Shown: piece by piece, positions 1-64,000 of the stretch
How the letters are laid out: each line of letters opens with the position of its first letter
Position numbering within the stretch: the first letter of the stretch is position 1
Assembly (NCBI RefSeq): GCF_019448255.1
Contig: NZ_CP080410.1
Span: forward strand, 2,356,001 to 2,420,000
DNA: 64,000 nucleotides
Direction: 5' to 3'
From: Qipengyuania flava
Lineage (GTDB): Bacteria; Pseudomonadota; Alphaproteobacteria; Sphingomonadales; Sphingomonadaceae
Notes under the pieces: generated by a model
Databases searched by the model: none
The model's input: the letters and a program-made list of their open reading frames with translations, nothing else
What the model was told of the DNA's origin: nothing
Program-made: the position numbers and the translations under genes

Positions 1-343
1 TGTCGGCCACCAGCAGCACATCGCCGCTGCGCAGCACGGAAAGCAGCGCGCCGACAATCGCTGCAACTCCGCTCGGGTAGAGCACGGTCCCCGCCGCACC
101 CGGCTCGAGTGCGGTCAGCGCTTCCGACAAGGCCCACTGCGTCGGCGCGCCGCGCCGGCCGTAGAAGAAAGTCCCGTCCTTGTTGTGCGCCTTGCGCGAA
201 CGAAGGTCCTCGCAGCTATCGTAAAGATGTGTGCTGGCCCGCCAGACGGGCGGGTTGACGACATCGCCGGCAAAATCGCCGGAGCGACCGCCTGTGACGA
301 GCCGCGTTCCCGGCTTCAGCGTATCCTTGTCGGAACCTGACAT
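1..343 (-). CDS. metC: Cystathionine beta-lyase, C-terminal part outside the window
   Basis: Only the N-terminal 114 residues are present; the gene runs off the left edge. The start is ATG at 343, giving MSGSDKDTLKPGTRLVTGGR. The segment VVNPPVWRASTHLY followed by FFYGRRGAPTQWALSEAL and then LYPSGVAAI is the typical beginning of PLP-dependent Cys/Met-metabolism enzymes (cystathionine beta-lyase or gamma-synthase type). The YGRRG-PT pattern fits the MetC branch, which splits cystathionine to homocysteine, pyruvate and ammonia in the cytoplasm. The PLP lysine lies outside the window, so the exact substrate cannot be confirmed. It starts two bases after the stop of the upstream sulfurtransferase gene on the same strand, so the two are probably co-transcribed. 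Confidence 0.85.
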   Translation of the reverse strand, partial: MSGSDKDTLKPGTRLVTGGRSGDFAGDVVNPPVWRASTHLYDSCEDLRSRKAHNKDGTFFYGRRGAPTQWALSEALTALEPGAAGTVLYPSGVAAIVGALLSVLRSGDVLLVAD

Positions 344-345
344 GG

Positions 346-1179
346 TCAGCGCGCCGCCCCCTGTTCCTTGGGTGTTTCGGGATCACTGCCCCATTCGAGC
401 CAGCTGCCATCGTACACCGCAGCATCGGGCACGCCGGCACGGTGAAGCGCGAAAGCCAGCACGCAGGCCGTCATGCCGCTGTTGCAAGCCGTGACGATAG
501 GCACGCTCAGGTCCACCCCGGCCGCAGCAAAGGTTCCGGCGATGGCTTTGGGCGAGCGATAGGTGCCATCCTCAGCGAAAAGCGCAGCAAAGGGCACGTT
601 GCGTGCGCCGGGAATATGCCCTTCGGAGCCGCTGCCTTCCTCTCCGGCGAAACGCGCAGCGTCGCGGGCATCGACCACCTGTTCGCCCTGCGATGCGGAA
701 TTGGCGAGCATGTCTGCCTTTCTACGCACCGAGGCGCGCGCCTCAGGCTCCGGGAACGCAGTCGGCGCGCTGCCGGCAACACCGGATTCGAGCGCGCGCC
801 CTTCGGCCTTCCACTTGGCCAACCCGCCATCGAGAATGGCGACGCTCTCGAACCCGTAGAGCGTGAACAGGAACCACGCCCGCGCGGCGCTGCGGATGGC
901 GCTGTCATCGTAAAGGACCACCCGGCTGCCGGGCGCAACGCCCATTTGTCCCATGCGGTCGGCAAATTGCCGGGCGTTGGGAACGGCTTTGGGCACCGCA
1001 GAACCCGCATCGACGAAGCTTGCAAGGTCGAGAAAGCGGGCGCCGGGTATGTGCCCCTCGTCGAATTCGGCCGGCGCGTTGCGCGGGCTGTCGGGCAGGT
1101 GCAGCGTGGCGTCCAGCACCACGAGATCCTCGGCGCCGAGCGTGTCGGCAAGCCACTGTGTCGAAACCAGACTGTCCAT
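346..1179 (-). CDS. sseA: 3-mercaptopyruvate sulfurtransferase (tandem rhodanese)
   Basis: The 277-residue protein has two rhodanese domains, roughly 1-130 and 155-275. The second carries the active-site loop CNSGMTA with Cys232; the family consensus is CGSGVTA, so the second residue is an unusual Asn. The first domain shows the EGHIPGARFLD and LDGGLAKW motifs typical of SseA. Family members move sulfur from 3-mercaptopyruvate to thiols or cyanide in the cytoplasm. The gene lies directly upstream of the metC-like gene with a two-base gap, which supports a role in sulfur amino acid turnover. Thiosulfate sulfurtransferase is the alternative; the short CxSGxTA loop favours mercaptopyruvate. Confidence 0.88.
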   Translation of the reverse strand: MDSLVSTQWLADTLGAEDLVVLDATLHLPDSPRNAPAEFDEGHIPGARFLDLASFVDAGSAVPKAVPNARQFADRMGQMGVAPGSRVVLYDDSAIRSAARAWFLFTLYGFESVAILDGGLAKWKAEGRALESGVAGSAPTAFPEPEARASVRRKADMLANSASQGEQVVDARDAARFAGEEGSGSEGHIPGARNVPFAALFAEDGTYRSPKAIAGTFAAAGVDLSVPIVTACNSGMTACVLAFALHRAGVPDAAVYDGSWLEWGSDPETPKEQGAAR

Positions 1180-1217
1180 CGCCTAGGGGCGTAGCGCCCG
1201 CGCGGGGCCAAGTCGAG

Positions 1218-2315
1218 CTAGGCAAGCTCGCGCTGGGCGATCGGCGCGTAGCTGCGCGGGCCTTCGTCGAGGCGGATTGGCTGGACGCGGCCCCCGCCCG
1301 GGGCGCCGAGGCCGACCACGAAGGTCTTCACCAGCGCGCCCTCACCCGGCCCGTCGATGCGTACGCGCAGCAGCGGAACTAGCAGCGGAAAGCGGCCCTG
1401 GTGGATCACGTTGACACCCGCCAGCGGGAGCTGGACCTGCCCGTCAACCACGACGCTCTGGCGAGGCGCCATGCGTTCGAGGGTGTGCCGGGTCTCGAGC
1501 GCGGTCGAGGGCGTCGCGACCTGCTCTTCCATCGGCGCTGCCGCATGGGCCGAGACGAGGTCCATGCCCACGACCAGATCGGTGAGGGCAGCGTCGGTCC
1601 GGTTGACGAGCGTCATGCGGTACTTGACCGTGGCGAAAGCCGCGCTGCGAATGAGCTTGTCGTATTCGAGCCGGATCTGCACCGCATCGGCCATGGCGGC
1701 GAGCGGTGCCGCGGCCGGTTCGCGGGGGACAACCGGGCGCTCGATCTCGGGCACCGCGGCGTCACTGCGGCGCTTCCACAAGGCGAAGCCTGCACCAAGC
1801 AGCGCCAACAGCGCCGCGCCGAGGCCGATCGGCAGCCATGGCAGGTCTTCGCCGGGCTCCTCGGCAACCGGCATCCCGGTTGGGAGAGCGAGCGGCGACG
1901 AACCCGTTCCAGCGGCCGTCGCCGTTGCAATCGGCGTCGGCGTCGGCGTCGGAGCAGGCGAAAGCTGCGCCTCGGGCTGGCGCGGCGCGGTTTCGACTGT
2001 GCGCGGCGTTACGCTCGGCAAGGGCGTTGCGCGCGGAGTTGCAATGCTGGCGGGGGCCTGCGTTGCAGTTGCACTGGGCGTCGGTGTCGGCGCAGGCGAG
2101 GCGGCCGGTCTGGGTGTTGGCGTCGGCGTGTTCACCGCGCGCGGGACAATCGCTACGCCGCTCTGCACATCCGCCGGTCCCTGCGCCTGCGGAGTGGGCG
2201 TCGGGGTCGGCGTCCCGAGGTTCTCGAGACTGAAATCGTTCACTGACTGCGCCTGCGCAGCAGCGGGCAGGCTGGCGGCCAGGGCGAAGACGGAAAGGGC
2301 GGTGCGCAGGTGCAT
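1218..2315 (-). CDS. Hypothetical secreted/membrane protein with Thr-Pro-rich region
   Basis: I do not recognise a named family. The ATG at 2315 gives a clear signal peptide (MHLRTALSVFALAASLPAAAQAQ), so I prefer it over starts further upstream. The 365-residue product then has a low-complexity Thr-Pro-rich part (about residues 30-135, repeats of the type TPTPTP), one membrane helix (LPWLPIGLGAALLALLGAGFALW) followed by a KRR stop signal, and a C-terminal domain of about 170 residues with beta-rich character (VKYRMTLVNRTDAALTDL). Topology would put the Thr-Pro region in the periplasm and the C-terminal domain in the cytoplasm. It is divergent from queF. Confidence in the coding call is high, in function nil. 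Confidence 0.75.
   Translation of the reverse strand: MHLRTALSVFALAASLPAAAQAQSVNDFSLENLGTPTPTPTPQAQGPADVQSGVAIVPRAVNTPTPTPRPAASPAPTPTPSATATQAPASIATPRATPLPSVTPRTVETAPRQPEAQLSPAPTPTPTPIATATAAGTGSSPLALPTGMPVAEEPGEDLPWLPIGLGAALLALLGAGFALWKRRSDAAVPEIERPVVPREPAAAPLAAMADAVQIRLEYDKLIRSAAFATVKYRMTLVNRTDAALTDLVVGMDLVSAHAAAPMEEQVATPSTALETRHTLERMAPRQSVVVDGQVQLPLAGVNVIHQGRFPLLVPLLRVRIDGPGEGALVKTFVVGLGAPGGGRVQPIRLDEGPRSYAPIAQRELA
1926..2226 (-). repeat. Low-complexity Thr/Pro-coding repeat tract
   Basis: The plus strand shows repeated ggcgtcggcgtcgg-type units at about 1930-1955, 2078-2095, 2110-2130 and 2195-2215. On the coding strand these are runs of ACGCCGACG encoding Thr-Pro repeats in the periplasmic part of the neighbouring membrane protein. 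Short in-frame units of this type are prone to length change by slippage. Confidence 0.6.
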
Positions 2316-2434
2316 AATGGTTCGGGTCGGCGTCAAAAGCGCGCTTATGGGGGGAGCCGCGCTGAATAGGTTCTGAAGCGACCGGTTCCAAGCCTTGCCT
2401 TGCGCCCGCGCGCCATTCGCGGCACAGGCGCGGC

Positions 2435-2893
2435 ATGAGCGACACACCCGCACCCAAGTTCCTCGGCGCGACCACCGCGCTGCCCGCTTCGCCCGAAGAG
2501 GCCGAGCTCGATTACGTGCCGAACCCGCGCGCCGGCCAGCTCTACATGGTCCGCTTCGCCGCGCCCGAATTCACCTCGCTGTGCCCGGTCACCGGCCAGC
2601 CCGATTTCGCGCATCTGGTGATCGACTACGCGCCGGGCGAAACCATCGTCGAATCGAAGAGCCTCAAGCTCTTCCTCGGCAGCTTCCGCAACCACTGCGG
2701 TTTCCACGAGGACGTGACCGTCGGCATCGGCCAGCGCCTGTTCGACGAAATGAAACCGCAATGGCTGCGTATCGGCGGCTACTGGTATCCGCGCGGCGGC
2801 ATTCCGATCGACGTCTTCTGGCAGAGCGGCGCGCCCCCAGCCGACCTGTGGCTGCCCGACCAGGGCGTCTCCTCATACCGCGGCCGCGGCTGA
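2435..2893 (+). CDS. queF: NADPH-dependent 7-cyano-7-deazaguanine reductase
   Basis: The 152-residue protein is a unimodular QueF that reduces preQ0 to preQ1 in queuosine biosynthesis. The nucleophilic Cys50 lies in [11 protein letters not shown], with the acid Asp57 seven residues on, the spacing known from the family. The QueF signature for NADPH binding is visible as [15 protein letters not shown] (residues 73-87), with the substrate-binding Glu73. Length and motif order match the short type found in Bacillus rather than the double-length E. coli type. A queuosine-precursor transporter gene lies far away in the same window at about 48.3 kb. The next gene follows after 22 bases. Confidence 0.95.
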
Positions 2894-2915
2894 CGCGCGC
2901 CTTGGACCGCAGCGC

Positions 2916-4532
2916 ATGACCAAGGCTTACGATGCGGTCATCATCGGCGGGGGCCACAATGGCCTCGTCTGCGCCTTCTACCTCGCGCAGGCAGGCCTGA
3001 AGGTTCGCATTCTCGAACGGCGCGACGTGGTCGGCGGCGCGGCGGTGACCGAGGAATTCCATCCCGGTTTCCGCAATTCGGTCGCCAGCTACACCGTCAG
3101 CCTGCTGCAGCCCAAGGTGATCCGCGACATGCGGCTGGCCGAACACGGCTACCGCGTGATCGAACGGCCGATCTCCAACTTCCTGCCGCAGGAAGACGGC
3201 GGCTACCTCAAGCTGGGCGGCGGGCTCGAACGCACGCAGGCCGAGTTCCGGCGGTTTTCGAATGCCGATGCCGAGGCTCTGCCCGCCTATTACGACGCTC
3301 TCGAAGGCGTGGCCGAAGTGCTGCGGGCGCTTGCGCTCAAGAGCCCGCCCAATGTCGGCGACGGTCTGCGATCCTTGCTGGCGGGCGCGGCCCAAGGCTG
3401 GGGCGTTTCGCGGCTCGGGATCGAGGCCAAGCGCGACATACTCGACCTCTTCACCAAATCGGCCAGCAGCTTTCTTGGCCAATGGTTCGAAAGCGAGCCG
3501 GTCAAGGCGGCCTTCGGCTTCGACGCGGTTGTTGGCAATTACGCCTCGCCCGATACGCCCGGCAGCGCCTATGTCCTCCTCCACCACGTCTTCGGCGAGG
3601 TGAACGGCACCAAGGGTGCCTGGGGCCACTGCGTGGGCGGCATGGGCACGATCACGCAGATCATGGCCGAGGTCTGCCGCAAGGCCGGGGTCGAGATCAG
3701 CCTGGAGGCGCCGGTTGCGGAAGTGCTGGTCGATGGCGGTACGGTTGCGGGCGTGAGGCTCGAGAGCGGTGAGGAAATCGCGGCGAAGCGCGTCATCGCC
3801 AACGTCGGGCCCAAGCTTCTTTACGGCTCGATGCTGGACGAGGCGCACCAGCCGGAGGATTTCCGCCGCCGCATGCGCGGGTTCAAGGCGGGCGGCGGGA
3901 CCTTCCGCATGAACGTCGCGCTGTCCGAGTTGCCGCGCTTCACCGCCCTGCCCGAACCGGGCGAGCACCACCAATCGGGCATCATCATCGCGCCCACGCT
4001 CGACTACATGGACAAGGCCTTCCTCGATGCAAAAGCGCATGGCTGGTCGAAAAAGCCGATCGTCGAAATGCTGATCCCGAGCACGGTGGACGACAGCCTA
4101 GCGCCTGAGGGCCAGCACGTCGCCAGCCTGTTCTGCCAGCAATTCGCGCCCGAACTGCCCGCCAAGGAGGACGGAACCAGCCGCGACTGGGACGCGGAAG
4201 AAGGCGCCGCGGCAGATACGATCATCGATACGGTCGAGGCTTACGCCCCGGGCTTCCGCGCCTCGATCCTCGGGCGGCAGGTGCTCAGCCCCAAGGGTCT
4301 CGAGCGCAAATTCGGCCTCGTCGGCGGCGATATCTTCCACGGGCACATGAGCCTCGACCAGCTGTGGTCCGCCCGCCCCGTACTGGGCCATGGCGCGTAC
4401 CGGGGGCCGGTCAAGGGGCTCTACATGTGCGGTGCGGGCACGCATCCCGGCGGCGGCGTGACCGGGGCGCCGGGGCACAATTGCGCCCGCGAAGTGCTCT
4501 TCGATCGCGGAAACTGGCGCCGCTTCCGATAG
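2916..4532 (+). CDS. FAD-dependent oxidoreductase, phytoene desaturase/PYROXD2-like
   Basis: The 538-residue protein starts with a dinucleotide-binding fold, DAVIIGGGHNGLVCAFYLAQAG, followed by the ERRDVVGGAA motif of the amine oxidase and phytoene desaturase superfamily. The C-terminal end has GLYMCGAGTHPGGGVTGAPGHN, the FAD-contacting motif of the same group. The length and this C-terminal motif resemble the CrtI-related subgroup that includes human PYROXD2, not the true carotenoid desaturases. Substrate is unknown. It follows queF by 22 bases on the same strand and may be read with it. A beta-carotene hydroxylase gene occurs elsewhere in the window, but there is no carotenoid cluster here. 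Confidence 0.85.
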   Translation: MTKAYDAVIIGGGHNGLVCAFYLAQAGLKVRILERRDVVGGAAVTEEFHPGFRNSVASYTVSLLQPKVIRDMRLAEHGYRVIERPISNFLPQEDGGYLKLGGGLERTQAEFRRFSNADAEALPAYYDALEGVAEVLRALALKSPPNVGDGLRSLLAGAAQGWGVSRLGIEAKRDILDLFTKSASSFLGQWFESEPVKAAFGFDAVVGNYASPDTPGSAYVLLHHVFGEVNGTKGAWGHCVGGMGTITQIMAEVCRKAGVEISLEAPVAEVLVDGGTVAGVRLESGEEIAAKRVIANVGPKLLYGSMLDEAHQPEDFRRRMRGFKAGGGTFRMNVALSELPRFTALPEPGEHHQSGIIIAPTLDYMDKAFLDAKAHGWSKKPIVEMLIPSTVDDSLAPEGQHVASLFCQQFAPELPAKEDGTSRDWDAEEGAAADTIIDTVEAYAPGFRASILGRQVLSPKGLERKFGLVGGDIFHGHMSLDQLWSARPVLGHGAYRGPVKGLYMCGAGTHPGGGVTGAPGHNCAREVLFDRGNWRRFR

Positions 4533-4585
4533 CACGCGCGTGTCTGGCGACTTGCAGGCTCGCCGCACCGCGCTAGAACACGCGC

Positions 4586-5383
4586 ATGAAAAACGCGCCC
4601 TGGCATAGCCGTCTCGCCCTCACCCTCGCGGTGCTCCTGCCCATTTACTTCGCAGTTGCCGCACTCGGCACGAAGTTCGGCTTGTGGGGCTGGCGTACGG
4701 GCCTGCTGTCGCTGACCGTGCAGGCAGGGCCTATCCTGCTGGGCATCGTAGCACTGGTTGCGCTGGTCTCGCTGATCATCGCCCTGGTGCGCAAGCCGCG
4801 CAAGGGCTGGGCCCTTTCGCTGATTGCCCTGCTGGTGCCGGTCGGCATCTTCGCCGTGCTTGGCTACATCCGCAGCCAGAGCGCGGAAATTCCGCCGATC
4901 CACGACATTTCGACCGATGTCGACACCCCGCCCGCCTTCTCCGAAGCGACGATGCAGGCGCGCGCAGCGAGCGAGGCAAACACGCTCAACGATTACACCA
5001 CGCCGCTGGGCGAGATCGAGATGTGGGCGAGCGCCGAGGCACCGCTTGCAAACCAGTCGCACGCACAGATCATCACCGCATCCTATCCCGATCTCGCGCC
5101 GCTGCCGCTCGGTTCGGCCAGCGAAGCCGACGCTGTGGCGGCAGTCGCCGCAGCGATGGAGGACATGGGCTTTGCGAACGTCACTGCCGATGCAGGTGCG
5201 GGCCGCGTGGAAGGCGTGGCGGAAACCTTCTGGTTCGGCTTCAAGGATGATGTGGTTGCGCGGGTTGCCGAAGGCGAAATCGACTTCCGCTCCGTCTCCC
5301 GCGTCGGTGTAAGCGACCTCGGTGCCAACGCCGCGCGCATCGCCAAGCTGCGCGAGGCGGTCGCCGCCAGGCTCAATCCCTGA
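4586..5383 (+). CDS. DUF1499 domain membrane protein
   Basis: The 265-residue protein has three predicted N-terminal membrane helices (about residues 9-30, 45-68, 75-93) and then a DUF1499 domain beginning PPIHDISTDVDTPPAF and ending DFRSVSRVGVSDLGANAARI. These two blocks are the recognisable core of the family. Biochemical function is unknown. Its last 11 bases overlap the end of the convergent CDP-alcohol phosphotransferase gene, so the two transcripts are antisense to each other at their 3' ends. Confidence 0.85.
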   Translation: MKNAPWHSRLALTLAVLLPIYFAVAALGTKFGLWGWRTGLLSLTVQAGPILLGIVALVALVSLIIALVRKPRKGWALSLIALLVPVGIFAVLGYIRSQSAEIPPIHDISTDVDTPPAFSEATMQARAASEANTLNDYTTPLGEIEMWASAEAPLANQSHAQIITASYPDLAPLPLGSASEADAVAAVAAAMEDMGFANVTADAGAGRVEGVAETFWFGFKDDVVARVAEGEIDFRSVSRVGVSDLGANAARIAKLREAVAARLNP

Positions 5384-5978
5384 ACTGGATGACCGCCAGC
5401 GCGCTGCGCTGGAACACCGTCAGCACGCACAGCGCCGCATAGCCATAGGCTATGGGCACGAACCAGTGCGGGAACAGGCCGAAAGCGATGAAGACCGCCA
5501 CCGTCTCCGTGCCCTCAGCCAGGCCGGTCGAATAGAAGAAACTCTTCTTGCCATGCGCTTCGCTGGTCTCGCCGCGCTGGGCAGCGGCGACCGCGAAGGC
5601 GAGAAAGCTGACGCCCGTCAGGACGAAGCTCGCCACCAGTACCAGCGCGGCCTGCGTGTTTGCCGGGTCGAGCAGTCCGAAGGCCAGCGGGATCGAGACG
5701 TAGAAGGCAAAATCCGCGACGATATCGAAATAGCCGCCGAGCTGGGTCGGACCGTTCGCGCGGGCGACCGCGCCGTCGAGCCCGTCGAGCAGGCGGTTTG
5801 CGATGATCAGGGCAAGGCCCAGCGTGACCTGCCCGAACGCTATCGCCGCCGCCCCGCCCAGCCCCAGCGCCAAGCCGGCAAAAGTCAGTGCGTTCGCCGT
5901 CACGCCCCATCGGGCGAGCACCGCGCCCATGCGGTTGAGCGGCGGGTCGATCAGGGGGCGGATACGCGCATCGAACAC
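5373..5978 (-). CDS. CDP-alcohol phosphatidyltransferase family protein
   Basis: The 201-residue integral membrane protein carries the full CDP-alcohol phosphotransferase signature D-x2-DG-x2-AR-x8-G-x3-D-x3-D as LDGLDGAVARANGPTQLGGYFDIVAD, with Asp65, Asp68, Asp85 and Asp89 as the metal-binding and catalytic residues. Such enzymes move a phosphoalcohol from a CDP-linked donor to an alcohol in lipid synthesis at the inner membrane. The acceptor cannot be read from the sequence; PgsA- and Pcs-like enzymes have other flanking features. It lies 22 bases from the end of the nucleoside transporter gene on the same strand and may be co-transcribed with it. Confidence 0.85.
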   Translation of the reverse strand: MFDARIRPLIDPPLNRMGAVLARWGVTANALTFAGLALGLGGAAAIAFGQVTLGLALIIANRLLDGLDGAVARANGPTQLGGYFDIVADFAFYVSIPLAFGLLDPANTQAALVLVASFVLTGVSFLAFAVAAAQRGETSEAHGKKSFFYSTGLAEGTETVAVFIAFGLFPHWFVPIAYGYAALCVLTVFQRSALAVIQFRD

Positions 5979-6000
5979 TGGCTTGCTGCTCCCTTCCCGA

Positions 6001-7281
6001 TCAGGCCCAGGTGATAAGGCCGATCCAGGCGCCGGTCATCGCGGTCGCCATATTGCCCGCAAGCCAGCTGCGCATGCCCAGCCCGGCCACTTCGGCGCGG
6101 CGCTCCGGGCACAGTGTCCCGATCGTCGAGACCAGGAGGCCCACGCTGGCGAGGTTCGCGACGCCGCACAGGGCGTATGTCACGATCAGCAGGCTGCGCG
6201 GCCCGAATGTGTCCTGCGGCAGCGCGGCAAGTTCCAGATAAGCGACGTATTCGTTGAGGATCGCCTTGGTGCCAAGCAGGCCACCTGCCGCCTGCGCCTC
6301 GCTCCACGGCACGCCGATCAGCCACATAACCGGCGCGAAGATCCAGCCGAACACGCGTTTCAATGACAGCGGTTCGCCATCGACCAGCGGAAGCAGCGCC
6401 AGCACCTGGTCCGCCAGCGAGACCAGCGCAAACACCACGATGATGACGGCGATCACCGCGAGGAAGAGCTGCATTCCGTCCATCGTGCCCTTCACGATGG
6501 CGTCGATGCTGGATTCGTAGCGCAAGCCGGGCTCGTTGCGGACCGGCTCTGCGCCGTCCTCGCCGGCGGTCTCCTCGCCCGGCACCATGAGCTTTGCCAT
6601 GAGCAGCGCGGCTGGGAGCGAGATGAGCGAGGCGGAGATCATGTGTCCGACCGCATCGGGCACCGTCTGCGACAGCGTGGTTGCGTAGAGGATCAGGATC
6701 GCGCCGCTGATCGTCGCCATCGCCAGCACCATGACCTGGAACAGGTCCGCCCGGCTCATCTTCGCGAAATAGGCGCGGACGACCAGCGGGCTTTCGACCA
6801 CGCCTAGGAACATGTTCGCCCCGCCCGACAGGCCGACCACGCCGCTGACCTTGAGCGTGCGGCGCAGCAGGAAGGAAAGACCGTTCACCAGCCAACGCAA
6901 CACACCCCAATGCCACAGCAGCGCGGCCAGCGCGGAAAAGACGATCACCAGCGGCAGGATCTGAAAGGCGATCACGACCGGCGCCTGCGTGCCCTCTTTC
7001 AGCTCGAAAGGCAGCGGCGCGCCGCCGAGATAGCCGAACATGTAGGAGGACCCGTCGAGCGTCGCGCGCTCGATGGCCGAAACCGCTTCATTAGCCAGCG
7101 TCACGGCGTCCCACACAAGGGGCACTCGCACGATCAGGACGGCAAGCACCGCCTGCAACGCAAGCGCTCCGGCGATCCAGCCCCAGGACGGGCGCTGCGC
7201 GCGGTTTTCCGACACGGCCCAGGCCAGCAGGACAAGCGCAGCGATGCCGATAAGCCCGCGAAACTGGTCGAAAATCTCCAC
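6001..7281 (-). CDS. Concentrative nucleoside transporter (CNT/NupC family)
   Basis: The 426-residue protein is strongly hydrophobic, with about 10 membrane segments. It contains the CNT hallmarks GGANMFLGVVESPLVVRAYFAKM and, near the C-terminal end, GTKAILNEYVAYLELA followed by a CGVANLASVGLLVSTIGTL segment; these are the substrate- and sodium-binding regions of NupC-like carriers. Members import nucleosides with protons or sodium. A polar stretch (about residues 235-260, GEETAGEDGAEPVRNEPG) sits between helices and is a normal cytoplasmic loop. The downstream gene follows after 22 bases. Confidence 0.9.
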   Translation of the reverse strand: MEIFDQFRGLIGIAALVLLAWAVSENRAQRPSWGWIAGALALQAVLAVLIVRVPLVWDAVTLANEAVSAIERATLDGSSYMFGYLGGAPLPFELKEGTQAPVVIAFQILPLVIVFSALAALLWHWGVLRWLVNGLSFLLRRTLKVSGVVGLSGGANMFLGVVESPLVVRAYFAKMSRADLFQVMVLAMATISGAILILYATTLSQTVPDAVGHMISASLISLPAALLMAKLMVPGEETAGEDGAEPVRNEPGLRYESSIDAIVKGTMDGMQLFLAVIAVIIVVFALVSLADQVLALLPLVDGEPLSLKRVFGWIFAPVMWLIGVPWSEAQAAGGLLGTKAILNEYVAYLELAALPQDTFGPRSLLIVTYALCGVANLASVGLLVSTIGTLCPERRAEVAGLGMRSWLAGNMATAMTGAWIGLITWA

Positions 7282-7359
7282 GCGCGCGCCCCGCCTTGCC
7301 TAGTCCCTAACGCTTCAAGACCGTGTCATGTTCGCGAAAAGCACCCAGCGCAAGGGCGC

Positions 7360-9501
7360 TTAGCCGCGCCGCCAGTCGTGGTACTTCTCGACCAGCTTCA
7401 ACAGGCCTTCGGGCTTGTGCTTCTTCTTCCATTCGCCGGCCGCGAACTTGTTGGCTTCGGCCATGGTCGGGTAGGAATGGATCGTGCCGAGGATCTTGTT
7501 GAGGCCCAGCTTGTGCTTCATCGCGAGGACGTATTCGGCCAGAAGCTCGCCCGCATGCGCACCGACAATGGTCGCGCCAAGGATCGTGTCCTTGCCGCCC
7601 GCCGGGGTCAGCACCTTGACGAAGCCCCTGGTCTCGCTTTCGGCAATGGCCCGGTCGAGATCGTCGAGGTCGTAGCGGGTCACTTCATAGTCGATGCCCT
7701 GCTCCTTCGCTTCGGTCTCGTTGAGGCCGACGCGTGCGACTTCGGGGTCGAGGAAGGTGACGGCCGGGATCACGCGGTAATCCGCCTTGAACTTCTTGAA
7801 CTGGCCGAACAGCGCGTTGACGCTGGCGAACCACGCCTGGTGGCTGGCCGTGTGGGTGAACTGGAAGGGTCCGGCCACATCGCCTGCGGCAAAGATATTG
7901 GGGTATTTGGTCGCGAGGAACTCGTCCGTCACGACTGTCTTGTCGGTATCGATACCGATGTCTTCGAGCCCGTAGCCCTTGAGGCGCGCAGCGCGGCCCA
8001 CGGCGACGATCAGGGTGTCGAAGGGAATGGCGATCTCCTGGCCGCCGTGTTCTGCAACGAGCTGTCCCTTGTCGACCCGGACGGCGCGATGATCGGTGAG
8101 CACTTCGACGCCCGATGCTTCGAGCGCGGACTTGGCGAGCGCGGAGACTTCGTCATCCTCGCGGCCGAGGACGCGGTCCGCCATCTCGACCTGCGTGACC
8201 TTGGACCCGAGTCGGGCGAGCGCCTGCGACAATTCGCAGCCAATCGGCCCGCCGCCAAGCACCGCCACGCGCGCGGGCGCTTTCTCCATGGTCGCAAAGG
8301 CGTCCCACATGGTGTCGCTGGTGAGATAGCCGCTGCCCTCCAGCCCTTTGATCGGGGGAACGAAGGGTTCGGCGCCGGCGGCAATCACGATGGCGCGCGT
8401 GGTCAGGCGCTGGGTGCCGCCATCGTTGCGAGCGATCTCGACGGTCCAGGGGTCGATGACCTTGGCGTAGCCTTCTACCACATCGACGCCGAGGCCTTCG
8501 TAGCGCTCGACGCTGTCATGCGGTTCGATGGCTTTTACCGCGCCCATGACGCGCGCGATGGTTTGGCCAAACGGCACCTCGGGCTCGGCCGCCTTGAGGC
8601 CATAGCGGTCCGCGTGGCGCATCTGCTCGGCCACCTTGGCGCTCTTGATCAGCGCCTTGGACGGCACGCAGCCGGTGTTGAGGCAGTCGCCGCCCATCTT
8701 GTTGGCTTCCACCAGCGTGACCTTGGCCTTCACGGTCGCCGCGATCAGCGAGGAGACGAGCCCGGCCGAGCCTGCGCCGATAACCACAAGGTTGCGGTCG
8801 AAGCTCTTGGGCTTGGTGTAGGCGGCGTAGACCTTGCGGCGCTTGATCACGGCGATGATGCCCTTGGCGATCCACGGCACGAAAGCGAGCGCGGCGAAGG
8901 AGCCCAGCAGCATCGGGGAGAGCAGCCCGCTCGCGCTCTCGATCTGCGCCAGCTGCGTGCCGGCGTTCACATAGGCGATGGTGCCGAGCAGCATGCCGAT
9001 CTGGCTCACCCAGGCGTAGGTGAAGGTCTTCATCCGGGTCAGGCCCATGACGAGGTTCACCACAAAGAAGGGAAACAGCGGGATCATGCGGATGGTGAAA
9101 AGGTAGAAGGCCCCGTCGCGCTCAAGCCCGTCGTTGATCGCCTTCAGCCGGTCGCCAAAGCGCCCCTCGATCGTATCGCGCAGGACATAGCGCGCGGAGA
9201 GGAAGGCAAGCGTTGCGCCCAGCGTGGACGCGAAGGAGACGAGGATCGTGCCGACCAGCAGTCCGAACAGCGCACCCGCCGCCAGCGTCAGGATGGCGGC
9301 GCCCGGCAGCGATGCGGCGGTCACGGCCACGTAAATCGCGAAGAAGCCAGCAAGCACGGGGGCCGGATTGTCGCGGTAGAAGCTGTCCCATTGGCCGACA
9401 GCGCCCTTGATCCCTTCGATCGTCAGCTGTTCGCCGACATCGAAATAGAAATAGCCGGCGACCAGGGCCGCCAGGGCTAGGAGGATGAGTAGTTTCTTCA
9501 T
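7360..9501 (-). CDS. Bifunctional TVP38/TMEM64 membrane domain and FAD-dependent disulfide oxidoreductase
   Basis: The 713-residue protein is a fusion. Residues 1-225 form a TVP38/DedA-like membrane domain with several helices and the motif SLPGAAILTLAAGALFG. From about residue 236 (NLVVIGAGSAG) a class I pyridine nucleotide-disulfide oxidoreductase follows, with the redox-active pair Cys273 and Cys278 in GGDCLNTGCVPSK, an NAD(P) motif (LGGGPIGCELSQALARLG) and AAGDVAGPFQFTHTASHQA. The end has IHSYPTMAEANKF, the position of the active-site His. The C-terminal vicinal cysteines of mercuric reductase are absent, so it is not MerA. The fusion architecture is known in other bacteria; its substrate is not. 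A second FAD oxidoreductase gene lies 45 bases upstream on the same strand. Confidence 0.9.
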   Translation of the reverse strand: MKKLLILLALAALVAGYFYFDVGEQLTIEGIKGAVGQWDSFYRDNPAPVLAGFFAIYVAVTAASLPGAAILTLAAGALFGLLVGTILVSFASTLGATLAFLSARYVLRDTIEGRFGDRLKAINDGLERDGAFYLFTIRMIPLFPFFVVNLVMGLTRMKTFTYAWVSQIGMLLGTIAYVNAGTQLAQIESASGLLSPMLLGSFAALAFVPWIAKGIIAVIKRRKVYAAYTKPKSFDRNLVVIGAGSAGLVSSLIAATVKAKVTLVEANKMGGDCLNTGCVPSKALIKSAKVAEQMRHADRYGLKAAEPEVPFGQTIARVMGAVKAIEPHDSVERYEGLGVDVVEGYAKVIDPWTVEIARNDGGTQRLTTRAIVIAAGAEPFVPPIKGLEGSGYLTSDTMWDAFATMEKAPARVAVLGGGPIGCELSQALARLGSKVTQVEMADRVLGREDDEVSALAKSALEASGVEVLTDHRAVRVDKGQLVAEHGGQEIAIPFDTLIVAVGRAARLKGYGLEDIGIDTDKTVVTDEFLATKYPNIFAAGDVAGPFQFTHTASHQAWFASVNALFGQFKKFKADYRVIPAVTFLDPEVARVGLNETEAKEQGIDYEVTRYDLDDLDRAIAESETRGFVKVLTPAGGKDTILGATIVGAHAGELLAEYVLAMKHKLGLNKILGTIHSYPTMAEANKFAAGEWKKKHKPEGLLKLVEKYHDWRRG

Positions 9502-9546
9502 GATGCCCCTTTGTTGCTTCCCTTTTCGAAAGCGTCCCGTCTCCGG

Positions 9547-10665
9547 TTACACCCCGCCCGCCAGTTTCGCGAACCGTTCGATCCAGCGCGTGTCGATCCA
9601 GCGTTTGAGCCGATCGGCCCATGCCCCTTGTGCGGCCAGGGGACCATAGGTCGCAGCACCCGCCCCGTCTCCTGTCGAAAGCAGATAAAGGCTCGCCGGG
9701 CGCGGGTGGTAGGAGGCAAGGCTCCCCTTCCCGTCCAGCGCATGCCGGAGATTCTGCGCAAGCACCGGTCCTGTGTGCACGGCATGGACACCCGAGTGCG
9801 GGACAAAGCGGTCCTGGCGAGAAGCCACGTCTCCAGCTGCGAAGATGGTTGGATGCGAGAGCGAGCGCTGGTGCCGGTCGACCGCGATAAAGCCGTGCTC
9901 GTCGACCGCGAGACCGCTTGTCCGTGGCCATTCGGGCGCGCCTGCGGGCAAAGCCGCGAGCACGGCGTCGAGGGGCTCAAGCGAGCGCTCACCCGCCATG
10001 AGGACACCGCTCTCGAACCGCGCGTTCTCCTCGATCACCTCGATGCCCTGCGCCGCAAGTTCGCGGCGGACCAGTCGCCGGGCGCGCTTGCCAAAGCTGG
10101 CGAGCAGTCCCTCGGCACCGGCAACAAGCACGACCGTGCCGCGTGCGCCCAGTCGTTTTCGCAAGGCGAAGGTCAGTTCCACACCGCCGGCGCCACCGCC
10201 GAGAACGGCTACTCGCAAGCCGGCTTCATCGTGTGCGGAAAGCCTTTCTTCGAAGCGTTCGAGGAAGGAGGTAATCGGGCGCACATCGAGAAGGCGCGGA
10301 TCATCGCCAACCATCTCGCGGGCCGCGCCTACCCCGCCCGTATCGATCGAACACCAGTCGAACCCGATCGCATCGCCGGATTCTGTGGTGAGGCTGCGCC
10401 CGTCATCTCCAAGGCCATTGCAGCGGTCGTAGACCATCGTGATCCCCGCCCGCTCCGCGAGCGCGTGCAGGTCTATCAGGCCGTCATTGACGCCGTAGTC
10501 GCCAGCGAGCGTCCCGGGAATCATCCCCGAATAGCGTGCGTGGCGTCCCGGTGAGAGGAGGATGTGCCGGCCTGCGGGCGTGCCGTTCTCGATCCAGTCG
10601 GCAAGAACCCCAAGATGCGCGTGTCCGCCACCAACAAGCACCAGCCGCGCGTGATCAAGCCTCAT
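9547..10665 (-). CDS. FAD/NAD-dependent oxidoreductase of the SelD-N-terminal type
   Basis: The 372-residue protein begins RLVLVGGGHAHLGVLADW and continues with LSPGRHARYSGMIPGTLAGDY, a pattern I know from the oxidoreductase domain that is fused to the N-terminus of SelD in some bacteria and also occurs alone (TIGR03169 type). A second dinucleotide fold, VAVLGGGAGGVELTFALR, and the FAD motif IFAAGDVASR are present. The fold is related to type II NADH dehydrogenases, but there is no membrane-anchor C-terminus. No selD is visible in the window, so a selenium link cannot be claimed. It probably forms a two-gene unit with the TVP38-oxidoreductase gene downstream. Confidence 0.82.
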   Translation of the reverse strand: MRLDHARLVLVGGGHAHLGVLADWIENGTPAGRHILLSPGRHARYSGMIPGTLAGDYGVNDGLIDLHALAERAGITMVYDRCNGLGDDGRSLTTESGDAIGFDWCSIDTGGVGAAREMVGDDPRLLDVRPITSFLERFEERLSAHDEAGLRVAVLGGGAGGVELTFALRKRLGARGTVVLVAGAEGLLASFGKRARRLVRRELAAQGIEVIEENARFESGVLMAGERSLEPLDAVLAALPAGAPEWPRTSGLAVDEHGFIAVDRHQRSLSHPTIFAAGDVASRQDRFVPHSGVHAVHTGPVLAQNLRHALDGKGSLASYHPRPASLYLLSTGDGAGAATYGPLAAQGAWADRLKRWIDTRWIERFAKLAGGV

Positions 10666-10722
10666 GGGCGTGCGGAGTGTCGCCGGGCGTGCAGTATGTC
10701 AATCAAATGCAGGGAAACACAA

Positions 10723-10812
10723 TGGCGGAGAGGGTGGGATTCGAACCCACGATACGGTTGCCCGTATACCGCATTTCGAGTGCGGCGCATTCGACCTCTC
10801 TGCCACCTCTCC
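10723..10812 (-). tRNA. tRNA-Ser (anticodon CGA)
   Basis: The minus strand folds as a class II tRNA. The acceptor stem pairs GGAGAGG (10806-10812) with CCTCTCC (10727-10733); the discriminator is G and the CCA end is encoded (10723-10725). The anticodon stem CCGCA/TGCGG encloses the loop CTCGAAA, so the anticodon is CGA, which reads the serine codon UCG. A long variable arm (TATACGG...CCGTAT) and the T-loop GGTTCGAATCC are present, as expected for tRNA-Ser. Confidence 0.96.
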
Positions 10813-10974
10813 GCTTGTGTAGGGTGCGCTTGCGGGCCTGAGGCCCCGGTCGAAGCGAGCGCGCCGATTAGCCGAGCCACTCTGCCTTGCCAAGCCCCTT
10901 TTCGCGAGAATTCGGGGGATCGATTTCGCAGCCCCATTGTATCGCTGCGCCCCAGCCCCATATTCTCTGCACTC

Positions 10975-11355
10975 ATGGATCGTGCTCACTATTTCTCCGC
11001 CCAGGCCGGTCGCACCATCGTTGCCCCGCGCCGCCTCAAGACCCGCTTCGCCATCGGCGATGTGGTGAAACACCGCGTGTTCGATTTCCGCGGCGTGATC
11101 TTCGATATCGATCCGGTCTTCGCCAACAGCGAGGAATGGTACGAAGCGATCCCGGAAGAAATCCGGCCGGACCGCGAACAGCCCTTCTACCACCTGCTCG
11201 CCGAGAGCGATGACAGCGACTATGTCGCCTATGTCAGCCAGCAGAACCTGGTGATGGATTCGATCTCCGGCCCGGTTTCACACCCGGACGTGCACCAGTA
11301 TTTCGAGCAGTTCGAGAACGGGCGCTATCGCATGCGCCGCAGCATGACGCACTGA
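10975..11355 (+). CDS. hspQ: Heat shock protein HspQ (YccV family)
   Basis: The 126-residue product starts at ATG 10975 (MDRAHYFSAQAG). It contains the HspQ/YccV core KTRFAIGDVVKHRVFDFRG, then DPVFANSEEWYEAIP, RPDREQPFYHLL and YVSQQNLV. HspQ binds hemimethylated DNA in vitro and in E. coli acts as a specificity factor for Lon protease; the role here is inferred from family. In-frame sequence upstream of 10975 runs across the tRNA-Ser gene and is not coding. It stands alone between the tRNA and a convergent ABC permease gene. Confidence 0.92.
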   Translation: MDRAHYFSAQAGRTIVAPRRLKTRFAIGDVVKHRVFDFRGVIFDIDPVFANSEEWYEAIPEEIRPDREQPFYHLLAESDDSDYVAYVSQQNLVMDSISGPVSHPDVHQYFEQFENGRYRMRRSMTH

Positions 11356-11386
11356 TCCTGGCCCGGCCGCATCCGCGGCCCCAGGC

Positions 11387-12286
11387 TCAGTTCTTGATCT
11401 TCCAGCCGGACTTCAGCAGCGCATAGGTGCCGAGCGCGAGCAGTGCGTTCAGCACCAGCAAGCCTGCGCCCGCCATCAGCACCGCGCTGCTATCGCCAAT
11501 GTCGCTCTGGCCGAGGAAGCCATAGCGGAAGCCGGAAATGACGTAGAAGAACGGATTGGCGTGGCTGACCGCCTGGAAGGCAGGCGCGAGCCGGTCGATC
11601 ACGTAGAAGGTGCCCGACAGCATCGCGAGCGGAGCGATCACGAAATTGGTGACGGCCGCGTTGTGGTCGAACTTTTCCGCCCAGATCGATGCGAGCAGCC
11701 CCAGCAGGGCCAGCATGACCGCGCCCATCAGGCCGAACCACAGCACCGCCCAGGGGGCCGCCATCGAGAGGCTGACACCCGGATAAAGCATCATGGCGCC
11801 CGACACGACGAAGCCGACTGCGATGGCGCGGGTCACCGCAGCGCCGACGATCCCGGCCATCAGCTCGCCTTCCGAAAGCGGCGGCATCAAGAGGTCGATG
11901 ATCGTCCCCTGGATCTTGCCCGAGAGCAGCGAAAAGCTGGAATTGGCGAAGGCGTTCTGCATCATCGCCATGGCGATAAGGCCCGGCGCGACGAAGGTCG
12001 GGAAGTTCACGCCCAGCACTTCGCGCCCGCCGCGCCCCAGCGCGACCGAGAAGATGACCAGAAAAAGCAGCGTCGTGACGGCCGGGGCCCAGATTGTCTG
12101 CGTCTGGACCTTGAGAAACCGCCTCACCTCCTTCATATAGAGGCTCCACAGGCCAATCCCGTTGATCCCGCGGATCACCGGGCGTCCCCGCGGCGGAAAC
12201 CGGCCCTCCCCTCCGGCATTACCCTCTACGAACGAGGCGTCCGGGTTTTCGCTTCCGGGCGAGACGGGCTGGGCTTGATCGACCAT
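11387..12286 (-). CDS. ABC-2 type transporter permease
   Basis: The 299-residue membrane protein starts at ATG 12286 (MVDQAQPVSPGSENPD), after which about 45 polar residues precede the domain. It has six predicted helices and ABC-2 permease features: LWSLYMKEVRRFLKVQTQTIWAPAV at the amphipathic start, FVAPGLIAMAMMQNAFANSSFSL, and LSGTFYVIDRLAPAFQAVSHANPFFYVISGFRYGF. Such permeases export polysaccharides, lipids or drugs together with a separate ATPase. No ATP-binding gene is adjacent, which is unusual because the two are normally paired; the partner must be elsewhere. The gene is divergent from gcrA. Confidence 0.88.
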   Translation of the reverse strand: MVDQAQPVSPGSENPDASFVEGNAGGEGRFPPRGRPVIRGINGIGLWSLYMKEVRRFLKVQTQTIWAPAVTTLLFLVIFSVALGRGGREVLGVNFPTFVAPGLIAMAMMQNAFANSSFSLLSGKIQGTIIDLLMPPLSEGELMAGIVGAAVTRAIAVGFVVSGAMMLYPGVSLSMAAPWAVLWFGLMGAVMLALLGLLASIWAEKFDHNAAVTNFVIAPLAMLSGTFYVIDRLAPAFQAVSHANPFFYVISGFRYGFLGQSDIGDSSAVLMAGAGLLVLNALLALGTYALLKSGWKIKN

Positions 12287-12358
12287 GGGGGCGCGACTAG
12301 GCCCAAGCGTCACGGCATGCAAGCCGCGGCGTCGAGACACGAGATACAGGACTGCGCA

Positions 12359-13042
12359 ATGAGCTGGACCGACGAACGGATCGCAACGCTTAAGAAGATG
12401 TGGGAAGGCGGATCGACCGCCAGCCAGATCGCCGAAGAACTGGGCGGGGTGAGCCGCAACGCCGTGATCGGCAAGGCCCACCGCCTTGGCCTCAAGTCGC
12501 GTCCCTCGCCGGTCAAGGCCAACGACAAGAAGAAGGCCCCGGCCAAGAAGCCGGCTGCGCCCAAGCCCGCCGCCAAGAAGGCCGCGAAACCGGCCGCGCC
12601 GAAGCCGGCGCCCGCTGCCCCGGCAAAGCCTGCTCCTGCGAATTCTGCACCCAAGCAGGACGCCGCTGTTCCCTCGCAGCCGCTGCCCAACAAGACGCCG
12701 GACCTGCCCAAGATCGTCTCGATCGGCCCGGGCGGCTTCCAGCGCCAGGGCCCCGGCGACCAGCAGGCCCCGATCCCGCCCGCGCCCCCGCGCCGCCTCG
12801 TGCCCGCAAAGCCCAGCCCCGAGATCGCTGACAAGACCAGCCTGCTGGACCTGTCGGACAAGGTCTGCCGCTGGCCGATGGGCCACCCGGGCGAACCCGA
12901 TTTCCATTTCTGCGGTGAAGCGGTGAACCCCGGCTTCCCCTATTGCGTCGAACACTGCGGCCGGGCCTATCAGGCACAGCTGCCCCGCGGTGCGCGCCGT
13001 CCGCCTCCGCCGCTGCCGTTCGGCGGACCGCGCGTTCGCTGA
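12359..13042 (+). CDS. gcrA: Cell cycle regulator GcrA
   Basis: The 227-residue protein starts MSWTDERIATLKKMWEGG, followed by SASQIAEELGGVSRNAVIGKAHRLGL, the GcrA DNA-binding helices. The C-terminal part has CRWPMGHPGEPDFHFCG and YCVEHCGRAYQ, the conserved Cys/His region that contacts sigma-70. Between them lies a 100-residue Lys-Ala-Pro-rich linker, longer than in Caulobacter. GcrA is an alphaproteobacterial factor that binds sigma-70 RNA polymerase and acts at promoters methylated by CcrM at GANTC. I saw no GANTC in the 70 bases just upstream of the gene. Confidence 0.95.
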   Translation: MSWTDERIATLKKMWEGGSTASQIAEELGGVSRNAVIGKAHRLGLKSRPSPVKANDKKKAPAKKPAAPKPAAKKAAKPAAPKPAPAAPAKPAPANSAPKQDAAVPSQPLPNKTPDLPKIVSIGPGGFQRQGPGDQQAPIPPAPPRRLVPAKPSPEIADKTSLLDLSDKVCRWPMGHPGEPDFHFCGEAVNPGFPYCVEHCGRAYQAQLPRGARRPPPPLPFGGPRVR

Positions 13043-13179
13043 TTTTCACTTTCCGGGTCGCTTCGCATCCCTTCCGAGTGCGGGAGGGTGAAAGAATTAA
13101 GCATGTAGATTGACCTTCCGCTGACCGGCGGAGGTTACGATCATGCCGTATCGAAGCACCACGGGGGTCGTACGCAGGA

Positions 13180-14367
13180 ATGGATTGGGCAAGCGTCACC
13201 TTTGGCGCCTTTCTCGGAGTTGCGGGCACCTTCGGGATGCTCGCGCTCGCGCTGTTTCCGATCATGCGTCGCGGCTTCCTCGTGTGGATTGCGCTGCGCA
13301 CGCTCGCCTTTTGCGTCATGGGCCTGGCCCTCTTCCCGCTCGAGCTTCCCGATTGGTTTCCTTCGGGAGCCGCGCGCGTCGACATTGGCGAGATCGCGCT
13401 TTCCCTGGCGGTGGCGTGCACGGGCCCGTTTCTGGCCGCCTATCTGGAAGATGAGCCGCGCCTGGCCCGGGCCCGGTTCTGGCTGACCATGTTTTTCCCG
13501 ATCGGTCTCGCATCGGGTGCTGCGACGGCCCTGGCGCCATGGTGGGGCTGGATGGACCGAGTGCACGACGTACTCATTCTTTCAGTAATCCTGATGCTGG
13601 TGGCCACTCTGGCCTTCGCCGTGCGTACCGGCAGCCGTGCAGCGCGCTTCCAGGCCGTGGGCTATGCCCCTCTGATCGTAGTCGGACTGGTGGTGCTGAC
13701 CTACGAGCTGAGCACCGGGACACCGATGCCCTATTGGCCGGTGGCGGCCCTGTTCGCCGTAACGGTGGACTTCATCGTAACCGGTGTCGGCGTGATCGAC
13801 GGGTTCATGATCATCAAGCGCCAGCGTGATGCGGCGGTGGCCGACGTTCGCGAGGCGCGGATCGCGGTTGCCACGGACCCTCTGACCAACATCGCCAACC
13901 GGCGCGGGCTTGCCCTGCGTTTCCGTGACCAGAACCAACAACGGCCGCGCGGGTTGGCGGTGATCGACTGCGACCACTTCAAGCGCGTCAACGACATGTT
14001 CGGACATGATGTGGGCGACGAGGTCCTGATCGCGGTGGCGGATGGCCTGCGCCATGAAGACGTGTTTCCAGCGAGGCAGGGCGGCGAGGAGTTCGTGGTC
14101 CTGATCTACGGTAACGATTGGCAGCGCCTTGCCGAAACCGTGCGCCGCCGCATCACGATCTCGGTGCTGGAGCTCGTCCCCGAAGTGTCCTTCCCGGTTA
14201 CGGCGAGCGCCGGCCTGACGGAAATTGCGGAGCACGACACGCTCGACAGCGCGATGAAACGCGCCGACCGGGCCCTGTTCGCAGCGAAGGACGCCGGGCG
14301 CGATCGCCTGCTGGTGGAATCGGAATGCGGCACAATCGGGCCGCACCTCCTCCACAGCGTAGTCTAG
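13180..14367 (+). CDS. Diguanylate cyclase with N-terminal membrane domain
   Basis: The 395-residue protein has seven probable N-terminal helices (residues 1-210) and a C-terminal GGDEF domain that makes cyclic di-GMP from GTP. Visible motifs are DPLTNIANRRGLALRF, DCDHFKRVNDMFGHDVGDEVL and the active-site loop GGEEF. An RHED (RxxD) lies upstream of GGEEF but with six residues between instead of the usual five, so product inhibition at an I-site is uncertain. The only in-frame start is ATG 13180, with AGGA directly against it; a much better ribosome-binding site (GGAGG, about 13128-13132) serves an ATG at 13143 in another frame. The signal sensed by the membrane part is unknown. Confidence 0.88.
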   Translation: MDWASVTFGAFLGVAGTFGMLALALFPIMRRGFLVWIALRTLAFCVMGLALFPLELPDWFPSGAARVDIGEIALSLAVACTGPFLAAYLEDEPRLARARFWLTMFFPIGLASGAATALAPWWGWMDRVHDVLILSVILMLVATLAFAVRTGSRAARFQAVGYAPLIVVGLVVLTYELSTGTPMPYWPVAALFAVTVDFIVTGVGVIDGFMIIKRQRDAAVADVREARIAVATDPLTNIANRRGLALRFRDQNQQRPRGLAVIDCDHFKRVNDMFGHDVGDEVLIAVADGLRHEDVFPARQGGEEFVVLIYGNDWQRLAETVRRRITISVLELVPEVSFPVTASAGLTEIAEHDTLDSAMKRADRALFAAKDAGRDRLLVESECGTIGPHLLHSVV

Positions 14368-14437
14368 CAATCGCGACTGGCCAGACGCGGCGGGTTCGCT
14401 AGAGTCGCCGCCAACCAGCAATCCGGGAGAGAATCCG

Positions 14438-14959
14438 ATGCCGCTTTCGCTACACGCCGCCTATGTCCCCAGCGCCCTGCAGATGCTGGGCACCGCCACT
14501 CACCTGATCGACACGGCCGAGAAATGGGGTGTCGAGAACGAGTGCAGCGAAGGCGAGATTATCGGCACGCGCGTGTTCGAAGACATGCTGCCCTGGTGTT
14601 ACCAGATCAAATGCGTCGCCGAGCACACGCAGGGTTCGATCGAGGGTGTGCGGGCCGGTGTCTATTCGCCCGATCTCAACCCGCCGCCGACGAGTTTCGA
14701 GGCCCTGCGCACGAAAATCGCGGGCGCAGTCGATGCGATGAACGCGCTGACCGAGGACGAGATGGAGGCCATGATCGGCCAGCCCATGCGGTTCGAGTTC
14801 AAGGATCGCGGCATGGACTTCACCGCCGAGGACTTCCTCCTCAGCTTCAGCCAGCCGAACTTCTATTTCCATTGCGCCACCGCCTACAACATCCTGCGGA
14901 TGAAGGGCGTGCCGGTGGGCAAGATGGATTTCATGGGCCGGGTCAGGATCAAGGCCTGA
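14438..14959 (+). CDS. DUF1993 family protein
   Basis: The 173-residue protein matches the DUF1993 pattern: MPLSLHAAYVPSALQMLGTA at the start, RVFEDMLPWCYQIKCVAEH and FSQPNFYFHCATAYNILR near the end. The family has a DinB-like four-helix form with conserved His residues that may bind a metal; function is unknown. The start ATG at 14438 is preceded by GGGAGAGAAT. It follows the diguanylate cyclase on the same strand after 70 bases and is convergent with the next gene. Confidence 0.85.
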   Translation: MPLSLHAAYVPSALQMLGTATHLIDTAEKWGVENECSEGEIIGTRVFEDMLPWCYQIKCVAEHTQGSIEGVRAGVYSPDLNPPPTSFEALRTKIAGAVDAMNALTEDEMEAMIGQPMRFEFKDRGMDFTAEDFLLSFSQPNFYFHCATAYNILRMKGVPVGKMDFMGRVRIKA

Positions 14960-14969
14960 CGCCTAGCCA

Positions 14970-15650
14970 CTAGCGCTTGCGGGCGAACCAGATCGTGTGG
15001 CGCGGGCCCTTGTTGTTGGGCCGCGCGCGCACTTCGCGCACCTCGACGTCGAAGCCGCTTTCTTTCAGCCGCACGGTGAACTTGTGGTCGGGCGCCGCCG
15101 ACCAGACCGCGAGGATACCGCCCGGACGCAGCGCGTCGCGCGCCTTGGCAAGGCCGGTCTTGGTGTAGATGCGATAATTCGCATCGCGCACGATCCCGTC
15201 GGGGCCATTGTCGACATCGAGCAGGATCGCATCGTATTTGTCGGTTGTGCCGTCATTGGCATCGTCGATCAGCGCGGCCACGTCGCAGATGACGACCTTG
15301 CCGCGCGGGTCGGACAGGCTCTCGCCCGTCAGATGCGCCAGCGGCCCCTCCGCCCATTCGAGGATTTCCGGCACGATTTCCGCCACGGTGACCGACCCGC
15401 CCTCGGGCAGCTTGTCGAGCGCGGCGCGGAAGGTGAACCCCATGCCATAGCCGCCGATCAGCACGCGCGGGCGCGGTGCGTCGAGCTCGGCCAGCGTCAG
15501 GACGGCGAGCTGCTCTTCGGAGTACTGCATGCGCGTGCTCATCAGCTCGTCACGGCCGAGCATGATGATGAAATCGCGGCCGTGGCTGACAAGCGTCAGC
15601 GTCTCGCCGTCGGGCACTTGCGCGGTGGCCAGGGTTTCACGGGGCAGCAT
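14970..15650 (-). CDS. Spermidine synthase-like SAM-dependent protein
   Basis: The 226-residue protein has a Rossmann methyltransferase fold with RVLIGGYGMGFTFRAALD (motif I), EIVPEILEWAEGPL (motif II) and YDAILLDVDNGPDGIV. This matches spermidine synthase-like proteins that share the aminopropyltransferase fold. It is shorter than true SpeE (about 280-300 residues) and motif I is GGYGMG rather than GGGDGG, so the aminopropyl activity is doubtful. It follows pnp on the same strand, separated by a strong terminator hairpin. Confidence 0.75.
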   Translation of the reverse strand: MLPRETLATAQVPDGETLTLVSHGRDFIIMLGRDELMSTRMQYSEEQLAVLTLAELDAPRPRVLIGGYGMGFTFRAALDKLPEGGSVTVAEIVPEILEWAEGPLAHLTGESLSDPRGKVVICDVAALIDDANDGTTDKYDAILLDVDNGPDGIVRDANYRIYTKTGLAKARDALRPGGILAVWSAAPDHKFTVRLKESGFDVEVREVRARPNNKGPRHTIWFARKR

Positions 15651-15660
15651 TCCATAATCT

Positions 15661-15700
15661 CCAAAGCAAAGGGGCCGCAGGCGGACCTGCGACCCCTTCG
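15661..15700 (-). terminator. Intrinsic terminator after pnp
   Basis: On the minus strand AAGGGGTCGCAGG pairs with CCTGCGGCCCCTT around the loop TCCG (15669-15698, one G-T pair) and is followed by TTTGCTTTGG. It separates pnp from the spermidine-synthase-like gene, whose start is only about 10 bases further on. Confidence 0.75.
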
Positions 15701-15718
15701 TTACTGACTAGCGAAGGA

Positions 15719-17983
15719 TCAGTCCTTCAGGAAGTCGGGCACGTGGGCTTCGCCGCCCCCGTCCTTGTTGCCGCCGCCGTCACGATCACGGCGCGGGCCG
15801 CCGCGTCCACCGCGACGGTCGCCGCCACGGCCACGGCCGCCACGGTCACCGCGCGGTTCGCGCGGCGGGCGGGTGTCTTCCAGCTCTTCGCCGGTTTCCT
15901 GGTCAACGACGCGCATCGACAGGCGAACCTTGCCGCGGTTGTCGATCTCGAGGACCTTGACCTTCACTTCCTGGCCTTCCGACACGACGTCGGTCGGCTT
16001 CTCGACGCGCTCGTTCTTCATTTCGCTGACGTGGACGAGACCGTCCTTGCCGCCCATGAAGTTCACGAATGCACCGAAGTCGACGATGTTGACGACCTTG
16101 CCGGTGTAGATCTTGCCGACTTCCGCCTCTTCGACGATGCCTTCGATCCACTTCTTCGCGGCTTCGATCTCGTCGGCATTGCTCGACGAAATCTTGATCA
16201 CGCCTTCGTCGTCGATATCGACCTTGGCACCGGTTTCGGCGACGATCTCGCGGATCACCTTGCCGCCCGTACCGATGACGTCGCGGATCTTCGACTTGTC
16301 GATCTGCATGGTCTCGATGCGCGGTGCGTGCTTCGAAACGCCCGTGCGCGAGGTCGACAGCGCCTTGGCCATCTCGCCGAGGATGTGCTGGCGGCCGGCT
16401 TTCGCCTGCTCCAGCGCCTTGGCCATGATTTCCTGCGTGATGCCGGCAACCTTGATGTCCATCTGCATGGTGGTGATACCAGCTTCGGACCCTGCAACCT
16501 TGAAGTCCATGTCGCCGAGGTGATCTTCGTCACCCAGGATGTCCGACAGGACCGCGAAGTCGTCGCCTTCGAGGATCAGGCCCATGGCGATGCCAGAGAC
16601 CGGACGTTCGATCGGAACGCCTGCGTCCATCATCGACAGACAGCCACCGCAAACGGTCGCCATCGAGCTCGAGCCGTTCGACTCGGTGATGTCCGACAGG
16701 ACGCGGATCGTGTAGGGGAAGTCCTCGTGGTCGGGCAGGACCGGGTTCAGCGCGCGCCATGCGAGCTTGCCGTGGCCCTGTTCGCGGCGGCCGGTAAAGC
16801 CGAAGCGACCAACTTCACCGACCGAGTACGGCGGGAAGTTATAGTGCAGCATGAAGTGGTTGTAGGAGAGACCCTCCAGACCATCGATCATCTGCTCGGC
16901 ATCCTTGGTGCCCAGCGTGGTGGTGCAGATCGCCTGCGTTTCACCGCGGGTGAACAGCGCCGAACCGTGCGTACGCGGAAGCAGGCCGACCATTGCCTCG
17001 ATCGGGCGAACCTGGTCGAGCTTGCGGCCGTCGATGCGGGTGCCGTCCTTGATGATGGCGCCGCGAACGATTTCCGCTTCGAGCTTCTTCACCGCCTTGC
17101 TGGCGACGAGCTGCGTCTGCGCTTCTTCTTCCGCGAAAGCTTCCTTGGCCTTAGCGCGCGCTGCGTTGAGCGCGTCCGAACGGGCCGACTTGTCGGTCAG
17201 CTTGTAAGCGGCCGCAATGTCGTCGCCGACGATGCCGCGCAGCTTTTCCTTGATGGCCGAGGTGTCGTCCGAGGTGTCGATTTCCCACGGATCCTTGGCA
17301 GCCTGTTCAGCGAGATCGATGATCGCACCGATGACCTTGCGGCTTTCCTCATGCGCGAACATGACGGCGCCGAGCATTTCCTCTTCGGTCAGCTCCTTGG
17401 CTTCGGATTCGACCATCATCACCGCGTCCTGCGTTGCGGCGACGACGAGGTCGAGGCGACCTTCTTCGTCGAGCGCGGTCTGCAGGCTCGGGTTCAGTTC
17501 GTATTCGCCATTGCGGAAGCCGACGCGAGCGGCGCCGATCGGGCCCATGAAGGGCACGCCCGAGATGGTCAGCGCAGCCGAAGCGGCAATCATCGCGACG
17601 ATATCGGGTTCGGTCTCGCCGTCATACGACAGGACCTGGCAGATGACGTTGATTTCGTTATAGAAGCCTTCCGGGAAGAGCGGACGCACGGGGCGGTCGA
17701 TCAGGCGGGAGGTCAGCGTTTCCTTCTCCGTGGCGCGGCCTTCGCGCTTGAAGAAGCCACCCGGGATACGGCCCGCGGCGGAGAATTTTTCCTGGTAGTG
17801 AACGGTCAGCGGGAAGAAGTCCTGCCCTTCCTTGACGCTCTTGGCGGCCGTCACGGCGCACAGCACCACGGTTTCGCCATAGGTGGCCAGAACAGCGCCG
17901 TCAGCCTGACGGGCGATCTGACCGGTTTCGAGGGTGAGGGTCTTTCCGCCCCACTCAATCGATACGGTTTTCTTGTCGAACAT
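15719..17983 (-). CDS. pnp: Polyribonucleotide nucleotidyltransferase (PNPase)
   Basis: The 754-residue protein has the complete PNPase layout: RNase PH domain 1 (about 10-145), the alpha-helical linker, RNase PH domain 2 (about 320-545, with the catalytic [14 protein letters not shown]), a KH domain ([11 protein letters not shown]) and an S1 domain ([20 protein letters not shown]). The tail is rich in Arg, Gly and Asp. PNPase degrades RNA 3'-to-5' with phosphate and is a core degradosome enzyme. It lies downstream of rpsO as in most bacteria. The 177 bases between rpsO and pnp hold the rpsO terminator and GC-rich inverted repeats near 18000-18060, the usual place for RNase III processing and autoregulation; that role here is inferred. 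Confidence 0.98.
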
Positions 17984-18118
17984 GTATTTTCCTTATGAAC
18001 CCGCGGGGCCACATTGCCGCGCGGGGCCTACTGTGCCGGGTATTCCGTCCCGGTCCGGTTCGGGGCGTTTCGTCTTGCCCCCTTGATGCTCCTGTGCCGG
18101 ATTGCGCAGGAGGCCAAA

Positions 18119-18153
18119 TAGAAAGAAGGGCGACCGTCGTGGCCGCCCTTCTT
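18119..18153 (-). terminator. Hairpin after rpsO
   Basis: AAGAAGGGCG (18123-18132) pairs perfectly with CGCCCTTCTT (18144-18153). Read on the minus strand, the hairpin is followed by TCTATTTGG, an imperfect T-tract. It can act as a partial terminator between rpsO and pnp. Confidence 0.7.
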
Positions 18154-18160
18154 GAAACTC

Positions 18161-18430
18161 TTACTTACGAAGACCCAGCTTCGCGATCAGGGCGTTGTAA
18201 CGCTCGACATCTTTCTTCTTGAGATAGGCGAGCAGGTTACGGCGCTTGTTGACCATCATCAGGAGGCCGCGACGCGAGTGGTTGTCCTTGTGGTTGGACT
18301 TGAAGTGCTCGGTCAGGTTGCGGATGCGCTCGGTCAGGATGGCGACCTGCACTTCCGGCGAACCGGTGTCGCCCTTGGCGACGGCGTTGTCCTTGATGAT
18401 CTCAGCTTTTTTCTCGGGTGCTACCGACAT
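18161..18430 (-). CDS. rpsO: 30S ribosomal protein S15
   Basis: The 89-residue protein ([17 protein letters not shown] ...) has the normal S15 length and the conserved [33 protein letters not shown] and [14 protein letters not shown] segments. The start at 18430 is chosen over one two codons earlier because it gives the standard S15 N-terminus. S15 binds 16S rRNA early in small-subunit assembly. The truB stop is at 18437, six bases from the start, so it is translated from the truB-rpsO transcript. Confidence 0.98.
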
Positions 18431-18436
18431 TATCAT

Positions 18437-19438
18437 TTACTCCGCGACATCCGGTAAGTTGAAACCCCGCACGACTTTCGCCGAGCCTCCGCTGAGTTCC
18501 ATCAGCGCCACCGGCACATCGTGCAGTGTGGCAAGGTGGAGCCCGTCGGTGTGGGGCAGGTCCGACAATACCCGGCCCTGGCGGACCGCCTGCGCGCTGT
18601 CGGGATCGAGGGGGAGGACCGGGATGTCGTCCAGTCCGGCCTCTAGCGGCAGGAGAAGGTTTTCGATGGGCGCGCCCTTAGCGATTTCCTCAAGCTTGTC
18701 CAGCGAAATCGCCTGTTCTTCAAGGAACGGGCCCGCCTTGATGCGCCTGAGATAAGTGACGTGGCCCAGCGTTCCAAGGGCGCGTGCGATGTCCCGTGCA
18801 AGGGAGCGGATATATGTGCCCTTCGACACATGCGCGACCAGCGTCACGCTGTCCGCCATTTCGAGCGGCGCCTGCGGGTCGTAGGGGTCCGGGCGCCCCG
18901 CAGTTGTGGCGAAGGCAGAGCGCGGCTCCTCGTCCTCGCGTTCACCCTCAAAGCGGAGCGAGTGGATGGTCACCGCCCGGGTCTTCATTTCTACCTCTTC
19001 GCCCGCCCTCGCGCGGTCGTAAGCGCGCTTGCCGTCGATCTTCACCGCCGAATAGGCCGGCGGCACCTGTTCGATATCGCCGGTGAAATGTTCGAGCACG
19101 GCGGCGATTGCGGCCATGGGCGGCCGCCGGTAAGTGCGCTGGATCACCTCGCCTTCGGTGTCGAGCGTGTCGGTCTCCTCGCCGAACTGGATCGTGAAGG
19201 CGTAAATCTTGTCGCTGTCGAGCATGCGCCCGGCAAGCTTGGTCGCCTCACCCAGCGCGATGGGCAGGACGCCTTCGGCCAGCGGGTCGAGCGTGCCGCC
19301 ATGGCCGACCTTGGTCTTCATGTAGCCGCCCTGCCGCAACACGCGCTTGACCGCGCTCACTGCCTGCGTCGAGCCGAGCCCGCGCGGCTTGTCGAGGATC
19401 AGCCAGCCGTGGGGTGCAGGCTTGGTGCGCTCGCTCAT
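18437..19438 (-). CDS. truB: tRNA pseudouridine(55) synthase
   Basis: The 333-residue protein has the TruB start GWLILDKPRGLGSTQAV, the catalytic Asp51 in HGGTLDPLAEGVL, then KIYAFTIQFGEETDTLD and the late motifs SKGTYIRSLARDIARALG and LGHVTYLRRIKAGPF. It makes pseudouridine 55 in the T-loop of tRNAs. About 25 extra residues between the usual segments (EGEREDEEPRSAFATTAGRPD) form an insertion before the YIRSL motif. It overlaps the upstream M50 protease gene by ATGA, which indicates translational coupling. Confidence 0.97.
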   Translation of the reverse strand: MSERTKPAPHGWLILDKPRGLGSTQAVSAVKRVLRQGGYMKTKVGHGGTLDPLAEGVLPIALGEATKLAGRMLDSDKIYAFTIQFGEETDTLDTEGEVIQRTYRRPPMAAIAAVLEHFTGDIEQVPPAYSAVKIDGKRAYDRARAGEEVEMKTRAVTIHSLRFEGEREDEEPRSAFATTAGRPDPYDPQAPLEMADSVTLVAHVSKGTYIRSLARDIARALGTLGHVTYLRRIKAGPFLEEQAISLDKLEEIAKGAPIENLLLPLEAGLDDIPVLPLDPDSAQAVRQGRVLSDLPHTDGLHLATLHDVPVALMELSGGSAKVVRGFNLPDVAE

Positions 19439-20127
19439 CCCTCGATCCCGCGCGCAATCCAGGTCGCAAGCTCAAGATAGCGCTCTTCCAGCCAGAATAC
19501 CGGTCGCAGGATCGTGTTCTCGAGCAGGCCGCTATTGGGAAAGGCCCAGGTCGCCGCGATCAATACGATGAAGACCAGCATGCCGAGCGACTGGAACTTC
19601 TGCCAGTTCACCGCCCACTTGCGCGGCAGCAAGCCGCCGACGATGTGCGAGCCGTCGAAGGGCGGGATCGGCAGCAGGTTGAATAGCGCAAGGAAGACGT
19701 TGATCAGGATGAAGTAGCCGCTCGCATTCATCAGCCAGAAGGGCAATTCGCCTCCTCCGGCGAGTATCACTCCTGCGACCACCCCGAAAAGCAATGCGCC
19801 GACGAGCGCCAGAAGCAGGTTCGTCCCCGGCCCCGCTGCCGCCACAGCCACCATGCCATAGCGCGGGTGGCGCAGCCGGTCGCCGCGCACGGGCACGGGC
19901 TTGGCCCAGCCGAAGATCGGTCCGCCGAACAGCGCCAGCGCGCCGGGCACGAGCAATGTGCCGATGGGATCGACGTGGCGGATGGGGTTGAGCGAAAGGC
20001 GCTTCTGCTCCTTGGCCGTGGGATCGCCCAGGGCGAGCGCGGTCCAGCCGTGTGCGACTTCATGGAAGACGATCGCGATGATGAGGCACGGGACAAGGAT
20101 CACCGCGAGGACAAGGGTTTCGGTCAT
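19435..20127 (-). CDS. Site-2 protease family (M50) membrane metalloprotease
   Basis: The 230-residue membrane protein has the zinc motif HEVAHG (about residue 22) and the second motif NLLPIPPFDGSHI, where the Asp completes the zinc site. It belongs to the short, PDZ-less M50B group (YwhC-like) and not to RseP. Substrate is unknown. It overlaps truB by four bases and is the first gene of an M50-truB-rpsO unit on the minus strand. Confidence 0.9.
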   Translation of the reverse strand: MTETLVLAVILVPCLIIAIVFHEVAHGWTALALGDPTAKEQKRLSLNPIRHVDPIGTLLVPGALALFGGPIFGWAKPVPVRGDRLRHPRYGMVAVAAAGPGTNLLLALVGALLFGVVAGVILAGGGELPFWLMNASGYFILINVFLALFNLLPIPPFDGSHIVGGLLPRKWAVNWQKFQSLGMLVFIVLIAATWAFPNSGLLENTILRPVFWLEERYLELATWIARGIEG

Positions 20128-20172
20128 GGGGTCCTAAATGGGTTGGCCGCTGCCCGGCGTAAAGGGCGCGCC

Positions 20173-20691
20173 CTAGCGTTGCGCGGCGTACCACGCCAGC
20201 GCATCGCGCTCCGCGGCCTCGACGAAGCTTGCCTTGGCCCCGATGTACGAATCCCCAAGTAAGCCGAATTCGAGCGCTTCCTGCTTGATCTTGGAATAAG
20301 TTTGCGCCCTTTCGGGATGGGCACGCAGGTAGTCGCGAAAAGCCAGGTGCCGGATCGCGCCCGGTGAACCGCGCTCGAAGCAATGGACATGGTGGCTGCG
20401 CAGCCCGTCGCTGCGGTGCTTGGTGAAATAGCGGCGACCGGGAATGCCGTTCTCGCCCCGCGCGCGGTAGCCGAGCGCCCGCATGGCAGAACGCGCATCG
20501 AGTGCGGCGACATCCTCGACCTCGACCAGGATATCGATGATCGGCTTGGCGTAGATTTGCGGTATCGCAGTGCTGCCCACGTGGTGGATGCAGGCGGGCG
20601 CAATATTGAGAGCGGCTGCAATCAGGCGCTGCTCGGCGAGGAACTGCGCTCTCCAGTCGCTGTCGTGCGGGACCGGAGCAAGCGTGGTCAT
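20173..20691 (-). CDS. GrpB/UPF0157 family protein (nucleotidyltransferase fold)
   Basis: The 172-residue protein starts at ATG 20691 (MTTLAPVPHDSDW) and contains the GrpB motifs IHHVGSTAIPQIYAKPIIDILVEV and YFTKHRSDGLRSHHVHCFE. GrpB proteins have a nucleotidyltransferase-like fold of unknown substrate; the name has nothing to do with the GrpE chaperone. The start lies just after the tdk stop on the same strand, so the pair is probably one transcript. Confidence 0.88.
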   Translation of the reverse strand: MTTLAPVPHDSDWRAQFLAEQRLIAAALNIAPACIHHVGSTAIPQIYAKPIIDILVEVEDVAALDARSAMRALGYRARGENGIPGRRYFTKHRSDGLRSHHVHCFERGSPGAIRHLAFRDYLRAHPERAQTYSKIKQEALEFGLLGDSYIGAKASFVEAAERDALAWYAAQR

Positions 20692-20692
20692 G

Positions 20693-21271
20693 TCAGTCGG
20701 CCAGCGCTTCGCGGAAATGCTTTCGGCACATGGCGACATAGCGGTCGTTGCCGCCGATTTCCGTCTGCGCGCCTTCGGCAACGGCCTTGCCGCTGGCATC
20801 GACCCGCAGGTTCATCGTGGCCTTGCGTCCGCAGTCGCACACCGCCTTCATCTCCACCAGCGCATCGGCAATGCCGAGCAGCGCCGCCGAACCGGGAAAC
20901 AGCTCCCCCTGGAAATCGGTGCGCAGGCCGTAGCAGAGCACCGGGATTCCTTCATCGTCCGCCAGCCGGGCCAGCTGCCACACCTGCTCCTTGGAAAGGA
21001 ACTGAGCCTCGTCGACGAGCACACAGGCCAGCGGATCCTGCGCGTGTTCGGCCCGCACGTGGGCTTCGATATCGGTGTCCGGTTCGTAGCGGTGCGCGTC
21101 GCTTGCCAGTCCGATCCGGCTCGAAATCGCACCGCCGCCCGGCCGGTCGTCCAGGGCAGCAGTCCACAGCGAAACACGCATCCCGCGCTCGCCATAGTTG
21201 AACGCGGCCTGCAGCAGCGTGCTGCTCTTCCCCGCGTTCATGCTCGCATAGTAGAAATACAGCTTGGCCAT
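20693..21271 (-). CDS. tdk: Thymidine kinase
   Basis: The 192-residue protein is a type II thymidine kinase. It has the P-loop [20 protein letters not shown], the Walker B-like LVDEAQFL, the lasso and zinc residues [13 protein letters not shown] with a later Cys in YVAMCRKHF, and the length expected. It phosphorylates thymidine for salvage; a nucleoside importer gene lies elsewhere in the window. The gene is divergent from the abgT-like transporter. Confidence 0.96.
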
Positions 21272-21415
21272 GGAGCATCGCTAGCGGGAGGCGGGAGGCG
21301 GCGCGAGTCCGCATATCGGCCATTTCTCCACAAGCGGCATTAAGCGGGGCGACAGGCGGTAGCGGCAATGGTAGCGCCCGCATTCACGGGTTTATCAAAG
21401 ACAGGGACATCATTG

Positions 21416-23038
21416 ATGGCGGACACGGCGGCAGCGCAGCAGAAGGGCATCCTCGGCTGGATCGAGCGAAGCGGCAACAAGCTGCCCGATCCGGTCTTCC
21501 TGTTCTTCTGGCTGATCGCCATCCTGGTGGTCATTTCGGTCGTGGCGAGCTTGGCCGGCCTGTCCGCAGCCCACCCGACCGAAGTCGATCCCGATACCGG
21601 CGCGGCGACGATTATCACCGCTGTCAGCCTGCTGAGCGCGGAGAACATCCAGCGCCTGTGGGTCGACATGCCAACAACCTTCACCCACTTCCATCCGCTC
21701 GGTTACGTGCTGGTGGTGATGCTGGGCGCAGGCGTGGCGGAGCGCGCGGGCCTGTTCGGCACGGCGATGCGCGCCGGCGTGCGCAACGCGCCGACCTTCC
21801 TTTTGACCCCGATCGTCACCTTCGTCGGGATGATGGGCAACCTTGCCGCCGACGCGGCATACGTCGTCCTGATCCCGCTTGCCGGCATCATCTTCCACGC
21901 CGCGGGTCGCCATCCGGTGGCCGGTATCGCGGCTGCCTTTGCCGGCGTGTCCGGCGGCTTTTCCGCGAACCTCCTTCCCGGCCAGCTCGACGCACTGCTT
22001 TTCGGCATCACTGAAGCCGCGGTCGAGACCGTGTTCGGTGACTTCACCGCGAACATTGCGGGCAACTGGTACTTCATCGCGGCGATGACCTTCGTCTTCC
22101 TGCCGGTCATCTGGTGGGTCACCGACAAGATCATCGAACCGCGCCTTGGCCCGTGGAACCCGGAAATGGCGGGCAACGCGGTGTCGCCCGAACAGCAGGG
22201 CGAGGTAGCCGATGGCGACCGTGAGCTCAGCGAAGGCGAGCGCAAGGGCCTGCGCGCAGCCGGGCTCGCCGTGCTCTTCGTGGTCGGCCTGTGGCTGTTC
22301 TTCACGCTCGGCCCGGGCACGCCGCTGATCGACGAGGAGGCTTCGCCCGAAGCGCGCCTCACGCCCTTCTACCGCAGCCTCGTGGCGGGCTTCTTCCTGC
22401 TCTTCCTCTTGGCCGGCTGGGCCTATGGCAAGGCAGCGGGCACGATCGAGGACCATCGCGGGCTCGTCAAAATGATGGCCGGCGCGATGGAGGACCTCGC
22501 CTATTACCTCGTCCTCGCCTTTGCCGCCGCGCATTTCGTGGCGATGTTCGCCTGGTCGAACCTCGGTCTGATCCTTGCGGTGAACGGCGCCGATTTCCTC
22601 GGCAACAGCGGCCTGCCCGCCTGGGCGCTGCTGGCGGCGATCATCGTCGTGTCCTCGCTGCTCAACATCTTCGTGGGATCGGCCTCGGCCAAGTGGGCGC
22701 TGCTATCGCCCGTTCTGGTGCCGATGCTGATGCTGCTCGGCATCACGCCAGAAATGGCCACCGCCGCTTACCGCGTGGGTGACGGGGCGACCAACATCAT
22801 CACTCCGCTGATGGTGTACTTCCCGCTGATCCTGATCTTCTGCCAGCGCTGGCAGAAGGACTTCGGGCTGGGCAGCCTTGCCGCGACCATGCTGCCCTAT
22901 TCGATCGGCCTGCTGCTTTCGGGCCTTGCGATGACCATCGCCTGGGTCGTGCTCGACCTGCCGCTGGGTCCGGGCGCCGAGGTGTTCATGGAGGTTCCGA
23001 CCGCCAGCGCCCCGGCAGCTCCCGCGACCGCCGGCTAG
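21416..23038 (+). CDS. AbgT family transporter
   Basis: The 540-residue protein from ATG 21416 (MADTAAAQQKGILGWIERSGNKLPDP) matches AbgT: LPDPVFLFFWLIAILVV, FTHFHPLGYVLVVMLGAGVAERAGL, PIVTFVGMMGNLAADAAYVVLIPL and GDGATNIITPLMVYFPLIL. AbgT homologues move p-aminobenzoyl-glutamate or, in the MtrF and YdaH cases, export sulfonamides. The start is preferred over 21368 because AGGGA precedes it and the extra 16 residues are not typical. Its stop TAG lies in the palindrome CTAG (23035-23038) that also forms the stop of the convergent echA-like gene. Confidence 0.9.
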   Translation: MADTAAAQQKGILGWIERSGNKLPDPVFLFFWLIAILVVISVVASLAGLSAAHPTEVDPDTGAATIITAVSLLSAENIQRLWVDMPTTFTHFHPLGYVLVVMLGAGVAERAGLFGTAMRAGVRNAPTFLLTPIVTFVGMMGNLAADAAYVVLIPLAGIIFHAAGRHPVAGIAAAFAGVSGGFSANLLPGQLDALLFGITEAAVETVFGDFTANIAGNWYFIAAMTFVFLPVIWWVTDKIIEPRLGPWNPEMAGNAVSPEQQGEVADGDRELSEGERKGLRAAGLAVLFVVGLWLFFTLGPGTPLIDEEASPEARLTPFYRSLVAGFFLLFLLAGWAYGKAAGTIEDHRGLVKMMAGAMEDLAYYLVLAFAAAHFVAMFAWSNLGLILAVNGADFLGNSGLPAWALLAAIIVVSSLLNIFVGSASAKWALLSPVLVPMLMLLGITPEMATAAYRVGDGATNIITPLMVYFPLILIFCQRWQKDFGLGSLAATMLPYSIGLLLSGLAMTIAWVVLDLPLGPGAEVFMEVPTASAPAAPATAG

Positions 23039-23877
23039 GACCGCCCTTCGCGCGCCTCGCGTCGGATCGTTTCGGCACCCGAGGGATCTACGGGCACGCC
23101 GTGAACGATCCGCGCGTTGGCATGGCCGACCTGCTGCCAGCCCATCGCCGCCGTCAGCGCGCTGGAATACCCTTGAGCATCGAGGCTCTGGTTGCAGGCG
23201 AGCTTGGCGAGCTTGAGGCCAATCAGCGGCCGCCGCGCAATGCGGGCCGCCATGGCAAGCGTGAAGCTCTCCAGTTCCTCCGGCTCGACCACGTGGTTGA
23301 CCATCCCCACCTGGCGGCATTCCTCCGCGGTGAACTCGCCCCCGACGAACAACATCTCGCGCGCCTTGCGGTGTCCGAGCTCGAAGACATGGGCGAAATA
23401 TTCGACCCCGTTGACGCCGAAAGCCACGGTCGGGTCGGAGAAGCGCGCGTCGCTGCTGGCGATGACGATGTCGAAGGGCCAGACAAGCATGAGGCCCCCG
23501 GCCATGCACAGGCCTTGCACCTGCACGACTACCGGCTTGGGCAAATCGCGCCAGCGGCGGCACAGGCCGAGATACATTTCGTGCTCGGCCGACATCTGCC
23601 CTTCCTGCCCTTCGGCATCGAAGCCCGCCCACATCGTCACCGCGTCCTGCTCTGCAAGGCCGGAGCTGTCGCGAAGGTCATGGCCGGATGAGAAATGCGC
23701 GCCATCGGCGGCCAGCACTATGCAGCGCACGCTGTCGTCGCGCGCGCCCGCGGCAAGCGCATGGTCGAGCTGGTAGAGCAGCGCCTTGTCCTGCGCATTG
23801 GCCTTGTCGGCGCGCGTCAGCGTGATGCGCCAGACACCCTCTGCCGGGCGGTCGCAAGCTACTCGGGTGTAATCCAT
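23035..23877 (-). CDS. Enoyl-CoA hydratase/isomerase family protein
   Basis: The 280-residue protein from ATG 23877 (MDYTRVACDRPAEGVWRITLTRADKANAQ) is a crotonase fold protein. The oxyanion-hole segments are IVLAADGAHFSSGHDL and VVVQVQGLCMAGGLMLVWPFDIVIA. The usual Glu pair is not obvious; the second position reads FSDPTVAFGVNGVEYF, so a classic hydratase reaction is not assured. Several CoA thioesterases lie upstream on the same strand beyond rbfA, but no complete beta-oxidation set is present. The gene shares its stop with the abgT-like gene in a CTAG. Confidence 0.85.
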   Translation of the reverse strand: MDYTRVACDRPAEGVWRITLTRADKANAQDKALLYQLDHALAAGARDDSVRCIVLAADGAHFSSGHDLRDSSGLAEQDAVTMWAGFDAEGQEGQMSAEHEMYLGLCRRWRDLPKPVVVQVQGLCMAGGLMLVWPFDIVIASSDARFSDPTVAFGVNGVEYFAHVFELGHRKAREMLFVGGEFTAEECRQVGMVNHVVEPEELESFTLAMAARIARRPLIGLKLAKLACNQSLDAQGYSSALTAAMGWQQVGHANARIVHGVPVDPSGAETIRREAREGRS

Positions 23878-23911
23878 CGGCCTCTCCTCAAGCGCGGGAA
23901 AGGCTAGCAGA

Positions 23912-24313
23912 TCATTCCTCGTCGTCGAGGTCGCGCAGCACCTTGGGATCGGAGAGCAGTTTCTCGATCCGGTCCGCCTCGTCGAAGCTTTCATCGGGGG
24001 CGAATTTCAGCTTGGGCGCGAATTTGAGGCCCAATCGCTGGGCGACTTCCTTCTGAAAGAAGGCCGTATTGGTGCGCAGCGCCTTCAGCACGATGGCCTC
24101 GTCCTCGCCAAGGAGCGGCTTCACATAGGCTTTTGCGTTGCGCAGGTCGGGCGTCATGCGGACCTCGGTCACGGCGATGTTGCTGGCGCGCAGCACGTCG
24201 TCATGCGCCTCGCCGCGCGCGAGCAGTTCGGACAGGATATGCCGCACCCGTTCGCCCACTTTCAGGACGCGGACCGACTGCTGTTCGGGGGTGGATTGCT
24301 GGTGCTTGGCCAT
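23912..24313 (-). CDS. rbfA: 30S ribosome-binding factor RbfA
   Basis: The 133-residue protein has the RbfA pattern [18 protein letters not shown] (here [15 protein letters not shown]), [25 protein letters not shown] and [31 protein letters not shown]. RbfA helps 16S rRNA 5'-end maturation during 30S assembly. It overlaps the upstream DUF1697 gene by one base (TGATG). In most bacteria it directly follows infB; here four genes lie between. Confidence 0.95.
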
Positions 24314-24867
24314 CAGGCGGTTTCTTCCATTTTCGCTAGGATGCGCTTCAGGGATGTCATGTTGCGCGCGGTCCCCCTGCAGCGCAGCCGCCGCTCGAGA
24401 ACCTTGTTCGACAGGTCCGATACACCGACACCGTGCACATAGTCGAGGAACAGGACCCGGTCCCCCAGGGCGAGGCGTTCGCTCCCCTTGGCCGCATGCT
24501 CCTCGATCAGGGCCTCGACAGCGACCGCGTCGGGCTGCTGGCTGAGGAAGATCGAATGGACCATCTTGTCCGATCCGTGCTCCGGCCCGGTGCCGTGGAA
24601 GGGGTTGGTATCGATCGCCGCGCGGATCTGATCGCGCGTGCGAACCATGGCGCAGGACTTGAAACCGAAGGCCTGCTGCACGGTGCTTTCGAGCTGGATT
24701 TCGAGCATGGCAGGATCGCGCTCGTCGGTGAGGATAACATTGCCGCTGGCGGCCACGGTCGACACATCGCGGAAGCCTGCTCCCGTCAGCGCGGCGACAA
24801 GATCGACCATCTTGATCCGGTTGCCGCCGACATTGATGCTGCCCAGGAAGGCTACGAGCCGCGCCAT
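24313..24867 (-). CDS. DUF1697 family protein
   Basis: The 184-residue protein begins [26 protein letters not shown] and continues [15 protein letters not shown], the recognisable DUF1697 start (LRGINVGG ... SGNVVF). The later [19 protein letters not shown] and [12 protein letters not shown] (the TxRNW region) agree. Function is unknown. It lies within the infB-rbfA interval and is coupled to rbfA by a one-base overlap. Confidence 0.85.
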
Positions 24868-24871
24868 CGCG

Positions 24872-25282
24872 TTACTTCGCGACCGGGCGCGGCGTGGGGA
24901 TGGCGGTGCTGGTCGAACGGGCGAGCAGCTTGCCGTCCGTGTCGAGGAGTTCGCCCTCGAGAAAGATCACCTTGCGCCCGCGGCGGACCACCCGGCCCTT
25001 GCCGATCAGCGGTCCGGCGAGCACGGGCTTCAAGAGGCTCATCGAGATTTCAAGGTTCAACGGCGCTTCCGCCTGGTCGGTCGCCCAGACATGCGCCCAG
25101 CCCATCACTTCGTCGAGGAAGCCCGCGACCAGACCGCCCTGCACGCTGCCGCGCGGGGTGATAAAGCTGTCGGGTGCATGGAAGCGCAGGGTGATTTCCT
25201 CACGCTCCTTGTCGAAATGATCGAACTCGACGCCCATGAGGTCGGCATGCGCCGCGCCGAGCGCGTGCTTGGTATCGGTCAA
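24872..25282 (-). CDS. PaaI family hotdog thioesterase (copy 3 of 3)
   Basis: The 136-residue protein has the PaaI/YigI hotdog core ITPRGSVQGGLVAGFLDEVMG, in which the Gln-Gly-Gly helix and the following Asp-Glu are the active-site region. Members split acyl-CoA thioesters. It is more similar to the middle copy than to the first: both read PRG(S/A)VQGGL(V/I)AGFLDEVMG. It overlaps the middle copy by four bases (ATGA), and DUF1697 follows after four bases. Confidence 0.85.
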   Translation of the reverse strand: MTDTKHALGAAHADLMGVEFDHFDKEREEITLRFHAPDSFITPRGSVQGGLVAGFLDEVMGWAHVWATDQAEAPLNLEISMSLLKPVLAGPLIGKGRVVRRGRKVIFLEGELLDTDGKLLARSTSTAIPTPRPVAK

Positions 25283-25710
25283 TCGTTCACTCCGGGAACA
25301 GGCGTCGGGATGGCGCTGGAGGTTGCGCGGGCTAGCACGTTTCCATCCTTGTCGAGCAGTTCGCCCTCCAGGAAGGCCACCCGCTTGCCCACCTTCACCA
25401 CGCGCCCCTTGGCCGTGATGGTCTCCATCGGGACCATCCGCAGAAAAGTGAGGTTCATGTCGAGATTGAGCGGCAGGCGCTTCTCGGCCTCGCCGAAGCG
25501 CGCCTCGGTCACGGCCAGCAGCGCGCCGCCCATGACCTCATCCAGGAAGCCCGCGATCAGCCCGCCCTGCACCGCACCGCGCGGTGAGGCGAAGCTCGGC
25601 GGCGGGGTGTAGCGACATGTCAGCTCGCCCGCTTCCTCGTCAAAGGACACGAATTCGCTGCCCATAAGGTGGGCGGACGGCGAGCGCCTGCTTTCGTAGA
25701 TCTTAGACAT
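25279..25710 (-). CDS. PaaI family hotdog thioesterase (copy 2 of 3)
   Basis: The 143-residue protein from ATG 25710 (MSKIYESRRSPSAHLMG) has SPRGAVQGGLIAGFLDEVMGG and FLEGELLDKDGNVLARATSSAIPTP, nearly the same end as the third copy (ARSTSTAIPTP). A start 57 bases upstream would overlap the first copy further and lacks a ribosome-binding site. It overlaps the first copy by eight bases and the third by four. Substrate unknown. Confidence 0.85.
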   Translation of the reverse strand: MSKIYESRRSPSAHLMGSEFVSFDEEAGELTCRYTPPPSFASPRGAVQGGLIAGFLDEVMGGALLAVTEARFGEAEKRLPLNLDMNLTFLRMVPMETITAKGRVVKVGKRVAFLEGELLDKDGNVLARATSSAIPTPVPGVND

Positions 25711-26167
25711 CTGGTGTCCCCGGCCTGCGGAACAGTTTGGCTGTCTGCGTAGCTGTCGCCAGGACATTGCCTTCCATATCGGTCAACTCCGCCTCGACGA
25801 ATGCCACCGAACGGCCAATTTTCGTTACTCGCCCGCTGCCCCGCAAGGCGCCGGGTTTGATGGCGCCGAGATAATTGACCGACAGGTTGAGCGTAACCGG
25901 CCCAAATCGCGTGTCGCTCGCCAGCAGCACCGGAATACCCAGACACGTATCGAGCAAAGCTGCAACGAACCCGCCCTGAATCGTACCTCGGGCATTGGCA
26001 AACTGTTTAGGCGCATCGAAAGCAAGCTCGACACGCCTTGCGTCGCGATCGCATTCGAGCAGGCGTGTGCCGATCACCTTCTCGCTAGGGGCAAGCGGGA
26101 GATCGCGCCACCAGGCGGCGAACTCCGCGCTTGTCATGCGGTGATGCGGCTCGTCGCGTTCCCTCAC
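25703..26167 (-). CDS. PaaI family hotdog thioesterase (copy 1 of 3)
   Basis: The 154-residue protein has the hotdog core FANARGTIQGGFVAALLDTCLG and SVAFVEAELTDMEGNVLATATQTAKLF. Here the usual Asp-Glu after the QGG helix is Asp-Thr. I chose the GTG at 26167 because it overlaps the infB stop as GTGA, which suits translational coupling; an ATG at 26137 (MTSAEFAAWW) is an alternative. It is the most diverged of the three tandem copies. Confidence 0.8.
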   Translation of the reverse strand: MRERDEPHHRMTSAEFAAWWRDLPLAPSEKVIGTRLLECDRDARRVELAFDAPKQFANARGTIQGGFVAALLDTCLGIPVLLASDTRFGPVTLNLSVNYLGAIKPGALRGSGRVTKIGRSVAFVEAELTDMEGNVLATATQTAKLFRRPGTPDV

Positions 26168-28674
26168 AGCGTGCGTTCACGCTCCTCGACCTCGAACACC
26201 TCGAGCTGGTCGCCCGGCTGGATGTCGTTCGTGTCGGCAAGGACCACACCACATTCGAGACCAGCGCGGACTTCGTCCACATCGTCCTTGAAGCGGCGCA
26301 GCGAGGCGATTGTCGTGGCCGAGACGATGACGTCTTCGCGCGTGAGGCGTGCGTGCAGCCCCTTGCGGATGACGCCTTCCTCGACCAGCAGGCCGGCGGC
26401 CTTGTCCTTCTTGCCCGAGCGGAACACTTCCTTGACCGCGGCACGGCCGACGACGTTCTCGATCCGCTCCGGACCCAGCTCGCCAGCCATCTCCTTCGCG
26501 ATTTCCTCGGTCAGGTGGTAGATGACGTCGTAATACTTCATCTCCACGCCGTCGCGCTTCACCAGCTCGCGCGCCTTGGCGTTCGGGCGGACGTTGAAGC
26601 CGATGATCGGCGCGTTGGAGGCCGAAGCCAAGCTCACGTCGCTCTCGGTGATCGCGCCAACGCCGGCGTGCAGCACGCGGACCTTGATCTCGTCGTTCGA
26701 GAGGTTGTGCAGCGCAGTGGTGATCGCCTCGACCGAACCCTGCACATCGGCTTTCACCAGCACGGGGAATTCGATCACGTTCGATGCGAGGTTGTTGAAC
26801 ATCGTATCGAAGCTGGTCGGGGCGAGCGCAGTGCGCTTCTCGGTCGCCTTTTCCTGGCGGTAGGCGGCAACTTCACGGGCGCGCTGCTCGTTTTCGACAA
26901 CGGTCAGCACGTCACCAGCGCTCGGCACGCCGCCGAGGCCGAGGACCTCGACCGGCATCGAGGGGCCAGCCTTCTTGATCTGCTTGCCCTGGTCGTTGAC
27001 GATCGCACGGACGCGGCCGCTCTCGGTGCCGACGACGAAGGTGTTGCCCCGCTCCAGCGTGCCGCGCGTGATGAGCACGGTGGCGACCGGGCCGCGGCCC
27101 TTGTCGAGCTGCGCTTCGATCACGGTGGCTTCCGCCATGCGGTCGGGATTGGCCTTCAGTTCGAGCAGTTCGGCCTGGAGGTTGATGGCGTCGAGCAGCT
27201 TGTCGAGGCCGGTCTTTTCCTTGGCCGAGATTTCGACGTCCTGCACATCGCCCGACATCTTCTCGACGATGACCTCGTGCTCGAGCAGGCGGGTGCGGAT
27301 GTTGTCCGGATTGGCTTCCGGCTTGTCCATCTTGTTGATCGCCACGATCATCGGAACGCCCGCGGCCTTGGTGTGATTGATGGCCTCGATCGTCTGCGGC
27401 ATGATGCCGTCGTCGGCAGCGACGACCAGCACCACGATATCCGTGACATTGGCACCGCGCTGGCGCATCTCGGTAAAGGCGGCGTGGCCCGGCGTGTCGA
27501 GGAAGGTGATCGCATCACCGCCCTTGGTCGTAACCTGGTAGCTGCCGATATGCTGCGTGATGCCGCCGGCTTCGCCCTTGACGACGTTGGCGTTGCGCAG
27601 CGCGTCGAGCAGGCTGGTCTTGCCGTGGTCGACATGGCCCATGATGGTGACGACCGGCGGACGCGGCTTGAGCGTCTCTTCCGGATCGACATCCTCTTCG
27701 GCCTGGATGTCGACATCGGCTTCCGAGACCTTCTCGATACGGTGGCCGAACTGTTCGACGAGCAGTTCCGCGGTGTCCTGGTCGATCGTCTGGTTGACGG
27801 TGACCATCATGTCGAGATTGAACAGCTCCTTCACGAGGTCGGCGCCCTTCTCGCCCATGCGCTTGGCGAGCTCGCCAACCGTGATGGCTTCCGGCACGAC
27901 CACGTCGCGGACCTGCTTTTCGCGCGGCTTGCTGGAGCCGCCACCCTGCAGGCGGCGTTCCTTCTCGCGCGCACGCTTGAGCGCGGCGAGGCTGCGGGCG
28001 CGGCGGCCTTCGTCCTCGTTCAGCGCCTTCTTGACCGAGAGCTTGCCTCCACGGCGCTTGTCCGGCTTTTCGGCACCGCGCGCGGGCTTCTCTTCCTTCT
28101 TCTTGCGCTCCGGCTTCTTGGGCTCGGGGCGCGCAACCGGCGTAAACCGGCGAGGCGCGGGCGTCGGCGTGGCGCTCGAACCGTCTTCGGCGGGCGCTTC
28201 AGCAGGCGCCTCTTCGGCGGGCGCTTCGGCAGCCTTCTTGGCGTCTTCCTTGGCCTTCTTGGCGGCTTCGGCTTCGGCCTTCTTGTTTTCCGCCGCGCGC
28301 TTCTTCTCGTCTTCGGCAGCCTGCTTGGCCTGCTGCTCCTCGCGCTTGCGGTTCTCTTCCGCCAGGCGCAGGCGCTCTTCCTCGGCCTCGCGCTGGAGGC
28401 GCGCAACGCGTTCCTGCGGGGTTTCGCTCGGCGGTGCAGCCTTCTTGGGCGCGGGCTTTTCCGCAACCGGAGCCGGAGTCGGCTCGGGCGTGGGTTCGGG
28501 CGCGGGCGGAGGCGGCGGCGCGGCCTCGCCCGGCTTCACGAGCTTGCGGCGGCGCTTGACCTCGACCGCCACCTTGTTGGTGCGGCCGTGGCTGAAGGTC
28601 TGCTTGACCTCGCCCGGCTGCGCGCCCTTCAGGGTCAGCGGTTTACGGGCCGGTTTCTTTTCGTCGTCGCTCAT
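26164..28674 (-). CDS. infB: Translation initiation factor IF-2
   Basis: The 836-residue protein has an N-terminal part with IF-2 N-domain start ([20 protein letters not shown]), a long Ala, Glu, Lys and Pro-rich charged region to about residue 250, and a G domain with GHVDHGKT (346-353), DTPGHAAF and NKMD. The EF-Tu-like and C-terminal fMet-tRNA-binding domains follow. IF-2 places initiator tRNA on the 30S subunit. It lies downstream of ylxR-like and nusA as usual and overlaps the first PaaI gene. A long open frame on the opposite strand is a high-GC shadow. Confidence 0.98.
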
Positions 28675-28725
28675 TCTTGCTCGTTTCTCTTCTTCGTCTC
28701 GTTCAGTTCGTCGGTCGGCGCGCGG

Positions 28726-29424
28726 TCAGGCGCGCCCATCAGCGGCGGGCAGATCGTGCCCCAGATAATGCATGAGGCGCGTCAGGGGCTTCATGACCCG
28801 TGCGGCCGCTGCGTCATCGGCCAGCGCCAAGTGGACGACATTGTCGCGGCCCAATGCCACAGACAAAGCGTTCCGGTCCAGAGGCAGTTCGAGGCCGCGC
28901 TCGCCAGAGCCTTCCGCCTCGCGCCCAACGCGCCAGGCCTGGTCCAGCTTCTTGCGTCCATCCTCGCTTGCATCGCTCGCGTGGAGCAACAGCGCCACAA
29001 CGCCGCCGCGCGCCTGTTCGGCAATGCGCGCGGTGCCCAATATAAGGCGTCCGACGCGCATTTCGAGGCCGAGCCGGTCGAGCACTACGCGCCTGAGCGC
29101 ATTCTCGATCAGGTCGGGCAGGTTCTCCGGCAGTTCGAGGTCGCCGGTCTTGAAGGCCCGCGCGAGCGCACCCTTGAGCTTGCCGCCGGCCTGAGCCTCG
29201 GCAAGCTCATGCTTGGTGACGCCGATCCAGGCACCGCGCCCGGGGGCCTTTTCCTGCGCATCGGGCAGCACGAGGCCTTCCGGCGAAGCGACCAGCCGCA
29301 CGAGCGTGTCGCGCGGGGCCACCTCTCCGGAAAGGATGCAGCGCCGTTCGGGCTCGGAAGCGTTCCGGGCCTTCGGGGCTTCAGCGATGTCGGGGCTCAG
29401 GCGCTCATTGGGTGGAGTCCGCAT
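28726..29424 (-). CDS. YlxR-like DUF448 RNA-binding protein with L7Ae-like C-terminal domain
   Basis: The 232-residue protein has the YlxR/DUF448 start [26 protein letters not shown] and [13 protein letters not shown], then an L7Ae-like half ([30 protein letters not shown]). The fusion of DUF448 with an L7Ae-type domain is common in alphaproteobacteria, where the gene sits between nusA and infB as here. YlxR proteins bind RNA and modulate RNase P in some species. It overlaps nusA by 20 bases. Confidence 0.9.
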
Positions 29425-31069
29425 CGGCGGCCTCCTGCGTGTCGGTTGCTTCGGCAGCTGCCGGAGCTTCCTCTTCGTCTTCGAACCAGTGCGCGCGGGC
29501 AGCCATGATGATCTCGTTGCCTTGCTCTTCGCTCAAGCCGTATTCGCCCAGCACGCCGCCCTTGTCCTGCTCGCGCATCGGACGATCGCGGCGCATCGGC
29601 GGGCCATCGGCGTTGTTGCGGCGACGCGGGGCTTCGCGCTTCTTCTGGATCAGCTCGTCGGTGGCGAGGTCGGCCACGTCGTCGAGGGTCTTGAGACCCG
29701 CCTTGCCGAGCGTCACCAGCATGGCTTCCGTCATGTGGGGCAGTTCGGCGAGCGCGTCTTCGACGCCCAGCTCGCGGCGCGTTTCGCGGTGCGCGGCTTC
29801 CTGGCGATCGATCGCTTCCTGGGCGCGGCTCTGGAGTTCCTCGGCCAGTTCTTCGTCGAAGCCTTCGATGCTGGCGAGCTCTTCAAGCTCGACATAGGCG
29901 ACTTCTTCGAGTTCGGCGAAGCCTTCGGCGACGAGCAGCTGCGAGAGCGTTTCGTCGACGTCCAGTTCCTCTTCGAACATCTTGGAGCGCTCAGCGAATT
30001 CCTTCTGGCGCTTCTCCGAGGCTTCTTCCTCGGTCATGATGTCGATCTGGTTGCCGGTCAGCTGGCTGGCGAGACGCACGTTCTGGCCGCGGCGGCCGAT
30101 CGCGAGCGAAAGCTGGTCGTCAGGCACGACCACTTCGATGCGGCCATCTTCCTCGTCGAGGACCACGCGGCTGACCGTGGCCGGCTGCAGCGCGTTCACG
30201 ATGAAGGTCGCGCCGTCTTCCGACCAGGGGATGATGTCGATCTTCTCACCCTGCAGTTCCTGCACGACGGCCTGGACGCGGCTACCCTTCATGCCGACGC
30301 AGGCGCCGACGGGGTCGATGCTGGAATCGTGGCTGATCACGCCGATCTTGGCGCGGCTTCCGGGATCGCGGGCGGCGGCCTTGATCTCGATGATGCCATC
30401 GTAGATTTCGGGCACTTCCTGCGCGAACAGCTTCTTCATGAAGTCGGGGTGCGCGCGAGACAGGAAAATCTGCGGGCCGCGGTTGTTGCGCTCCACCTTG
30501 GTGATGAGCGCGCGGACACGCTCGCCGACACGGGCGGCTTCGCGCGGGATCTGCTGGTCGCGGCGGATGACGCCTTCGGCACGGCCGAGGTTGACGATCA
30601 CATGGCCGAATTCGACCGACTTGATCACGCCGGTGATGACTTCGCCTGCGCGGTCCTTGAACTCGTCGTACTGGCGCTCACGCTCGGCATCGCGGACCTT
30701 CTGGAAGATCACCTGCTTGGCCGACTGCGCGTCGATACGGCCGAGGTCGACCGGGGGCAGCGGGTCGACGATGAAGTCGCCGATCTTGGCGTCTGCCTCG
30801 AGCTTCTGCGCGGCCTTCAGGTCGACCTGCTTGAAGTAGTCTTCGACTTCCTCGACCACTTCGACCACGCGCCACAGGCGCAGGTCGCCGGTCTGCGGGT
30901 CGAGCTTTGCACGGATGTCGTTTTCCGCGCCGTAGCGGTTGCGCGCCGATTTCTGGATCGCTTCTTCCATCGCTTCGATGACGATCGACTTGTCGATCAT
31001 CTTTTCCGAAGCGACCGAGTTTGCGATCGCGAGGAGTTCAGCCTTGTTGGCGGAAATGGCACTGGCCAT
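29405..31069 (-). CDS. nusA: Transcription termination/antitermination protein NusA
   Basis: The 554-residue protein has the NusA N-terminal domain (MASAISANKAELLAIANSVASEKMIDKSIVIEAMEEA region), an S1 domain (GEVITGVIKSVEFGHVIVNLG), two KH domains (VGACVGMKGSRVQAVVQEL and LSLAIGRRGQNVRLASQL) and C-terminal acidic repeats that end in an Ala, Glu and Asp-rich tail. NusA binds RNA polymerase and controls pausing and termination. It starts inside the last codons of rimP (TGATG overlap). Confidence 0.97.
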   Translation of the reverse strand: MASAISANKAELLAIANSVASEKMIDKSIVIEAMEEAIQKSARNRYGAENDIRAKLDPQTGDLRLWRVVEVVEEVEDYFKQVDLKAAQKLEADAKIGDFIVDPLPPVDLGRIDAQSAKQVIFQKVRDAERERQYDEFKDRAGEVITGVIKSVEFGHVIVNLGRAEGVIRRDQQIPREAARVGERVRALITKVERNNRGPQIFLSRAHPDFMKKLFAQEVPEIYDGIIEIKAAARDPGSRAKIGVISHDSSIDPVGACVGMKGSRVQAVVQELQGEKIDIIPWSEDGATFIVNALQPATVSRVVLDEEDGRIEVVVPDDQLSLAIGRRGQNVRLASQLTGNQIDIMTEEEASEKRQKEFAERSKMFEEELDVDETLSQLLVAEGFAELEEVAYVELEELASIEGFDEELAEELQSRAQEAIDRQEAAHRETRRELGVEDALAELPHMTEAMLVTLGKAGLKTLDDVADLATDELIQKKREAPRRRNNADGPPMRRDRPMREQDKGGVLGEYGLSEEQGNEIIMAARAHWFEDEEEAPAAAEATDTQEAADADSTQ

Positions 31070-31632
31070 CAGTCGTCTGCCTTCTCTTCAGTTTCGACGA
31101 TTTCGTCGGCACCGCTCGTGTCGAGCGGCTGGGTGGCGGCAATCAGTTCGTCGGTCAAGACGAGCTTCGCCGAATGGATCTGGTTGCGGTCGAGCTTCAC
31201 CTCGCCCGCCTTTGCGTCTTCGATCACGACCATGTCGCCATCGAGGCCCTTCAATTCGCCCTTGTAATTGCGCTGGCCGTCGTAGCCCTTGGCCATCGAG
31301 ACCTTGGCCTCGTGCCCGGCCCAGTTTGCGAAATCCTTCGCGCGGGTCAGCGGACGGTCGATGCCGGGCGAGCTGACTTCGAGGTGATAGGCGCCTTCGA
31401 TCAGCACTTCGCCGGCTTCTTCCAGCGCGTCGATCCGGTCGGACACACGGCGCGAAAGCGCGGCGCACTGTTCGATGACCAACTGGCCGGTGGCGGGATC
31501 TTCGGCCATGATCTGCAGCGCCTCGCCGCCGTCGCCGGCTTCCGAGGGCATCATCTTCACGCGCACGAGTTCAAAGCCGAGCGCCTCTGCCTCGGGTTCG
31601 ATCACTTCGGTCAAGCGTGCCAGATCGGCCAT
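31069..31632 (-). CDS. rimP: Ribosome maturation factor RimP
   Basis: The 187-residue protein shows the RimP pattern: IEPEAEALGFELVRVKM, CAALSRRVSDRIDALEE, YHLEVSSPGIDRPLTRAKDFANWAGHEAKV. RimP is needed for 30S maturation. It is the first gene of rimP-nusA-ylxR-infB on the minus strand. The 177 bases upstream, up to the small gene at 31810, hold no gene I can support and should contain the operon promoter. Confidence 0.95.
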   Translation of the reverse strand: MADLARLTEVIEPEAEALGFELVRVKMMPSEAGDGGEALQIMAEDPATGQLVIEQCAALSRRVSDRIDALEEAGEVLIEGAYHLEVSSPGIDRPLTRAKDFANWAGHEAKVSMAKGYDGQRNYKGELKGLDGDMVVIEDAKAGEVKLDRNQIHSAKLVLTDELIAATQPLDTSGADEIVETEEKADD

Positions 31633-31809
31633 TCAGTCTCCAAATACGTGCCCAATGCGACAACCGTGTGGCTCAAAGCCTTTGTGGCCGGCCCCTCGCG
31701 GCGCCAGCCCCTTCAGTGTCGCGACAATGTCGGGATGGGCAGCTAGATAGGCGCGAGTCCCGCGAAAAGCAACCAAGCTTTGCGCGAGCGTCGCATTATC
31801 CGGTCCGGC

Positions 31810-32103
31810 CTAGTTGCAGAAGCGTTCGATCTGCGCGTCGAGATGCGCGATATTGGCTTCGCGGTTCTGCTCGACCGAGCGTTCCCACTCCTCTTCGGCG
31901 AGGCGCTTGAACTGTGCGCACTGGACGGCGTCCGCCTCGGCCTTGCTCTCGGCCATGGCCTGGTTGATGCTCTTGCCGTCGAGCGCTTCCATTTCCTGGT
32001 TCATGTAATTGTCGACGTTGCGCGGGGCGGAAACCGAATAGGCTACCCAACCGGCAATCGCGACCGTTCCAGCAAGACCCAGTGCACCTTTTACAATATC
32101 CAT
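31810..32103 (-). CDS. Small hypothetical membrane-anchored protein
   Basis: I do not recognise a family. The 97-residue product starts MDIVKGALGLAGTVAIAGWVAYSV, a single membrane helix, then has a charged helical part rich in Glu, Ala and Gln (LAEEEWERSVEQNREANIAHLDAQIERF) that could form a coiled coil, and ends CN. Two cysteines (in QCAQF and at the end) are present. It is preceded by GGGGAATTGTC and stands alone between rimP and the gene at 32189. Confidence 0.6.
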   Translation of the reverse strand: MDIVKGALGLAGTVAIAGWVAYSVSAPRNVDNYMNQEMEALDGKSINQAMAESKAEADAVQCAQFKRLAEEEWERSVEQNREANIAHLDAQIERFCN

Positions 32104-32188
32104 GACAATTCCCCAGTCAGCCTTGGGGAATACTGTAGCGCGGCAATGTAAAGGCTTCCCTAAACGGGAATACCCGGCTGGCCGGGAC

Positions 32189-32794
32189 TTACTCGGCGCC
32201 GGTCATGGCCTCGATCATGTCGGGATCGGCTTCGACGCGGCTGGTCGCCATGCCCCCGATCAGCGGCCATACGAAAGGCGGCGTGACCACCCCGACGGCA
32301 AAGGGAATGCGCGAGGACAGCCACAGATCGACCGGATCGGGACGGTCCGCGCCGGGGCGCTGGAGATAGGCAACGCCAAGGTCGATGTCGGGATCGGCCG
32401 GATCCCAGTCGATCAACTGGCAGCTTGCCCCGATACGCTCCACCTCGCTGGCCGAACCGTCGGCCGCAACCCGCACCCGCAGGTGCCCGCCTGCAAACAC
32501 CGCGGTGTCATCGGCTGGCATAGACAGGCGGTAGACCTGCGTCACACCGTCCGGCGCGTCGAGGGCAACGAGCCGCCCGGTCCCGCCCTCGCACACGGCA
32601 TGGCCGCTCGCGGCGATGGCCGCTTGCGCCGCGGCAAGGGCCGACGAGGCCTGCGGCGGCGCTTCGTCCAATGCGAAGCCGATCGCGCGCGCGGTGGCTT
32701 CGGCGCCGGTCAGCGAAATCTCGCCGGCATCTTCGGCAGCGGCGGGCATGGCAGCGCACAGCAGCGCGAATCCGAGGGGAAGGATGGTCTTCAT
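32189..32794 (-). CDS. Hypothetical periplasmic protein
   Basis: No named family recognised. The 201-residue product from ATG 32794 has a signal peptide (MKTILPLGFALLCAAMPAAAEDAG). Two cysteines (in HAVCEGG and GASCQLID) may form a disulfide. A short hydrophobic stretch (IPFAVGVVTPPFVWPLIGG) lies near the end. It follows the aquaporin gene on the same strand after 34 bases and could be read from the ars transcript, although nothing in it suggests an arsenic role. Confidence 0.65.
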   Translation of the reverse strand: MKTILPLGFALLCAAMPAAAEDAGEISLTGAEATARAIGFALDEAPPQASSALAAAQAAIAASGHAVCEGGTGRLVALDAPDGVTQVYRLSMPADDTAVFAGGHLRVRVAADGSASEVERIGASCQLIDWDPADPDIDLGVAYLQRPGADRPDPVDLWLSSRIPFAVGVVTPPFVWPLIGGMATSRVEADPDMIEAMTGAE

Positions 32795-32828
32795 GGACTT
32801 TGTGTTTAGCGCAGGCGAGAGCGCCCGC

Positions 32829-33521
32829 CTAGCTGCGCTGCACCTGCGGCTCGAACAGCCAGCGGCAGATGAGCCAAGCGAGGACCGCCCCTGCAAACTG
32901 AGCAGCAACGAAGCCCGCCACATCGGCCGGCGCGATGCCTGAGAAACTATTGGTGAAGGCGCGGCCCACCGTGATTGCGGGGTTCGCAAAGCTGGTCGAA
33001 CTGGTGAACCAGTAACCAGCTGTAATATAGAGCCCCACCGCAGGCGCGACCCAGTCCGGGCGCGAGCGCAGGCAGCCGAGGATCGTGAACAGCAGGCCGA
33101 AGGTCGCGATCCCCTCGCCCAGCCATTGCCCCTGGCCCGTGCGGATGTTCTCGCTGAACTGGAACACCGGGGCTTCGAACATGGCATGGGCGGACCATAC
33201 GCCAAGCAGGCCGCCAGCGAGCTGCGCCGCCAAATAGGCGACGGCAAGCCCCGGACCAATTTCGCGGCGCAGGGCGAAGACGAGCGTGACGGCAGGATTG
33301 AAATGCGCCCCCGACACCGGGCCGAGCGCGGCTATCAGGACGAACAGGATCGCGCCGGTGGCGATCGTATTGCCGAGCAGCGCGATGGCGACGTTCCCGC
33401 CTGCCAGCGTCTCGCCCATGATCCCCGAGCCGACCACGGTCGCGAACAGGAAGAAGCTCCCAAGCGCCTCGGCAGCGAGCTGGCGATCGGCGGACGGGCC
33501 GCGCGCTTCAGCAACAGCCAT
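32829..33521 (-). CDS. MIP family aquaglyceroporin, probable arsenite channel
   Basis: The 230-residue protein has six helices and two NPA boxes: SGAHFNPAVTLVFAL and SFANPAITVGRAF, the second followed by the Arg of the selectivity filter. It is an aquaporin-type channel. Its place directly downstream of arsR and arsI, with a 14-base overlap with arsI, matches the arrangement in which an aquaglyceroporin (AqpS in Sinorhizobium) lets arsenite leave the cell down its gradient. A role in arsenite efflux is inferred from this context. The start at 33521 (MAVAEARGPSADRQ) is chosen over 33566. Confidence 0.88.
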   Translation of the reverse strand: MAVAEARGPSADRQLAAEALGSFFLFATVVGSGIMGETLAGGNVAIALLGNTIATGAILFVLIAALGPVSGAHFNPAVTLVFALRREIGPGLAVAYLAAQLAGGLLGVWSAHAMFEAPVFQFSENIRTGQGQWLGEGIATFGLLFTILGCLRSRPDWVAPAVGLYITAGYWFTSSTSFANPAITVGRAFTNSFSGIAPADVAGFVAAQFAGAVLAWLICRWLFEPQVQRS

Positions 33522-33930
33522 GGGCGGCAACGCTTGCGGCTTTGGCAACGGGGGCCGGCTTCCCATAATCGCCCGTGCGCTCGTGGGTCAGGAAATTTTC
33601 CCAGCGAATGCCCGAGGGATCGGCTGTCCAGTTCTTGGTCGAGCGCGCATAGCAGCACTGTGTTTCGCCTTCGTCCAGGACTGCCGCCTGCGTGCTGGCG
33701 ACCCGGTCGAACTGAACGGCCAGTTCGGCCTCGTCCTCGGCCTGGACGCCAAGATGCGACAGGCCGGTTGCGCCGCTGCCCTGCTCTACGACGAAATTGA
33801 CCCGTGGCTCGTCGAGCAGCCACTGGAGGTAGCCGTCGCGCTCGAGCGTGGGCTCATGCGCAAAGAAGGCGCTGTAGAAACGCTTCGCGGCATCGAGGTC
33901 GGCAGCGGTGAGACTGATATGAATTCTCAT
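33508..33930 (-). CDS. arsI: ArsI/CadI family metalloenzyme (C-As lyase type)
   Basis: The 140-residue protein is a vicinal-oxygen-chelate dioxygenase of the ArsI/CadI group. It has the vicinal Cys92-Cys93 pair in TQCCYARSTKNW, which in ArsI binds trivalent organoarsenicals. Likely metal ligands are His4, His59 and Glu111 (in WENFLT). ArsI splits the C-As bond of methylarsenite with oxygen and ferrous iron to give arsenite. A second CC pair forms the very end (AAHGCC). The neighbouring arsR and aquaporin genes support the arsenic reading over cadmium binding by CadI. Confidence 0.82.
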   Translation of the reverse strand: MRIHISLTAADLDAAKRFYSAFFAHEPTLERDGYLQWLLDEPRVNFVVEQGSGATGLSHLGVQAEDEAELAVQFDRVASTQAAVLDEGETQCCYARSTKNWTADPSGIRWENFLTHERTGDYGKPAPVAKAASVAAHGCC

Positions 33931-33942
33931 TGGGGAGTCCCT

Positions 33943-34275
33943 CTATTCTGGTGCGCAGGTGCCCAGCGGATCGTCGGCGCAGCAATTTTCATGAAGATAG
34001 GCCACCAGGCCAGCCATGGCGCCGAAATCGGCTCGATAGATGATGGAGCGGCCGTCGCGCTCGTCACTGACCAGACCTGCGTTTCTCAGGTTGGCGATGT
34101 GGAACGACAGCGAACTGGGCGCGAGATCGAGCTTGTCGGAGATCGCACCAGCCGGAAGCCCGCCAGCACCTGCCCTGACCAACACACGAAATATCGCCAG
34201 GCGGTGGTCATGGGCCAGCGCGGCGAGGCGCTTGACCATGGTCGCATCGGCGAGCTGGGTGGCTTTCGTTTCCAT
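33943..34275 (-). CDS. arsR: ArsR family metalloregulator
   Basis: The 110-residue protein has the ArsR winged helix: RLAALAHDHRLAIFRVLVRAG, ISDKLDLAPSSLSFHIANLRNAGLV and RDGRSIIYRADF. The C-terminal cluster Cys98, Cys99 and Cys107 (ENCCADDPLGTC) resembles the C-terminal arsenite site of Acidithiobacillus ArsR rather than the helix-alpha-3 site of the plasmid R773 type. It should repress its own operon and release DNA on binding trivalent arsenic. A perfect palindrome covers its start codon. Order: arsR, arsI, aquaporin. Confidence 0.92.
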   Translation of the reverse strand: METKATQLADATMVKRLAALAHDHRLAIFRVLVRAGAGGLPAGAISDKLDLAPSSLSFHIANLRNAGLVSDERDGRSIIYRADFGAMAGLVAYLHENCCADDPLGTCAPE

Positions 34276-34300
34276 ATTTCAAGAATAGTCGAAATATGGA
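34271..34300 (-). promoter_or_regulatory. Perfect inverted repeat, probable ArsR operator
   Basis: TCCATATTTC (34271-34280) and GAAATATGGA (34291-34300) are perfect 10-base arms with a 10-base spacer. The site overlaps the arsR start codon (34273-34275), so ArsR bound here would block transcription or its own translation start region. AT-rich palindromes of this size are typical ArsR operators. Confidence 0.75.
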
Positions 34301-34327
34301 GCACGTCAAGCCGTTGCGGGAATTTCC

Positions 34328-35362
34328 TCAATCCTCCGCGAGCGCGTGCTTCTTGATGCAGTGCCGCAGCTGGTCATAGGTAAGGCCGAGCGCCTTGGCC
34401 GTCTGACGCTGGTTCCAGCGATGCTTGCCGAGCGCATGCTCGACAATGGCGCGTTCGTGCGCGTCGACCGCAGCGCGCAAATCGTCGACATGTTCGAGAT
34501 CCGGCGCTGCAGGAGCGGCCTGTCCGGCCGCCGGTGCAGGAGCAGCCGCTGCCCCGCCGGACTGGACAGGCGGCGGGTTGAACGGCTTCCACGGACTGTC
34601 GAAGGGATCGAAGACGACATGCCCGATGGGCTCGTCCCAATCGTCCCAGCGATAGATTGCGCGTTCGACGACATTGCGCAGTTCGCGCACATTGCCGGGC
34701 CAATCGTGGTTCGCCATTTCATTTGCGACGTGCGATGCGAAGCCCGGCCAGCCCTCCCAGCCAAGCTCTGCCGCCATGCGCCGCCCGAAGTAGTCGGCCA
34801 GCACTTCGACATCGCCTTCGCGCACACGCAGCGGCGGCAGGGTGATGACCTCGAAGCTCAGCCGGTCCAATAGGTCGGCGCGGAATTCTCCTCGCGCGGC
34901 CTTGGCGGGCAGGTCCTCGTTGGTGGCGGCGACGATACGCACGTCGACGCGGGTCGGGCGGTTCGAACCGATCCGGGTAACTTCGCCATATTCCACAGCG
35001 CGCAGCAGGCGTTCCTGTGCGCTCATCGACAACGTGCCCAGTTCGTCGAGGAATAGAGTGCCCTTGTCGGCTTCTTCGAACCGTCCCTCGCGCGCTCTGG
35101 TAGCACCAGTGAACGCGCCCGCTTCGTGACCGAACAATTCGGCTTCGATCAGCGTTTCGGGCAGCGCGGCGCAGTTCATGGTGACGAGCGGTTCGTCCCA
35201 GCGCGTGGAAAGGCGATGCAGGCGTTCGGCGATCAGTTCCTTGCCGGTTCCGCGCTCGCCGATGACCAGGACGGGGCGCCGCATCGGAGCCGCGCGGCTG
35301 GCGCGCTCGACCGCATCGAGGAAGGCGCCGGACTGGCCAATGAACTGATTTTCCCGCTCCAT
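34328..35362 (-). CDS. pspF: Phage shock protein operon activator PspF (sigma-54 enhancer-binding protein)
   Basis: The 344-residue protein from ATG 35362 (MERENQFIGQSGAFLDAVERA) has no N-terminal sensor domain, as in PspF. The AAA+ domain shows Walker A GERGTGKE, the sigma-54 contact loop GAFTGA, Walker B GTLFLDELG and the R-finger region. A Pro/Ala-rich linker leads to a C-terminal helix-turn-helix (NQRQTAKALGLTYDQLRHCIKKH). It activates the divergent psp operon, whose -24/-12 promoter lies about 100 bases away. In E. coli PspA binds and inhibits PspF; the same feedback is inferred here. Confidence 0.95.
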   Translation of the reverse strand: MERENQFIGQSGAFLDAVERASRAAPMRRPVLVIGERGTGKELIAERLHRLSTRWDEPLVTMNCAALPETLIEAELFGHEAGAFTGATRAREGRFEEADKGTLFLDELGTLSMSAQERLLRAVEYGEVTRIGSNRPTRVDVRIVAATNEDLPAKAARGEFRADLLDRLSFEVITLPPLRVREGDVEVLADYFGRRMAAELGWEGWPGFASHVANEMANHDWPGNVRELRNVVERAIYRWDDWDEPIGHVVFDPFDSPWKPFNPPPVQSGGAAAAPAPAAGQAAPAAPDLEHVDDLRAAVDAHERAIVEHALGKHRWNQRQTAKALGLTYDQLRHCIKKHALAED

Positions 35363-35461
35363 GGCCAAGATATAGGAATTTCTCCCAATGCTTGGCAACG
35401 AAAACCAACATGTCGTTCGTCGAAAAGGCAAAAACCCTTGGATTCCTCCCGTTTTTCCGGT

Positions 35462-35478
35462 TTGGCACGGGCTTTGCT
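35462..35478 (+). promoter_or_regulatory. Sigma-54 (-24/-12) promoter of the psp operon
   Basis: TTGGCACGGGCTTTGCT matches the sigma-54 consensus TGGCACG-N4-TTGCA/T. The -24 GG is at 35464-35465 and the -12 GC at 35476-35477, with the exact 12-base step. The first coding start is 51 bases downstream. The region 35363-35461 between it and pspF has A/T-rich stretches that could hold PspF sites, but I cannot define them. Confidence 0.93.
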
Positions 35479-35528
35479 GAACATGGGACAACAGCAACAC
35501 GGCCTACCGGCCAATCGGAGGAAATCCC

Positions 35529-35681
35529 ATGTACAACCGCAGCTTCTTCAGCAGCCAGCTCGGACAAGCCGCCATCGCCAGCGTCGCTGCCATGGCGACG
35601 TTCGTCCTGCTGAGCTCGCAGATCGCGGTTACCGCACCCACGCCGGTAGTGGCCGCCTACGAACAGGTCGAGATCGCATGA
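35529..35681 (+). CDS. Small membrane protein, first gene of the psp operon
   Basis: A 50-residue product, MYNRSFFSSQLGQAAIASVA and on to EQVEIA, with one predicted membrane helix (about residues 12-32). GGAGGAAAT precedes the ATG at the best spacing, one of the strongest ribosome-binding sites in the region. Its stop TGA (35679-35681) overlaps an ATG (35678) that opens the PspA frame. It is not a known psp gene of E. coli. As first gene of a stress operon with a strong translation start it should be abundant on induction. Function unknown. Confidence 0.8.
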   Translation: MYNRSFFSSQLGQAAIASVAAMATFVLLSSQIAVTAPTPVVAAYEQVEIA

Positions 35682-35884
35682 CCCTGCCTCCCGACCATGA
35701 TCCCCTTGGGCCGGAGCGTCTCTCCCCCGACAGTCCCCGCGGCAGCAATGCCGACGATGCTTCGGCCCGCCCCCGCTTGTCGCGCATCGAGGAAGAGGTA
35801 GAACGGCTGCGCCGGTCACCGACTCCGACCCGCGACGGCGGTCAGGCGAAGGGATCGAACTTTTTTGCCAACGGAGCACCCCTG
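35678..35884 (+). other. Possible 69-residue N-terminal extension of PspA
   Basis: From the ATG at 35678 the PspA frame is open without a stop. It encodes a Pro, Asp and Ser-rich segment (MTLPPDHDPLGPERLSPDS) and a short charged helix (LSRIEEEVERLRR). The start overlaps the stop of the upstream 50-residue gene as ATGA, like most other junctions in this operon. PspA proteins normally start at MGIFSR. The extension may be a real part of a longer isoform or an untranslated leader. Confidence 0.45.
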
Positions 35885-36574
35885 ATGGGCATTTTCAGCC
35901 GTACCCGCGATATCATCGCCGCCAATTTCAACGACATGCTGGACCAGGCAGACGACCCCCAGAAGATGATCCGCATGATCATCCTCGAAATGGAGGAAAC
36001 GCTGGTCGAAGTGCGCGCAAGCGCTGCCCGCACGATCGCGGACCAGAAGGAAATGCACCGCCACACGGTCAAGCTGGACAAGCTCCAGGCCGATTGGAAC
36101 GAGAAGGCGCAGCTCGCCATCTCGAAGGATCGTGAAGACCTCGCCCGCGCCGCTCTCGTCGAGAAGAAGAAGGCGTCGGACATGAGCGAGCAGCTCAAGC
36201 AGGAAATCTCGGTGCTCGACGATGCCCTGCGCGCCTACGAACAGGACATCCAGAAGCTGCAGAACCGCCTGCGCGAAGCCCGCAGCCGCCAGTCGGCGAT
36301 CGCTGCCCGGCTCGAGAGCGCGGAGAACCGCGTCAAGCTGCGCAGCCTGATGACCAACGAACGCGTCGACGATGCGCTCAGCCGCTTCGACCAGCTCGAA
36401 CGCCGCGTCGACTATGCGGAAGGCCGCGCCGATGCGCTGAGCATTGCCGACCAGTCGGACAAGCCGAGCCTGGCCGACGAGATCGCCGCGCTGGAAGGCG
36501 CCGACGCGATCGATGACGAACTTGAACAGATGAAAAAGGCGCTGGGCAAAGGCAGCGCCGGCAAGGAGGACTGA
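35885..36574 (+). CDS. pspA: Phage shock protein A (PspA/IM30 family)
   Basis: The 229-residue protein from ATG 35885 has the PspA start MGIFSRTRDIIAANFNDML, the amphipathic helix that binds stressed membranes, then the long coiled coil (EDPQKMIRMIILEME-like DDPQKMIRMIILEMEETLVEVRA). The end is LEQMKKALGKGS. PspA (ESCRT-III-like) oligomerises on damaged inner membrane and in resting cells inhibits PspF. GGAG precedes this ATG at about nine bases, so it is a good start, but an in-frame ATG at 35678 would add 69 residues. PspB follows after five bases. Confidence 0.96.
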   Translation: MGIFSRTRDIIAANFNDMLDQADDPQKMIRMIILEMEETLVEVRASAARTIADQKEMHRHTVKLDKLQADWNEKAQLAISKDREDLARAALVEKKKASDMSEQLKQEISVLDDALRAYEQDIQKLQNRLREARSRQSAIAARLESAENRVKLRSLMTNERVDDALSRFDQLERRVDYAEGRADALSIADQSDKPSLADEIAALEGADAIDDELEQMKKALGKGSAGKED

Positions 36575-36579
36575 ACCCC

Positions 36580-36876
36580 ATGGAAGAGATCATTATCATA
36601 CCCGCCATTTTCATCGGGCTTCCGTGGATCATCCTTCACTACATCACGAAGTGGAAGACGGCCGCGACCATCACCACCGATGACGAAGTCCTGCTGGAAG
36701 AGCTCTACAGCCTCGCCAAGCGCCTCGACGACCGGATGGATACGGTCGAGCGCCTGGTCGCCAGCGACAACCCCGAATTTCGTCCCGCGCGGCTGATCGC
36801 CGACAGCGAACAGGACAACCAGCAGCTGCGCGAACTCGAACAGCTGATGGCCGAGAAGAAAGGAGTAGCGAAGTGA
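36580..36876 (+). CDS. pspB: Phage shock protein B
   Basis: The 98-residue protein has one N-terminal membrane helix (IIIIPAIFIGLPWIILHY) and the PspB cytoplasmic helix LAKRLDDRMDTVERLVASDNPEFR, which lines up with RMRERIQALESILDAEHPNWR of E. coli PspB. It is longer than E. coli PspB (74 residues) by a C-terminal Glu/Gln-rich helix. PspB and PspC sense membrane stress and recruit PspA. Its stop overlaps the GTG of pspC as GTGA. Confidence 0.9.
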   Translation: MEEIIIIPAIFIGLPWIILHYITKWKTAATITTDDEVLLEELYSLAKRLDDRMDTVERLVASDNPEFRPARLIADSEQDNQQLRELEQLMAEKKGVAK

Positions 36877-37247
36877 ACAGCCCCCGCACCACGCTCTACC
36901 GTGACAAGCAGAACGCGAAGTTCATGGGCGTCCTGTCCGGGATCGCCGACTACACCGGCGTCAACGCCTTCTGGGTCCGCCTGGGCTTCCTGATCCTCGC
37001 CATCTCGATGGGCTGGCCGATCCTCGCCTACTTCGTGGCAGGGCTCCTGCTGAACAAGAAGCCGGCTCACCTCTACGTCGACAACGACGAGCAGAAGTAC
37101 TGGCAGCGTGTCCGGCAGAACCCGAAGCGCACGGCCCGCGAAATCCGCAGCCGCATGAAGGACGTCGATCGCCGCCTGGCGGAAGTGGAAACCTTCTACG
37201 TCAGCAGCAATCCGCGCCTCACGGCCGAAATCGAACGCCTGCGCTAA
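36873..37247 (+). CDS. pspC: Phage shock protein C
   Basis: The 124-residue protein has the PspC domain: TTLYRDKQNAKFMGVLSGIADYTGVNAFWVRLGF, a membrane helix pair (LILAISMGWPILAYFVAGLLL) and NKKP. The C-terminal tail RRLAEVETFYVSSNPRLTAEIERLR repeats the ER-x3-(L/V)E-x-(I/F) pattern found in PspB and in the six following small proteins. The GTG start overlaps the pspB stop. PspC works with PspB as the membrane sensor. Confidence 0.95.
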   Translation: MNSPRTTLYRDKQNAKFMGVLSGIADYTGVNAFWVRLGFLILAISMGWPILAYFVAGLLLNKKPAHLYVDNDEQKYWQRVRQNPKRTAREIRSRMKDVDRRLAEVETFYVSSNPRLTAEIERLR

Positions 37248-37274
37248 GCCGCACCATCGAGGGGAGTTATTAGA

Positions 37275-37580
37275 ATGGGACTGGAAATACTCGTACCGCT
37301 CGCGCCCTTCATAATGGTGCTCGGCATCATCTGGCTGGTGAACAACCGCAAGCTGGAAGAGAAGCGCATCAGCGCGACGGCGGAGGCCAGTTCCGAGAAG
37401 GCAGCGCAATACGCCAGCCGGGTCGGTGAGCTCGAAGAGCGGGTGAAGGTGCTCGAACGCATCGTCACCGACCGCGGCTACGACATCGCCACCCAGATCG
37501 AGGCCCTTCGCGACCAGCGCGAGGTCGAGGAAAAGGGCTCGGGCGTGCCGCTGGAAATCAAGCAGGGAGAGAAGGCGTGA
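37275..37580 (+). CDS. PspB-like small membrane protein 1 of 6
   Basis: The 101-residue protein has a membrane helix (ILVPLAPFIMVLGIIWLV) and a PspB-type segment LEERVKVLERIVTDRGYDI followed by ATQIEALRD. A ribosome-binding site (GGGGAG) precedes the ATG. It ends GVPLEIKQGEKA, nearly the same tail as the next gene (GVPLNMKSGEKA), which marks them as duplicates. It lies 27 bases after pspC, the largest gap in this part of the operon apart from the one at 38822-38852. Role inferred: extra partner in the Psp membrane complex. Confidence 0.8.
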   Translation: MGLEILVPLAPFIMVLGIIWLVNNRKLEEKRISATAEASSEKAAQYASRVGELEERVKVLERIVTDRGYDIATQIEALRDQREVEEKGSGVPLEIKQGEKA

Positions 37581-37918
37581 ACTGGGGCAGCCCCGAATTC
37601 GTCATCGCGATCGTCGCGCTGAGCATGGCTGGCTGGGTCGTGAACAACTGGATCCGCGCCAAGCACGGCTACCCGCTCGAAGACGAGTGGGGCGGCAAGA
37701 CCGAACGCGGCGACAGCGCCGAAACCAAGGCCCTGAAAGCGGAGAACCGCGAGCTGCACGACAAGCTCGACACCATGCAGGACCGCATGATCGTGCTGGA
37801 AAAGATCGTGACCGACCGCGGCTATTCGCTGCGCGACGAGATCGAGGCCCTGCGCGACAAGCCCTCGGCCACCGACGCCGGCGTCCCGCTCAACATGAAA
37901 TCCGGAGAGAAAGCGTAA
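37577..37918 (+). CDS. PspB-like small membrane protein 2 of 6
   Basis: The 113-residue protein starts at GTG 37577, which overlaps the previous stop as GTGA. It has one helix (FVIAIVALSMAGWVVNNWI), the segment KHGYPLEDEWGGK shared with the next gene (KNGYPLENSWGKA), a coiled coil (KALKAENRELHDKLDTMQDRM) and the PspB-type IVLEKIVTDRGYSLRDEIEALRD. It thus shares its tail with copy 1 and its neck with copy 3. Confidence 0.8.
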   Translation: MNWGSPEFVIAIVALSMAGWVVNNWIRAKHGYPLEDEWGGKTERGDSAETKALKAENRELHDKLDTMQDRMIVLEKIVTDRGYSLRDEIEALRDKPSATDAGVPLNMKSGEKA

Positions 37919-38226
37919 TGGAATTCTTCACCGAAACCGCGATCATCGCCGGCGTTGCCATCATGACCGGCGGCTGGGTTGCGACCACCTGGCTGCGCAT
38001 CAAGAACGGCTATCCGCTGGAAAACAGCTGGGGCAAGGCGGTCTATCCCAAGAACGACCAGGCGGTCGAACGCGTCAAGCTGCTGACCCAGGAAAACGCG
38101 GAACTGCGCGCCGAACTCGGCTCGCTCAAGGACCGGCTCGGCAATGTGGAGCGCATCGTGACCGACAGCGGCTACCACCTGACCCATGAGATCGATCGCC
38201 TGCGCGACGGCAAGGAAGCCAATTGA
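37918..38226 (+). CDS. PspB-like small membrane protein 3 of 6
   Basis: The 102-residue protein starts at ATG 37918 (TAATG overlap). It has a helix (TAIIAGVAIMTGGWVATTWL), the neck RIKNGYPLENSWGKA, a coiled coil (VERVKLLTQENAELRAELGSL) and LGNVERIVTDSGYHLTHEIDRLRD. The PspB-like ER-I-V-T-D is conserved, with Asn-Val in place of Val-Leu. In-frame sequence upstream of 37918 belongs to the other frame of copy 2 and is not used. Confidence 0.8.
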   Translation: MEFFTETAIIAGVAIMTGGWVATTWLRIKNGYPLENSWGKAVYPKNDQAVERVKLLTQENAELRAELGSLKDRLGNVERIVTDSGYHLTHEIDRLRDGKEAN

Positions 38227-38540
38227 TGGACGGCGATCTCATCCTGATCTTCGGCTTCATCATCACCATCGTCACGATGGCGCTGATCACAGCCCAGATG
38301 ATCCACCGCCGCGTGGTCCGCCACGACGAGCGCAAGCTCGAGCTCAAGGCGCGGATCGAAGAGGCCAAGGCCGGCCAGGTCGGCAAGGGCAGCGCCGATT
38401 ACGTCAAGCTCGAAGAGCGCGTCCGCGTGCTCGAACGGATCGCAACGGACGGCAACAGCAACCTTGCCGCCCAGATCGAACAGCTGCGCGACCTTAACGA
38501 GATCGAGGACCTGACCTCGACACGGGAGCGCGCGCAATGA
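38226..38540 (+). CDS. PspB-like small membrane protein 4 of 6
   Basis: The 104-residue protein from ATG 38226 (TGATG overlap) has a helix (LILIFGFIITIVTMALITAQM), a basic stretch (HRRVVRHDERKLELKAR) and YVKLEERVRVLERIATDGN followed by AAQIEQLRD. The basic region after the helix indicates that the C-terminus is cytoplasmic, as in PspB. A TTG one codon earlier is possible. Confidence 0.8.
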   Translation: MDGDLILIFGFIITIVTMALITAQMIHRRVVRHDERKLELKARIEEAKAGQVGKGSADYVKLEERVRVLERIATDGNSNLAAQIEQLRDLNEIEDLTSTRERAQ

Positions 38541-38821
38541 GTTGGCCGTTCGCCGTCGTCTGCATCGTCCTGATCGTTGCGATCGGGAAAGTCATGGCGG
38601 CGAAATACCGCGCGCAGGCCGGGATCATCGAAGACCGGCACGGCAACCAGCAGCGGGTCGAGAAGGAAAGCGATCCCGAGGCCCAGCGCGAGATTGAAGA
38701 ACTGCGTGAACGAATAAAGGTGCTGGAGCGGATCGCCACGGACGGCAACTCGCTCGACGCACAGGAAACGAAGAGGATTTCGGCCGAGATCGAGGCCCTG
38801 CGCGACAAGCAGGCGGATTGA
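38537..38821 (+). CDS. PspB-like small membrane protein 5 of 6
   Basis: The 94-residue protein from ATG 38537 (ATGA overlap) has a helix (WPFAVVCIVLIVAIGKVMA), then EIEELRERIKVLERIATDGN and a somewhat longer end (ETKRISAEIEALRDKQAD). ERIKVLERIATDGNS is almost identical to copy 4, so these two are close duplicates. Confidence 0.8.
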   Translation: MSWPFAVVCIVLIVAIGKVMAAKYRAQAGIIEDRHGNQQRVEKESDPEAQREIEELRERIKVLERIATDGNSLDAQETKRISAEIEALRDKQAD

Positions 38822-38852
38822 GGCGGAACGGGTTCAAGGAGGACATGAGGTG

Positions 38853-39095
38853 ATGTTCGAACCGACTATGATCATTGCAGGCGCTTCGCTGGTCGGGCTG
38901 ACCATCGTGGCAGGCGCCCTGCTCAGGGCCTGGCACGGCTGGCTGGCGTTGAAGCGGCAGGAGCTCGAACAGCACATGGCTCCCGAAAGCGAAGCCGGCA
39001 CCGGTTCGTCCATGGGCGCAGCGCGCATCGAGCTCGCCGACCTCAAGGAGCGGATCAAGAAGCTCGAGGCGATCGCCAGCGGAGTGGACCTTTGA
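38853..39095 (+). CDS. PspB-like small membrane protein 6 of 6
   Basis: The 80-residue protein has a helix (TMIIAGASLVGLTIVAGALL), an amphipathic part (AWHGWLALKRQELEQHM) and ADLKERIKKLEAIASGVDL, a shortened PspB-type end that lacks the final E-I-x-x-LRD. AGGAGG (38838-38843) precedes it. I use ATG 38853; GTG 38850 is possible. Its stop overlaps the TTG start of the next small gene. Confidence 0.75.
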   Translation: MFEPTMIIAGASLVGLTIVAGALLRAWHGWLALKRQELEQHMAPESEAGTGSSMGAARIELADLKERIKKLEAIASGVDL

Positions 39096-39268
39096 CCGTC
39101 GCCCGCACCGACGCCGCCCGCGCCGGGATTGGCCTTGGCAGCGCCATCGCGGTCGCGATCAGCTGGAGCCTGCACTCATCTATCATCTGGGCGGCGATCC
39201 ACGGCTTCTTCGGCTGGTTCTACGTTGCCTACTATGCGTTCACCCGCCCTGGCGGGCTGGCTGGCTGA
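39092..39268 (+). CDS. Small two-helix membrane protein, end of the psp operon
   Basis: The 58-residue product uses TTG at 39092 (TTGA overlap with the previous stop), with GGAG eight bases upstream. It reads TVARTDAARAGIGLGSAIAV, then SWSLHSSIIWAAIHGFFGWF and YVAYYAFTR. The pattern S-I-x-WAxIHGFFGWFYV-x-YY is one I associate with an unnamed family of very small bacterial membrane proteins; no function is known. There is no PspB-type segment. It is easily missed because of its size and start codon. Confidence 0.7.
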   Translation: MTVARTDAARAGIGLGSAIAVAISWSLHSSIIWAAIHGFFGWFYVAYYAFTRPGGLAG

Positions 39269-39309
39269 GGCCGATGGACGCGCGCCGGACGGCCCGCTAA
39301 GGGCGCGCC

Positions 39310-39717
39310 ATGCGCACACTTTCCGACATTGCCGAAGAATATGAGTTCCTCGAGGGCGACGAACGTTATCGCCTGCTGATCGAGCTGGGCCGCGAACTGG
39401 AGCCCATGCCCGACGCGCTCAAGACCGATGCGACGCTCGTGCGCGGATGCAGCGCGCAGGTCTGGGTCTATCCCACCGGCGAGAGCGACAAGCTGCACTT
39501 CCTTGCCGACAGCAACGCGGCCATCACCAAGGGCATCGTCGCGCTGGTGATCGCAGCGGTGCAGGACCAGCCGGCCGGCGACGTCGCGCAGATGGATATT
39601 GCCGAGGCGCTCGAACCCTTCGATCTCAAGAACCAGCTGTCGAGCAACCGCACGCAGGGCGTCCCCAACATGATCGCGCTGGTGCAGGAACACGCTGCGC
39701 GGATCGCGGCGGGATGA
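39310..39717 (+). CDS. sufE: SufE family sulfur acceptor protein
   Basis: The 135-residue protein shows DIAEEYEFLEGDERYRLLIELGRELEPMP and the acceptor Cys47 in LVRGCSAQVWV, then the C-terminal helix LSSNRTQGVPNMI. SufE takes sulfane sulfur from SufS and passes it on for Fe-S cluster assembly. No other suf gene is in the window. It follows the psp operon by 41 bases and may or may not be part of it. Confidence 0.93.
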   Translation: MRTLSDIAEEYEFLEGDERYRLLIELGRELEPMPDALKTDATLVRGCSAQVWVYPTGESDKLHFLADSNAAITKGIVALVIAAVQDQPAGDVAQMDIAEALEPFDLKNQLSSNRTQGVPNMIALVQEHAARIAAG

Positions 39718-39718
39718 G

Positions 39719-40069
39719 ATGAAGCGGCCGATCTACAAGGCGCTGGGGTTTACCGCGCTGGGCCTCGGCGCCATCGGCGCGGCCCTGCCGATCATGCCGA
39801 CGGTCCCGTTCCTGCTGCTGGCCGTGTTCTTCTTCGCCCGCTCCAGCCCGGAGCTGGAGCAAAAGATCCTCGATCACCCGCACTGGGGCCCGCAGGTGCT
39901 CGACTGGCGCGAACGGCGCGCCATCAGCCGCCCATCGAAGATCATGGCGATCGGTGCGATGAGTGTTGGCGCCGTCTTCACATACTTCACGCTCGGCCAC
40001 CCCTGGTACTGGGTCTCCGTCGCCATCCTGGTGATCTGCGGAAGCTGGATCGCCACCCGCAACGAATGA
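39719..40069 (+). CDS. YbaN family (DUF454) membrane protein
   Basis: The 116-residue protein has the DUF454 pattern: KALGFTALGLGAIGAALPIMPTVPFLLLAVFFFARSSPEL, then LDHPHWGPQVLDWRERRAISRPSK. Three membrane helices are predicted. Function is unknown. It starts one base after the sufE stop and is probably co-translated. Confidence 0.9.
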   Translation: MKRPIYKALGFTALGLGAIGAALPIMPTVPFLLLAVFFFARSSPELEQKILDHPHWGPQVLDWRERRAISRPSKIMAIGAMSVGAVFTYFTLGHPWYWVSVAILVICGSWIATRNE

Positions 40070-40143
40070 CTTTCTCGGAACACGGCGCAGGCTAAGCCGT
40101 TGAGAAACCATACGACGGGAGGGCAGACGAAAGGACACCCTCC

Positions 40144-40302
40144 ATGGCTATTCTGATTCTCATTGCGACCATCCTGCTCCCCCCGCTTGGCGTGGCAGCG
40201 AAGCACGGACTGGGCGCGACGACGCTGCTGAACCTCGTGCTGACCCTGCTCGGCTTCATTCCGGGCCTGATCCACGGGCTTTACGTGAACTACGCCCGCT
40301 AA
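40144..40302 (+). CDS. YqaE/Pmp3 family small membrane protein
   Basis: The 52-residue protein (MAILILIATILLPPLGVAAKHG ... GFIPGLIHGLYVNYAR) has the Pmp3 signature LPPLGV and PG-x-IHG-x-Y with two helices. Pmp3/YqaE proteins are stress-related membrane peptides in bacteria, yeast and plants. AAAGGA precedes the ATG. It lies near the psp operon but is separated by two genes and 74 bases. Confidence 0.9.
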   Translation: MAILILIATILLPPLGVAAKHGLGATTLLNLVLTLLGFIPGLIHGLYVNYAR

Positions 40303-40318
40303 GCGGCGCGCAGCAGCT

Positions 40319-40729
40319 TTAGAAAAGCATCCCGGAGGCCGGGACCGTTTTGGCGGTCTCGGCCTCTTCCGGCTGGGCGATGCCCTGTTCGCGGTGCATC
40401 TCGAAGGTCCCGTTCATGTCGAGCAGGCTCCAGACTCCCGAGACAACAAGGCCGTCATTCGAAAGCTGCCCCACGTAATCGACCGGGTTTTCGTAGCCGC
40501 TTGGTGCGTCGGGATAGATCTTGGTGAAATCCACGGCCCGGGCCGAGCGGTGTCCCGCGATTTCCGCTCCGAGAGTTTGCGTCGGCCGGTAGATGTCCGG
40601 CTCGATGATCGAGCCTGAAAACTGCCCGCCCGCCTCGGTCACTCGCAAGCGGAAAGGCGTCGTCGATGCCCCTCCCGGATAGCTGAAACTGCCGTCCCAG
40701 TCGCCGGTGAGGTCGTAGGGATCGGAAAT
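40319..40729 (-). CDS. Hypothetical protein with apparent ATT start
   Basis: In the frame directly after the crtZ stop, codons read TCC ATT TCC GAT CCC TAC GAC and continue open to 40319. From ATT 40727-40729 the product would be 136 residues: (M)SDPYDLTGDWDGSFSYPGG, then RVTEAGGQFSGSIIEPDIY. There is no ATG, GTG or TTG before TTG 40648, which would remove the well-formed N-terminal third (TGDWDGSFSYP). The composition suggests a small beta-barrel-like protein. Either ATT is the start, the crtZ stop is read through, or the start was lost. Family not recognised. Confidence 0.5.
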   Translation of the reverse strand: MSDPYDLTGDWDGSFSYPGGASTTPFRLRVTEAGGQFSGSIIEPDIYRPTQTLGAEIAGHRSARAVDFTKIYPDAPSGYENPVDYVGQLSNDGLVVSGVWSLLDMNGTFEMHREQGIAQPEEAETAKTVPASGMLF

Positions 40730-40732
40730 GGA

Positions 40733-41251
40733 TCAGGCCCCGGCGCTGTCGCGCACGACGGCGATACCCGCCTCGCGCTGGCGCTTGAGTTCCGCCTTGA
40801 GCTTGGCCGGATCGCGGGCAAAGACGAAGCCGAAGCTGACCCCGCCTTCCTTGCCGATGGTCGCATGGTGCAGCTTGTGCGCCTGCACGAGCCGTTTGGC
40901 GTAACCCTTCTTCGGCACCCATTTGAAGTAGCGCTGGTGGACCAGCCCGTCGTGCACCAGCGTGTAGATGATGCCGTAGAACAGGATGCCGAGGCCGATC
41001 CAGGTTCCGGGCCACCAGGCTGCGGCGCCCATGATCATCTCGCTGCCGATCGCGAACATCGAAATGCTCATTGCTGCGCCGACGATGGCGTAGAGATCGT
41101 TCTTCTCAAGCACGTTGTCGTGCGGTTCGTGATGGTCGCGGTGCCACCCCCAGCCGAAGCCATGCATGATGTACTTGTGGCTCGCCCAGGCGACCCACTC
41201 CATCGCGAAGACGGTGGCCAGGACAATCAGGGCGGGAACGAGGAAATCCAT
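40733..41251 (-). CDS. crtZ: Beta-carotene 3-hydroxylase
   Basis: The 172-residue protein is of the fatty acid hydroxylase/sterol desaturase superfamily. It has all CrtZ His motifs: HKYIMHG, HRDHHEPH, HDGLVHQRY and HKLHHA, and four helices. CrtZ adds hydroxyl groups to the beta rings of carotene to make zeaxanthin in the membrane, matching the yellow-orange carotenoids of Erythrobacteraceae. No other carotenoid gene is adjacent. The TGA stop is followed in frame by the next open frame. Confidence 0.95.
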   Translation of the reverse strand: MDFLVPALIVLATVFAMEWVAWASHKYIMHGFGWGWHRDHHEPHDNVLEKNDLYAIVGAAMSISMFAIGSEMIMGAAAWWPGTWIGLGILFYGIIYTLVHDGLVHQRYFKWVPKKGYAKRLVQAHKLHHATIGKEGGVSFGFVFARDPAKLKAELKRQREAGIAVVRDSAGA

Positions 41252-41302
41252 GAGCGCCGATATAGGCCCTGCCAGCGCTGTGGCAAAGCCCGGAGCTGCG
41301 AC

Positions 41303-41728
41303 CTATTCGCCGGTGTAAGCCTGCTGCTTGCGCGGAAGGCCGAAGAACTTTTCCGCGACATCGCGGCTGATGCGCGCGGGGCGCAGGCTTTCCGCATCGA
41401 TGCAGCACCACATGCTCTGCACTTCGGCGAGCACGTCTTCGCCGCGGCGAATCACCGTGTTGTAGAAGCTGCGTGCGCCGGCGATCTTTTCCAGCACCGT
41501 TTCGGCAATCACATCGTCATCGAGGAAGGCCGGCTTGCGGTAGGTAATCTCGTGCTTGAGCGCGACCCACGCCTTGCTGGCGACCTCTTCGGCCGGGGCA
41601 AGGTTCTGCCAATGCGCCAGCACCGTATCCTGCACCCAGTTCAGGTAGCGCGCGTTGTTCACGTGCCCCATGAAGTCGATATCGTCGGGGAGGACCTTGA
41701 TCGGAAAGGAGAACGGCTTTGCTGACAT
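41303..41728 (-). CDS. 4HBT-type acyl-CoA thioesterase
   Basis: The 141-residue hotdog protein has DDIDFMGHVNNARYLNWVQDTVLAHW, the 4-hydroxybenzoyl-CoA thioesterase/YbgC motif with the Asp/His active-site area, and YRKPAFLDDDVIAETVLEKIAGARSFYNTVI. ATG 41728 is used; a TTG nine bases upstream is possible. Divergent from leuC. Substrate unknown. Confidence 0.88.
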   Translation of the reverse strand: MSAKPFSFPIKVLPDDIDFMGHVNNARYLNWVQDTVLAHWQNLAPAEEVASKAWVALKHEITYRKPAFLDDDVIAETVLEKIAGARSFYNTVIRRGEDVLAEVQSMWCCIDAESLRPARISRDVAEKFFGLPRKQQAYTGE

Positions 41729-41819
41729 GAGTGTCAATAAAGCAGAGAAAGGTTAAGTTTGGAAGACTCTGGATTTGCCTTTTTGCAGGCGTGGCAAAGC
41801 TGCCGCACACTTCGCCGCG

Positions 41820-43271
41820 ATGGCCAGCAAACCGCGCACACTTTACGAGAAGATCTGGGACAGCCACGTCGTCGAACGACGCGATGATGGCACCTGCCTT
41901 CTCTATATCGATCGCCACCTCGTCCACGAGGTCACGAGCCCACAAGCCTTCGAGGCCCTGCGCCTTGCCGGACGGCCCGTGCGACGCCCCGACCTCACGC
42001 TGGCGGTGCCCGACCACAACCTGCCGACCACCGCGCGCCTTGCACCCGACGGGTCCCGCCTGCCGATCGAGGACAGGCAGAGCGCGGCCCAGCTCGCCGC
42101 GCTCGAACGCAACGCGCCCGAATTCGGGATCGACTATATCGACGCGGTCGCGCCCGCGCAGGGCATTGTCCACGTGGTCGGCCCCGAACAGGGGTTCTCG
42201 CTCCCCGGCGCGACGATCGTCTGCGGCGACAGCCATACGGCTGCCCACGGCGGTGTTGGTGCCCTCGCCTTCGGTATCGGAACCAGCGAGGTCGAGCATG
42301 TGCTGGCCACGCAGACCCTCCAGCTGCGACAGTCGAAATCGATGGAAGTGCGGGTCGAAGGATCGCTCGGCCCCGGCGTCACGCCCAAGGATCTCATCCT
42401 CCACATCATCGGCGTGATCGGTACGGCCGGCGGCACCGGACACGTGATCGAATACCGCGGCAAGGTGTTCGAGGAGATGAGTGTCGAAGGCCGCCTTACC
42501 GTATGCAACATGAGCATTGAAGGCGGCGCGCGCGCCGGGCTGATCGCGCCCGACGACACGGTGTTCGCCTATCTCAAGGGTCGCCCCTACGCGCCCAAGG
42601 GAGAGGATTGGGAGCGTGCCGTTGCCTGGTGGCGCTCGCTTGCCACCGACAACGGCGCGGTGTTCGACAAAAGCGTCGTGATCGATGCCGCGGATGTCGA
42701 GCCGACCGTCAGCTGGGGCACCAGCCCCGAGGACGTGGTGCCCGTCGGGGGCCGGGTGCCCGATCCCGAAAGCTTTCCCGACCCCTCCAAGCAGGAAGCC
42801 GCACGCAAGAGCCTCGACTACATGGGGCTCGTCCCCGGAACCCGGATCGAGGATATCCCTGTCGAGAACATCTTCATCGGCAGCTGCACCAACAGCCGCA
42901 TCGAGGACCTGCGCTCGGCCGCCGAGGTTCTCAAGGGCCGTACCAAGGCGCCCGGTGTGCGCTGGGCGATCGTCGTGCCCGGTTCGGGCCTCGTGAAGAA
43001 GCAGGCGGAAGAGGAAGGTCTCGACCGCATCTTCACCGACGCCGGTTTCGAATGGCGCGAACCGGGGTGTTCGGCCTGCCTTGCGATGAACCCCGACAAG
43101 GTCCCGCCGGGCGAGCGCTGCGCCTCGACCAGCAACCGCAATTTCGTCGGCCGCCAAGGCCCCGGATCGCGCACCCATCTCGTCAGCCCCGCCATGGCCG
43201 CGGCCGCCGCTGTCACCGGTCGCCTCGCCGATGTCCGCACGCTGGCCCCTTGCCAAGCCGATCACGGCTGA
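41820..43271 (+). CDS. leuC: 3-isopropylmalate dehydratase large subunit
   Basis: The 483-residue protein is complete, from [44 protein letters not shown]. The Fe-S ligands are Cys356 ([11 protein letters not shown]), Cys417 and Cys420 (GCSACLAMN). Other motifs are [31 protein letters not shown] and [21 protein letters not shown]. It isomerises 2- to 3-isopropylmalate in leucine synthesis together with LeuD, which here lies 1.0 kb downstream behind two other genes. Confidence 0.97.
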
Positions 43272-43284
43272 CCATTGAGGATGG

Positions 43285-43443
43285 ATGACCAAGAAGCTTA
43301 CCGGAAAAGCCGCCGTAGCCGGCGCCATCGGATCGGCTGCCATCGCCGCCGCCCTCCTCTACGCAAGCAAGCGCAAGGAGCGGAAAAACAAGCCGAATCA
43401 GCCGGGCACCATTCCGTCGGGGGAGAATCCCGAAACCGACTAG
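43285..43443 (+). CDS. Small single-helix membrane protein
   Basis: The 52-residue product (MTKKLTGKAAVAGAIGSAAIAAALLYASKRKERK) has one Ala-rich membrane helix, a basic stop-transfer sequence and a polar tail (GTIPSGENPETD). GAGGATGG lies just upstream. It starts 13 bases after leuC, so it is likely to be read with leuC. I have seen similar short proteins after leuC in related bacteria, sometimes mislabelled as isomerase; I cannot assign a function. Confidence 0.65.
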   Translation: MTKKLTGKAAVAGAIGSAAIAAALLYASKRKERKNKPNQPGTIPSGENPETD

Positions 43444-43469
43444 GGGCGCGCGTCAAAGGGGAGAGAGAC

Positions 43470-44315
43470 ATGCTGCCGAAATCCACGCTTCTGGCGGGCC
43501 TGTTGGCCGCCATCGCCATGCCCACCGCGGCTCAGGACGCACCGGACATCGAGATGTGGCGCCTCGACTGCGGCACGATCGAACTCAGCGATACGGCCCC
43601 CTTCTCCGACACGCACCTCTACGACGGCGAAAAACGGACCTTCACCGACAGCTGCTATTTGATCCGCAACGGCAGCCGGTACCTGCTGTGGGATGCGGGC
43701 CTTCCCGCAGCGCTGAAGGGCACCAGCAATACGAGCGGCGTGTTCACCGTTTCGGTCGAGAGCACGATTGCCGAACAGCTCAAACAGCTCTCGCTTTCAC
43801 CCGCAAACATCAATTTCGTCGGCATCAGCCACTACCATTTCGACCATGTCGGCCAGCTGCCTGAATTCCCGACGGCCACGCTGCTGATCGGGGCCAACGA
43901 CTGGGCTGCCGTGCAGGCCGCAGGCGGCGAGGGATCGGCGATCGATCCCGCTCCCTTCGCGCCCTGGCTTCCTGGCGGGGTCGATGGGGTGGTCGAGCCG
44001 GTGGCCGGTGACCGCGACGTCTTTGGCGATGGCAGCGTGCGCATGGTGGCCATGCCCGGCCACACGCCCGGCCACACGGCCCTGGTGGTCAAGCTGCCCC
44101 AGTCGGGCACCTACATGCTCACCGGCGACCTCTATCATTTCGAAGAGCAGATCGCGAACGAGGGCGTGCCAGCCTTCAACACCAACCGCGCCGATACGCT
44201 CGCCTCGATGCACCGTTTCAACCAGATGGCCGACAACCTCGATGCAACGGTCGTGATCCAGCACGATCCGCGCCACCTTGTCCGCCTGCCCGCCTTCCCG
44301 GAGAGCGCCCGGTAA
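43470..44315 (+). CDS. Secreted metallo-beta-lactamase-fold hydrolase (AHL-lactonase-like)
   Basis: The 281-residue protein from ATG 43470 has a signal peptide ([24 protein letters not shown]) and the zinc motif [10 protein letters not shown] (HxHxDH), then [11 protein letters not shown] and [10 protein letters not shown] for the other zinc ligands. The form resembles N-acyl-homoserine lactonases of the AiiA type, but the signal peptide indicates the periplasm. AAAGGGGAGAG precedes the ATG. It sits between leuC and leuD and overlaps leuD by one base (TAATG), so it is in the leu transcript. Confidence 0.85.
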
Positions 44316-44920
44316 TGAAAGCCGTTTCGACCATTTCCGGCCGCGCCATTCCGCTCGGCCTCAAGAACATCGACACCGACGTCATCATCCCTGCTCACTG
44401 GCTGAAGACGGTCAGCCGCGAAGGGCTTGGCAAGGGCGCGTTCGAGACCATCCGCGCGGCCCCCGGCAACCCCTTCGACGTGGAGGATTTCGCCGGCGCA
44501 CCGATCCTGATCGCGGGCGACAATTTCGGCTGCGGTTCGAGCCGTGAGCACGCGGCCTGGGCCATGCTCGACATGGGCCTCACCGCCGTGATTGCGCCGA
44601 GCTTTTCCGACATTTTCGCGGGCAACGCCTTCAAGAACGGCATCCTCGCGGTCGAATTGCCGCAGGAGCAGGTCGATCGCCTGCTCGAGGTCGCCAAGGA
44701 ACACCCGGTCACGATCGACCTCGAAAACCAGGTCGTCACTACGCCGTTCCAGGACCGCTTTGCGTTCGAAATCGATCCGTTCCGCAAGCGCTGCCTGCTC
44801 GAAGGGCTCGACGAGATCGGGCTGACGCTGGCAAGCGAAGGCGCAATCACACAACACGAAAACCAGCGCGAGGGCGCCCTGCCCTGGCTGGACAAACCCA
44901 ACAGGAGAGATGCAGCGTGA
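44315..44920 (+). CDS. leuD: 3-isopropylmalate dehydratase small subunit
   Basis: The 201-residue protein has the LeuD pattern [50 protein letters not shown] and [20 protein letters not shown]. It forms the swivel domain of isopropylmalate isomerase with LeuC. Its stop overlaps the GTG of the next gene. Confidence 0.97.
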
Positions 44921-45915
44921 AGGCAGTCCTTTCAAAGGAAGTCGGTGGCCCCGAAACCCTCGTGGTCGAGGACATCGCCGAACCCACCCCCGGCAAGGGC
45001 GAGGTCCTGGTCAAGGTTGCCGCCTGCGCGATCAACTTTCCCGACACTCTGATCATCCGCGACATGTACCAGTTCAAGCCGCCGCGCCCGTTTGCGCCGG
45101 GCGGTGAAATCTCCGGCACGATCGAGGCGCTGGGCGAAGGCGTCGAAGGCTTCGCCGTGGGCGACAAGGTGATGTGCGGTGTCGGCAATGGCGGCCTGCA
45201 GGAAAAGGTCGCGGTAGCCGCTGCGCGCCTGTTCAAGGTTCCCGACGGGATCGACCTCGTAAAGGCCAGCGCGCTGTTGATGACCTATGGCACCACGATC
45301 CACGGCCTCAAGGACCGCGGCGACATCAAGGAAGGCGAAACCGTCCTCGTGCTCGGCGCGGCGGGCGGTGTCGGCCTTTCGGCGGTCGAGCTGGCCAAGG
45401 CCTATGGCTGCAAGGTCGTGGCCGCGGTTTCGACCGAGGAAAAGGGTGAAGTGGCCAAGAAGCACGGCGCCGACGAAGTCGTGATCTACCCCCGCGCCCC
45501 GTTCGACAAGGATACCTCCAAGCAGCTCGCAAATGACTTCAAGGCGGCGGTCGGCCCCGAAGGCGCGCACATCGTCTATGACATCGTGGGTGGCGACTAT
45601 TCGGAACCGGCGCTGCGTTCGATTGCCTGGGAAGGCCGTTTCCTCGTGATCGGTTTCCCGGCCGGCATCGCCAAGATGCCGCTCAACCTGACGCTGCTCA
45701 AAAGCTGCGATATCCGCGGCGTGTTCTGGGGCGCCTTCACCGCGCGCGAGCCGGAGCGCAACCAGAAGAACATCGAAGAGCTCTTCGACCTCTGGAAAGC
45801 GGGCAAGATCGACCCGCTGGTCAGCGAGACCTACCCCATCGAGCGCGCGCATGAAGCCATCGCCAAGCTCGAAAACCGCGGGGCCATCGGCAAGCTCGTC
45901 GTGACGATGGAATAA
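44917..45915 (+). CDS. Quinone oxidoreductase-like MDR family NADPH enzyme
   Basis: The 332-residue protein is a zinc-free medium-chain dehydrogenase/reductase: [38 protein letters not shown], the nucleotide motif [18 protein letters not shown], and [15 protein letters not shown]. The PGGE-x-SG and lack of structural Cys residues fit the NADPH:quinone oxidoreductase group. It starts at GTG 44917 (GTGA overlap with leuD). A hairpin (GGAGCC/GGCTCC, about 45939-45956) follows the stop without a T-tract. Confidence 0.88.
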
Positions 45916-45985
45916 GCGCCCTTGCAGCGCTGGGGGGCGGAGCCTATTCCGGCTCCGCAACCTTCCATCCCCCGAGAGGACTGAC

Positions 45986-46312
45986 ATGACCGATTTCAAG
46001 GATCGCGAGCGCGGCGAAGAAGCCAAGTTCGCCTTCGACGAGGAAAACGCCTTCAAGATCGCGGCGCGCCGCAACCGCCTGGTCGGTGAATGGGCCGCTG
46101 GGCTCATGGGCCTGACCGAAGAGGAAACCGACGCCTACAAGAAGGCCGTCGTTCAGGCCGACTTCGAGGAAGCGGGCGATGAAGACGTGATCCGCAAGCT
46201 GCTGGGCGACCTCACCGCCGCCGAATGCGATGTCAGCGAAGCGGACATCCGCGCCAAGCTGGAAGAATGCGCAATCGAAGCGCGCCGCCAGTTCATGAGC
46301 AGCGAAGGCTGA
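45986..46312 (+). CDS. DUF1476 protein, F1-ATPase inhibitor zeta subunit type
   Basis: The 108-residue protein has the DUF1476 start MTDFKDRERGEEAKFAFDEENAFKIAARRNRLVGEWAA. In Paracoccus this family is the zeta subunit that blocks ATP hydrolysis by F1. It is found only in alphaproteobacteria. Here it precedes bolA by seven bases on the same strand; whether the N-terminal inhibitory part is functional cannot be read. Confidence 0.9.
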   Translation: MTDFKDRERGEEAKFAFDEENAFKIAARRNRLVGEWAAGLMGLTEEETDAYKKAVVQADFEEAGDEDVIRKLLGDLTAAECDVSEADIRAKLEECAIEARRQFMSSEG

Positions 46313-46319
46313 TCGCCCG

Positions 46320-46553
46320 ATGCCCATGGCAGCCGAAGACATCGTCGCGCTGATCGAGGAGGCGCTTCCGGGCGCAACTGTCGAGATGCGTGACCTTGCA
46401 GGCGACAACGATCACTGGGCCGCCAAGGTCACCGCGCCGCAGTTTGCGGGCCTGACGCGGGTGAAGCAGCACAAGCTCGTTTACGAGGCCCTGGGCGGGC
46501 GCATGGGCGGCGAACTGCACGCCTTGCAACTCACCACCCAAGCCCCCACCTGA
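46320..46553 (+). CDS. bolA: BolA family protein
   Basis: The 77-residue protein has the BolA class II pattern: IVALIEEALPGATVEMRDLAGDNDHWAAKVTAPQFAGLTRVKQHKLVYEALG. The family works with monothiol glutaredoxin in handling [2Fe-2S] clusters, and the next gene is such a glutaredoxin. ATG 46326 is an alternative start. Confidence 0.92.
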   Translation: MPMAAEDIVALIEEALPGATVEMRDLAGDNDHWAAKVTAPQFAGLTRVKQHKLVYEALGGRMGGELHALQLTTQAPT

Positions 46554-46586
46554 GCCTCAACAGGCAACACAGACAAAGGACGGACC

Positions 46587-46916
46587 ATGTCCGATACCAA
46601 TCAGCGCATCGCCGATATCGTCGGCGGCAACGACGTCGTTCTCTTCATGAAGGGCACCCCGCTGTTCCCGCAGTGCGGCTTCTCCAGCCGGGCCGTGGCG
46701 ATTCTCGACCATTGCGGCGTCGCCTACGAAAGCGTCGATGTCCTGCAGGACATGGAAATCCGCCAGGGCATCAAAACCTATTCGGATTGGCCCACGATCC
46801 CCCAGCTCTACGTGAAGGGCGAATTCGTCGGCGGCAGCGACATCATGATGGAGATGTTCGAAGCCGGCGAGCTCCAGCAGATGATGGACGAAAAGCAGGT
46901 CGCGAAGGCTTCTTAA
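46587..46916 (+). CDS. grxD: Grx4-type monothiol glutaredoxin
   Basis: The 109-residue protein has the CGFS active site (Cys30 in [11 protein letters not shown]), FMKGTP, and [23 protein letters not shown]. It binds a [2Fe-2S] cluster with glutathione and pairs with BolA. CAAAGGACGGACC precedes the ATG. A strong terminator follows. DUF1476-bolA-grxD is probably one transcript. Confidence 0.96.
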
Positions 46917-46956
46917 TTTTTGCGAGCCCGCATCCGCGGGCGGAAACAAAAACGGG

Positions 46957-46994
46957 AAAGGCCCGCCCGGTGGGACAACCGGGCGGGCCTTTTT
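46957..46994 (+). terminator. Strong intrinsic terminator after grxD
   Basis: AAAGGCCCGCCCGGT (46957-46971) pairs with ACCGGGCGGGCCTTT (46978-46992) and is followed by a run of T's (TTTTT to 46994). A smaller hairpin (GCCCGC/GCGGGC, about 46925-46940) lies just upstream. Confidence 0.92.
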
Positions 46995-47225
46995 GCGTCT
47001 TGGGAGCGCTCGGGTTTGGAGACCTGGGTTTGCGCGCCCCCGTGAAGACTTGAACGGGACACCGTCAGATATGCAGGGGCCGTGCCAAATATCCGCAATC
47101 GTGTGTTTCCAGCCATTTCCGTGGTTAACACCCCCTAACCCGATACGGCGGGTGTAAAGAACTCCGACAGAGGTCCCTTCCCTTTCCCGCTTGGCAAGCC
47201 GCCCTCGCCCCGCCACAACGAAGCC
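46995..47225. other. Intergenic stretch without a gene
   Basis: Together with the terminator this makes a 309-base gap between grxD and the Nudix gene. I see no open frame with a credible start, no tRNA and no repeat. It should hold the Nudix promoter; a TTAACACCCCCTAA run near 47126 resembles half a CtrA site only. Confidence 0.5.
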
Positions 47226-48008
47226 ATGAGTGAGGAAACCGAAAGCGGGAGCGATGGCATCCCGGCAGCCACCGTCGTCATCTTCCGCAACGCGCCCGAG
47301 GGCGGCCCGCCGGAAATGCTGATGACCATCCGTTCGCGCGAGATGGTGTTTGCCGGCGGGATGGCTGTGTTCCCCGGTGGCCGGGTCGATCCGGCCGATT
47401 TCGAGCTCGGCGCAATGATGGGCGGTCCGCTCGATCCCGACGAAGCCGCCCACCAGATTGCCGTCGTACGCGAGACACTGGAGGAGACGGGCCTCGCCAT
47501 TGGCCTGTCGGGCGATATCGACGCCGACAAGGCCCGCGCCGCCCGCAATTTCCTGCAGGAAACGGGCGAGCTTGCCCCGGTGCTCGAGCACTTCAGTTGG
47601 GAACTCGACCTCGACCAGCTGACCCCCTTTGCCCGTTGGTTTCCCAAGAACGAGCGTATCCCACGCGTCTATGACACGCGCTTCTACCTCGCCAATCTTG
47701 GCACGGGCGCGGTGGAGATCGAGGCCGATCTGTCGGAAAACACCCATCTGTTCTGGACCACGGCGCAAGGCGCGCTCGACGCGGCGGAAAAGGGCGACAT
47801 CAAGGTCATCTTCCCCACCCGCCGCAATCTGGAGCGGCTCGCGCTGTTTGCCGACTTCGGCGAGGCCAAGGCGCAGGCCGAAGCCATCCCGGTACGCACG
47901 ATCACGCCCTATATGGGCGAACGCAGCGGGAAGACCTGGCTCGAGATCGGCGAAGACCTTGGCTACCCGGTGACGGGCGAGCCGCTGGAAACGGTGGCTA
48001 GGGGATAA
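47226..48008 (+). CDS. Nudix hydrolase (NUDT7/8/19-like)
   Basis: The 260-residue protein has an N-terminal beta-rich part (AATVVIFRNAPEGGPPEMLMTIRS) and FAGGMAVFPGGRVDPADF, then AVVRETLEETGLAI. The Nudix box (G-x5-E-x7-RE-x2-EE-x-G) is therefore split by an insertion between GGRVDP and RETLEETG, as in the group that includes NUDT19 and possible CoA hydrolases. Substrate unknown. The insertion length is not unusual for this group. Confidence 0.85.
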   Translation: MSEETESGSDGIPAATVVIFRNAPEGGPPEMLMTIRSREMVFAGGMAVFPGGRVDPADFELGAMMGGPLDPDEAAHQIAVVRETLEETGLAIGLSGDIDADKARAARNFLQETGELAPVLEHFSWELDLDQLTPFARWFPKNERIPRVYDTRFYLANLGTGAVEIEADLSENTHLFWTTAQGALDAAEKGDIKVIFPTRRNLERLALFADFGEAKAQAEAIPVRTITPYMGERSGKTWLEIGEDLGYPVTGEPLETVARG

Positions 48009-48044
48009 AGGGCCTCAAGCAGCGAAGCGGTAGGCCAAACAAAA

Positions 48045-48067
48045 GAATTGGCGCGCCCGGCAGGACT
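48045..48067. repeat. Direct repeat of tRNA-Arg 3' end (copy 1)
   Basis: Twenty-three bases here are identical to 48164-48186, which hold the CCA end, the 3' acceptor strand and part of the T-arm of the tRNA-Arg gene. The repeats are in the same orientation and 119 bases apart. The rest of the tRNA is absent at this copy. Confidence 0.9.
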
Positions 48068-48163
48068 GTGACGTCGCTTCGCGCCGCCACGTCTCCGCGG
48101 CTATGCCGCTCCGACTCCGAACTAGGTTCGACCCTTTTGGGCCCGCCAATCCACCCTCCGGGT

Positions 48164-48186
48164 GAATTGGCGCGCCCGGCAGGACT
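48164..48186. repeat. Direct repeat of tRNA-Arg 3' end (copy 2, in the tRNA)
   Basis: The second 23-base copy spans the 3' end of the tRNA-Arg gene and four bases beyond. The 96 bases between the copies have no open frame. The pattern is that of an attachment site pair left after loss of an integrated element. Confidence 0.9.
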
Positions 48187-48244
48187 CGAACCTGCAACTC
48201 CAAGCTTAGAAGGCTCGTGCTCTATCCAGTTGAACTACGGGCGC
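48168..48244 (-). tRNA. tRNA-Arg (anticodon TCT)
   Basis: On the minus strand the acceptor stem pairs GCGCCCG (48238-48244) with CGGGCGC (48172-48178); G is the discriminator and CCA is encoded (48168-48170). The anticodon arm CGAGC-CTTCTAA-GCTTG gives anticodon TCT, which reads AGA. The T-loop is GGTTCGAGTCC. A 23-base copy of the 3' end lies 119 bases beyond the CCA end. Confidence 0.97.
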
Positions 48245-48304
48245 GCGCTGGCCTTCCCATAACGCGGCTTTCGCAAGCGGCCAATCGGCTCTACTCCCTT
48301 TGCC

Positions 48305-49009
48305 ATGGATAACGCGCAGACCAGCCCGCAAGCCCCGCACTTTCGCTATTACGACATCGTCATGGCGGCGTTCGTCGCGATCCTGCTGCTGTCGAACATA
48401 ATCGGCGCAGCAAAGCTGTCGACCGTGGCAGGCTATACCTTCGGCGCCGGGATCCTGTTCTTCCCGGTCAGCTATGTCATCGGCGACATACTGACGGAAG
48501 TGTACGGCTATGCACGCGCGCGGCGGGTGATCTGGACCGGGTTTGCAGCGCTGATCTTCATGGCCTTCATGAGCTACGTCGTCGTAGCCATGCCGCCGGC
48601 CGAGAGCTGGAACGGGCAGGAAGCCTACGAACAGGTATTCGGCAGCACTTGGCGCATCGTGCTCGCCTCTATCATAGCGTTCTGGGCAGGCGAGTTCGTC
48701 AACTCCTTCGTCCTTGCCAAGATGAAGGTCTGGACCAAGGGCAAGGCGCTCTGGTCGCGCACTATCGGCTCGACCATTTTCGGCCAGGGCGTCGACAGCC
48801 TGATCTTCTACCCCATCGCCTTTCTCGGCATCTGGGAAACGCAGGATGTTCTCACCGTGATCGTCACCAACTGGCTGCTCAAGGTCGTGTGGGAAGCCGT
48901 TCTGACGCCGGTCACCTACCTCGTCGTCGGCAAGCTCAAGCGGGCCGAGGGCGTCGAAGTCTTCGATACGGATACCGACTTCTCACCCTTCGCTTCTTCC
49001 AAGCCCTAG
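48305..49009 (+). CDS. yhhQ: Queuosine precursor transporter (YhhQ family)
   Basis: The 234-residue protein has six helices and the YhhQ pattern YDIVMAAFVAILLLSNIIGAAKL, GILFFPVSYVIGDILTEVYGYARARRVIW, and later GEFVNSFVLAKMKVWTKGKALWSRTIGSTIFGQGVDSLIFY. YhhQ imports preQ0/preQ1. With queF in the same window this suggests that the cell can both make and salvage the precursor. Single gene between the tRNA-Arg and the TonB receptor. Confidence 0.93.
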   Translation: MDNAQTSPQAPHFRYYDIVMAAFVAILLLSNIIGAAKLSTVAGYTFGAGILFFPVSYVIGDILTEVYGYARARRVIWTGFAALIFMAFMSYVVVAMPPAESWNGQEAYEQVFGSTWRIVLASIIAFWAGEFVNSFVLAKMKVWTKGKALWSRTIGSTIFGQGVDSLIFYPIAFLGIWETQDVLTVIVTNWLLKVVWEAVLTPVTYLVVGKLKRAEGVEVFDTDTDFSPFASSKP

Positions 49010-49014
49010 GGCCC

Positions 49015-49046
49015 AAAGGAAAAGGGGCGACCCGCAGGCCGCCCCT
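49015..49046 (-). terminator. Intrinsic terminator after the TonB-dependent receptor
   Basis: On the minus strand AGGGGCGGCC pairs with GGtCGCCCCT (49023-49046, one mismatch, four-base loop) and is followed by TTTCCTTT. It lies between the convergent yhhQ and TonB receptor genes and can serve both. Confidence 0.75.
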
Positions 49047-49070
49047 CCCTCCCCCAATGAAGGTAGGTGT

Positions 49071-52001
49071 TTAGAACTTCGCACCAACCGCGAGGCCGTA
49101 GCGACGCGGGTCCAGCGTGAAGATGTTGGTGAACAGGCCCGAGCTGGCGTCCGTGACATAGAGACCCGTGACCGAGTCGCTGTCGAAGATGTTCTGGACG
49201 AAGGCGCGGACGAACCAGCGATCATCCGAACCGTTCAGCTGGATCTGTGCGTTCGCCTGGACGAACGGTTCGATCCGGTTGACGCGGCCGTTGAACACGT
49301 TGCCGTACTGTTCGCCGGTGTAGGCAAGGTCGAAGCGCGGCACGAGGCTCATGCCGTTGTCGAACTCGGCGGTGTACTGGACACCGATCGAGGCCTTGTA
49401 CTCCGGAGCCTGCGGCAGGCGGTTGCCCCGCAGGTTGACCTGGACACCCGGGCTGAGGACCGCGAGCGGACCGAGCGGGGCGAAGGCCGGGTTGGCCGTC
49501 TGAGCATCGAGCACCGAACAGATGCTGAAGGCACCGTTGGAGGCGATGCCGCCGTCTGCCGGGAACGGTGCCGGGCCCTGAAGGCCGAGGCCGGGGTTAA
49601 CGAGGCCAACGAAAGTGTTCGCCCCGGCACCCGTCACGGCGCACAGCGCACCGTTGGTGATGTCCTTGATGATCACCGCCGTCGGATCGCCGCCGCCCGG
49701 ATCACGCGGGTTGCTGAAGAACTGGTCCCCGGCGACCTTCGCGTTAAGGTAGCTGAGGTTCATGTTGATCAGCCAGTTGTAGCTCGGGCGAATGATCGAC
49801 TCGAGCTCCAGACCCCAGATGTTGGCGTCGATCGTGTCGTTGACCGAAGTACGCGCGATGATGCGGCTGAGCTGCAGGTCCTTGTACTTGTAGTAGAACC
49901 CGGTGAGGTTCACCTGCAGATCGCCGTTCATGAACGTGTTCTTCGAACCGATTTCGAAGGCGTCGATCTGTTCCGGAGCAAAGCTCTCGTTCACCGCGAA
50001 GATCGGCTGCAGCGGCGGGTTGATGCCCCCCGACTTGTAGCCGCGCGAGTACGAGAAGTAGATGTTGTTGTCCGGCGTGATCTCGTAATCGATCACGAAA
50101 CGGCCGGTAATCTCGTTGAAGCTGACCGTCCGTTCCTGGAAGGCTTCGCAGCCCGGAGCCGATCCGATCGGTCCGACCGGCGAGACCGCAGTACACGGCG
50201 TTGCCGGGTCCGCATCGAACTGCGCCGCGAAGGGCGAGTTGAATGCATTGCCAGAGCCATACGGCGTCAGGAAGCTTGCCAGGGTCGAACGCGCCTGGAT
50301 CGACTTGCTGTCGTCGTTGTAACGCAGACCAGCCGTAATGCTGAGGCGATCCGTCACATCGATATAGGCTTCGCCGAAGATGCCGAAGCTTTCGAGGCTG
50401 AAGTCGCTCGTATTGTTGCGGAAGAACGAGGTGCCGAGGTAGCTCGGCGGCAAGCCCGCACCCAGCGAGGTAAACGAACCCAGCAGACCGGTGATGTAGT
50501 CGATCGCGAAGGCGTTCACGTAGTAGCTGTTCTCCGACAGGTCGCTACGGGCGTAGATACCGCCGAGGAGGAAGTTGAACGGCCCGTCGAAGTCCGACGA
50601 GATGATCATTTCCGCAGACCACGCCTTGTTGTCCGAGTTCGAACGGTCGAACTGCGTGCCGTCTGGCGTACAGATCCGGGCACCGTCGAATGCACCAAGG
50701 TTATCGAGGCGGGTGTCGGAAACGCAGAGGTTTCCGTTGCCATCGAACAGGGCGTTGGTGATCGGCGTGAAGTAGCCAGCAGTGCCCGGCCCAAGCGCAC
50801 CAGCAGCCAGTGCGCCCAGCGTACCGAACGCAACCGTGGCGTTCGGAATAGCGCCGACGCCGTTGTTGTAGTCCTGGCGGCTATCGATCGAGGTTTCCTG
50901 ATAGATACCGGTCAGGCCAACGCTGATGTTGCCGAAGTTGTGCTCGATATGACCCTGCAGCTGCAGTTCGTCGGCGAAGTATTCCGGCGTGAACTGCGTG
51001 TTGACGACGCGCACGTCCGGAGCCTCAACGAAGTTCGCATAGGCGTCCGGCCCGTAGAGGCTGTTGAGACCCAGCGTTCCGGGGATGCCGTTGATCGCCA
51101 GGAATTCAGACGAACCCAGCGTGCCGGTGAAGGTCGAGTTCGAGTTGGTCTTGTCGAAATCGCGGCGATTGTTGAGGCAGCCCAGCACGCCCGTAGGGTC
51201 GCGCTGACACAGCTGCTTCTGGATACGCATGCGATTGTCTTTTTCGCGGAAGTAATACGCCATCAGGTCGACGGTCGTATCCGGGCCCGGCTCCCAACGA
51301 AGCGAGCCACGAACCGCATACATGTCGCGGTCGTCGATATCGCTGCCGTCGAACAGGTTGGTCGTGTAACCGTCGCGCTTGAGGTAGAAACCGGCGGCGC
51401 GGAAGCCGAGGCTGTCGCCAATCGGGACGTTGACCATCCCGCGTGCCTTGATGCTGTTGAAGTTGCCGTATTCGAATTCGGCAGCGGCCCCGAAGCTGCC
51501 AAGCTCAGGCTTGGCGGTTACGACGTTGACCACGCCCGAAGTTGCGTTGCGGCCGTAGAGAGTACCCTGCGGGCCGCGCAGAACTTCGATGCGCTCAAGA
51601 TCGAAATATTCGGTCTCGAACAGGCGGGTGCCGAACAGCGGCGAACCATTGGTGTGGATGGCGGTCGCGCTGTCGCACGAAACGCCGACGCACAAATCGC
51701 CGATCCCGCGGATTGTGAAGCTGGCCCCGGTGAAGTTGCCCTTGGTGAAGGAGACGTTGGGAAGCGTCAGCTGAAGGTCGCTGGCGTTCTCGATCTGCTG
51801 CGATTCCAGCGCTTCGGCGTCGAAGGCGCTGACCGCGATCGGAACTTCCTGCAGGCTTTGCGCCTGACGCTGTGCGGTAACGATGATGACATTGCCGCTT
51901 GCAGCCGGTGCCTGCAGCTCGTCATCGGTATCCTGTGCATAGGCCGGAAACGCCACAGCGCTCGCGCAGATTCCTGCGAGCAGGGCAGCTCTTACCCTCA
52001 T
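49071..52001 (-). CDS. TonB-dependent receptor
   Basis: The 976-residue outer membrane protein has a signal peptide (MRVRAALLAGICASAVAFPAYAQ), a TonB-box-like NVIIVTAQRQ, a plug domain (VPIAVSAFDAEALE ... IRGIGD ... ERIEVLRGPQGTLYGRNATSGVVNVVT) and a 22-strand barrel ending in YGLAVGAKF with the C-terminal Phe. Start ATG 52001 has GAGAGGAGAGGG upstream. The long barrel loops contain Cys pairs (for example CVGVSC in the plug, CQRDPTGVLGC later). Substrate unknown; a large organic molecule or siderophore is typical. Single gene. Confidence 0.93.
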   Translation of the reverse strand: MRVRAALLAGICASAVAFPAYAQDTDDELQAPAASGNVIIVTAQRQAQSLQEVPIAVSAFDAEALESQQIENASDLQLTLPNVSFTKGNFTGASFTIRGIGDLCVGVSCDSATAIHTNGSPLFGTRLFETEYFDLERIEVLRGPQGTLYGRNATSGVVNVVTAKPELGSFGAAAEFEYGNFNSIKARGMVNVPIGDSLGFRAAGFYLKRDGYTTNLFDGSDIDDRDMYAVRGSLRWEPGPDTTVDLMAYYFREKDNRMRIQKQLCQRDPTGVLGCLNNRRDFDKTNSNSTFTGTLGSSEFLAINGIPGTLGLNSLYGPDAYANFVEAPDVRVVNTQFTPEYFADELQLQGHIEHNFGNISVGLTGIYQETSIDSRQDYNNGVGAIPNATVAFGTLGALAAGALGPGTAGYFTPITNALFDGNGNLCVSDTRLDNLGAFDGARICTPDGTQFDRSNSDNKAWSAEMIISSDFDGPFNFLLGGIYARSDLSENSYYVNAFAIDYITGLLGSFTSLGAGLPPSYLGTSFFRNNTSDFSLESFGIFGEAYIDVTDRLSITAGLRYNDDSKSIQARSTLASFLTPYGSGNAFNSPFAAQFDADPATPCTAVSPVGPIGSAPGCEAFQERTVSFNEITGRFVIDYEITPDNNIYFSYSRGYKSGGINPPLQPIFAVNESFAPEQIDAFEIGSKNTFMNGDLQVNLTGFYYKYKDLQLSRIIARTSVNDTIDANIWGLELESIIRPSYNWLINMNLSYLNAKVAGDQFFSNPRDPGGGDPTAVIIKDITNGALCAVTGAGANTFVGLVNPGLGLQGPAPFPADGGIASNGAFSICSVLDAQTANPAFAPLGPLAVLSPGVQVNLRGNRLPQAPEYKASIGVQYTAEFDNGMSLVPRFDLAYTGEQYGNVFNGRVNRIEPFVQANAQIQLNGSDDRWFVRAFVQNIFDSDSVTGLYVTDASSGLFTNIFTLDPRRYGLAVGAKF

Positions 52002-52205
52002 ATTCCCTCTCCTCTCCATGTGACCGTCTATTGCGGCCTAGGTGTACAGTGCTAACACACATTCGTATGCGCGCAAGCGTTTGCGCATGATTGTTGCGCA
52101 ATGGACCACAGTTTTTTGGCAGGTGTTATCCAGATGCCGCAACCAGCGCGCTGGTTGACGCTACGGAATCCGAGATTTTGGGCGATTTAGGCGCGCGGGC
52201 GCCGA

Positions 52206-53231
52206 TCAGACCAGTGTATGGCTCTCGGCGATCTGCGCGATGCCGCGTTTGCCCGATGCATCGCGCCCGAGTTGCACGATTACATCGATTACGCTGGCGG
52301 CATAGGCGATCGTATCGCTGCGCGTGAGGCCGATTCCGGTCTGCATCACCATGAGCGAAAGCTGCTCCAGCGCGCCGCGCAGGCTGTTGGCGTGGACGGT
52401 CGAGAAACTGCCCGGGTGGCCGGTGTTGATGGCGCGCAGGAAGCTCACGCTTTCCGCCCCGCGCAATTCGCCCAGCACGATCCGGTCGGGGCGCAGGCGC
52501 AGCGCGGCCTGCAGCAACTCGTTGGCGGTAACCCTGGCCTCGCCCAGTTCGCCCTTCACCGCGACCAGGCCGACGCCGTTCTCGCCCGGAAGCTTCAGTT
52601 CGGGCGTATCCTCGACCAGGACCACGCGCTCGTGCTTCGGGATCTCGCCGAGCATGGCGTTGAGGAAGGTCGTCTTGCCGGTACTGGTGCCGCCTGAAAC
52701 GAGGATCGTCCGGCGCTGGCGGATGGCCTCGCGCAGGAAGGCAACCGGTTCGGCCTGCGCATCGGGCATGGCGCCGCGCTGCGGAGGCACCAGCGGACCG
52801 GTGTCGTAGGCGTCGAGCGGCAGGTCGAGGCGGCGGTGGCGACGGATCGCCATGGCCCAGTGCTTGCGCGCGGCCGGCGGACCGCAGAACTGGACACGCG
52901 CCCCGCCCGGCAATGTCGCGCCGAGCAGAGGGTGTTCGCGGTTGATGCCCTGGTGGCTGACGCGCGCAACCTGTTCGGCGAGGCGCTGGACCAGCCTGTC
53001 GTCGATATCGGGGCGCTCGACCTTCTGCATCCCGCCGGCAGCCGCATCCTCGACCCAGACTTCGCCGGGCCGGTTGACGAGGATTTCGGTCACCGTGTCA
53101 CGGTCGAGCCATTCGCGGAACGGCGCCAGGTAGGCATCGAGATAGACGCTGCGTTCGCCGTGCAGATCGACCGGCGGGGCGTCCTCTTCCGGATGATCGT
53201 CCGGCTGGAAGGGATGGATATCGGCGCTCAC
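52206..53231 (-). CDS. virB11: Type IV secretion ATPase VirB11
   Basis: The 341-residue protein from GTG 53231 (MSADIHPFQPDDHPEEDA) has the N-terminal domain (YLAPFREWLDRDTVTEILVNRPGEVWVE), the P-loop GGTSTGKTT (about 179-187), VVLVEDTPELKLP and LRPDRIVLGELRGAESVSFLRAINTGHPGSFSTVHANS, all typical of VirB11/PilT-like traffic ATPases. It forms a hexamer at the inner face of the T4SS. It is the last gene of the virB operon. A frame extends upstream but would run into virB10. Confidence 0.95.
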   Translation of the reverse strand: MSADIHPFQPDDHPEEDAPPVDLHGERSVYLDAYLAPFREWLDRDTVTEILVNRPGEVWVEDAAAGGMQKVERPDIDDRLVQRLAEQVARVSHQGINREHPLLGATLPGGARVQFCGPPAARKHWAMAIRRHRRLDLPLDAYDTGPLVPPQRGAMPDAQAEPVAFLREAIRQRRTILVSGGTSTGKTTFLNAMLGEIPKHERVVLVEDTPELKLPGENGVGLVAVKGELGEARVTANELLQAALRLRPDRIVLGELRGAESVSFLRAINTGHPGSFSTVHANSLRGALEQLSLMVMQTGIGLTRSDTIAYAASVIDVIVQLGRDASGKRGIAQIAESHTLV

Positions 53232-53247
53232 GACGTGGGGATCCCGC

Positions 53248-54375
53248 TTAGCTGACCGCGGAGAAGTCCAGGTCGCGGGCAGTGAAGATGCGGATCGGCT
53301 CGCCCTGGCGCACGCGCACCGTGGGTCCGCGCTGGCCGTCCTGCTGGGCGGCGGTGGCCGCTGCCGACTGGCTTGCGCCGCCAACCAGCACACCGGCCGC
53401 GCCGCCCGAGACGAGCGAGCCGACACCGCCGACAACCGATAGCAGCATCGCCGAGCCGAAACGCTTGAAGAAGCTGTTGCCCGAAACCTTGCCGGCAAGG
53501 CCGGTGGTGCCGTCGAAACCGATGGCGGGCGACGCGAGATTGACCGAGGCGCCGTCGGGACGGATCAGGCGGGTCCAGATGACATAGGCGCGCTTCTGCC
53601 CGTTCTGCAGGCCCGACTGGTACTGGCCGATCAGGCGGCTGGAACGCGGCACGAGCACCTTGGTGCCGTCAAAGCTGCGCACATCCTGGCTGACCACCGC
53701 GCGGACATAGCCCGGCACATTGGTGTCGATCGCGGTTTCGAGAATAGCCGGGATCAGCGTGCCCTGGGTTACCGTCGTCGCCGGATTGACCATGGCCTGC
53801 GCCTGGGCAGGCGCGCCGCCCACGCCGCCGATGCGGCTGGCGAAGTCGGTCGCCGAATTGCCCGTCGGCGCGGCGGTGCCCGTCGGGACCGGAACGCCCT
53901 CTGCGGTCGCGAGAGTTGCGGGTGAAGTGCCGGCGTCGAACACGACGGTCGGGTTCGCATAGGGGTTGGCGGCAAGGCCGGGCTGCGGCTGCGCGGAAAG
54001 AACCGGCTGCGGAGCCGGGTCGGCGCGCACGACCGGCGCCGGTGCGATCGGTGCAGGGGCTGCCGGGGTGATGGCCTGCGGCGGAACGGCCGGGGCCGCT
54101 TCGACAAGAGCCTGCTGGCCTCCAATCCCTTCCGGTTCCGCCACGCGGGCTGAATTCATGCTCCACAGCGTGACGAGCCCGAGGCCGGCAACAATCGCGA
54201 TACCGGCCACAAGGCCGAGCGCATCGGATTTGCCCGAGGGGCGCGCCACGGCCGGGAAGGCGTTGCGCTGCGCCAGGTCGATGACCTCTGCATCGCTTTC
54301 ATCGCGCGGATCGACATCGTTGGCGATCCCGGTGTCGCCCGGCTTCTTTTCGGGCAGTCGCATGGCAAGACGCAT
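53248..54375 (-). CDS. virB10: Type IV secretion protein VirB10
   Basis: The 375-residue protein has a cytoplasmic start, one helix (LGLVAGIAIVAGLGLVTLW), a long Pro/Ala-rich periplasmic part and the VirB10/TrbI core: GTLIPAILETAIDTNVPGYVRAVVSQDVRSFDGTKVLVPRSSRLIGQYQSG, then WTRLIRPDGASVNLASPA. It spans both membranes in the T4SS core complex. ATG 54375 or 54363 (MRLPEKK) may be the start. virB9 ends three bases upstream. Confidence 0.95.
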   Translation of the reverse strand: MRLAMRLPEKKPGDTGIANDVDPRDESDAEVIDLAQRNAFPAVARPSGKSDALGLVAGIAIVAGLGLVTLWSMNSARVAEPEGIGGQQALVEAAPAVPPQAITPAAPAPIAPAPVVRADPAPQPVLSAQPQPGLAANPYANPTVVFDAGTSPATLATAEGVPVPTGTAAPTGNSATDFASRIGGVGGAPAQAQAMVNPATTVTQGTLIPAILETAIDTNVPGYVRAVVSQDVRSFDGTKVLVPRSSRLIGQYQSGLQNGQKRAYVIWTRLIRPDGASVNLASPAIGFDGTTGLAGKVSGNSFFKRFGSAMLLSVVGGVGSLVSGGAAGVLVGGASQSAAATAAQQDGQRGPTVRVRQGEPIRIFTARDLDFSAVS

Positions 54376-54378
54376 CGG

Positions 54379-55152
54379 TTACCTCCCCTTCGAGGCGAGA
54401 GCGGGGTTGCCGCTCGCACTGGCAGCGGGGCGCTCGGGCCCCGTGTTGATGAGCTGGGCGCTGTTGCGGCCCGAACGCAGGACGATCGATCGCGGCACGC
54501 CGTCGACTACAATCGTGTCGCCGCGCACGGTAAAGTTTACCGGGCCTTCGACGCCTTCCGAATTGGTGACCAGGATTGCCGGCACGTCCTTGCCGTTGGG
54601 CCAGGTCAGGAAGGTCGCGGTGCCGTCGTCATAGGTGTTTTCCGGCAGCAGTTCCGGATCGCCCGAGGCGTTCCAGGCGAAGTTCAGGTCGGCCGGGTCG
54701 ACCACCGCATAGGGGTCCCGTGCAGCCTGCTGCTCGACGGCGTTGGGCGCTTCGGCGAGCTGCACGTCCTGCTCGTCCTCCGGCTCGTCCGGATAGGCAA
54801 AACGCATCAGGTAGAGCGGCTTGGCATTCGGATTGGCGACCAGGTCGAACAGGTAGGTGCGCTTGCTCGTGATGACCGTCAGATTGGTTGAGGCGCGCGC
54901 TTCCAGCGGCTTCACGAACAGGATGTTCGCGCGCTTGTTGGGCGTGACCTGCCAGCTTGCGCTGTCACCAATGGCGACGTTTTCGATGACCTCGTCATCG
55001 CCGAACATGATGCTGGCCTGGACGGTGACGCGGCCTTCGACGCGCACCACCTTGAACTCGTCATACATCACTTCGACGAGACGCGAATCCTGGGCAATGG
55101 CGGGCGTGGCCACCAGGGCGAGTGCGAGCGCGGGTACAAGCGCGCGAATCAT
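54379..55152 (-). CDS. virB9: Type IV secretion protein VirB9
   Basis: The 257-residue protein has a signal peptide (MIRALVPALALALVATPAIAQ), VIENVAIGDSASWQVTPNKRANILFVKPLEARASTNLTVITSKRTYLFDLVA of the N-terminal domain, and at the end the C-terminal domain NGKDVPAILVTNSEGVEGPVNFTVRGDTIVVDGVP. It makes the outer core ring with VirB7 and VirB10. No VirB7 lipoprotein gene is found next to it. It overlaps virB6 by ATGA. Confidence 0.93.
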   Translation of the reverse strand: MIRALVPALALALVATPAIAQDSRLVEVMYDEFKVVRVEGRVTVQASIMFGDDEVIENVAIGDSASWQVTPNKRANILFVKPLEARASTNLTVITSKRTYLFDLVANPNAKPLYLMRFAYPDEPEDEQDVQLAEAPNAVEQQAARDPYAVVDPADLNFAWNASGDPELLPENTYDDGTATFLTWPNGKDVPAILVTNSEGVEGPVNFTVRGDTIVVDGVPRSIVLRSGRNSAQLINTGPERPAASASGNPALASKGR

Positions 55153-56324
55153 GCGGGTTTCTCCATGGAACGGTCGAGGGCCTTGGGCGTGGCGGACTTG
55201 AACCGGCTACCGATGCCGGAGCCGCGCACGCGGGCCTTGCTAGAAACGGCTTGCTGAGCAGAGCCTGAAGAGGTGGCGTAAACTTTGGTTACGCGCGAGG
55301 TGCCACCACTGCCTGCGCTGCCGGCGTCATTCGCGGCGTAGGCGGTCGGCACGGCGGAAACATCGATCCTGCGGGCCTGGCTGCTGGCCTGGTTGGCCGC
55401 CTGCGCCTGCGCGAGCGCGGCAGCGGGGGCCGCAGGCTGGACTGCCGGAGCGCTGGTCGATTTCTCTTCCTTTTCGGGCACGAGGCCGAACACCGTCCAG
55501 CCAGACACCATGGTGCCGGCAACCTTGAGCACCAGCGCCATGAGCGCGACATGCACGGCGCCGATCATGAAGAACGCCATGCCCGCCTGCGGGTCGACCT
55601 GGCCCGGCGTGGCCGTGAGCGCACCCAGAATGGGCACGGCAAGCTCGAGCATCACGCTGCCGCCGAGAACGGCAAACAGCGGTACGAGCGCGCACATCGT
55701 CAGCCCCTTCACCCAGCCGGTGAACAGGCCGCGCGTGCCGTTGAACAGCGCCATAACCACGAACAGCGGGCCAAGCGCGATCAGCACGCCCAGCGCGATC
55801 TTGGTGGTCACCAGCAGCCCCACGGTGCCCAGCATGAAAAGCATCGCACCGAACCACATCATGCCTTCTGGCGAGAAGGTCGAGATATCGGTGGCCCCGG
55901 CGCTCGCTTCCTGGATCGCGATGAAGACCACGTCGATCTTCTGCGCGAAGGTGTCTGTGGCCGAACCTTGTGTGCCGGTCAGGATTCCCGCGAGATAGTC
56001 AGGTGTCGCCACGGCGAGGTTCCAGACTACGCTTTGGTAAGCAATCCAGCTGGTCGCGAAGGTCAGCACGAGGCCAAGCGTCATCATGCGCGGCACCAGG
56101 CTGCGCACGCCGATATTGGTGCGGCCGGTCAGCAGCGCGAGCGCGAAAAGCGCGATGAAGATGGTCAGCAGGATGGTCAGCACCGTGCCGAGCGAGCCGC
56201 CCGGTGCGAACAGGCGCCCGAACGCGGCCGCGCTGGCTTCGCCCGCGATGCAGTCGACCCCGCGCAGCGCCGCAGCGACGCCGTTGCCGACCTGTTCGGT
56301 GGCCTGTTGGCAGTTCACGCTCAC
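55149..56324 (-). CDS. virB6: Type IV secretion protein VirB6
   Basis: The 391-residue protein has about six helices with the VirB6/TrbL pattern (LTILLTIFIALFALALLTGRTNIGVRSLVPRMMTLGLVLTFATSW, LGPLFVVMALFNGTRGLFTGWVKGLTMCALVPLFAVLGGSV). The soluble C-terminal tail is Ala, Ser and Arg-rich. It is the inner-membrane channel part of the T4SS. It overlaps virB4 and virB9 by four bases each. Confidence 0.9.
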   Translation of the reverse strand: MSVNCQQATEQVGNGVAAALRGVDCIAGEASAAAFGRLFAPGGSLGTVLTILLTIFIALFALALLTGRTNIGVRSLVPRMMTLGLVLTFATSWIAYQSVVWNLAVATPDYLAGILTGTQGSATDTFAQKIDVVFIAIQEASAGATDISTFSPEGMMWFGAMLFMLGTVGLLVTTKIALGVLIALGPLFVVMALFNGTRGLFTGWVKGLTMCALVPLFAVLGGSVMLELAVPILGALTATPGQVDPQAGMAFFMIGAVHVALMALVLKVAGTMVSGWTVFGLVPEKEEKSTSAPAVQPAAPAAALAQAQAANQASSQARRIDVSAVPTAYAANDAGSAGSGGTSRVTKVYATSSGSAQQAVSSKARVRGSGIGSRFKSATPKALDRSMEKPA

Positions 56325-58759
56325 TCGGCAGCAAGGCCAAGGGCTTCGACCCCGGCCTCCCCTTCATCGTTTGCCCCGCCCGGCCACTTGGTGCCGGTCA
56401 GCGCGGGGAACCATTCCGAAGGCGCATCGCCGAGCGCTTCGCGCAGCAGGTCGAGGCGGCGCACAGAGCTTTCGCGGCCCGAAAGCAGCGTCAGCACTTC
56501 GGGAGCGCCCGAAAGGTCGAGACGCACAACCACGCTCGCATCGGGCTGGCGCACGAGGAAGCAGCGGCTGTGTGCCGGCAGCGTGCGGATGAGCGCAAGC
56601 TCGTGCTCGGTCAGGCCGAAGCCGTCGCAATAATCTTCCGGCCGCGCGCGCGAGTTGGGCATGAACACCATGGTCGCAGTCTGCTCGACCAATGCGGTGG
56701 AAATGCGGCTTTCCAGAGCATCGCGCGCCGACTGCGTGGCGAAACCGACCAGCGCGTTGCGCTTACGCAGGGTCTTGAGCCAGTCGCGAATGCGGGCGGC
56801 GAAGATCTCGTCGTCGAGCGCCTTCCAGCCCTCGTCGATCAGGATCATGGTCGGCTTGCCGTCCAGGCGCTCCTCGATCCGGTGGAAGAGGTACATCATG
56901 GTCGGCGTGCGCAGCTTGGGGTTTTCCAGCAGCGCGGTCATGTCGAACCCGAGCACACGAGCCGACAGGTCGAGCTTGTCGTCCGCGTTGTCGAACATCC
57001 AGGCGTTCTCGCCCTCACCGATCCAGGCGCCGAGGCGGTCGGCCAGATCGCCCGGCTGCGGGCGGCGGCTGCCCGAGAGAAGCTCCTTGAAGTGGCGCAG
57101 GCGGCGCAGAGAGGCGTCGTTGGCGTAGGCCGCGTCGACCGCACCCGCGATGGTCTGCTCTTCTTCCGGGCCTTCTGCCTTCAAGAGCACGCCCAGCCAG
57201 TCGCGCAGGAAGGCCTTGTTGCCCGGCGTGTCGGGCAGCGCGAGCGGGTTGAAACCGGTCGGCTCGCCCGAACGGATGCTGTCGTAGCGCCCGCCGATGC
57301 CGCGGACGAACAGTTCTGCACCGCGGTCCTTGTCGAACAGGATGGTGCGCGGGCTGAACTTCTGCGCCTGCGCGGCCAGGAAATTCATCACCACGGTCTT
57401 GCCCGAGCCGCTCGGCCCGATGACCGAGAAATTGCCGAGGTCGCCGTGGTGGAAATTGAAGAAGAACGGCGTAGCGCTGGTGGTTTCCAGCAGCGTCACC
57501 GCCTCGCCCCAGTGGTTGCCCTGCGCCTGGCCGAGCGCAAAGCCATGCAGCGAGCCGAAGCTTGCCATGTTCGCGCTCGAGATAAGCGCGCGGCGCACGA
57601 GATAGCTCTCGTTGCCGGGGAATTGGCCCCAGAAAGCGGGCTCGAGATTGGTGTCTTCGCGCACCGCGATCGCGCCAGTATCTGCGAGCGCGGCGGAACA
57701 GGCGGCCATTGCGTCATCGAGGCGGCCGAGGTCGCGTTCCTTGACCATGACGGTCAGGTGGTGGTCGCCGAAACCGACTGCACCGTTACCCAGCGCATCG
57801 CGCGCGGCCATCATGTCGGCGCGCTCAGCAGCGGCTTCCTCGTCGGCGCTGCGCAGGCGGCGAATGGCGAGATCCATGCGCTCGCGGGCGGTCTGGCGCT
57901 CGGTCGGCGCGTAGCTTTCGCTCACCACCATTTCGAACGGCAGGCGCAGCAGGCTGTCGAGCAGGCCCGGGCTGGTCGCTTCGGGATAGTCCTTGAGCCC
58001 GATGATGCCGGCAAAATCGGGCGAACCCGAGCCGCGCATCTCGATCGCGTCGAGGCCGAAGCTGACACGGCGGTAAGGCAGCATGTGGCCCAGATTGACG
58101 TCGTCGGCCGGCTTGCGCACCGGGCGCATTTCGCCGTTGTAGAGCGCGCTCAGCAGCTCCAGCATCTCCGAATTGGTATTGCCCTGCGGCCCGACGTAAT
58201 CGGCCAGCGGCGTTGCGCCATAGGCCTGCAGCGAGGCGACGAGCCCCTGCGAGGCCGCGCGCAAGCTGCGCAGGTCCTTGGGATCGGCTTCGAGCTGTTC
58301 GGGGCCCTTGCGCTTGAAGGTCTTGGCGACCCGCTCGGCAAAGCCGGCCTTGCCGCGCGCAGGACGGCGAATGAGGGTGATGAATTGATCGTTCACGAAG
58401 AGCTGGCCAGACCCCAGCCGCTCGCGCCAGCGCGCGTCAATATGGCGGCTGATCGGATCAGGAAAGTCCGCTTCCAGATCGACCGACACGCGGCGGCGGA
58501 TAACGTGATGATAAAGCACGAAGCGCGCATCGAGCGTCGAGCGCAGCACCACTTCGCGCGTTGCGGCGTGGGCGTTCAGCGCTTCGCTGTCCTCGGTCTC
58601 GAACAGGAGGCCGGGCACCTGGATCGCGGTCATCACGCTGCCATCGCGCAGCAGCAGCGTGCTTTCGTCGATCAGGCGCAGGTACGGCAGGCGATCGCCG
58701 GCGCGCGCTTCCTTCGCGCTCCAGGCAGCGGCGCCCATCCACTTCTCTTTACGCGGCAT
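56321..58759 (-). CDS. virB4: Type IV secretion ATPase VirB4
   Basis: The 812-residue protein has the VirB4/CagE N-terminal domain (RKEKWMGAAAWSAKEARAGDRLPYLRLIDESTLLLRDGSVMTAIQV) and the C-terminal ATPase with Walker A GPSGSGKT (about 447-454) and Walker B TMILIDEGWKAL (about 635-646). It drives pilus and transport functions. It is the largest T4SS gene here and complete. It overlaps virB3 by 11 bases. Confidence 0.96.
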   Translation of the reverse strand: MPRKEKWMGAAAWSAKEARAGDRLPYLRLIDESTLLLRDGSVMTAIQVPGLLFETEDSEALNAHAATREVVLRSTLDARFVLYHHVIRRRVSVDLEADFPDPISRHIDARWRERLGSGQLFVNDQFITLIRRPARGKAGFAERVAKTFKRKGPEQLEADPKDLRSLRAASQGLVASLQAYGATPLADYVGPQGNTNSEMLELLSALYNGEMRPVRKPADDVNLGHMLPYRRVSFGLDAIEMRGSGSPDFAGIIGLKDYPEATSPGLLDSLLRLPFEMVVSESYAPTERQTARERMDLAIRRLRSADEEAAAERADMMAARDALGNGAVGFGDHHLTVMVKERDLGRLDDAMAACSAALADTGAIAVREDTNLEPAFWGQFPGNESYLVRRALISSANMASFGSLHGFALGQAQGNHWGEAVTLLETTSATPFFFNFHHGDLGNFSVIGPSGSGKTVVMNFLAAQAQKFSPRTILFDKDRGAELFVRGIGGRYDSIRSGEPTGFNPLALPDTPGNKAFLRDWLGVLLKAEGPEEEQTIAGAVDAAYANDASLRRLRHFKELLSGSRRPQPGDLADRLGAWIGEGENAWMFDNADDKLDLSARVLGFDMTALLENPKLRTPTMMYLFHRIEERLDGKPTMILIDEGWKALDDEIFAARIRDWLKTLRKRNALVGFATQSARDALESRISTALVEQTATMVFMPNSRARPEDYCDGFGLTEHELALIRTLPAHSRCFLVRQPDASVVVRLDLSGAPEVLTLLSGRESSVRRLDLLREALGDAPSEWFPALTGTKWPGGANDEGEAGVEALGLAAE

Positions 58760-59033
58760 AGGAATTGCACCCCCAGCGCTGGTAGTTCTTCACCCGCGGG
58801 CATTTGCTGACCTTGGTGATCCACAGGTCGAAAATGCGCGGCTCGCGCAAGCAAGCGAAGTAGCCGATGCCGTGCATCACGGCGAAGACCAGCAGCGAAA
58901 GCCAGCTGCCGGTGATCAGGAAAGCCTCGGTCGTCACCATCCCGTTGATGATGAAATAGTTATATGTCACCCCCGCGAACATCTGCGGGCGCGTGAGAGC
59001 GCGGTGAACGGGATGGCGGACGAGCGCGGTCAT
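58749..59033 (-). CDS. virB3: Type IV secretion protein VirB3
   Basis: The 94-residue protein has HPVHRALTRPQMFAGVTYNYFIINGMVTTEAFLIT, the VirB3 pattern, with two helices (including SLLVFAVMHGIGYFAC) and a C-terminal REPRIFDLW. VirB3 works next to VirB4 at the inner membrane. It is one base from virB2 and overlaps virB4. Confidence 0.92.
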   Translation of the reverse strand: MTALVRHPVHRALTRPQMFAGVTYNYFIINGMVTTEAFLITGSWLSLLVFAVMHGIGYFACLREPRIFDLWITKVSKCPRVKNYQRWGCNSYAA

Positions 59034-59034
59034 A

Positions 59035-59334
59035 TCAGCCTGCCACGCCCTGGATGCCGGCGACGATCGATGCTGCGCCGAACAGGATGAACACGCCGAT
59101 GATCACGGTGGCGCCGAAGCGCCAGTTGAGCCGGCCGGTCAGCATCATGAATCCGACAGCGGCAACCGCCATCACGGCAACAGCGGTGGCGACGTTGCCG
59201 AGCAGCGTGCCCTGCAGCCAGCCGAGCGCGGCCACGATCGGGCCCGAACCTGCCGGGTCCGCGGCTTGCGCAAAGGCGGCGCTGGGCGTCAGGAAGGCAG
59301 CGAGGACTGCCAGAGCGGAAAAGATGCGACTCAC
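59035..59334 (-). CDS. virB2: Type IV secretion pilin VirB2
   Basis: The 99-residue protein has a signal peptide (MSRIFSALAVLAAFLTPSAAFAQA) and two helices (LLGNVATAVAVMAVAAVGFMML and FGATVIIGVFILFGAASIVAGI), the TrbC/VirB2 pilin form. It is the expected pilus or channel subunit. The gene starts four bases before the virB1 stop in transcription order. Confidence 0.93.
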   Translation of the reverse strand: MSRIFSALAVLAAFLTPSAAFAQAADPAGSGPIVAALGWLQGTLLGNVATAVAVMAVAAVGFMMLTGRLNWRFGATVIIGVFILFGAASIVAGIQGVAG

Positions 59335-59338
59335 TTAG

Positions 59339-59968
59339 TTACTCCCGTGAATGGTCGGAGAGGCGGCCCATGATGGCTGCCACATAATGCTGGGTTTCGC
59401 GGATGCGCGGGATGCCGCCGGCGCGGATCACGCGCCCGGGCCCCGCGTTATACGCCGCGAGCGCTTTTTCGAGATCGCCGTCGAACCGGTCGAGCTGTTC
59501 GCGCAGGTAGCGCGCGCCGCCTTCTAGGTTGGCAAAGGGATCGTCCGGATCGACACCAAGCTCGCGGGCCGTGCCCGGCATGAGCTGCGCAAGGCCGCGG
59601 GCACCGACCGGCGAAACCGCGTTGGCGCGCCAGCGGCTTTCCTGCCACACCAGCGCTTCGATCAGCGTCGGGCTCAAGTCGAACCGCTGGGCGAGCTCGG
59701 CCACCTTGGCCTTGTACCCTTCGGGGACGAGGCGGGCGTGCTGGCCCGGATCGGCAACCGCGAAATCGGGGACGAAGATGTCTTCCGGGACTTCGATAAG
59801 TTCGGCCTCGGGCGCAATTTCCGTGGAGGCAGCCGGAAGCGCGGCGCCTGCGCCGGCAATCCAGCGCGCACCGTCCCCGTCTATCTCCATGACATCCGCC
59901 TTCGCAGGGAAGGCGATCAGCGCTGCGCAGGACAATCCCGTAACCAGCGCCAAGCGTGCGAGAATCAT
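59339..59968 (-). CDS. virB1: Lytic transglycosylase (VirB1-like)
   Basis: The 209-residue protein from ATG 59968 (MILARLALVTGLSCAALIAFPAKAD) has a signal peptide, about 90 residues without a known domain, and a C-terminal SLT domain with the catalytic Glu in EALVWQESRWRANAVSPVGARGLAQLMPGTARELG and AYNAGPGRV. It opens peptidoglycan for T4SS assembly. It is the first gene of the virB operon. Confidence 0.9.
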   Translation of the reverse strand: MILARLALVTGLSCAALIAFPAKADVMEIDGDGARWIAGAGAALPAASTEIAPEAELIEVPEDIFVPDFAVADPGQHARLVPEGYKAKVAELAQRFDLSPTLIEALVWQESRWRANAVSPVGARGLAQLMPGTARELGVDPDDPFANLEGGARYLREQLDRFDGDLEKALAAYNAGPGRVIRAGGIPRIRETQHYVAAIMGRLSDHSRE

Positions 59969-60055
59969 TGCACCCTCCGTCCGGTCCCGATGGCCATGAT
60001 ACATGACAGGCGAGTGACAGGAAGCTGAATGTTCACAGGATTGTGGGCCGCCGCG

Positions 60056-60089
60056 CACAAAGAAACCCGCCTCCCCGGAAGGAGGCGGG
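60056..60089 (-). terminator. Intrinsic terminator of the gene at 60118-60501
   Basis: CCCGCCTCC (60066-60074) pairs with GGAGGCGGG (60081-60089). Read on the minus strand the hairpin is followed by TTTCTTTG. It ends the small TPR-like gene and separates it from the virB operon. Confidence 0.85.
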
Positions 60090-60117
60090 CCTGATGGCTC
60101 GGCTGTCTCGCGAAGAC

Positions 60118-60501
60118 TTAGCGGAGCGAAAGCGCGTAATAGCGGGCGAACTCACCCTTATCGAGCATGGCCAGCGCCTTGCGGGCCAGGCGGCGGGAAT
60201 CCACCCAGCGACCGTCGGCGGTCTCCAGTTCGACGCTGCTGCCGGCTCCTGCAGCCGCTTCGAACTGATCACGCGCAGCGTCATAGTTTCCCGTGCGCGC
60301 GAGAGCGATGCCGTGATTGATGAGCCGGGCCGGGTCATCGGCTGCCAGCGTGTCGCAGCTCTCGATCGCTTTGCGGGCCGCATCGTTCTCGTTGGCTACC
60401 AGCTCTTCGTAACCAACGTCGTAGTCGGCCTCTGGGGCAGGAACAGCGCCTGCCGTTCCCTGTGCCATCAGCGCCAGCGCGATGCTCGTCATGATTGCCA
60501 T
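60118..60501 (-). CDS. Small secreted TPR-like protein
   Basis: The 127-residue protein from ATG 60501 has a signal peptide (MAIMTSIALALMAQGTAGA) and two helical repeats of TPR type (ARLINHGIALARTGNYDAARDQFEAAAGA and RRLARKALAMLDKGEFARYY). Function unknown. It is divergent from the lipoprotein gene, and the 269 bases between hold the repeated motifs given below. Confidence 0.75.
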   Translation of the reverse strand: MAIMTSIALALMAQGTAGAVPAPEADYDVGYEELVANENDAARKAIESCDTLAADDPARLINHGIALARTGNYDAARDQFEAAAGAGSSVELETADGRWVDSRRLARKALAMLDKGEFARYYALSLR

Positions 60502-60542
60502 TGAAACTGCTCCCAACTGTGTTGTGCGAGCATGAATGAGCG

Positions 60543-60576
60543 AATGTTACAGCAACTGCAACAAAACCGTAACATT
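60543..60576. promoter_or_regulatory. PHO-box-like repeat within a perfect palindrome
   Basis: CTGCAACA (60556-60563) and CCGTAACA (60567-60574) repeat at 11-base steps, close to the PhoB half-site CTGTCACA. The outer AATGTTAC (60543-60550) and GTAACATT (60569-60576) form a perfect 8-base inverted repeat with 18 bases between. It lies 42 bases upstream of the small TPR-like gene. Confidence 0.5.
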
Positions 60577-60654
60577 GTCATATTTCTGCAACCTGGCGTC
60601 GAATTTTCGGTTTTTGGATGAAACCGGCGCAGTTCGTCGCATTAGCTGTTGAAA

Positions 60655-60693
60655 CTGCAACACAACGGTCACGAACCGACAAAAACTGTCACG
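60655..60693 (+). promoter_or_regulatory. Second PHO-box-like repeat
   Basis: CTGCAACA (60655-60662) and CGGTCACG (60666-60673) repeat at 11 bases, and CTGTCACG (60686-60693) follows 20 bases on. The 20 bases at 60653-60672 match 60554-60573 at 17 positions, so the two sites are copies. It lies about 80-115 bases upstream of the lipoprotein start. Confidence 0.5.
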
Positions 60694-60770
60694 AAGGACC
60701 CCTAGCGGGCGAGTCGCGATCAACGAACTCGCATCATCGATTCATCCGGTTTTTGAGGGGACCGCTACCC

Positions 60771-62351
60771 GTGACCAACTTCCATCGTTCGCTCGTTCTC
60801 GGCTGCTCGGCACTGGCTCTTGCCAGCTGCGGGGCCGACGAAATCGTCTCGCCGGGTACCGGCGGGAACATCACTATCAACAACACCAACGCGCCGTCGC
60901 CCACGCCGACGCCGACCGCTACGCCGACCTCGACGCTAGTGACCCCGGCTGCCGGCTGCCCGACCATCTCGGACCCCTCGGGCCTGACCGATGCCGGCAC
61001 GACGAGCGGCCCGACCGGTGAATGGCGCGTCTGCGACCTGCCTTCGCGCTTCAACGCGTCCTCGACCCTGCCCTACATTCCCGGCCTGCTCTACCGCATC
61101 AACGGCCGCGTCGATGTCGGCACCGACGGCGGCCCGGCTGCCGACGCTTCGGACGGCCTCAGTGACACCAACGTCGCCCTGACCATCGAACCGGGCGTGA
61201 TCCTGTTCTCGTCCGGTTCGGGCTGGATGAACGTCAACCGCGGCAACACGATCGAAGCCAACGGCACCGCCGCTCGCCCGATCGTCTTCACCAGCCGTGA
61301 CAACGTCCAGGGCCTCAACACCGACAACTCGTCGGGCCAGTGGGGCGGCCTCGTCCTTTCGGGCCGTGCGCCGGTCACCGACTGCATCGCACCGGGCGCG
61401 ACCCCGGGCACCGTCGATTGCGAACGCCAGGTCGAAGGCGCTGCCCAGCCGGCCCTGTTCGGCGGCAACGACGCCAGCGACGATTCGGGCAGCCTGAACT
61501 ACGTCCAGATCCGTTACTCGGGCTTCGTCCTCTCGGGCGACAACGAGCTGCAGGCGCTGACCACCGGCGGCGTCGGCAACGGCACCGCGATCAGCAACGT
61601 CATGAGCTACAACAGCTCGGATGACGGCGTGGAGTTCTTCGGCGGCCGCTTCAACGTGCGCAACCTCATCGTTGTTGGCGCTGAAGACGACAGCCTCGAC
61701 ACCGACACCGGCGTCAAGGTCAACATGCAGAATGTCATCGCCATCCAGCGCCCCGGCGCCGGCGACACGATCATCGAAGCCGACTCGAACAACGGCCTCG
61801 AAGACCAGACCCCGCGTCAGGACACGAAGATCTCGAACGCGACCTTCATCCACAACGGTGCGGAACTCGACCAGGCCATCCGTATCCGCGGAGGCGCTGA
61901 CTTCACCATCGTGAACACCGTCCTTGTCGACGCAACCGGCGGCACGCCCTGCCTGCGACTCGACCTCGACGAAACGCTTCGCGCTACGAATGCCGGCCTC
62001 GACGACAACGGCCCGCCGGTCTTCAACAGCTTCGTTCTCGACTGCGCCACGGACTTCCGTGACGGTTCGGGCGGCATCACCGCGGCTCAGACCGAAGGTG
62101 TCTTCAACGCCGGCACGAACAACGATGCAAACTTCACCAACACGCTCACGATGACCTTCGTCAACGGTGCGAACGAGAACGGTGTGGCGGTCTTCGACGC
62201 AGCTACGCTCGCTCCGTTCTTCACCACTCCGACGAACATCGGCGCCGCCTACCCGGGCAACGACACCTGGGTCCAGGGCTGGACCTGCAACTCCTCGACC
62301 GTGGCGTTCGACGCCGCTGTCACGGACTGCACGAGCCTGCCGGTTTACTAA
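60771..62351 (+). CDS. Outer-surface lipoprotein, beta-helix-like
   Basis: The 526-residue protein starts at GTG 60771, with GAGGGG upstream, and has a lipoprotein signal MTNFHRSLVLGCSALALASC with the lipid Cys at 20. A Thr-Pro linker (PSPTPTPTATPTST) follows. The body has repeats of parallel beta-helix type (NTIEANGTAARPIVFTSRD, SGQWGGLVLSGRAPVTDC, VQIRYSGFVLSGDNELQ, NVMSYNSSDDGVEFFGG). Proteins of this type in Shewanella, Caulobacter and relatives often lie next to a TonB receptor, as here. Function unknown; a surface substrate-binding partner is inferred. Confidence 0.8.
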   Translation: MTNFHRSLVLGCSALALASCGADEIVSPGTGGNITINNTNAPSPTPTPTATPTSTLVTPAAGCPTISDPSGLTDAGTTSGPTGEWRVCDLPSRFNASSTLPYIPGLLYRINGRVDVGTDGGPAADASDGLSDTNVALTIEPGVILFSSGSGWMNVNRGNTIEANGTAARPIVFTSRDNVQGLNTDNSSGQWGGLVLSGRAPVTDCIAPGATPGTVDCERQVEGAAQPALFGGNDASDDSGSLNYVQIRYSGFVLSGDNELQALTTGGVGNGTAISNVMSYNSSDDGVEFFGGRFNVRNLIVVGAEDDSLDTDTGVKVNMQNVIAIQRPGAGDTIIEADSNNGLEDQTPRQDTKISNATFIHNGAELDQAIRIRGGADFTIVNTVLVDATGGTPCLRLDLDETLRATNAGLDDNGPPVFNSFVLDCATDFRDGSGGITAAQTEGVFNAGTNNDANFTNTLTMTFVNGANENGVAVFDAATLAPFFTTPTNIGAAYPGNDTWVQGWTCNSSTVAFDAAVTDCTSLPVY

Positions 62352-62362
62352 TCGGACACCGG

Positions 62363-62416
62363 GGCCGCGGGGTGTGCGCGAACGCGCATCCCGCGGCCTT
62401 CTTCGCTTTTCGTTTC
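62363..62416 (+). terminator. Long hairpin between the lipoprotein and receptor genes
   Basis: GGCCGCGGG (62363-62371) pairs with CCCGCGGCC (62390-62398), and inside it TGTGCGC pairs with GCGCAT. TTCTTCGCTTTTCG follows. It is a terminator or an attenuator that lowers receptor expression relative to the lipoprotein. Confidence 0.8.
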
Positions 62417-62460
62417 AGGAGCCAACGCAAAGGCTCCGCACCCGTTTTTAAGGCCTGAAC

Positions 62461-64000
62461 ATGAGGGGGTCTCGAACCATGTCGACCGGCAAGCAGCTTA
62501 CCGCGCTGCTCCTGCTCACCACCGCACTCACCATTCCCGGCGCCGCGTTTGCGCAGGACACGAGTGCCGGAAACGGCGCCGAAGGCGTACCGGCTGAAGA
62601 AGATACCGCGACCGATGCGCTTGCCGCGCAGCAGGTGGAAGGTATCGACGACACGCCTGAAGAAGAGCAGTTCGAGCAGCCCGAGATCTCGGTCCCCGGC
62701 GGCGCTATCGTCGTGACCGGCCGCCGCCGCCAGGATGTTACCCGCGCCTCCTCGCAGGTCGTCTCGGTCCTCGACAGCGCCAGCATCGCCCGCACCGGCG
62801 AAGGCGACATCGCCGGCGCGCTGACGCGCGTCACCGGCCTCTCGACCGTCGGCAACGGCCTCGTCTTCGTTCGCGGCCTCGGCGATCGCTACTCGCTCGC
62901 ACTCCTCAACGGCCTGCCGCTGCCTTCGCCGCAGCCCCTGAGCCGCGTTGTCCCGCTCGATATCTTCCCGACCAGCATCGTTGCATCGAGCCTGGTCCAG
63001 AAGACCTATTCGGCCAACTTCCCCGGCGAATTCGGCGGCGGTGTCATCAACCTGACCACCCGCGCCGTTCCCGAGGAAAGCTTCATCAAGGTCAGCACCG
63101 GCCTTTCGGTGGACTCCGAAAGCACTGGTGGTCCGGGCTACACCTACCACGGCTCGACTTACGACTGGTTCGGCTTCGACAACGGTCGCCGCACGATCCG
63201 TCCGCAGCTGCAGAACTATCTCGACAGCGGCCTGCCGATCTCCGACCCGAATGTCGACCAGCGTTCGATCCTGCTCGAACTGGGCGATCCGAACCTGATC
63301 CTGCTGCAGCAGGACAACGACCTGCCGGTCAACTGGTCGGCCGGCATTACGGCGGGTACCGCCTTCGACGTCTTCTCCGACGGTCGCTTCGGCATCATCG
63401 CAACCGCGTCGCTCAGCAACAAGTGGCGCAACCGCTTCATCACGCGTCAGACGGCAGTGAACGCGGACCTCGATCTCGACACCGACTTCCGCCAGTTCAC
63501 CACCGACCAGCGCATCCTGGCGAACGCCATGCTCGGCTTCGGCCTCGAAGTCGGCGAGCATCGTTTCCGCATCGTCAACCTGTTCATCCGTGATAGCCTG
63601 AAGCGCGCCTCGCTCGCCGAAGGTACGGACTTCCAGAACGACGACACCGACCAGGTGCAGCAGACCGCTTGGTACGAACGCCAGCTGTTCGACACCCAGT
63701 TCACCGGCGAACTCGAATTCGGCGATCTCTCGGTCGACCTGCGCGCCGGCTACGCCCAGACGCAGCGTGAAGCGCCCTTCGAATGGGAATTCACCTACAC
63801 CCGCAGCAACAACCCGAACGATCCGCTCGGCAATCTCTTCCTCAACACGCTCGACCCGCAGCGTGGCGGGGCAGTTGTTGCGTTCTCGGACCTGACGGAG
63901 GACCTCTACTACGGCGGTCTCGACGTGAGCTACCAGCTGGCCAACTGGCTGGGTGTGACGGTCGGCGGTGCGTATACCGACACCTCGCGCCTCTCCTCGC
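62461..64000 (+). CDS. TonB-dependent receptor, cut by the window edge
   Basis: About 513 residues of the N-terminal part are present. It has a signal peptide (from MSTGKQLTALLLLTTALTIPGAAFAQ; ATG 62479 is an alternative to ATG 62461), an acidic linker, the TonB-box region GGAIVVTGRRRQ and the plug FVRGLGDRYSLALLNGLPLPSPQPLSRVVPLDIFPTSIVASSLVQKTYSANFPGEFGGGVINLTT. This plug type is typical of the receptors that accompany beta-helix lipoproteins. The barrel begins and runs out of the window. Confidence 0.92.
   Translation, partial: MRGSRTMSTGKQLTALLLLTTALTIPGAAFAQDTSAGNGAEGVPAEEDTATDALAAQQVEGIDDTPEEEQFEQPEISVPGGAIVVTGRRRQDVTRASSQVVSVLDSASIARTGEGDIAGALTRVTGLSTVGNGLVFVRGLGDRYSLALLNGLPLPSPQPLSRVVPLDIFPTSIVASSLVQKTYSANFPGEFGGGVINLTTRAVPEESFIKVSTGLSVDSESTGGPGYTYHGSTYDWFGFDNGRRTIRPQLQNYLDSGLPISDPNVDQRSILLELGDPNLILLQQDNDLPVNWSAGITAGTAFDVFSDGRFGIIATASLSNKWRNRFITRQTAVNADLDLDTDFRQFTTDQRILANAMLGFGLEVGEHRFRIVNLFIRDSLKRASLAEGTDFQNDDTDQVQQTAWYERQLFDTQFTGELEFGDLSVDLRAGYAQTQREAPFEWEFTYTRSNNPNDPLGNLFLNTLDPQRGGAVVAFSDLTEDLYYGGLDVSYQLANWLGVTVGGAYTDTSRLSS

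Follow-up and report, generated by a model that had tools for sequence, protein, structure and literature searches.

An array of tail-sharing small membrane proteins in the psp operon of Qipengyuania flava and the replacement of their front parts between sister genomes

The psp operon and its six additional small genes

Our analysis was based on a 64 kb window from Qipengyuania flava, the window being the whole stretch of DNA that was analyzed. While E. coli has one PspB and one PspC, the list of open reading frames (ORFs) and profile searches gave, for this locus, the order pspF (divergent), pspA-pspB-pspC and six intact small genes at 37275-39095, referred to below as copies 1-6 (o1-o6). The features are as follows:

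34328..35362, minus strand: pspF, divergent sigma54 enhancer-binding activator (ORF, 344-aa translation)
35463..35477, plus strand: sigma54 -24/-12 promoter-like element TGGCACGGGCTTTGC (motif match)
35529..35681, plus strand: conserved 50-aa ORF in the promoter-to-pspA interval (similar ORF in 31 of 32 genus loci)
35885..36574, plus strand: pspA (TIGR02977 E=9.9e-83, PF04012 2.5e-35)
36580..36876, plus strand: canonical pspB (TIGR02976 1e-26, PF06667 1.4e-20, both above cut-off)
36873..37247, plus strand: canonical pspC (TIGR02978 3.6e-35, PF04024 4.2e-17, both above cut-off)
37275..37580, plus strand: copy 1 (o1), paralogue of o2-o5 with sub-cut-off matches to PspB models
37577..37918, plus strand: copy 2 (o2), by own-genome and profile-profile comparison; presence varies between sister genomes
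37918..38226, plus strand: copy 3 (o3), tail similar to PspC TIGR02978 positions 72-121
38226..38540, plus strand: copy 4 (o4), by own-genome and profile-profile comparison
38537..38821, plus strand: copy 5 (o5), by own-genome and profile-profile comparison
38853..39095, plus strand: copy 6 (o6), tail end LEAIASGVDL; profile 93-94% with o1, o4 and o5
39092..39268, plus strand: o7, 58-aa hydrophobic ORF with no tail motif, its place conserved in many loci

The name pspF follows from the context and from Sphingomonas parapaucimobilis, in which the gene at the corresponding place is annotated as pspF and a hypothetical protein is annotated where the 50-aa ORF stands; by tblastn, relatives carry a similar sequence to the pspF translation ahead of their pspA. 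The pspA frame is open upstream as far as an ATG at 35679. At the other end, o7 is probably the last operon gene; it matched no Pfam or NCBIfam family and reached at most 1.3% with the array copies in profile-profile comparison, and is thus unrelated to them.

The starts of the six genes (37275, 37577, 37918, 38226, 38537 and 38853, with the last stop at 39095) were confirmed as originally predicted and, as read from the sequences, each copy carries the claimed N-terminal hydrophobic stretch and a C-terminal segment of the ER-x-x-x-(L/V)E-x-I-(V/A)-(T/S) type. The junctions are overlaps of 1 or 4 bases, the exceptions being gaps of 27 bases between pspC and copy 1 and of 31 bases between copies 5 and 6. 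The predicted common stretches are likewise present, namely GVPLEIKQGEKA / GVPLNMKSGEKA in copies 1 and 2, KHGYPLEDEWG / KNGYPLENSWG in copies 2 and 3, and ER(V/I)(R/K)VLERIATDGN in copies 4 and 5. Copy 6 stops directly past the segment (LEAIASGVDL), which corrects an earlier description. Hydropathy of the counterparts of all six copies in relatives indicates one N-terminal membrane helix.

The array is linked to the psp operon. Its overlaps of 1 and 4 bases are kept in relatives, and no terminator-like site was found on the plus strand in 35300-39800. Both pspA and pspC were also present in 77 of the 80 loci found by a contig scan with the o6 alignment, these being the best 80 of at least 499 confirmed stretches; in the remaining three (L220, L224 and L243), the sequence reaches only 0.7-1.7 kb upstream of the match. 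Among 12 family genomes in which pspC had no close match, none had the array family, while the same profile found five family genomes elsewhere. From sequence, we infer that the array may be co-transcribed with pspABC from a PspF/sigma54 promoter. The pattern TGGCAC-N5-TTGC has a single exact match in the window and, with one mismatch allowed, 6 matches vs. 5.0 expected by chance, and in 46 of 51 loci a looser sigma54 pattern occurs within the 700 bases that precede pspA.

Kinship of the copies with each other and with PspB and PspC

Copies 1-5 are mutual paralogues, with copy 6 being more distant. When copy 1 was searched in its own genome, copies 2, 4 and 3 were found at E = 1.2e-10, 1.6e-8 and 2.2e-5, respectively, copy 5 was weak (0.012) and copy 6 was not found; given the first three matches, the likeness of the copies is not due to chance. 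The hhalign probabilities were 97.5-99.9% among copies 1-5 and, for copy 6, 93-94% with copies 1, 4 and 5 and 0.6-16% with copies 2 and 3. The conserved portion is the tail, with the pattern L-x-x-R-(V/I/L)-x-x-(L/V)-E-R-I-(V/A)-T-D-...-I-x-x-L-R being near-constant across the array. Over whole genes, dN was lower than dS in every copy compared (13 sister comparisons).

The proposed stepwise duplication was not borne out as a recent event, since copy types and their order recur in different genera of the family; on sequence comparison, the array appears to be one old paralogue family rather than a set of recent duplicates. Shuffling of front parts between positions in a genome was rejected, as all 146 best matches of front parts in other genomes fell on the corresponding position of the array, a count that is partly circular, as positions were assigned by whole-protein best match to the window copies. 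Gene conversion between paralogue tails left no significant sign in 10 position pairs, as paralogue tail cores within a genome did not resemble each other significantly more than those from different genomes did (lowest p 0.051, for o1-o5), and the idea of tails serving as repeats for intragenomic recombination was therefore dropped. The exchange described below thus looks allelic.

Judged by profile, copies 1-5 may be kin to PspB and PspC, although part of this likeness may reflect a shared coiled-coil character. Copies 1-5 reached 70-91% against the PspB profile, with reversed profiles giving at most 6.7%, while the PspC tail profile gave 84.9-96.2% with copies 1-5 and, when the comparison was run the other way round, 57.8-94.5% (94-96% for o3). 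By these values, the PspC tail and PspB lie at a similar distance from the segment of copies 1-5. Reversed controls were mostly below 25%, with a maximum of 41% between different profiles, and the o3 and o4 profiles gave 62-65% with their own reverse; this should be considered when referring to these values. The PspC tail gave 41% with reversed o3 and 29% with PspA, and the PspB profile and the profile of the PspC tail gave only 1.1% and 32.7% with each other. Copy 6 reached at most 1.2% with PspB and at most 1.3% with the PspC tail.

None of o1-o6 passed the PspB cut-off in Pfam or NCBIfam. In the profile search against the PspB family, copy 1 alone came near the models (22.6 of 25.6 bits, E 1.1e-4, in Pfam; 26.1 of 51.7, E 7.6e-6, in NCBIfam), with o2-o6 being below o1 or giving no match. 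At TIGR02978 tail positions 72-121, o3 (E 0.0012) and o1 (E 0.0048) both fell far below the cut-off, and the PspC membrane domain PF04024 had no match in o1-o6. The HY-x-T-x-(W)-K block that follows the membrane helix of PspB and its P-x-(W/F)-R end, which 14 PspB sequences share with little or no variation, are absent from o1-o6 as read. The AF2 models are not decisive: o1 was predicted as one long helix with low confidence (pLDDT 65.6) and PspB as three helices (pLDDT 77.0), such that structure lends no support to PspB kinship. A PDB sequence search yielded no relative of pspC (best E 0.46) or pspB (best E 0.42). The original description of the copies as PspB-like thus stands for copies 1-5 in that they exceed the reversed controls, yet it is too narrow, as the PspC tail is about equally near, no cut-off is passed and copy 6 shows no kinship. 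Matches in phage and defence libraries, namely of o5 to Rz-like spanins (4.6e-4) and of o5 (0.003) and o4 (0.008) to two unnamed families, were judged to be helix/coil likeness, and PADLOC gave nothing at E <=0.1 for the array copies.

Distribution of the array and replacement of front parts between sister genomes

The paralogous small membrane proteins with their common tail and tie to the psp operon are present in relatives. In the genus, the copies were neither absent nor broken, with 4-7 found in all 33 loci read (33 of the 35 loci with a close pspC match, G013 and G029 having been left out). Copy number was 0-8 across 60 loci that each represent a different genus, and 3-9 across the 77 named loci from among the best 80 of at least 499 copy-6 matches. 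In 4 of the 60 loci, only 0 or 1 copy accompanies pspC, so the psp operon is able to do without the array. The array profile matched 7 of 337 genomes of the class, five of them in this family. Two genomes from one other family of the order each carry a single copy that begins with MN(P/V)FEMVV, a front also seen at the o5 position in other genera of the array's own family.

Between sister genomes, the front part of a copy is often swapped for a diverged allele while the tail is kept, a pattern newly described here. Among 34 genomes, we considered 12 disjoint pairs with a core identity of at least 86%. DNA identity was below 68% in 13 of 49 fronts, 1 of 50 tails, 0 of 36 comparisons of pspA, pspB and pspC (0 of 24 for pspB and pspC) and 0 of 23 comparisons of o6 and o7 (Fisher 4e-4 for fronts vs. 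tails, noting that genes of one pair are not independent). Genes aligned over less than 60% (o2 in 4 pairs, the o3 front in 1) lie outside these counts, as does o2 in two pairs in which the reference genome has no o2; by gene lists, 6 of the 12 pairs have o2 in one partner and not in the other, and the replacement count flags four of these. The o4 front was replaced in 5 of the 12 pairs and the o5 front in 6, and 9 pairs showed one or more replaced fronts in a stretch of about 1.5 kb. For example, G028 and G030 have identical PspA, PspB and PspC proteins, while their o5 fronts are 36% identical in amino acids (pS 0.79) and their o5 tails 96% identical (pS 0.14). In G000/G007, the o5 front had pN 0.54 vs. 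pS 0.51. Unreplaced fronts are constrained, as seen in o5 of G028/G032 (pS 0.34, pN 0.02) and in ten o1 fronts (pN 0.00-0.06 vs. pS 0.10-0.46). In o1 of G006/G012, the synonymous difference is equal in front (pS 0.47) and tail (pS 0.49). Outside the genus, where only positions present once were compared, the effect is weaker (over 9 pairs, 6 of 32 fronts vs. 1 of 32 tails; p = 0.10).

As a background control based on ORF calling, in which o5 was not among the low windows, was contaminated by false ORFs, background was measured as nucleotide islets of low identity instead. Of three pairs chosen for showing replacement, the first had 1 islet in 182 kb, the second 8 in 136 kb and the third 30 in 134 kb, with 36 of these islets lying outside the array; in G005 vs. 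G021 (about 182 kb aligned), the sole islet covers the o3 C-end and the o4 front.

When a front was replaced, the C-end of the preceding gene had a mean identity of 0.65, vs. 0.84 otherwise (p = 0.002), with 2 of 13 replaced cases not fitting this pattern (0.94 and 1.00); the two tail cores remain at 0.85-0.87. A general linkage of C-end and next front was rejected, as it is clear only between sisters: over all genomes, rho was 0.48 (o1), 0.38 (o3) and 0.13 (o4) with the next front and 0.51 (o3) and 0.32 (o4) with the copy's own front, and a permutation of o4 C-end vs. o5 front in 30 genomes was borderline (rho 0.13, p 0.04).

The o1 orthologues form two main front-part classes and three small ones. 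A count of changes drew on 26-32 of 34 rows, with classes of two or more. Outside the genus, classes o1-0, o1-1, o5-0 and o5-4 recur in 66, 33, 17 and 13 front parts, respectively, at 50% identity or more, where one genome may count twice (as a G handle and as a named locus) and row E.CG2015 is G008 itself.

A possible membrane alarm, its alternatives and known systems

A row of tail-sharing proteins with interchangeable fronts suggests a membrane alarm with diversified detectors. In the reading that we prefer, to which we give an even chance, the copies would be PspB/PspC-like sentinels with a variable recognizing front and a constant docking tail. Beside PspABC, the psp operon encodes five to six extra, probably single-pass membrane proteins of one old paralogue family, which would all be produced together with PspABC from the PspF/sigma54 promoter. 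The front, comprising the membrane helix and the adjoining segment, is position-specific, with deeply diverged alleles at several positions, and would monitor the membrane for an altered bilayer or for foreign proteins inserted into it. On sensing, the common tails would enter the PspB-PspC complex or alter its arrangement and contribute to holding PspA, such that PspF would be freed and PspA brought to the site. An analogy for this function is that the 69-119 segment of E. coli PspC and its zipper are needed for PspA contact (PMC3068692). Between strains, homologous recombination events that end in conserved sequence encoding the tails would replace single fronts, usually taking along the last codons of the preceding gene, and the detectors would therefore change while the signalling part stays. 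Topology, tail binding to PspA or PspBC, recognition by the fronts and selection for diversity are what we infer here. The multi-component sensor of the original prediction is still plausible, with the variable-front/constant-tail pattern adding weight to it. In a stronger form that we regard as unlikely, the array would resemble an innate-immunity detector set, with fronts recognizing membrane-inserted proteins of phages or rivals, balancing selection, old alleles shared across genera, tail-bounded cassette exchange and one PspA/PspF output.

Rather than being detectors, the copies could serve PspA as additional membrane anchors or as assembly factors, as in the graded anchors originally proposed, with front variety reflecting packing with PspB/PspC or lipids and spreading by ordinary recombination. 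The kinship of the common tail to the PspC tail, the constant association with pspABC and a copy number that varies without loss of the operon agree with this; nonetheless, we hold it to be rather unlikely, as anchoring alone leaves unexplained why single positions hold deeply split allele classes, several of them strongly divergent at synonymous sites between sisters, and why these classes recur in other genera, while pspB and pspC never fall so low. Quite improbable is a role as decoys, in which the tails would titrate PspB or PspC and damp or tune psp induction, with fronts merely holding the protein in the membrane and being almost free to vary. Although the tails are indeed the conserved portion, the strong purifying selection on unreplaced o1 fronts between replacements means that fronts are not free to vary.

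It is also very doubtful that the array has no special biology, being near-neutral, with ordinary recombination and with divergent fronts that represent old standing variation without selection for diversity. The similar islets outside the array, the wide variation in copy number and the weaker effect outside the genus would fit such an account. However, replaced fronts occur in 9 of 12 pairs within a stretch of about 1.5 kb, to be set against the above islet counts over more than a hundred kb in three pairs chosen for showing replacement; tails and unreplaced fronts are under purifying selection, and order and overlaps recur.

A natural array with a varying membrane-facing part and a constant tail would separate sensing from signalling. 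Under selection for diversity, psp would act as a recombining recognition locus throughout a large bacterial family; nothing of the kind is described in the available parts of two phylogenomic surveys. Accessions beginning with AOL probably include an Erythrobacter genome. In the portion of Ravi et al. 2024 (PMC11237479) at hand, one phrase refers to 'PspB duplicates' in the psp operon, with AOL22920.1 as an example. These are possibly the same phenomenon, as extra PspB-like genes lie inside pspFABC, although that portion is silent on copy number, taxon range, tail/front division and allele exchange. In other Alphaproteobacteria (L074, L080 and L151, the last a weak match at E 9e-7), one related protein likewise adjoins a second PspC-domain gene, but without forming an array. 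In 3.2 kb of L150, two related-looking proteins stand close to a dut-like gene and no psp gene was recognized. Compared with PspC, copies 1-5 carry the tail pattern of TIGR02978 positions 72-121, whereas the PF04024 membrane domain is in no copy; the PspC tail itself has been described as a divergent C-terminal PspB fused to PspC (PMC11237479, in the same portion). Like PspB (PF06667 / TIGR02976), the copies are small single-pass psp-operon proteins with a helical C-terminal segment, but the true pspB stands beside them and, whereas their fronts vary, pspB does not.

Gene layout of the psp region

The psp region in the window runs from pspF (minus strand) through a sigma54-like element, a 50-aa ORF, pspA, pspB, pspC, the six small array genes (o1–o6) and a further ORF (o7) to a SufE-type gene:
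Minus strand: pspF, first gene of the psp region in the window
35463-35477: sigma54 -24/-12-like element, the only exact match within the 64 kb
35529-35681: 50-aa ORF between the sigma54-like site and pspA, conserved in 31 of 32 genus loci
35679-35884: open pspA frame upstream, beginning at an ATG overlapping the stop codon of the 50-aa ORF
37275-39095, plus strand: o1–o6, array copies 1–6, after pspC
39092-39268: o7, encoding a 58-aa hydrophobic protein (GIGLGSAIAVAISWSLH.SI.WA), with a 4-base overlap with o6

The 50-aa ORF has the consensus MYNRSFF..LGQAA.AS..AM..FV.LSSQI..T, and a hypothetical gene is annotated at its position in Sphingomonas parapaucimobilis. The upstream extension of pspA is proline-rich, with LGPER-SPDSP, EEVERLRRSPTPT and FF-S-GAPL directly before MGIFS, and can be recognised, at least partly, in the majority of 32 loci inspected in the genus; it may be a conserved N-terminal PspA extension of ~60–75 residues or, alternatively, a coupled leader. 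No family match to o7, which occurs in many, not all, of the loci compared, was found in a profile search with curated models.

Kinship and distribution of the array proteins

Within its own genome, o1 as a query retrieved o2, o4 and o3, and o5 weakly. Profile-profile comparison gave mutual probabilities of 97.5–99.9% for o1–o5, while o6 scored 93–94% against o1, o4 and o5 and 0.6–16% against o2 and o3. The original prediction that all six are PspB-like was upheld in part: PspA, PspB and PspC reach curated model cut-offs and o1–o6 pass no such model, yet in profile-profile comparison o1–o5 scored 70–91% against PspB and 58–96% against the PspC tail, values to be read against reversed-sequence controls that were mostly below 25% but reached 41% for the PspC tail with reversed o3 and 62–65% for o3 and o4 with their own reverse. 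Against PspB or the PspC tail, o6 scored at most 1.3%; PspB and the PspC tail gave only 1.1% and 32.7% against each other, and PspA gave 29% against the PspC tail. Considering these scores and controls, kinship among the array members is firm, and their kinship to PspB and PspC, resting on a short helical tail with the core L-x-x-R-(V/I/L)-x-x-(L/V)-E-R-I-(V/A)-T-D, is likely.

As anticipated for a true expansion, copies are kept in close relatives, with 4–7 in each of the 33 genus loci read, out of 35 with a close pspC match among 36 relatives. In the one exception, G001, the sole PspC-domain match is distant, and the array family was not found there by profile search. In the family Sphingomonadaceae, pspC was matched at E 1e-12 or better in 188 of 199 genomes; in 60 loci, one per genus and picked among the matches listed, copy number ranged from 0 (one locus) and 1 (three loci) to 8. 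Named loci with pspA and pspC (n = 77, from the best 80 of at least 499 o6-alignment matches) carry 3–9 copies, with nine in Croceibacterium salegens and Altererythrobacter segetis, and are uninformative on loss of o6, as o6 was the query that located them. Profile search found the array family in none of 12 family genomes (G001 and the 11 without a pspC match), using a profile that had no positive control of its own in that set and that detected five family genomes in a class survey. That survey gave matches in 7 of 337 genomes (the share of the 337 that belongs to the family is unlisted); of the two matches from outside the family, one is a single copy with two PspC-domain genes next to it and the other is a pair located off the operon. 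In other families of the order, a single copy lies beside a second PspC-domain gene in 2 of 18 loci read, both from one family.

In three psp operons from other alphaproteobacterial families (L074, L080, L151), a second small PspC-domain gene adjoins a single array relative. At another locus, L150, two related-looking proteins of 76 and 64 aa are encoded at 1246-1728 (minus strand) alongside a 227-aa protein, close to a dut-like gene, and no psp gene was recognised within its 3.2 kb of sequence; from this pair, the array family may also be active outside the psp operon. In S. parapaucimobilis (NZ_CP155749.1), pspC is followed by three small genes with hypothetical-protein annotations, and one matches o6. 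This psp operon adjoins ftsY and other core-like genes on a replicon of 880 kb that is entered as a plasmid; the replicon may be a second chromosome or be mislabelled.

The array is not described in the accessible part of PMC9239133, and a search of the open-licence literature found no paper on PspB in Sphingomonadales or Erythrobacter.

Divergence of front parts between sister genomes

Orthologues were divided 14 residues ahead of the motif into a front (membrane helix and adjoining segment) and a tail. In sisters whose pspABC are nearly the same, a conserved tail can go with a strongly diverged front, with front versus tail amino acid identities of 36% versus 96% (o5, G028/G030), 38% versus 90% (o4, G005/G021), 47% versus 93% (o4, G020/G033) and 42% versus 84% (o1, G006/G012). 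In the o1 pair, synonymous differences are equal (front 0.47, tail 0.49). In the other three pairs they are higher in the front (0.66–0.79) than in the tail (0.14–0.33), which points to fronts swapped for a diverged allele rather than to rapid point change.

Among 12 disjoint genus pairs, DNA identity was below 68% in 13 of 49 fronts and 1 of 50 tails (p = 4e-4), in 0 of 36 pspA/B/C comparisons and in 0 of 23 for o6/o7. At least one such front was present in 9 of the 12 pairs, and o2 was found in one partner only in 6. Nine pairs outside the genus gave 6 of 32 fronts versus 1 of 32 tails (p = 0.10). Low-identity islets in the DNA alignments of three pairs provide a background rate only, as these pairs were picked for showing replacement: the array islet is the sole one in ~182 kb for G005/G021, and the counts for the remaining pairs are 8 in 136 kb and 30 in 134 kb, each including a single islet within the array.

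Where a front is replaced, the end codons of the preceding gene tend to be more diverged (mean 0.65 versus 0.84, p = 0.002), with 11 of 13 ends at 0.69 or less and two at 0.94 and 1.00. The flanking tail cores average 0.85–0.87. This pattern fits homologous exchange ending in tail-coding sequence. For every front compared (146 of 146), the best match came from the corresponding array position. Front-class changes exceed the minimum on the pspABC tree (9 for 5 classes in o5, 9 for 3 in o1, 4 for 3 in o4), a tree with weak support for 12 of its 31 inner branches. Outside the genus, several classes are seen again, o5 classes 1–3 hardly (2, 1 and 0 front parts), and synonymous and nonsynonymous differences indicate purifying selection on unreplaced fronts. 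Taken together, the fronts look like old, constrained alleles moving between strains.

Comparison with the PspB-PspC system

Basic residues following the membrane helix suggest that the tail of the array proteins is cytoplasmic. For E. coli PspC, PMC3068692 states that the 69–119 segment and the leucine zipper are required for PspA contact, the segment being periplasmic in one topology according to its authors. PMC5596341 describes an inner-membrane complex of PspBC with multimeric secretins, and binding of PspA in the on state by the C-terminal cytoplasmic domain of PspC. By analogy with PspC, signalling or docking would fall to the constant tail of the array proteins, and recognition to their variable front.
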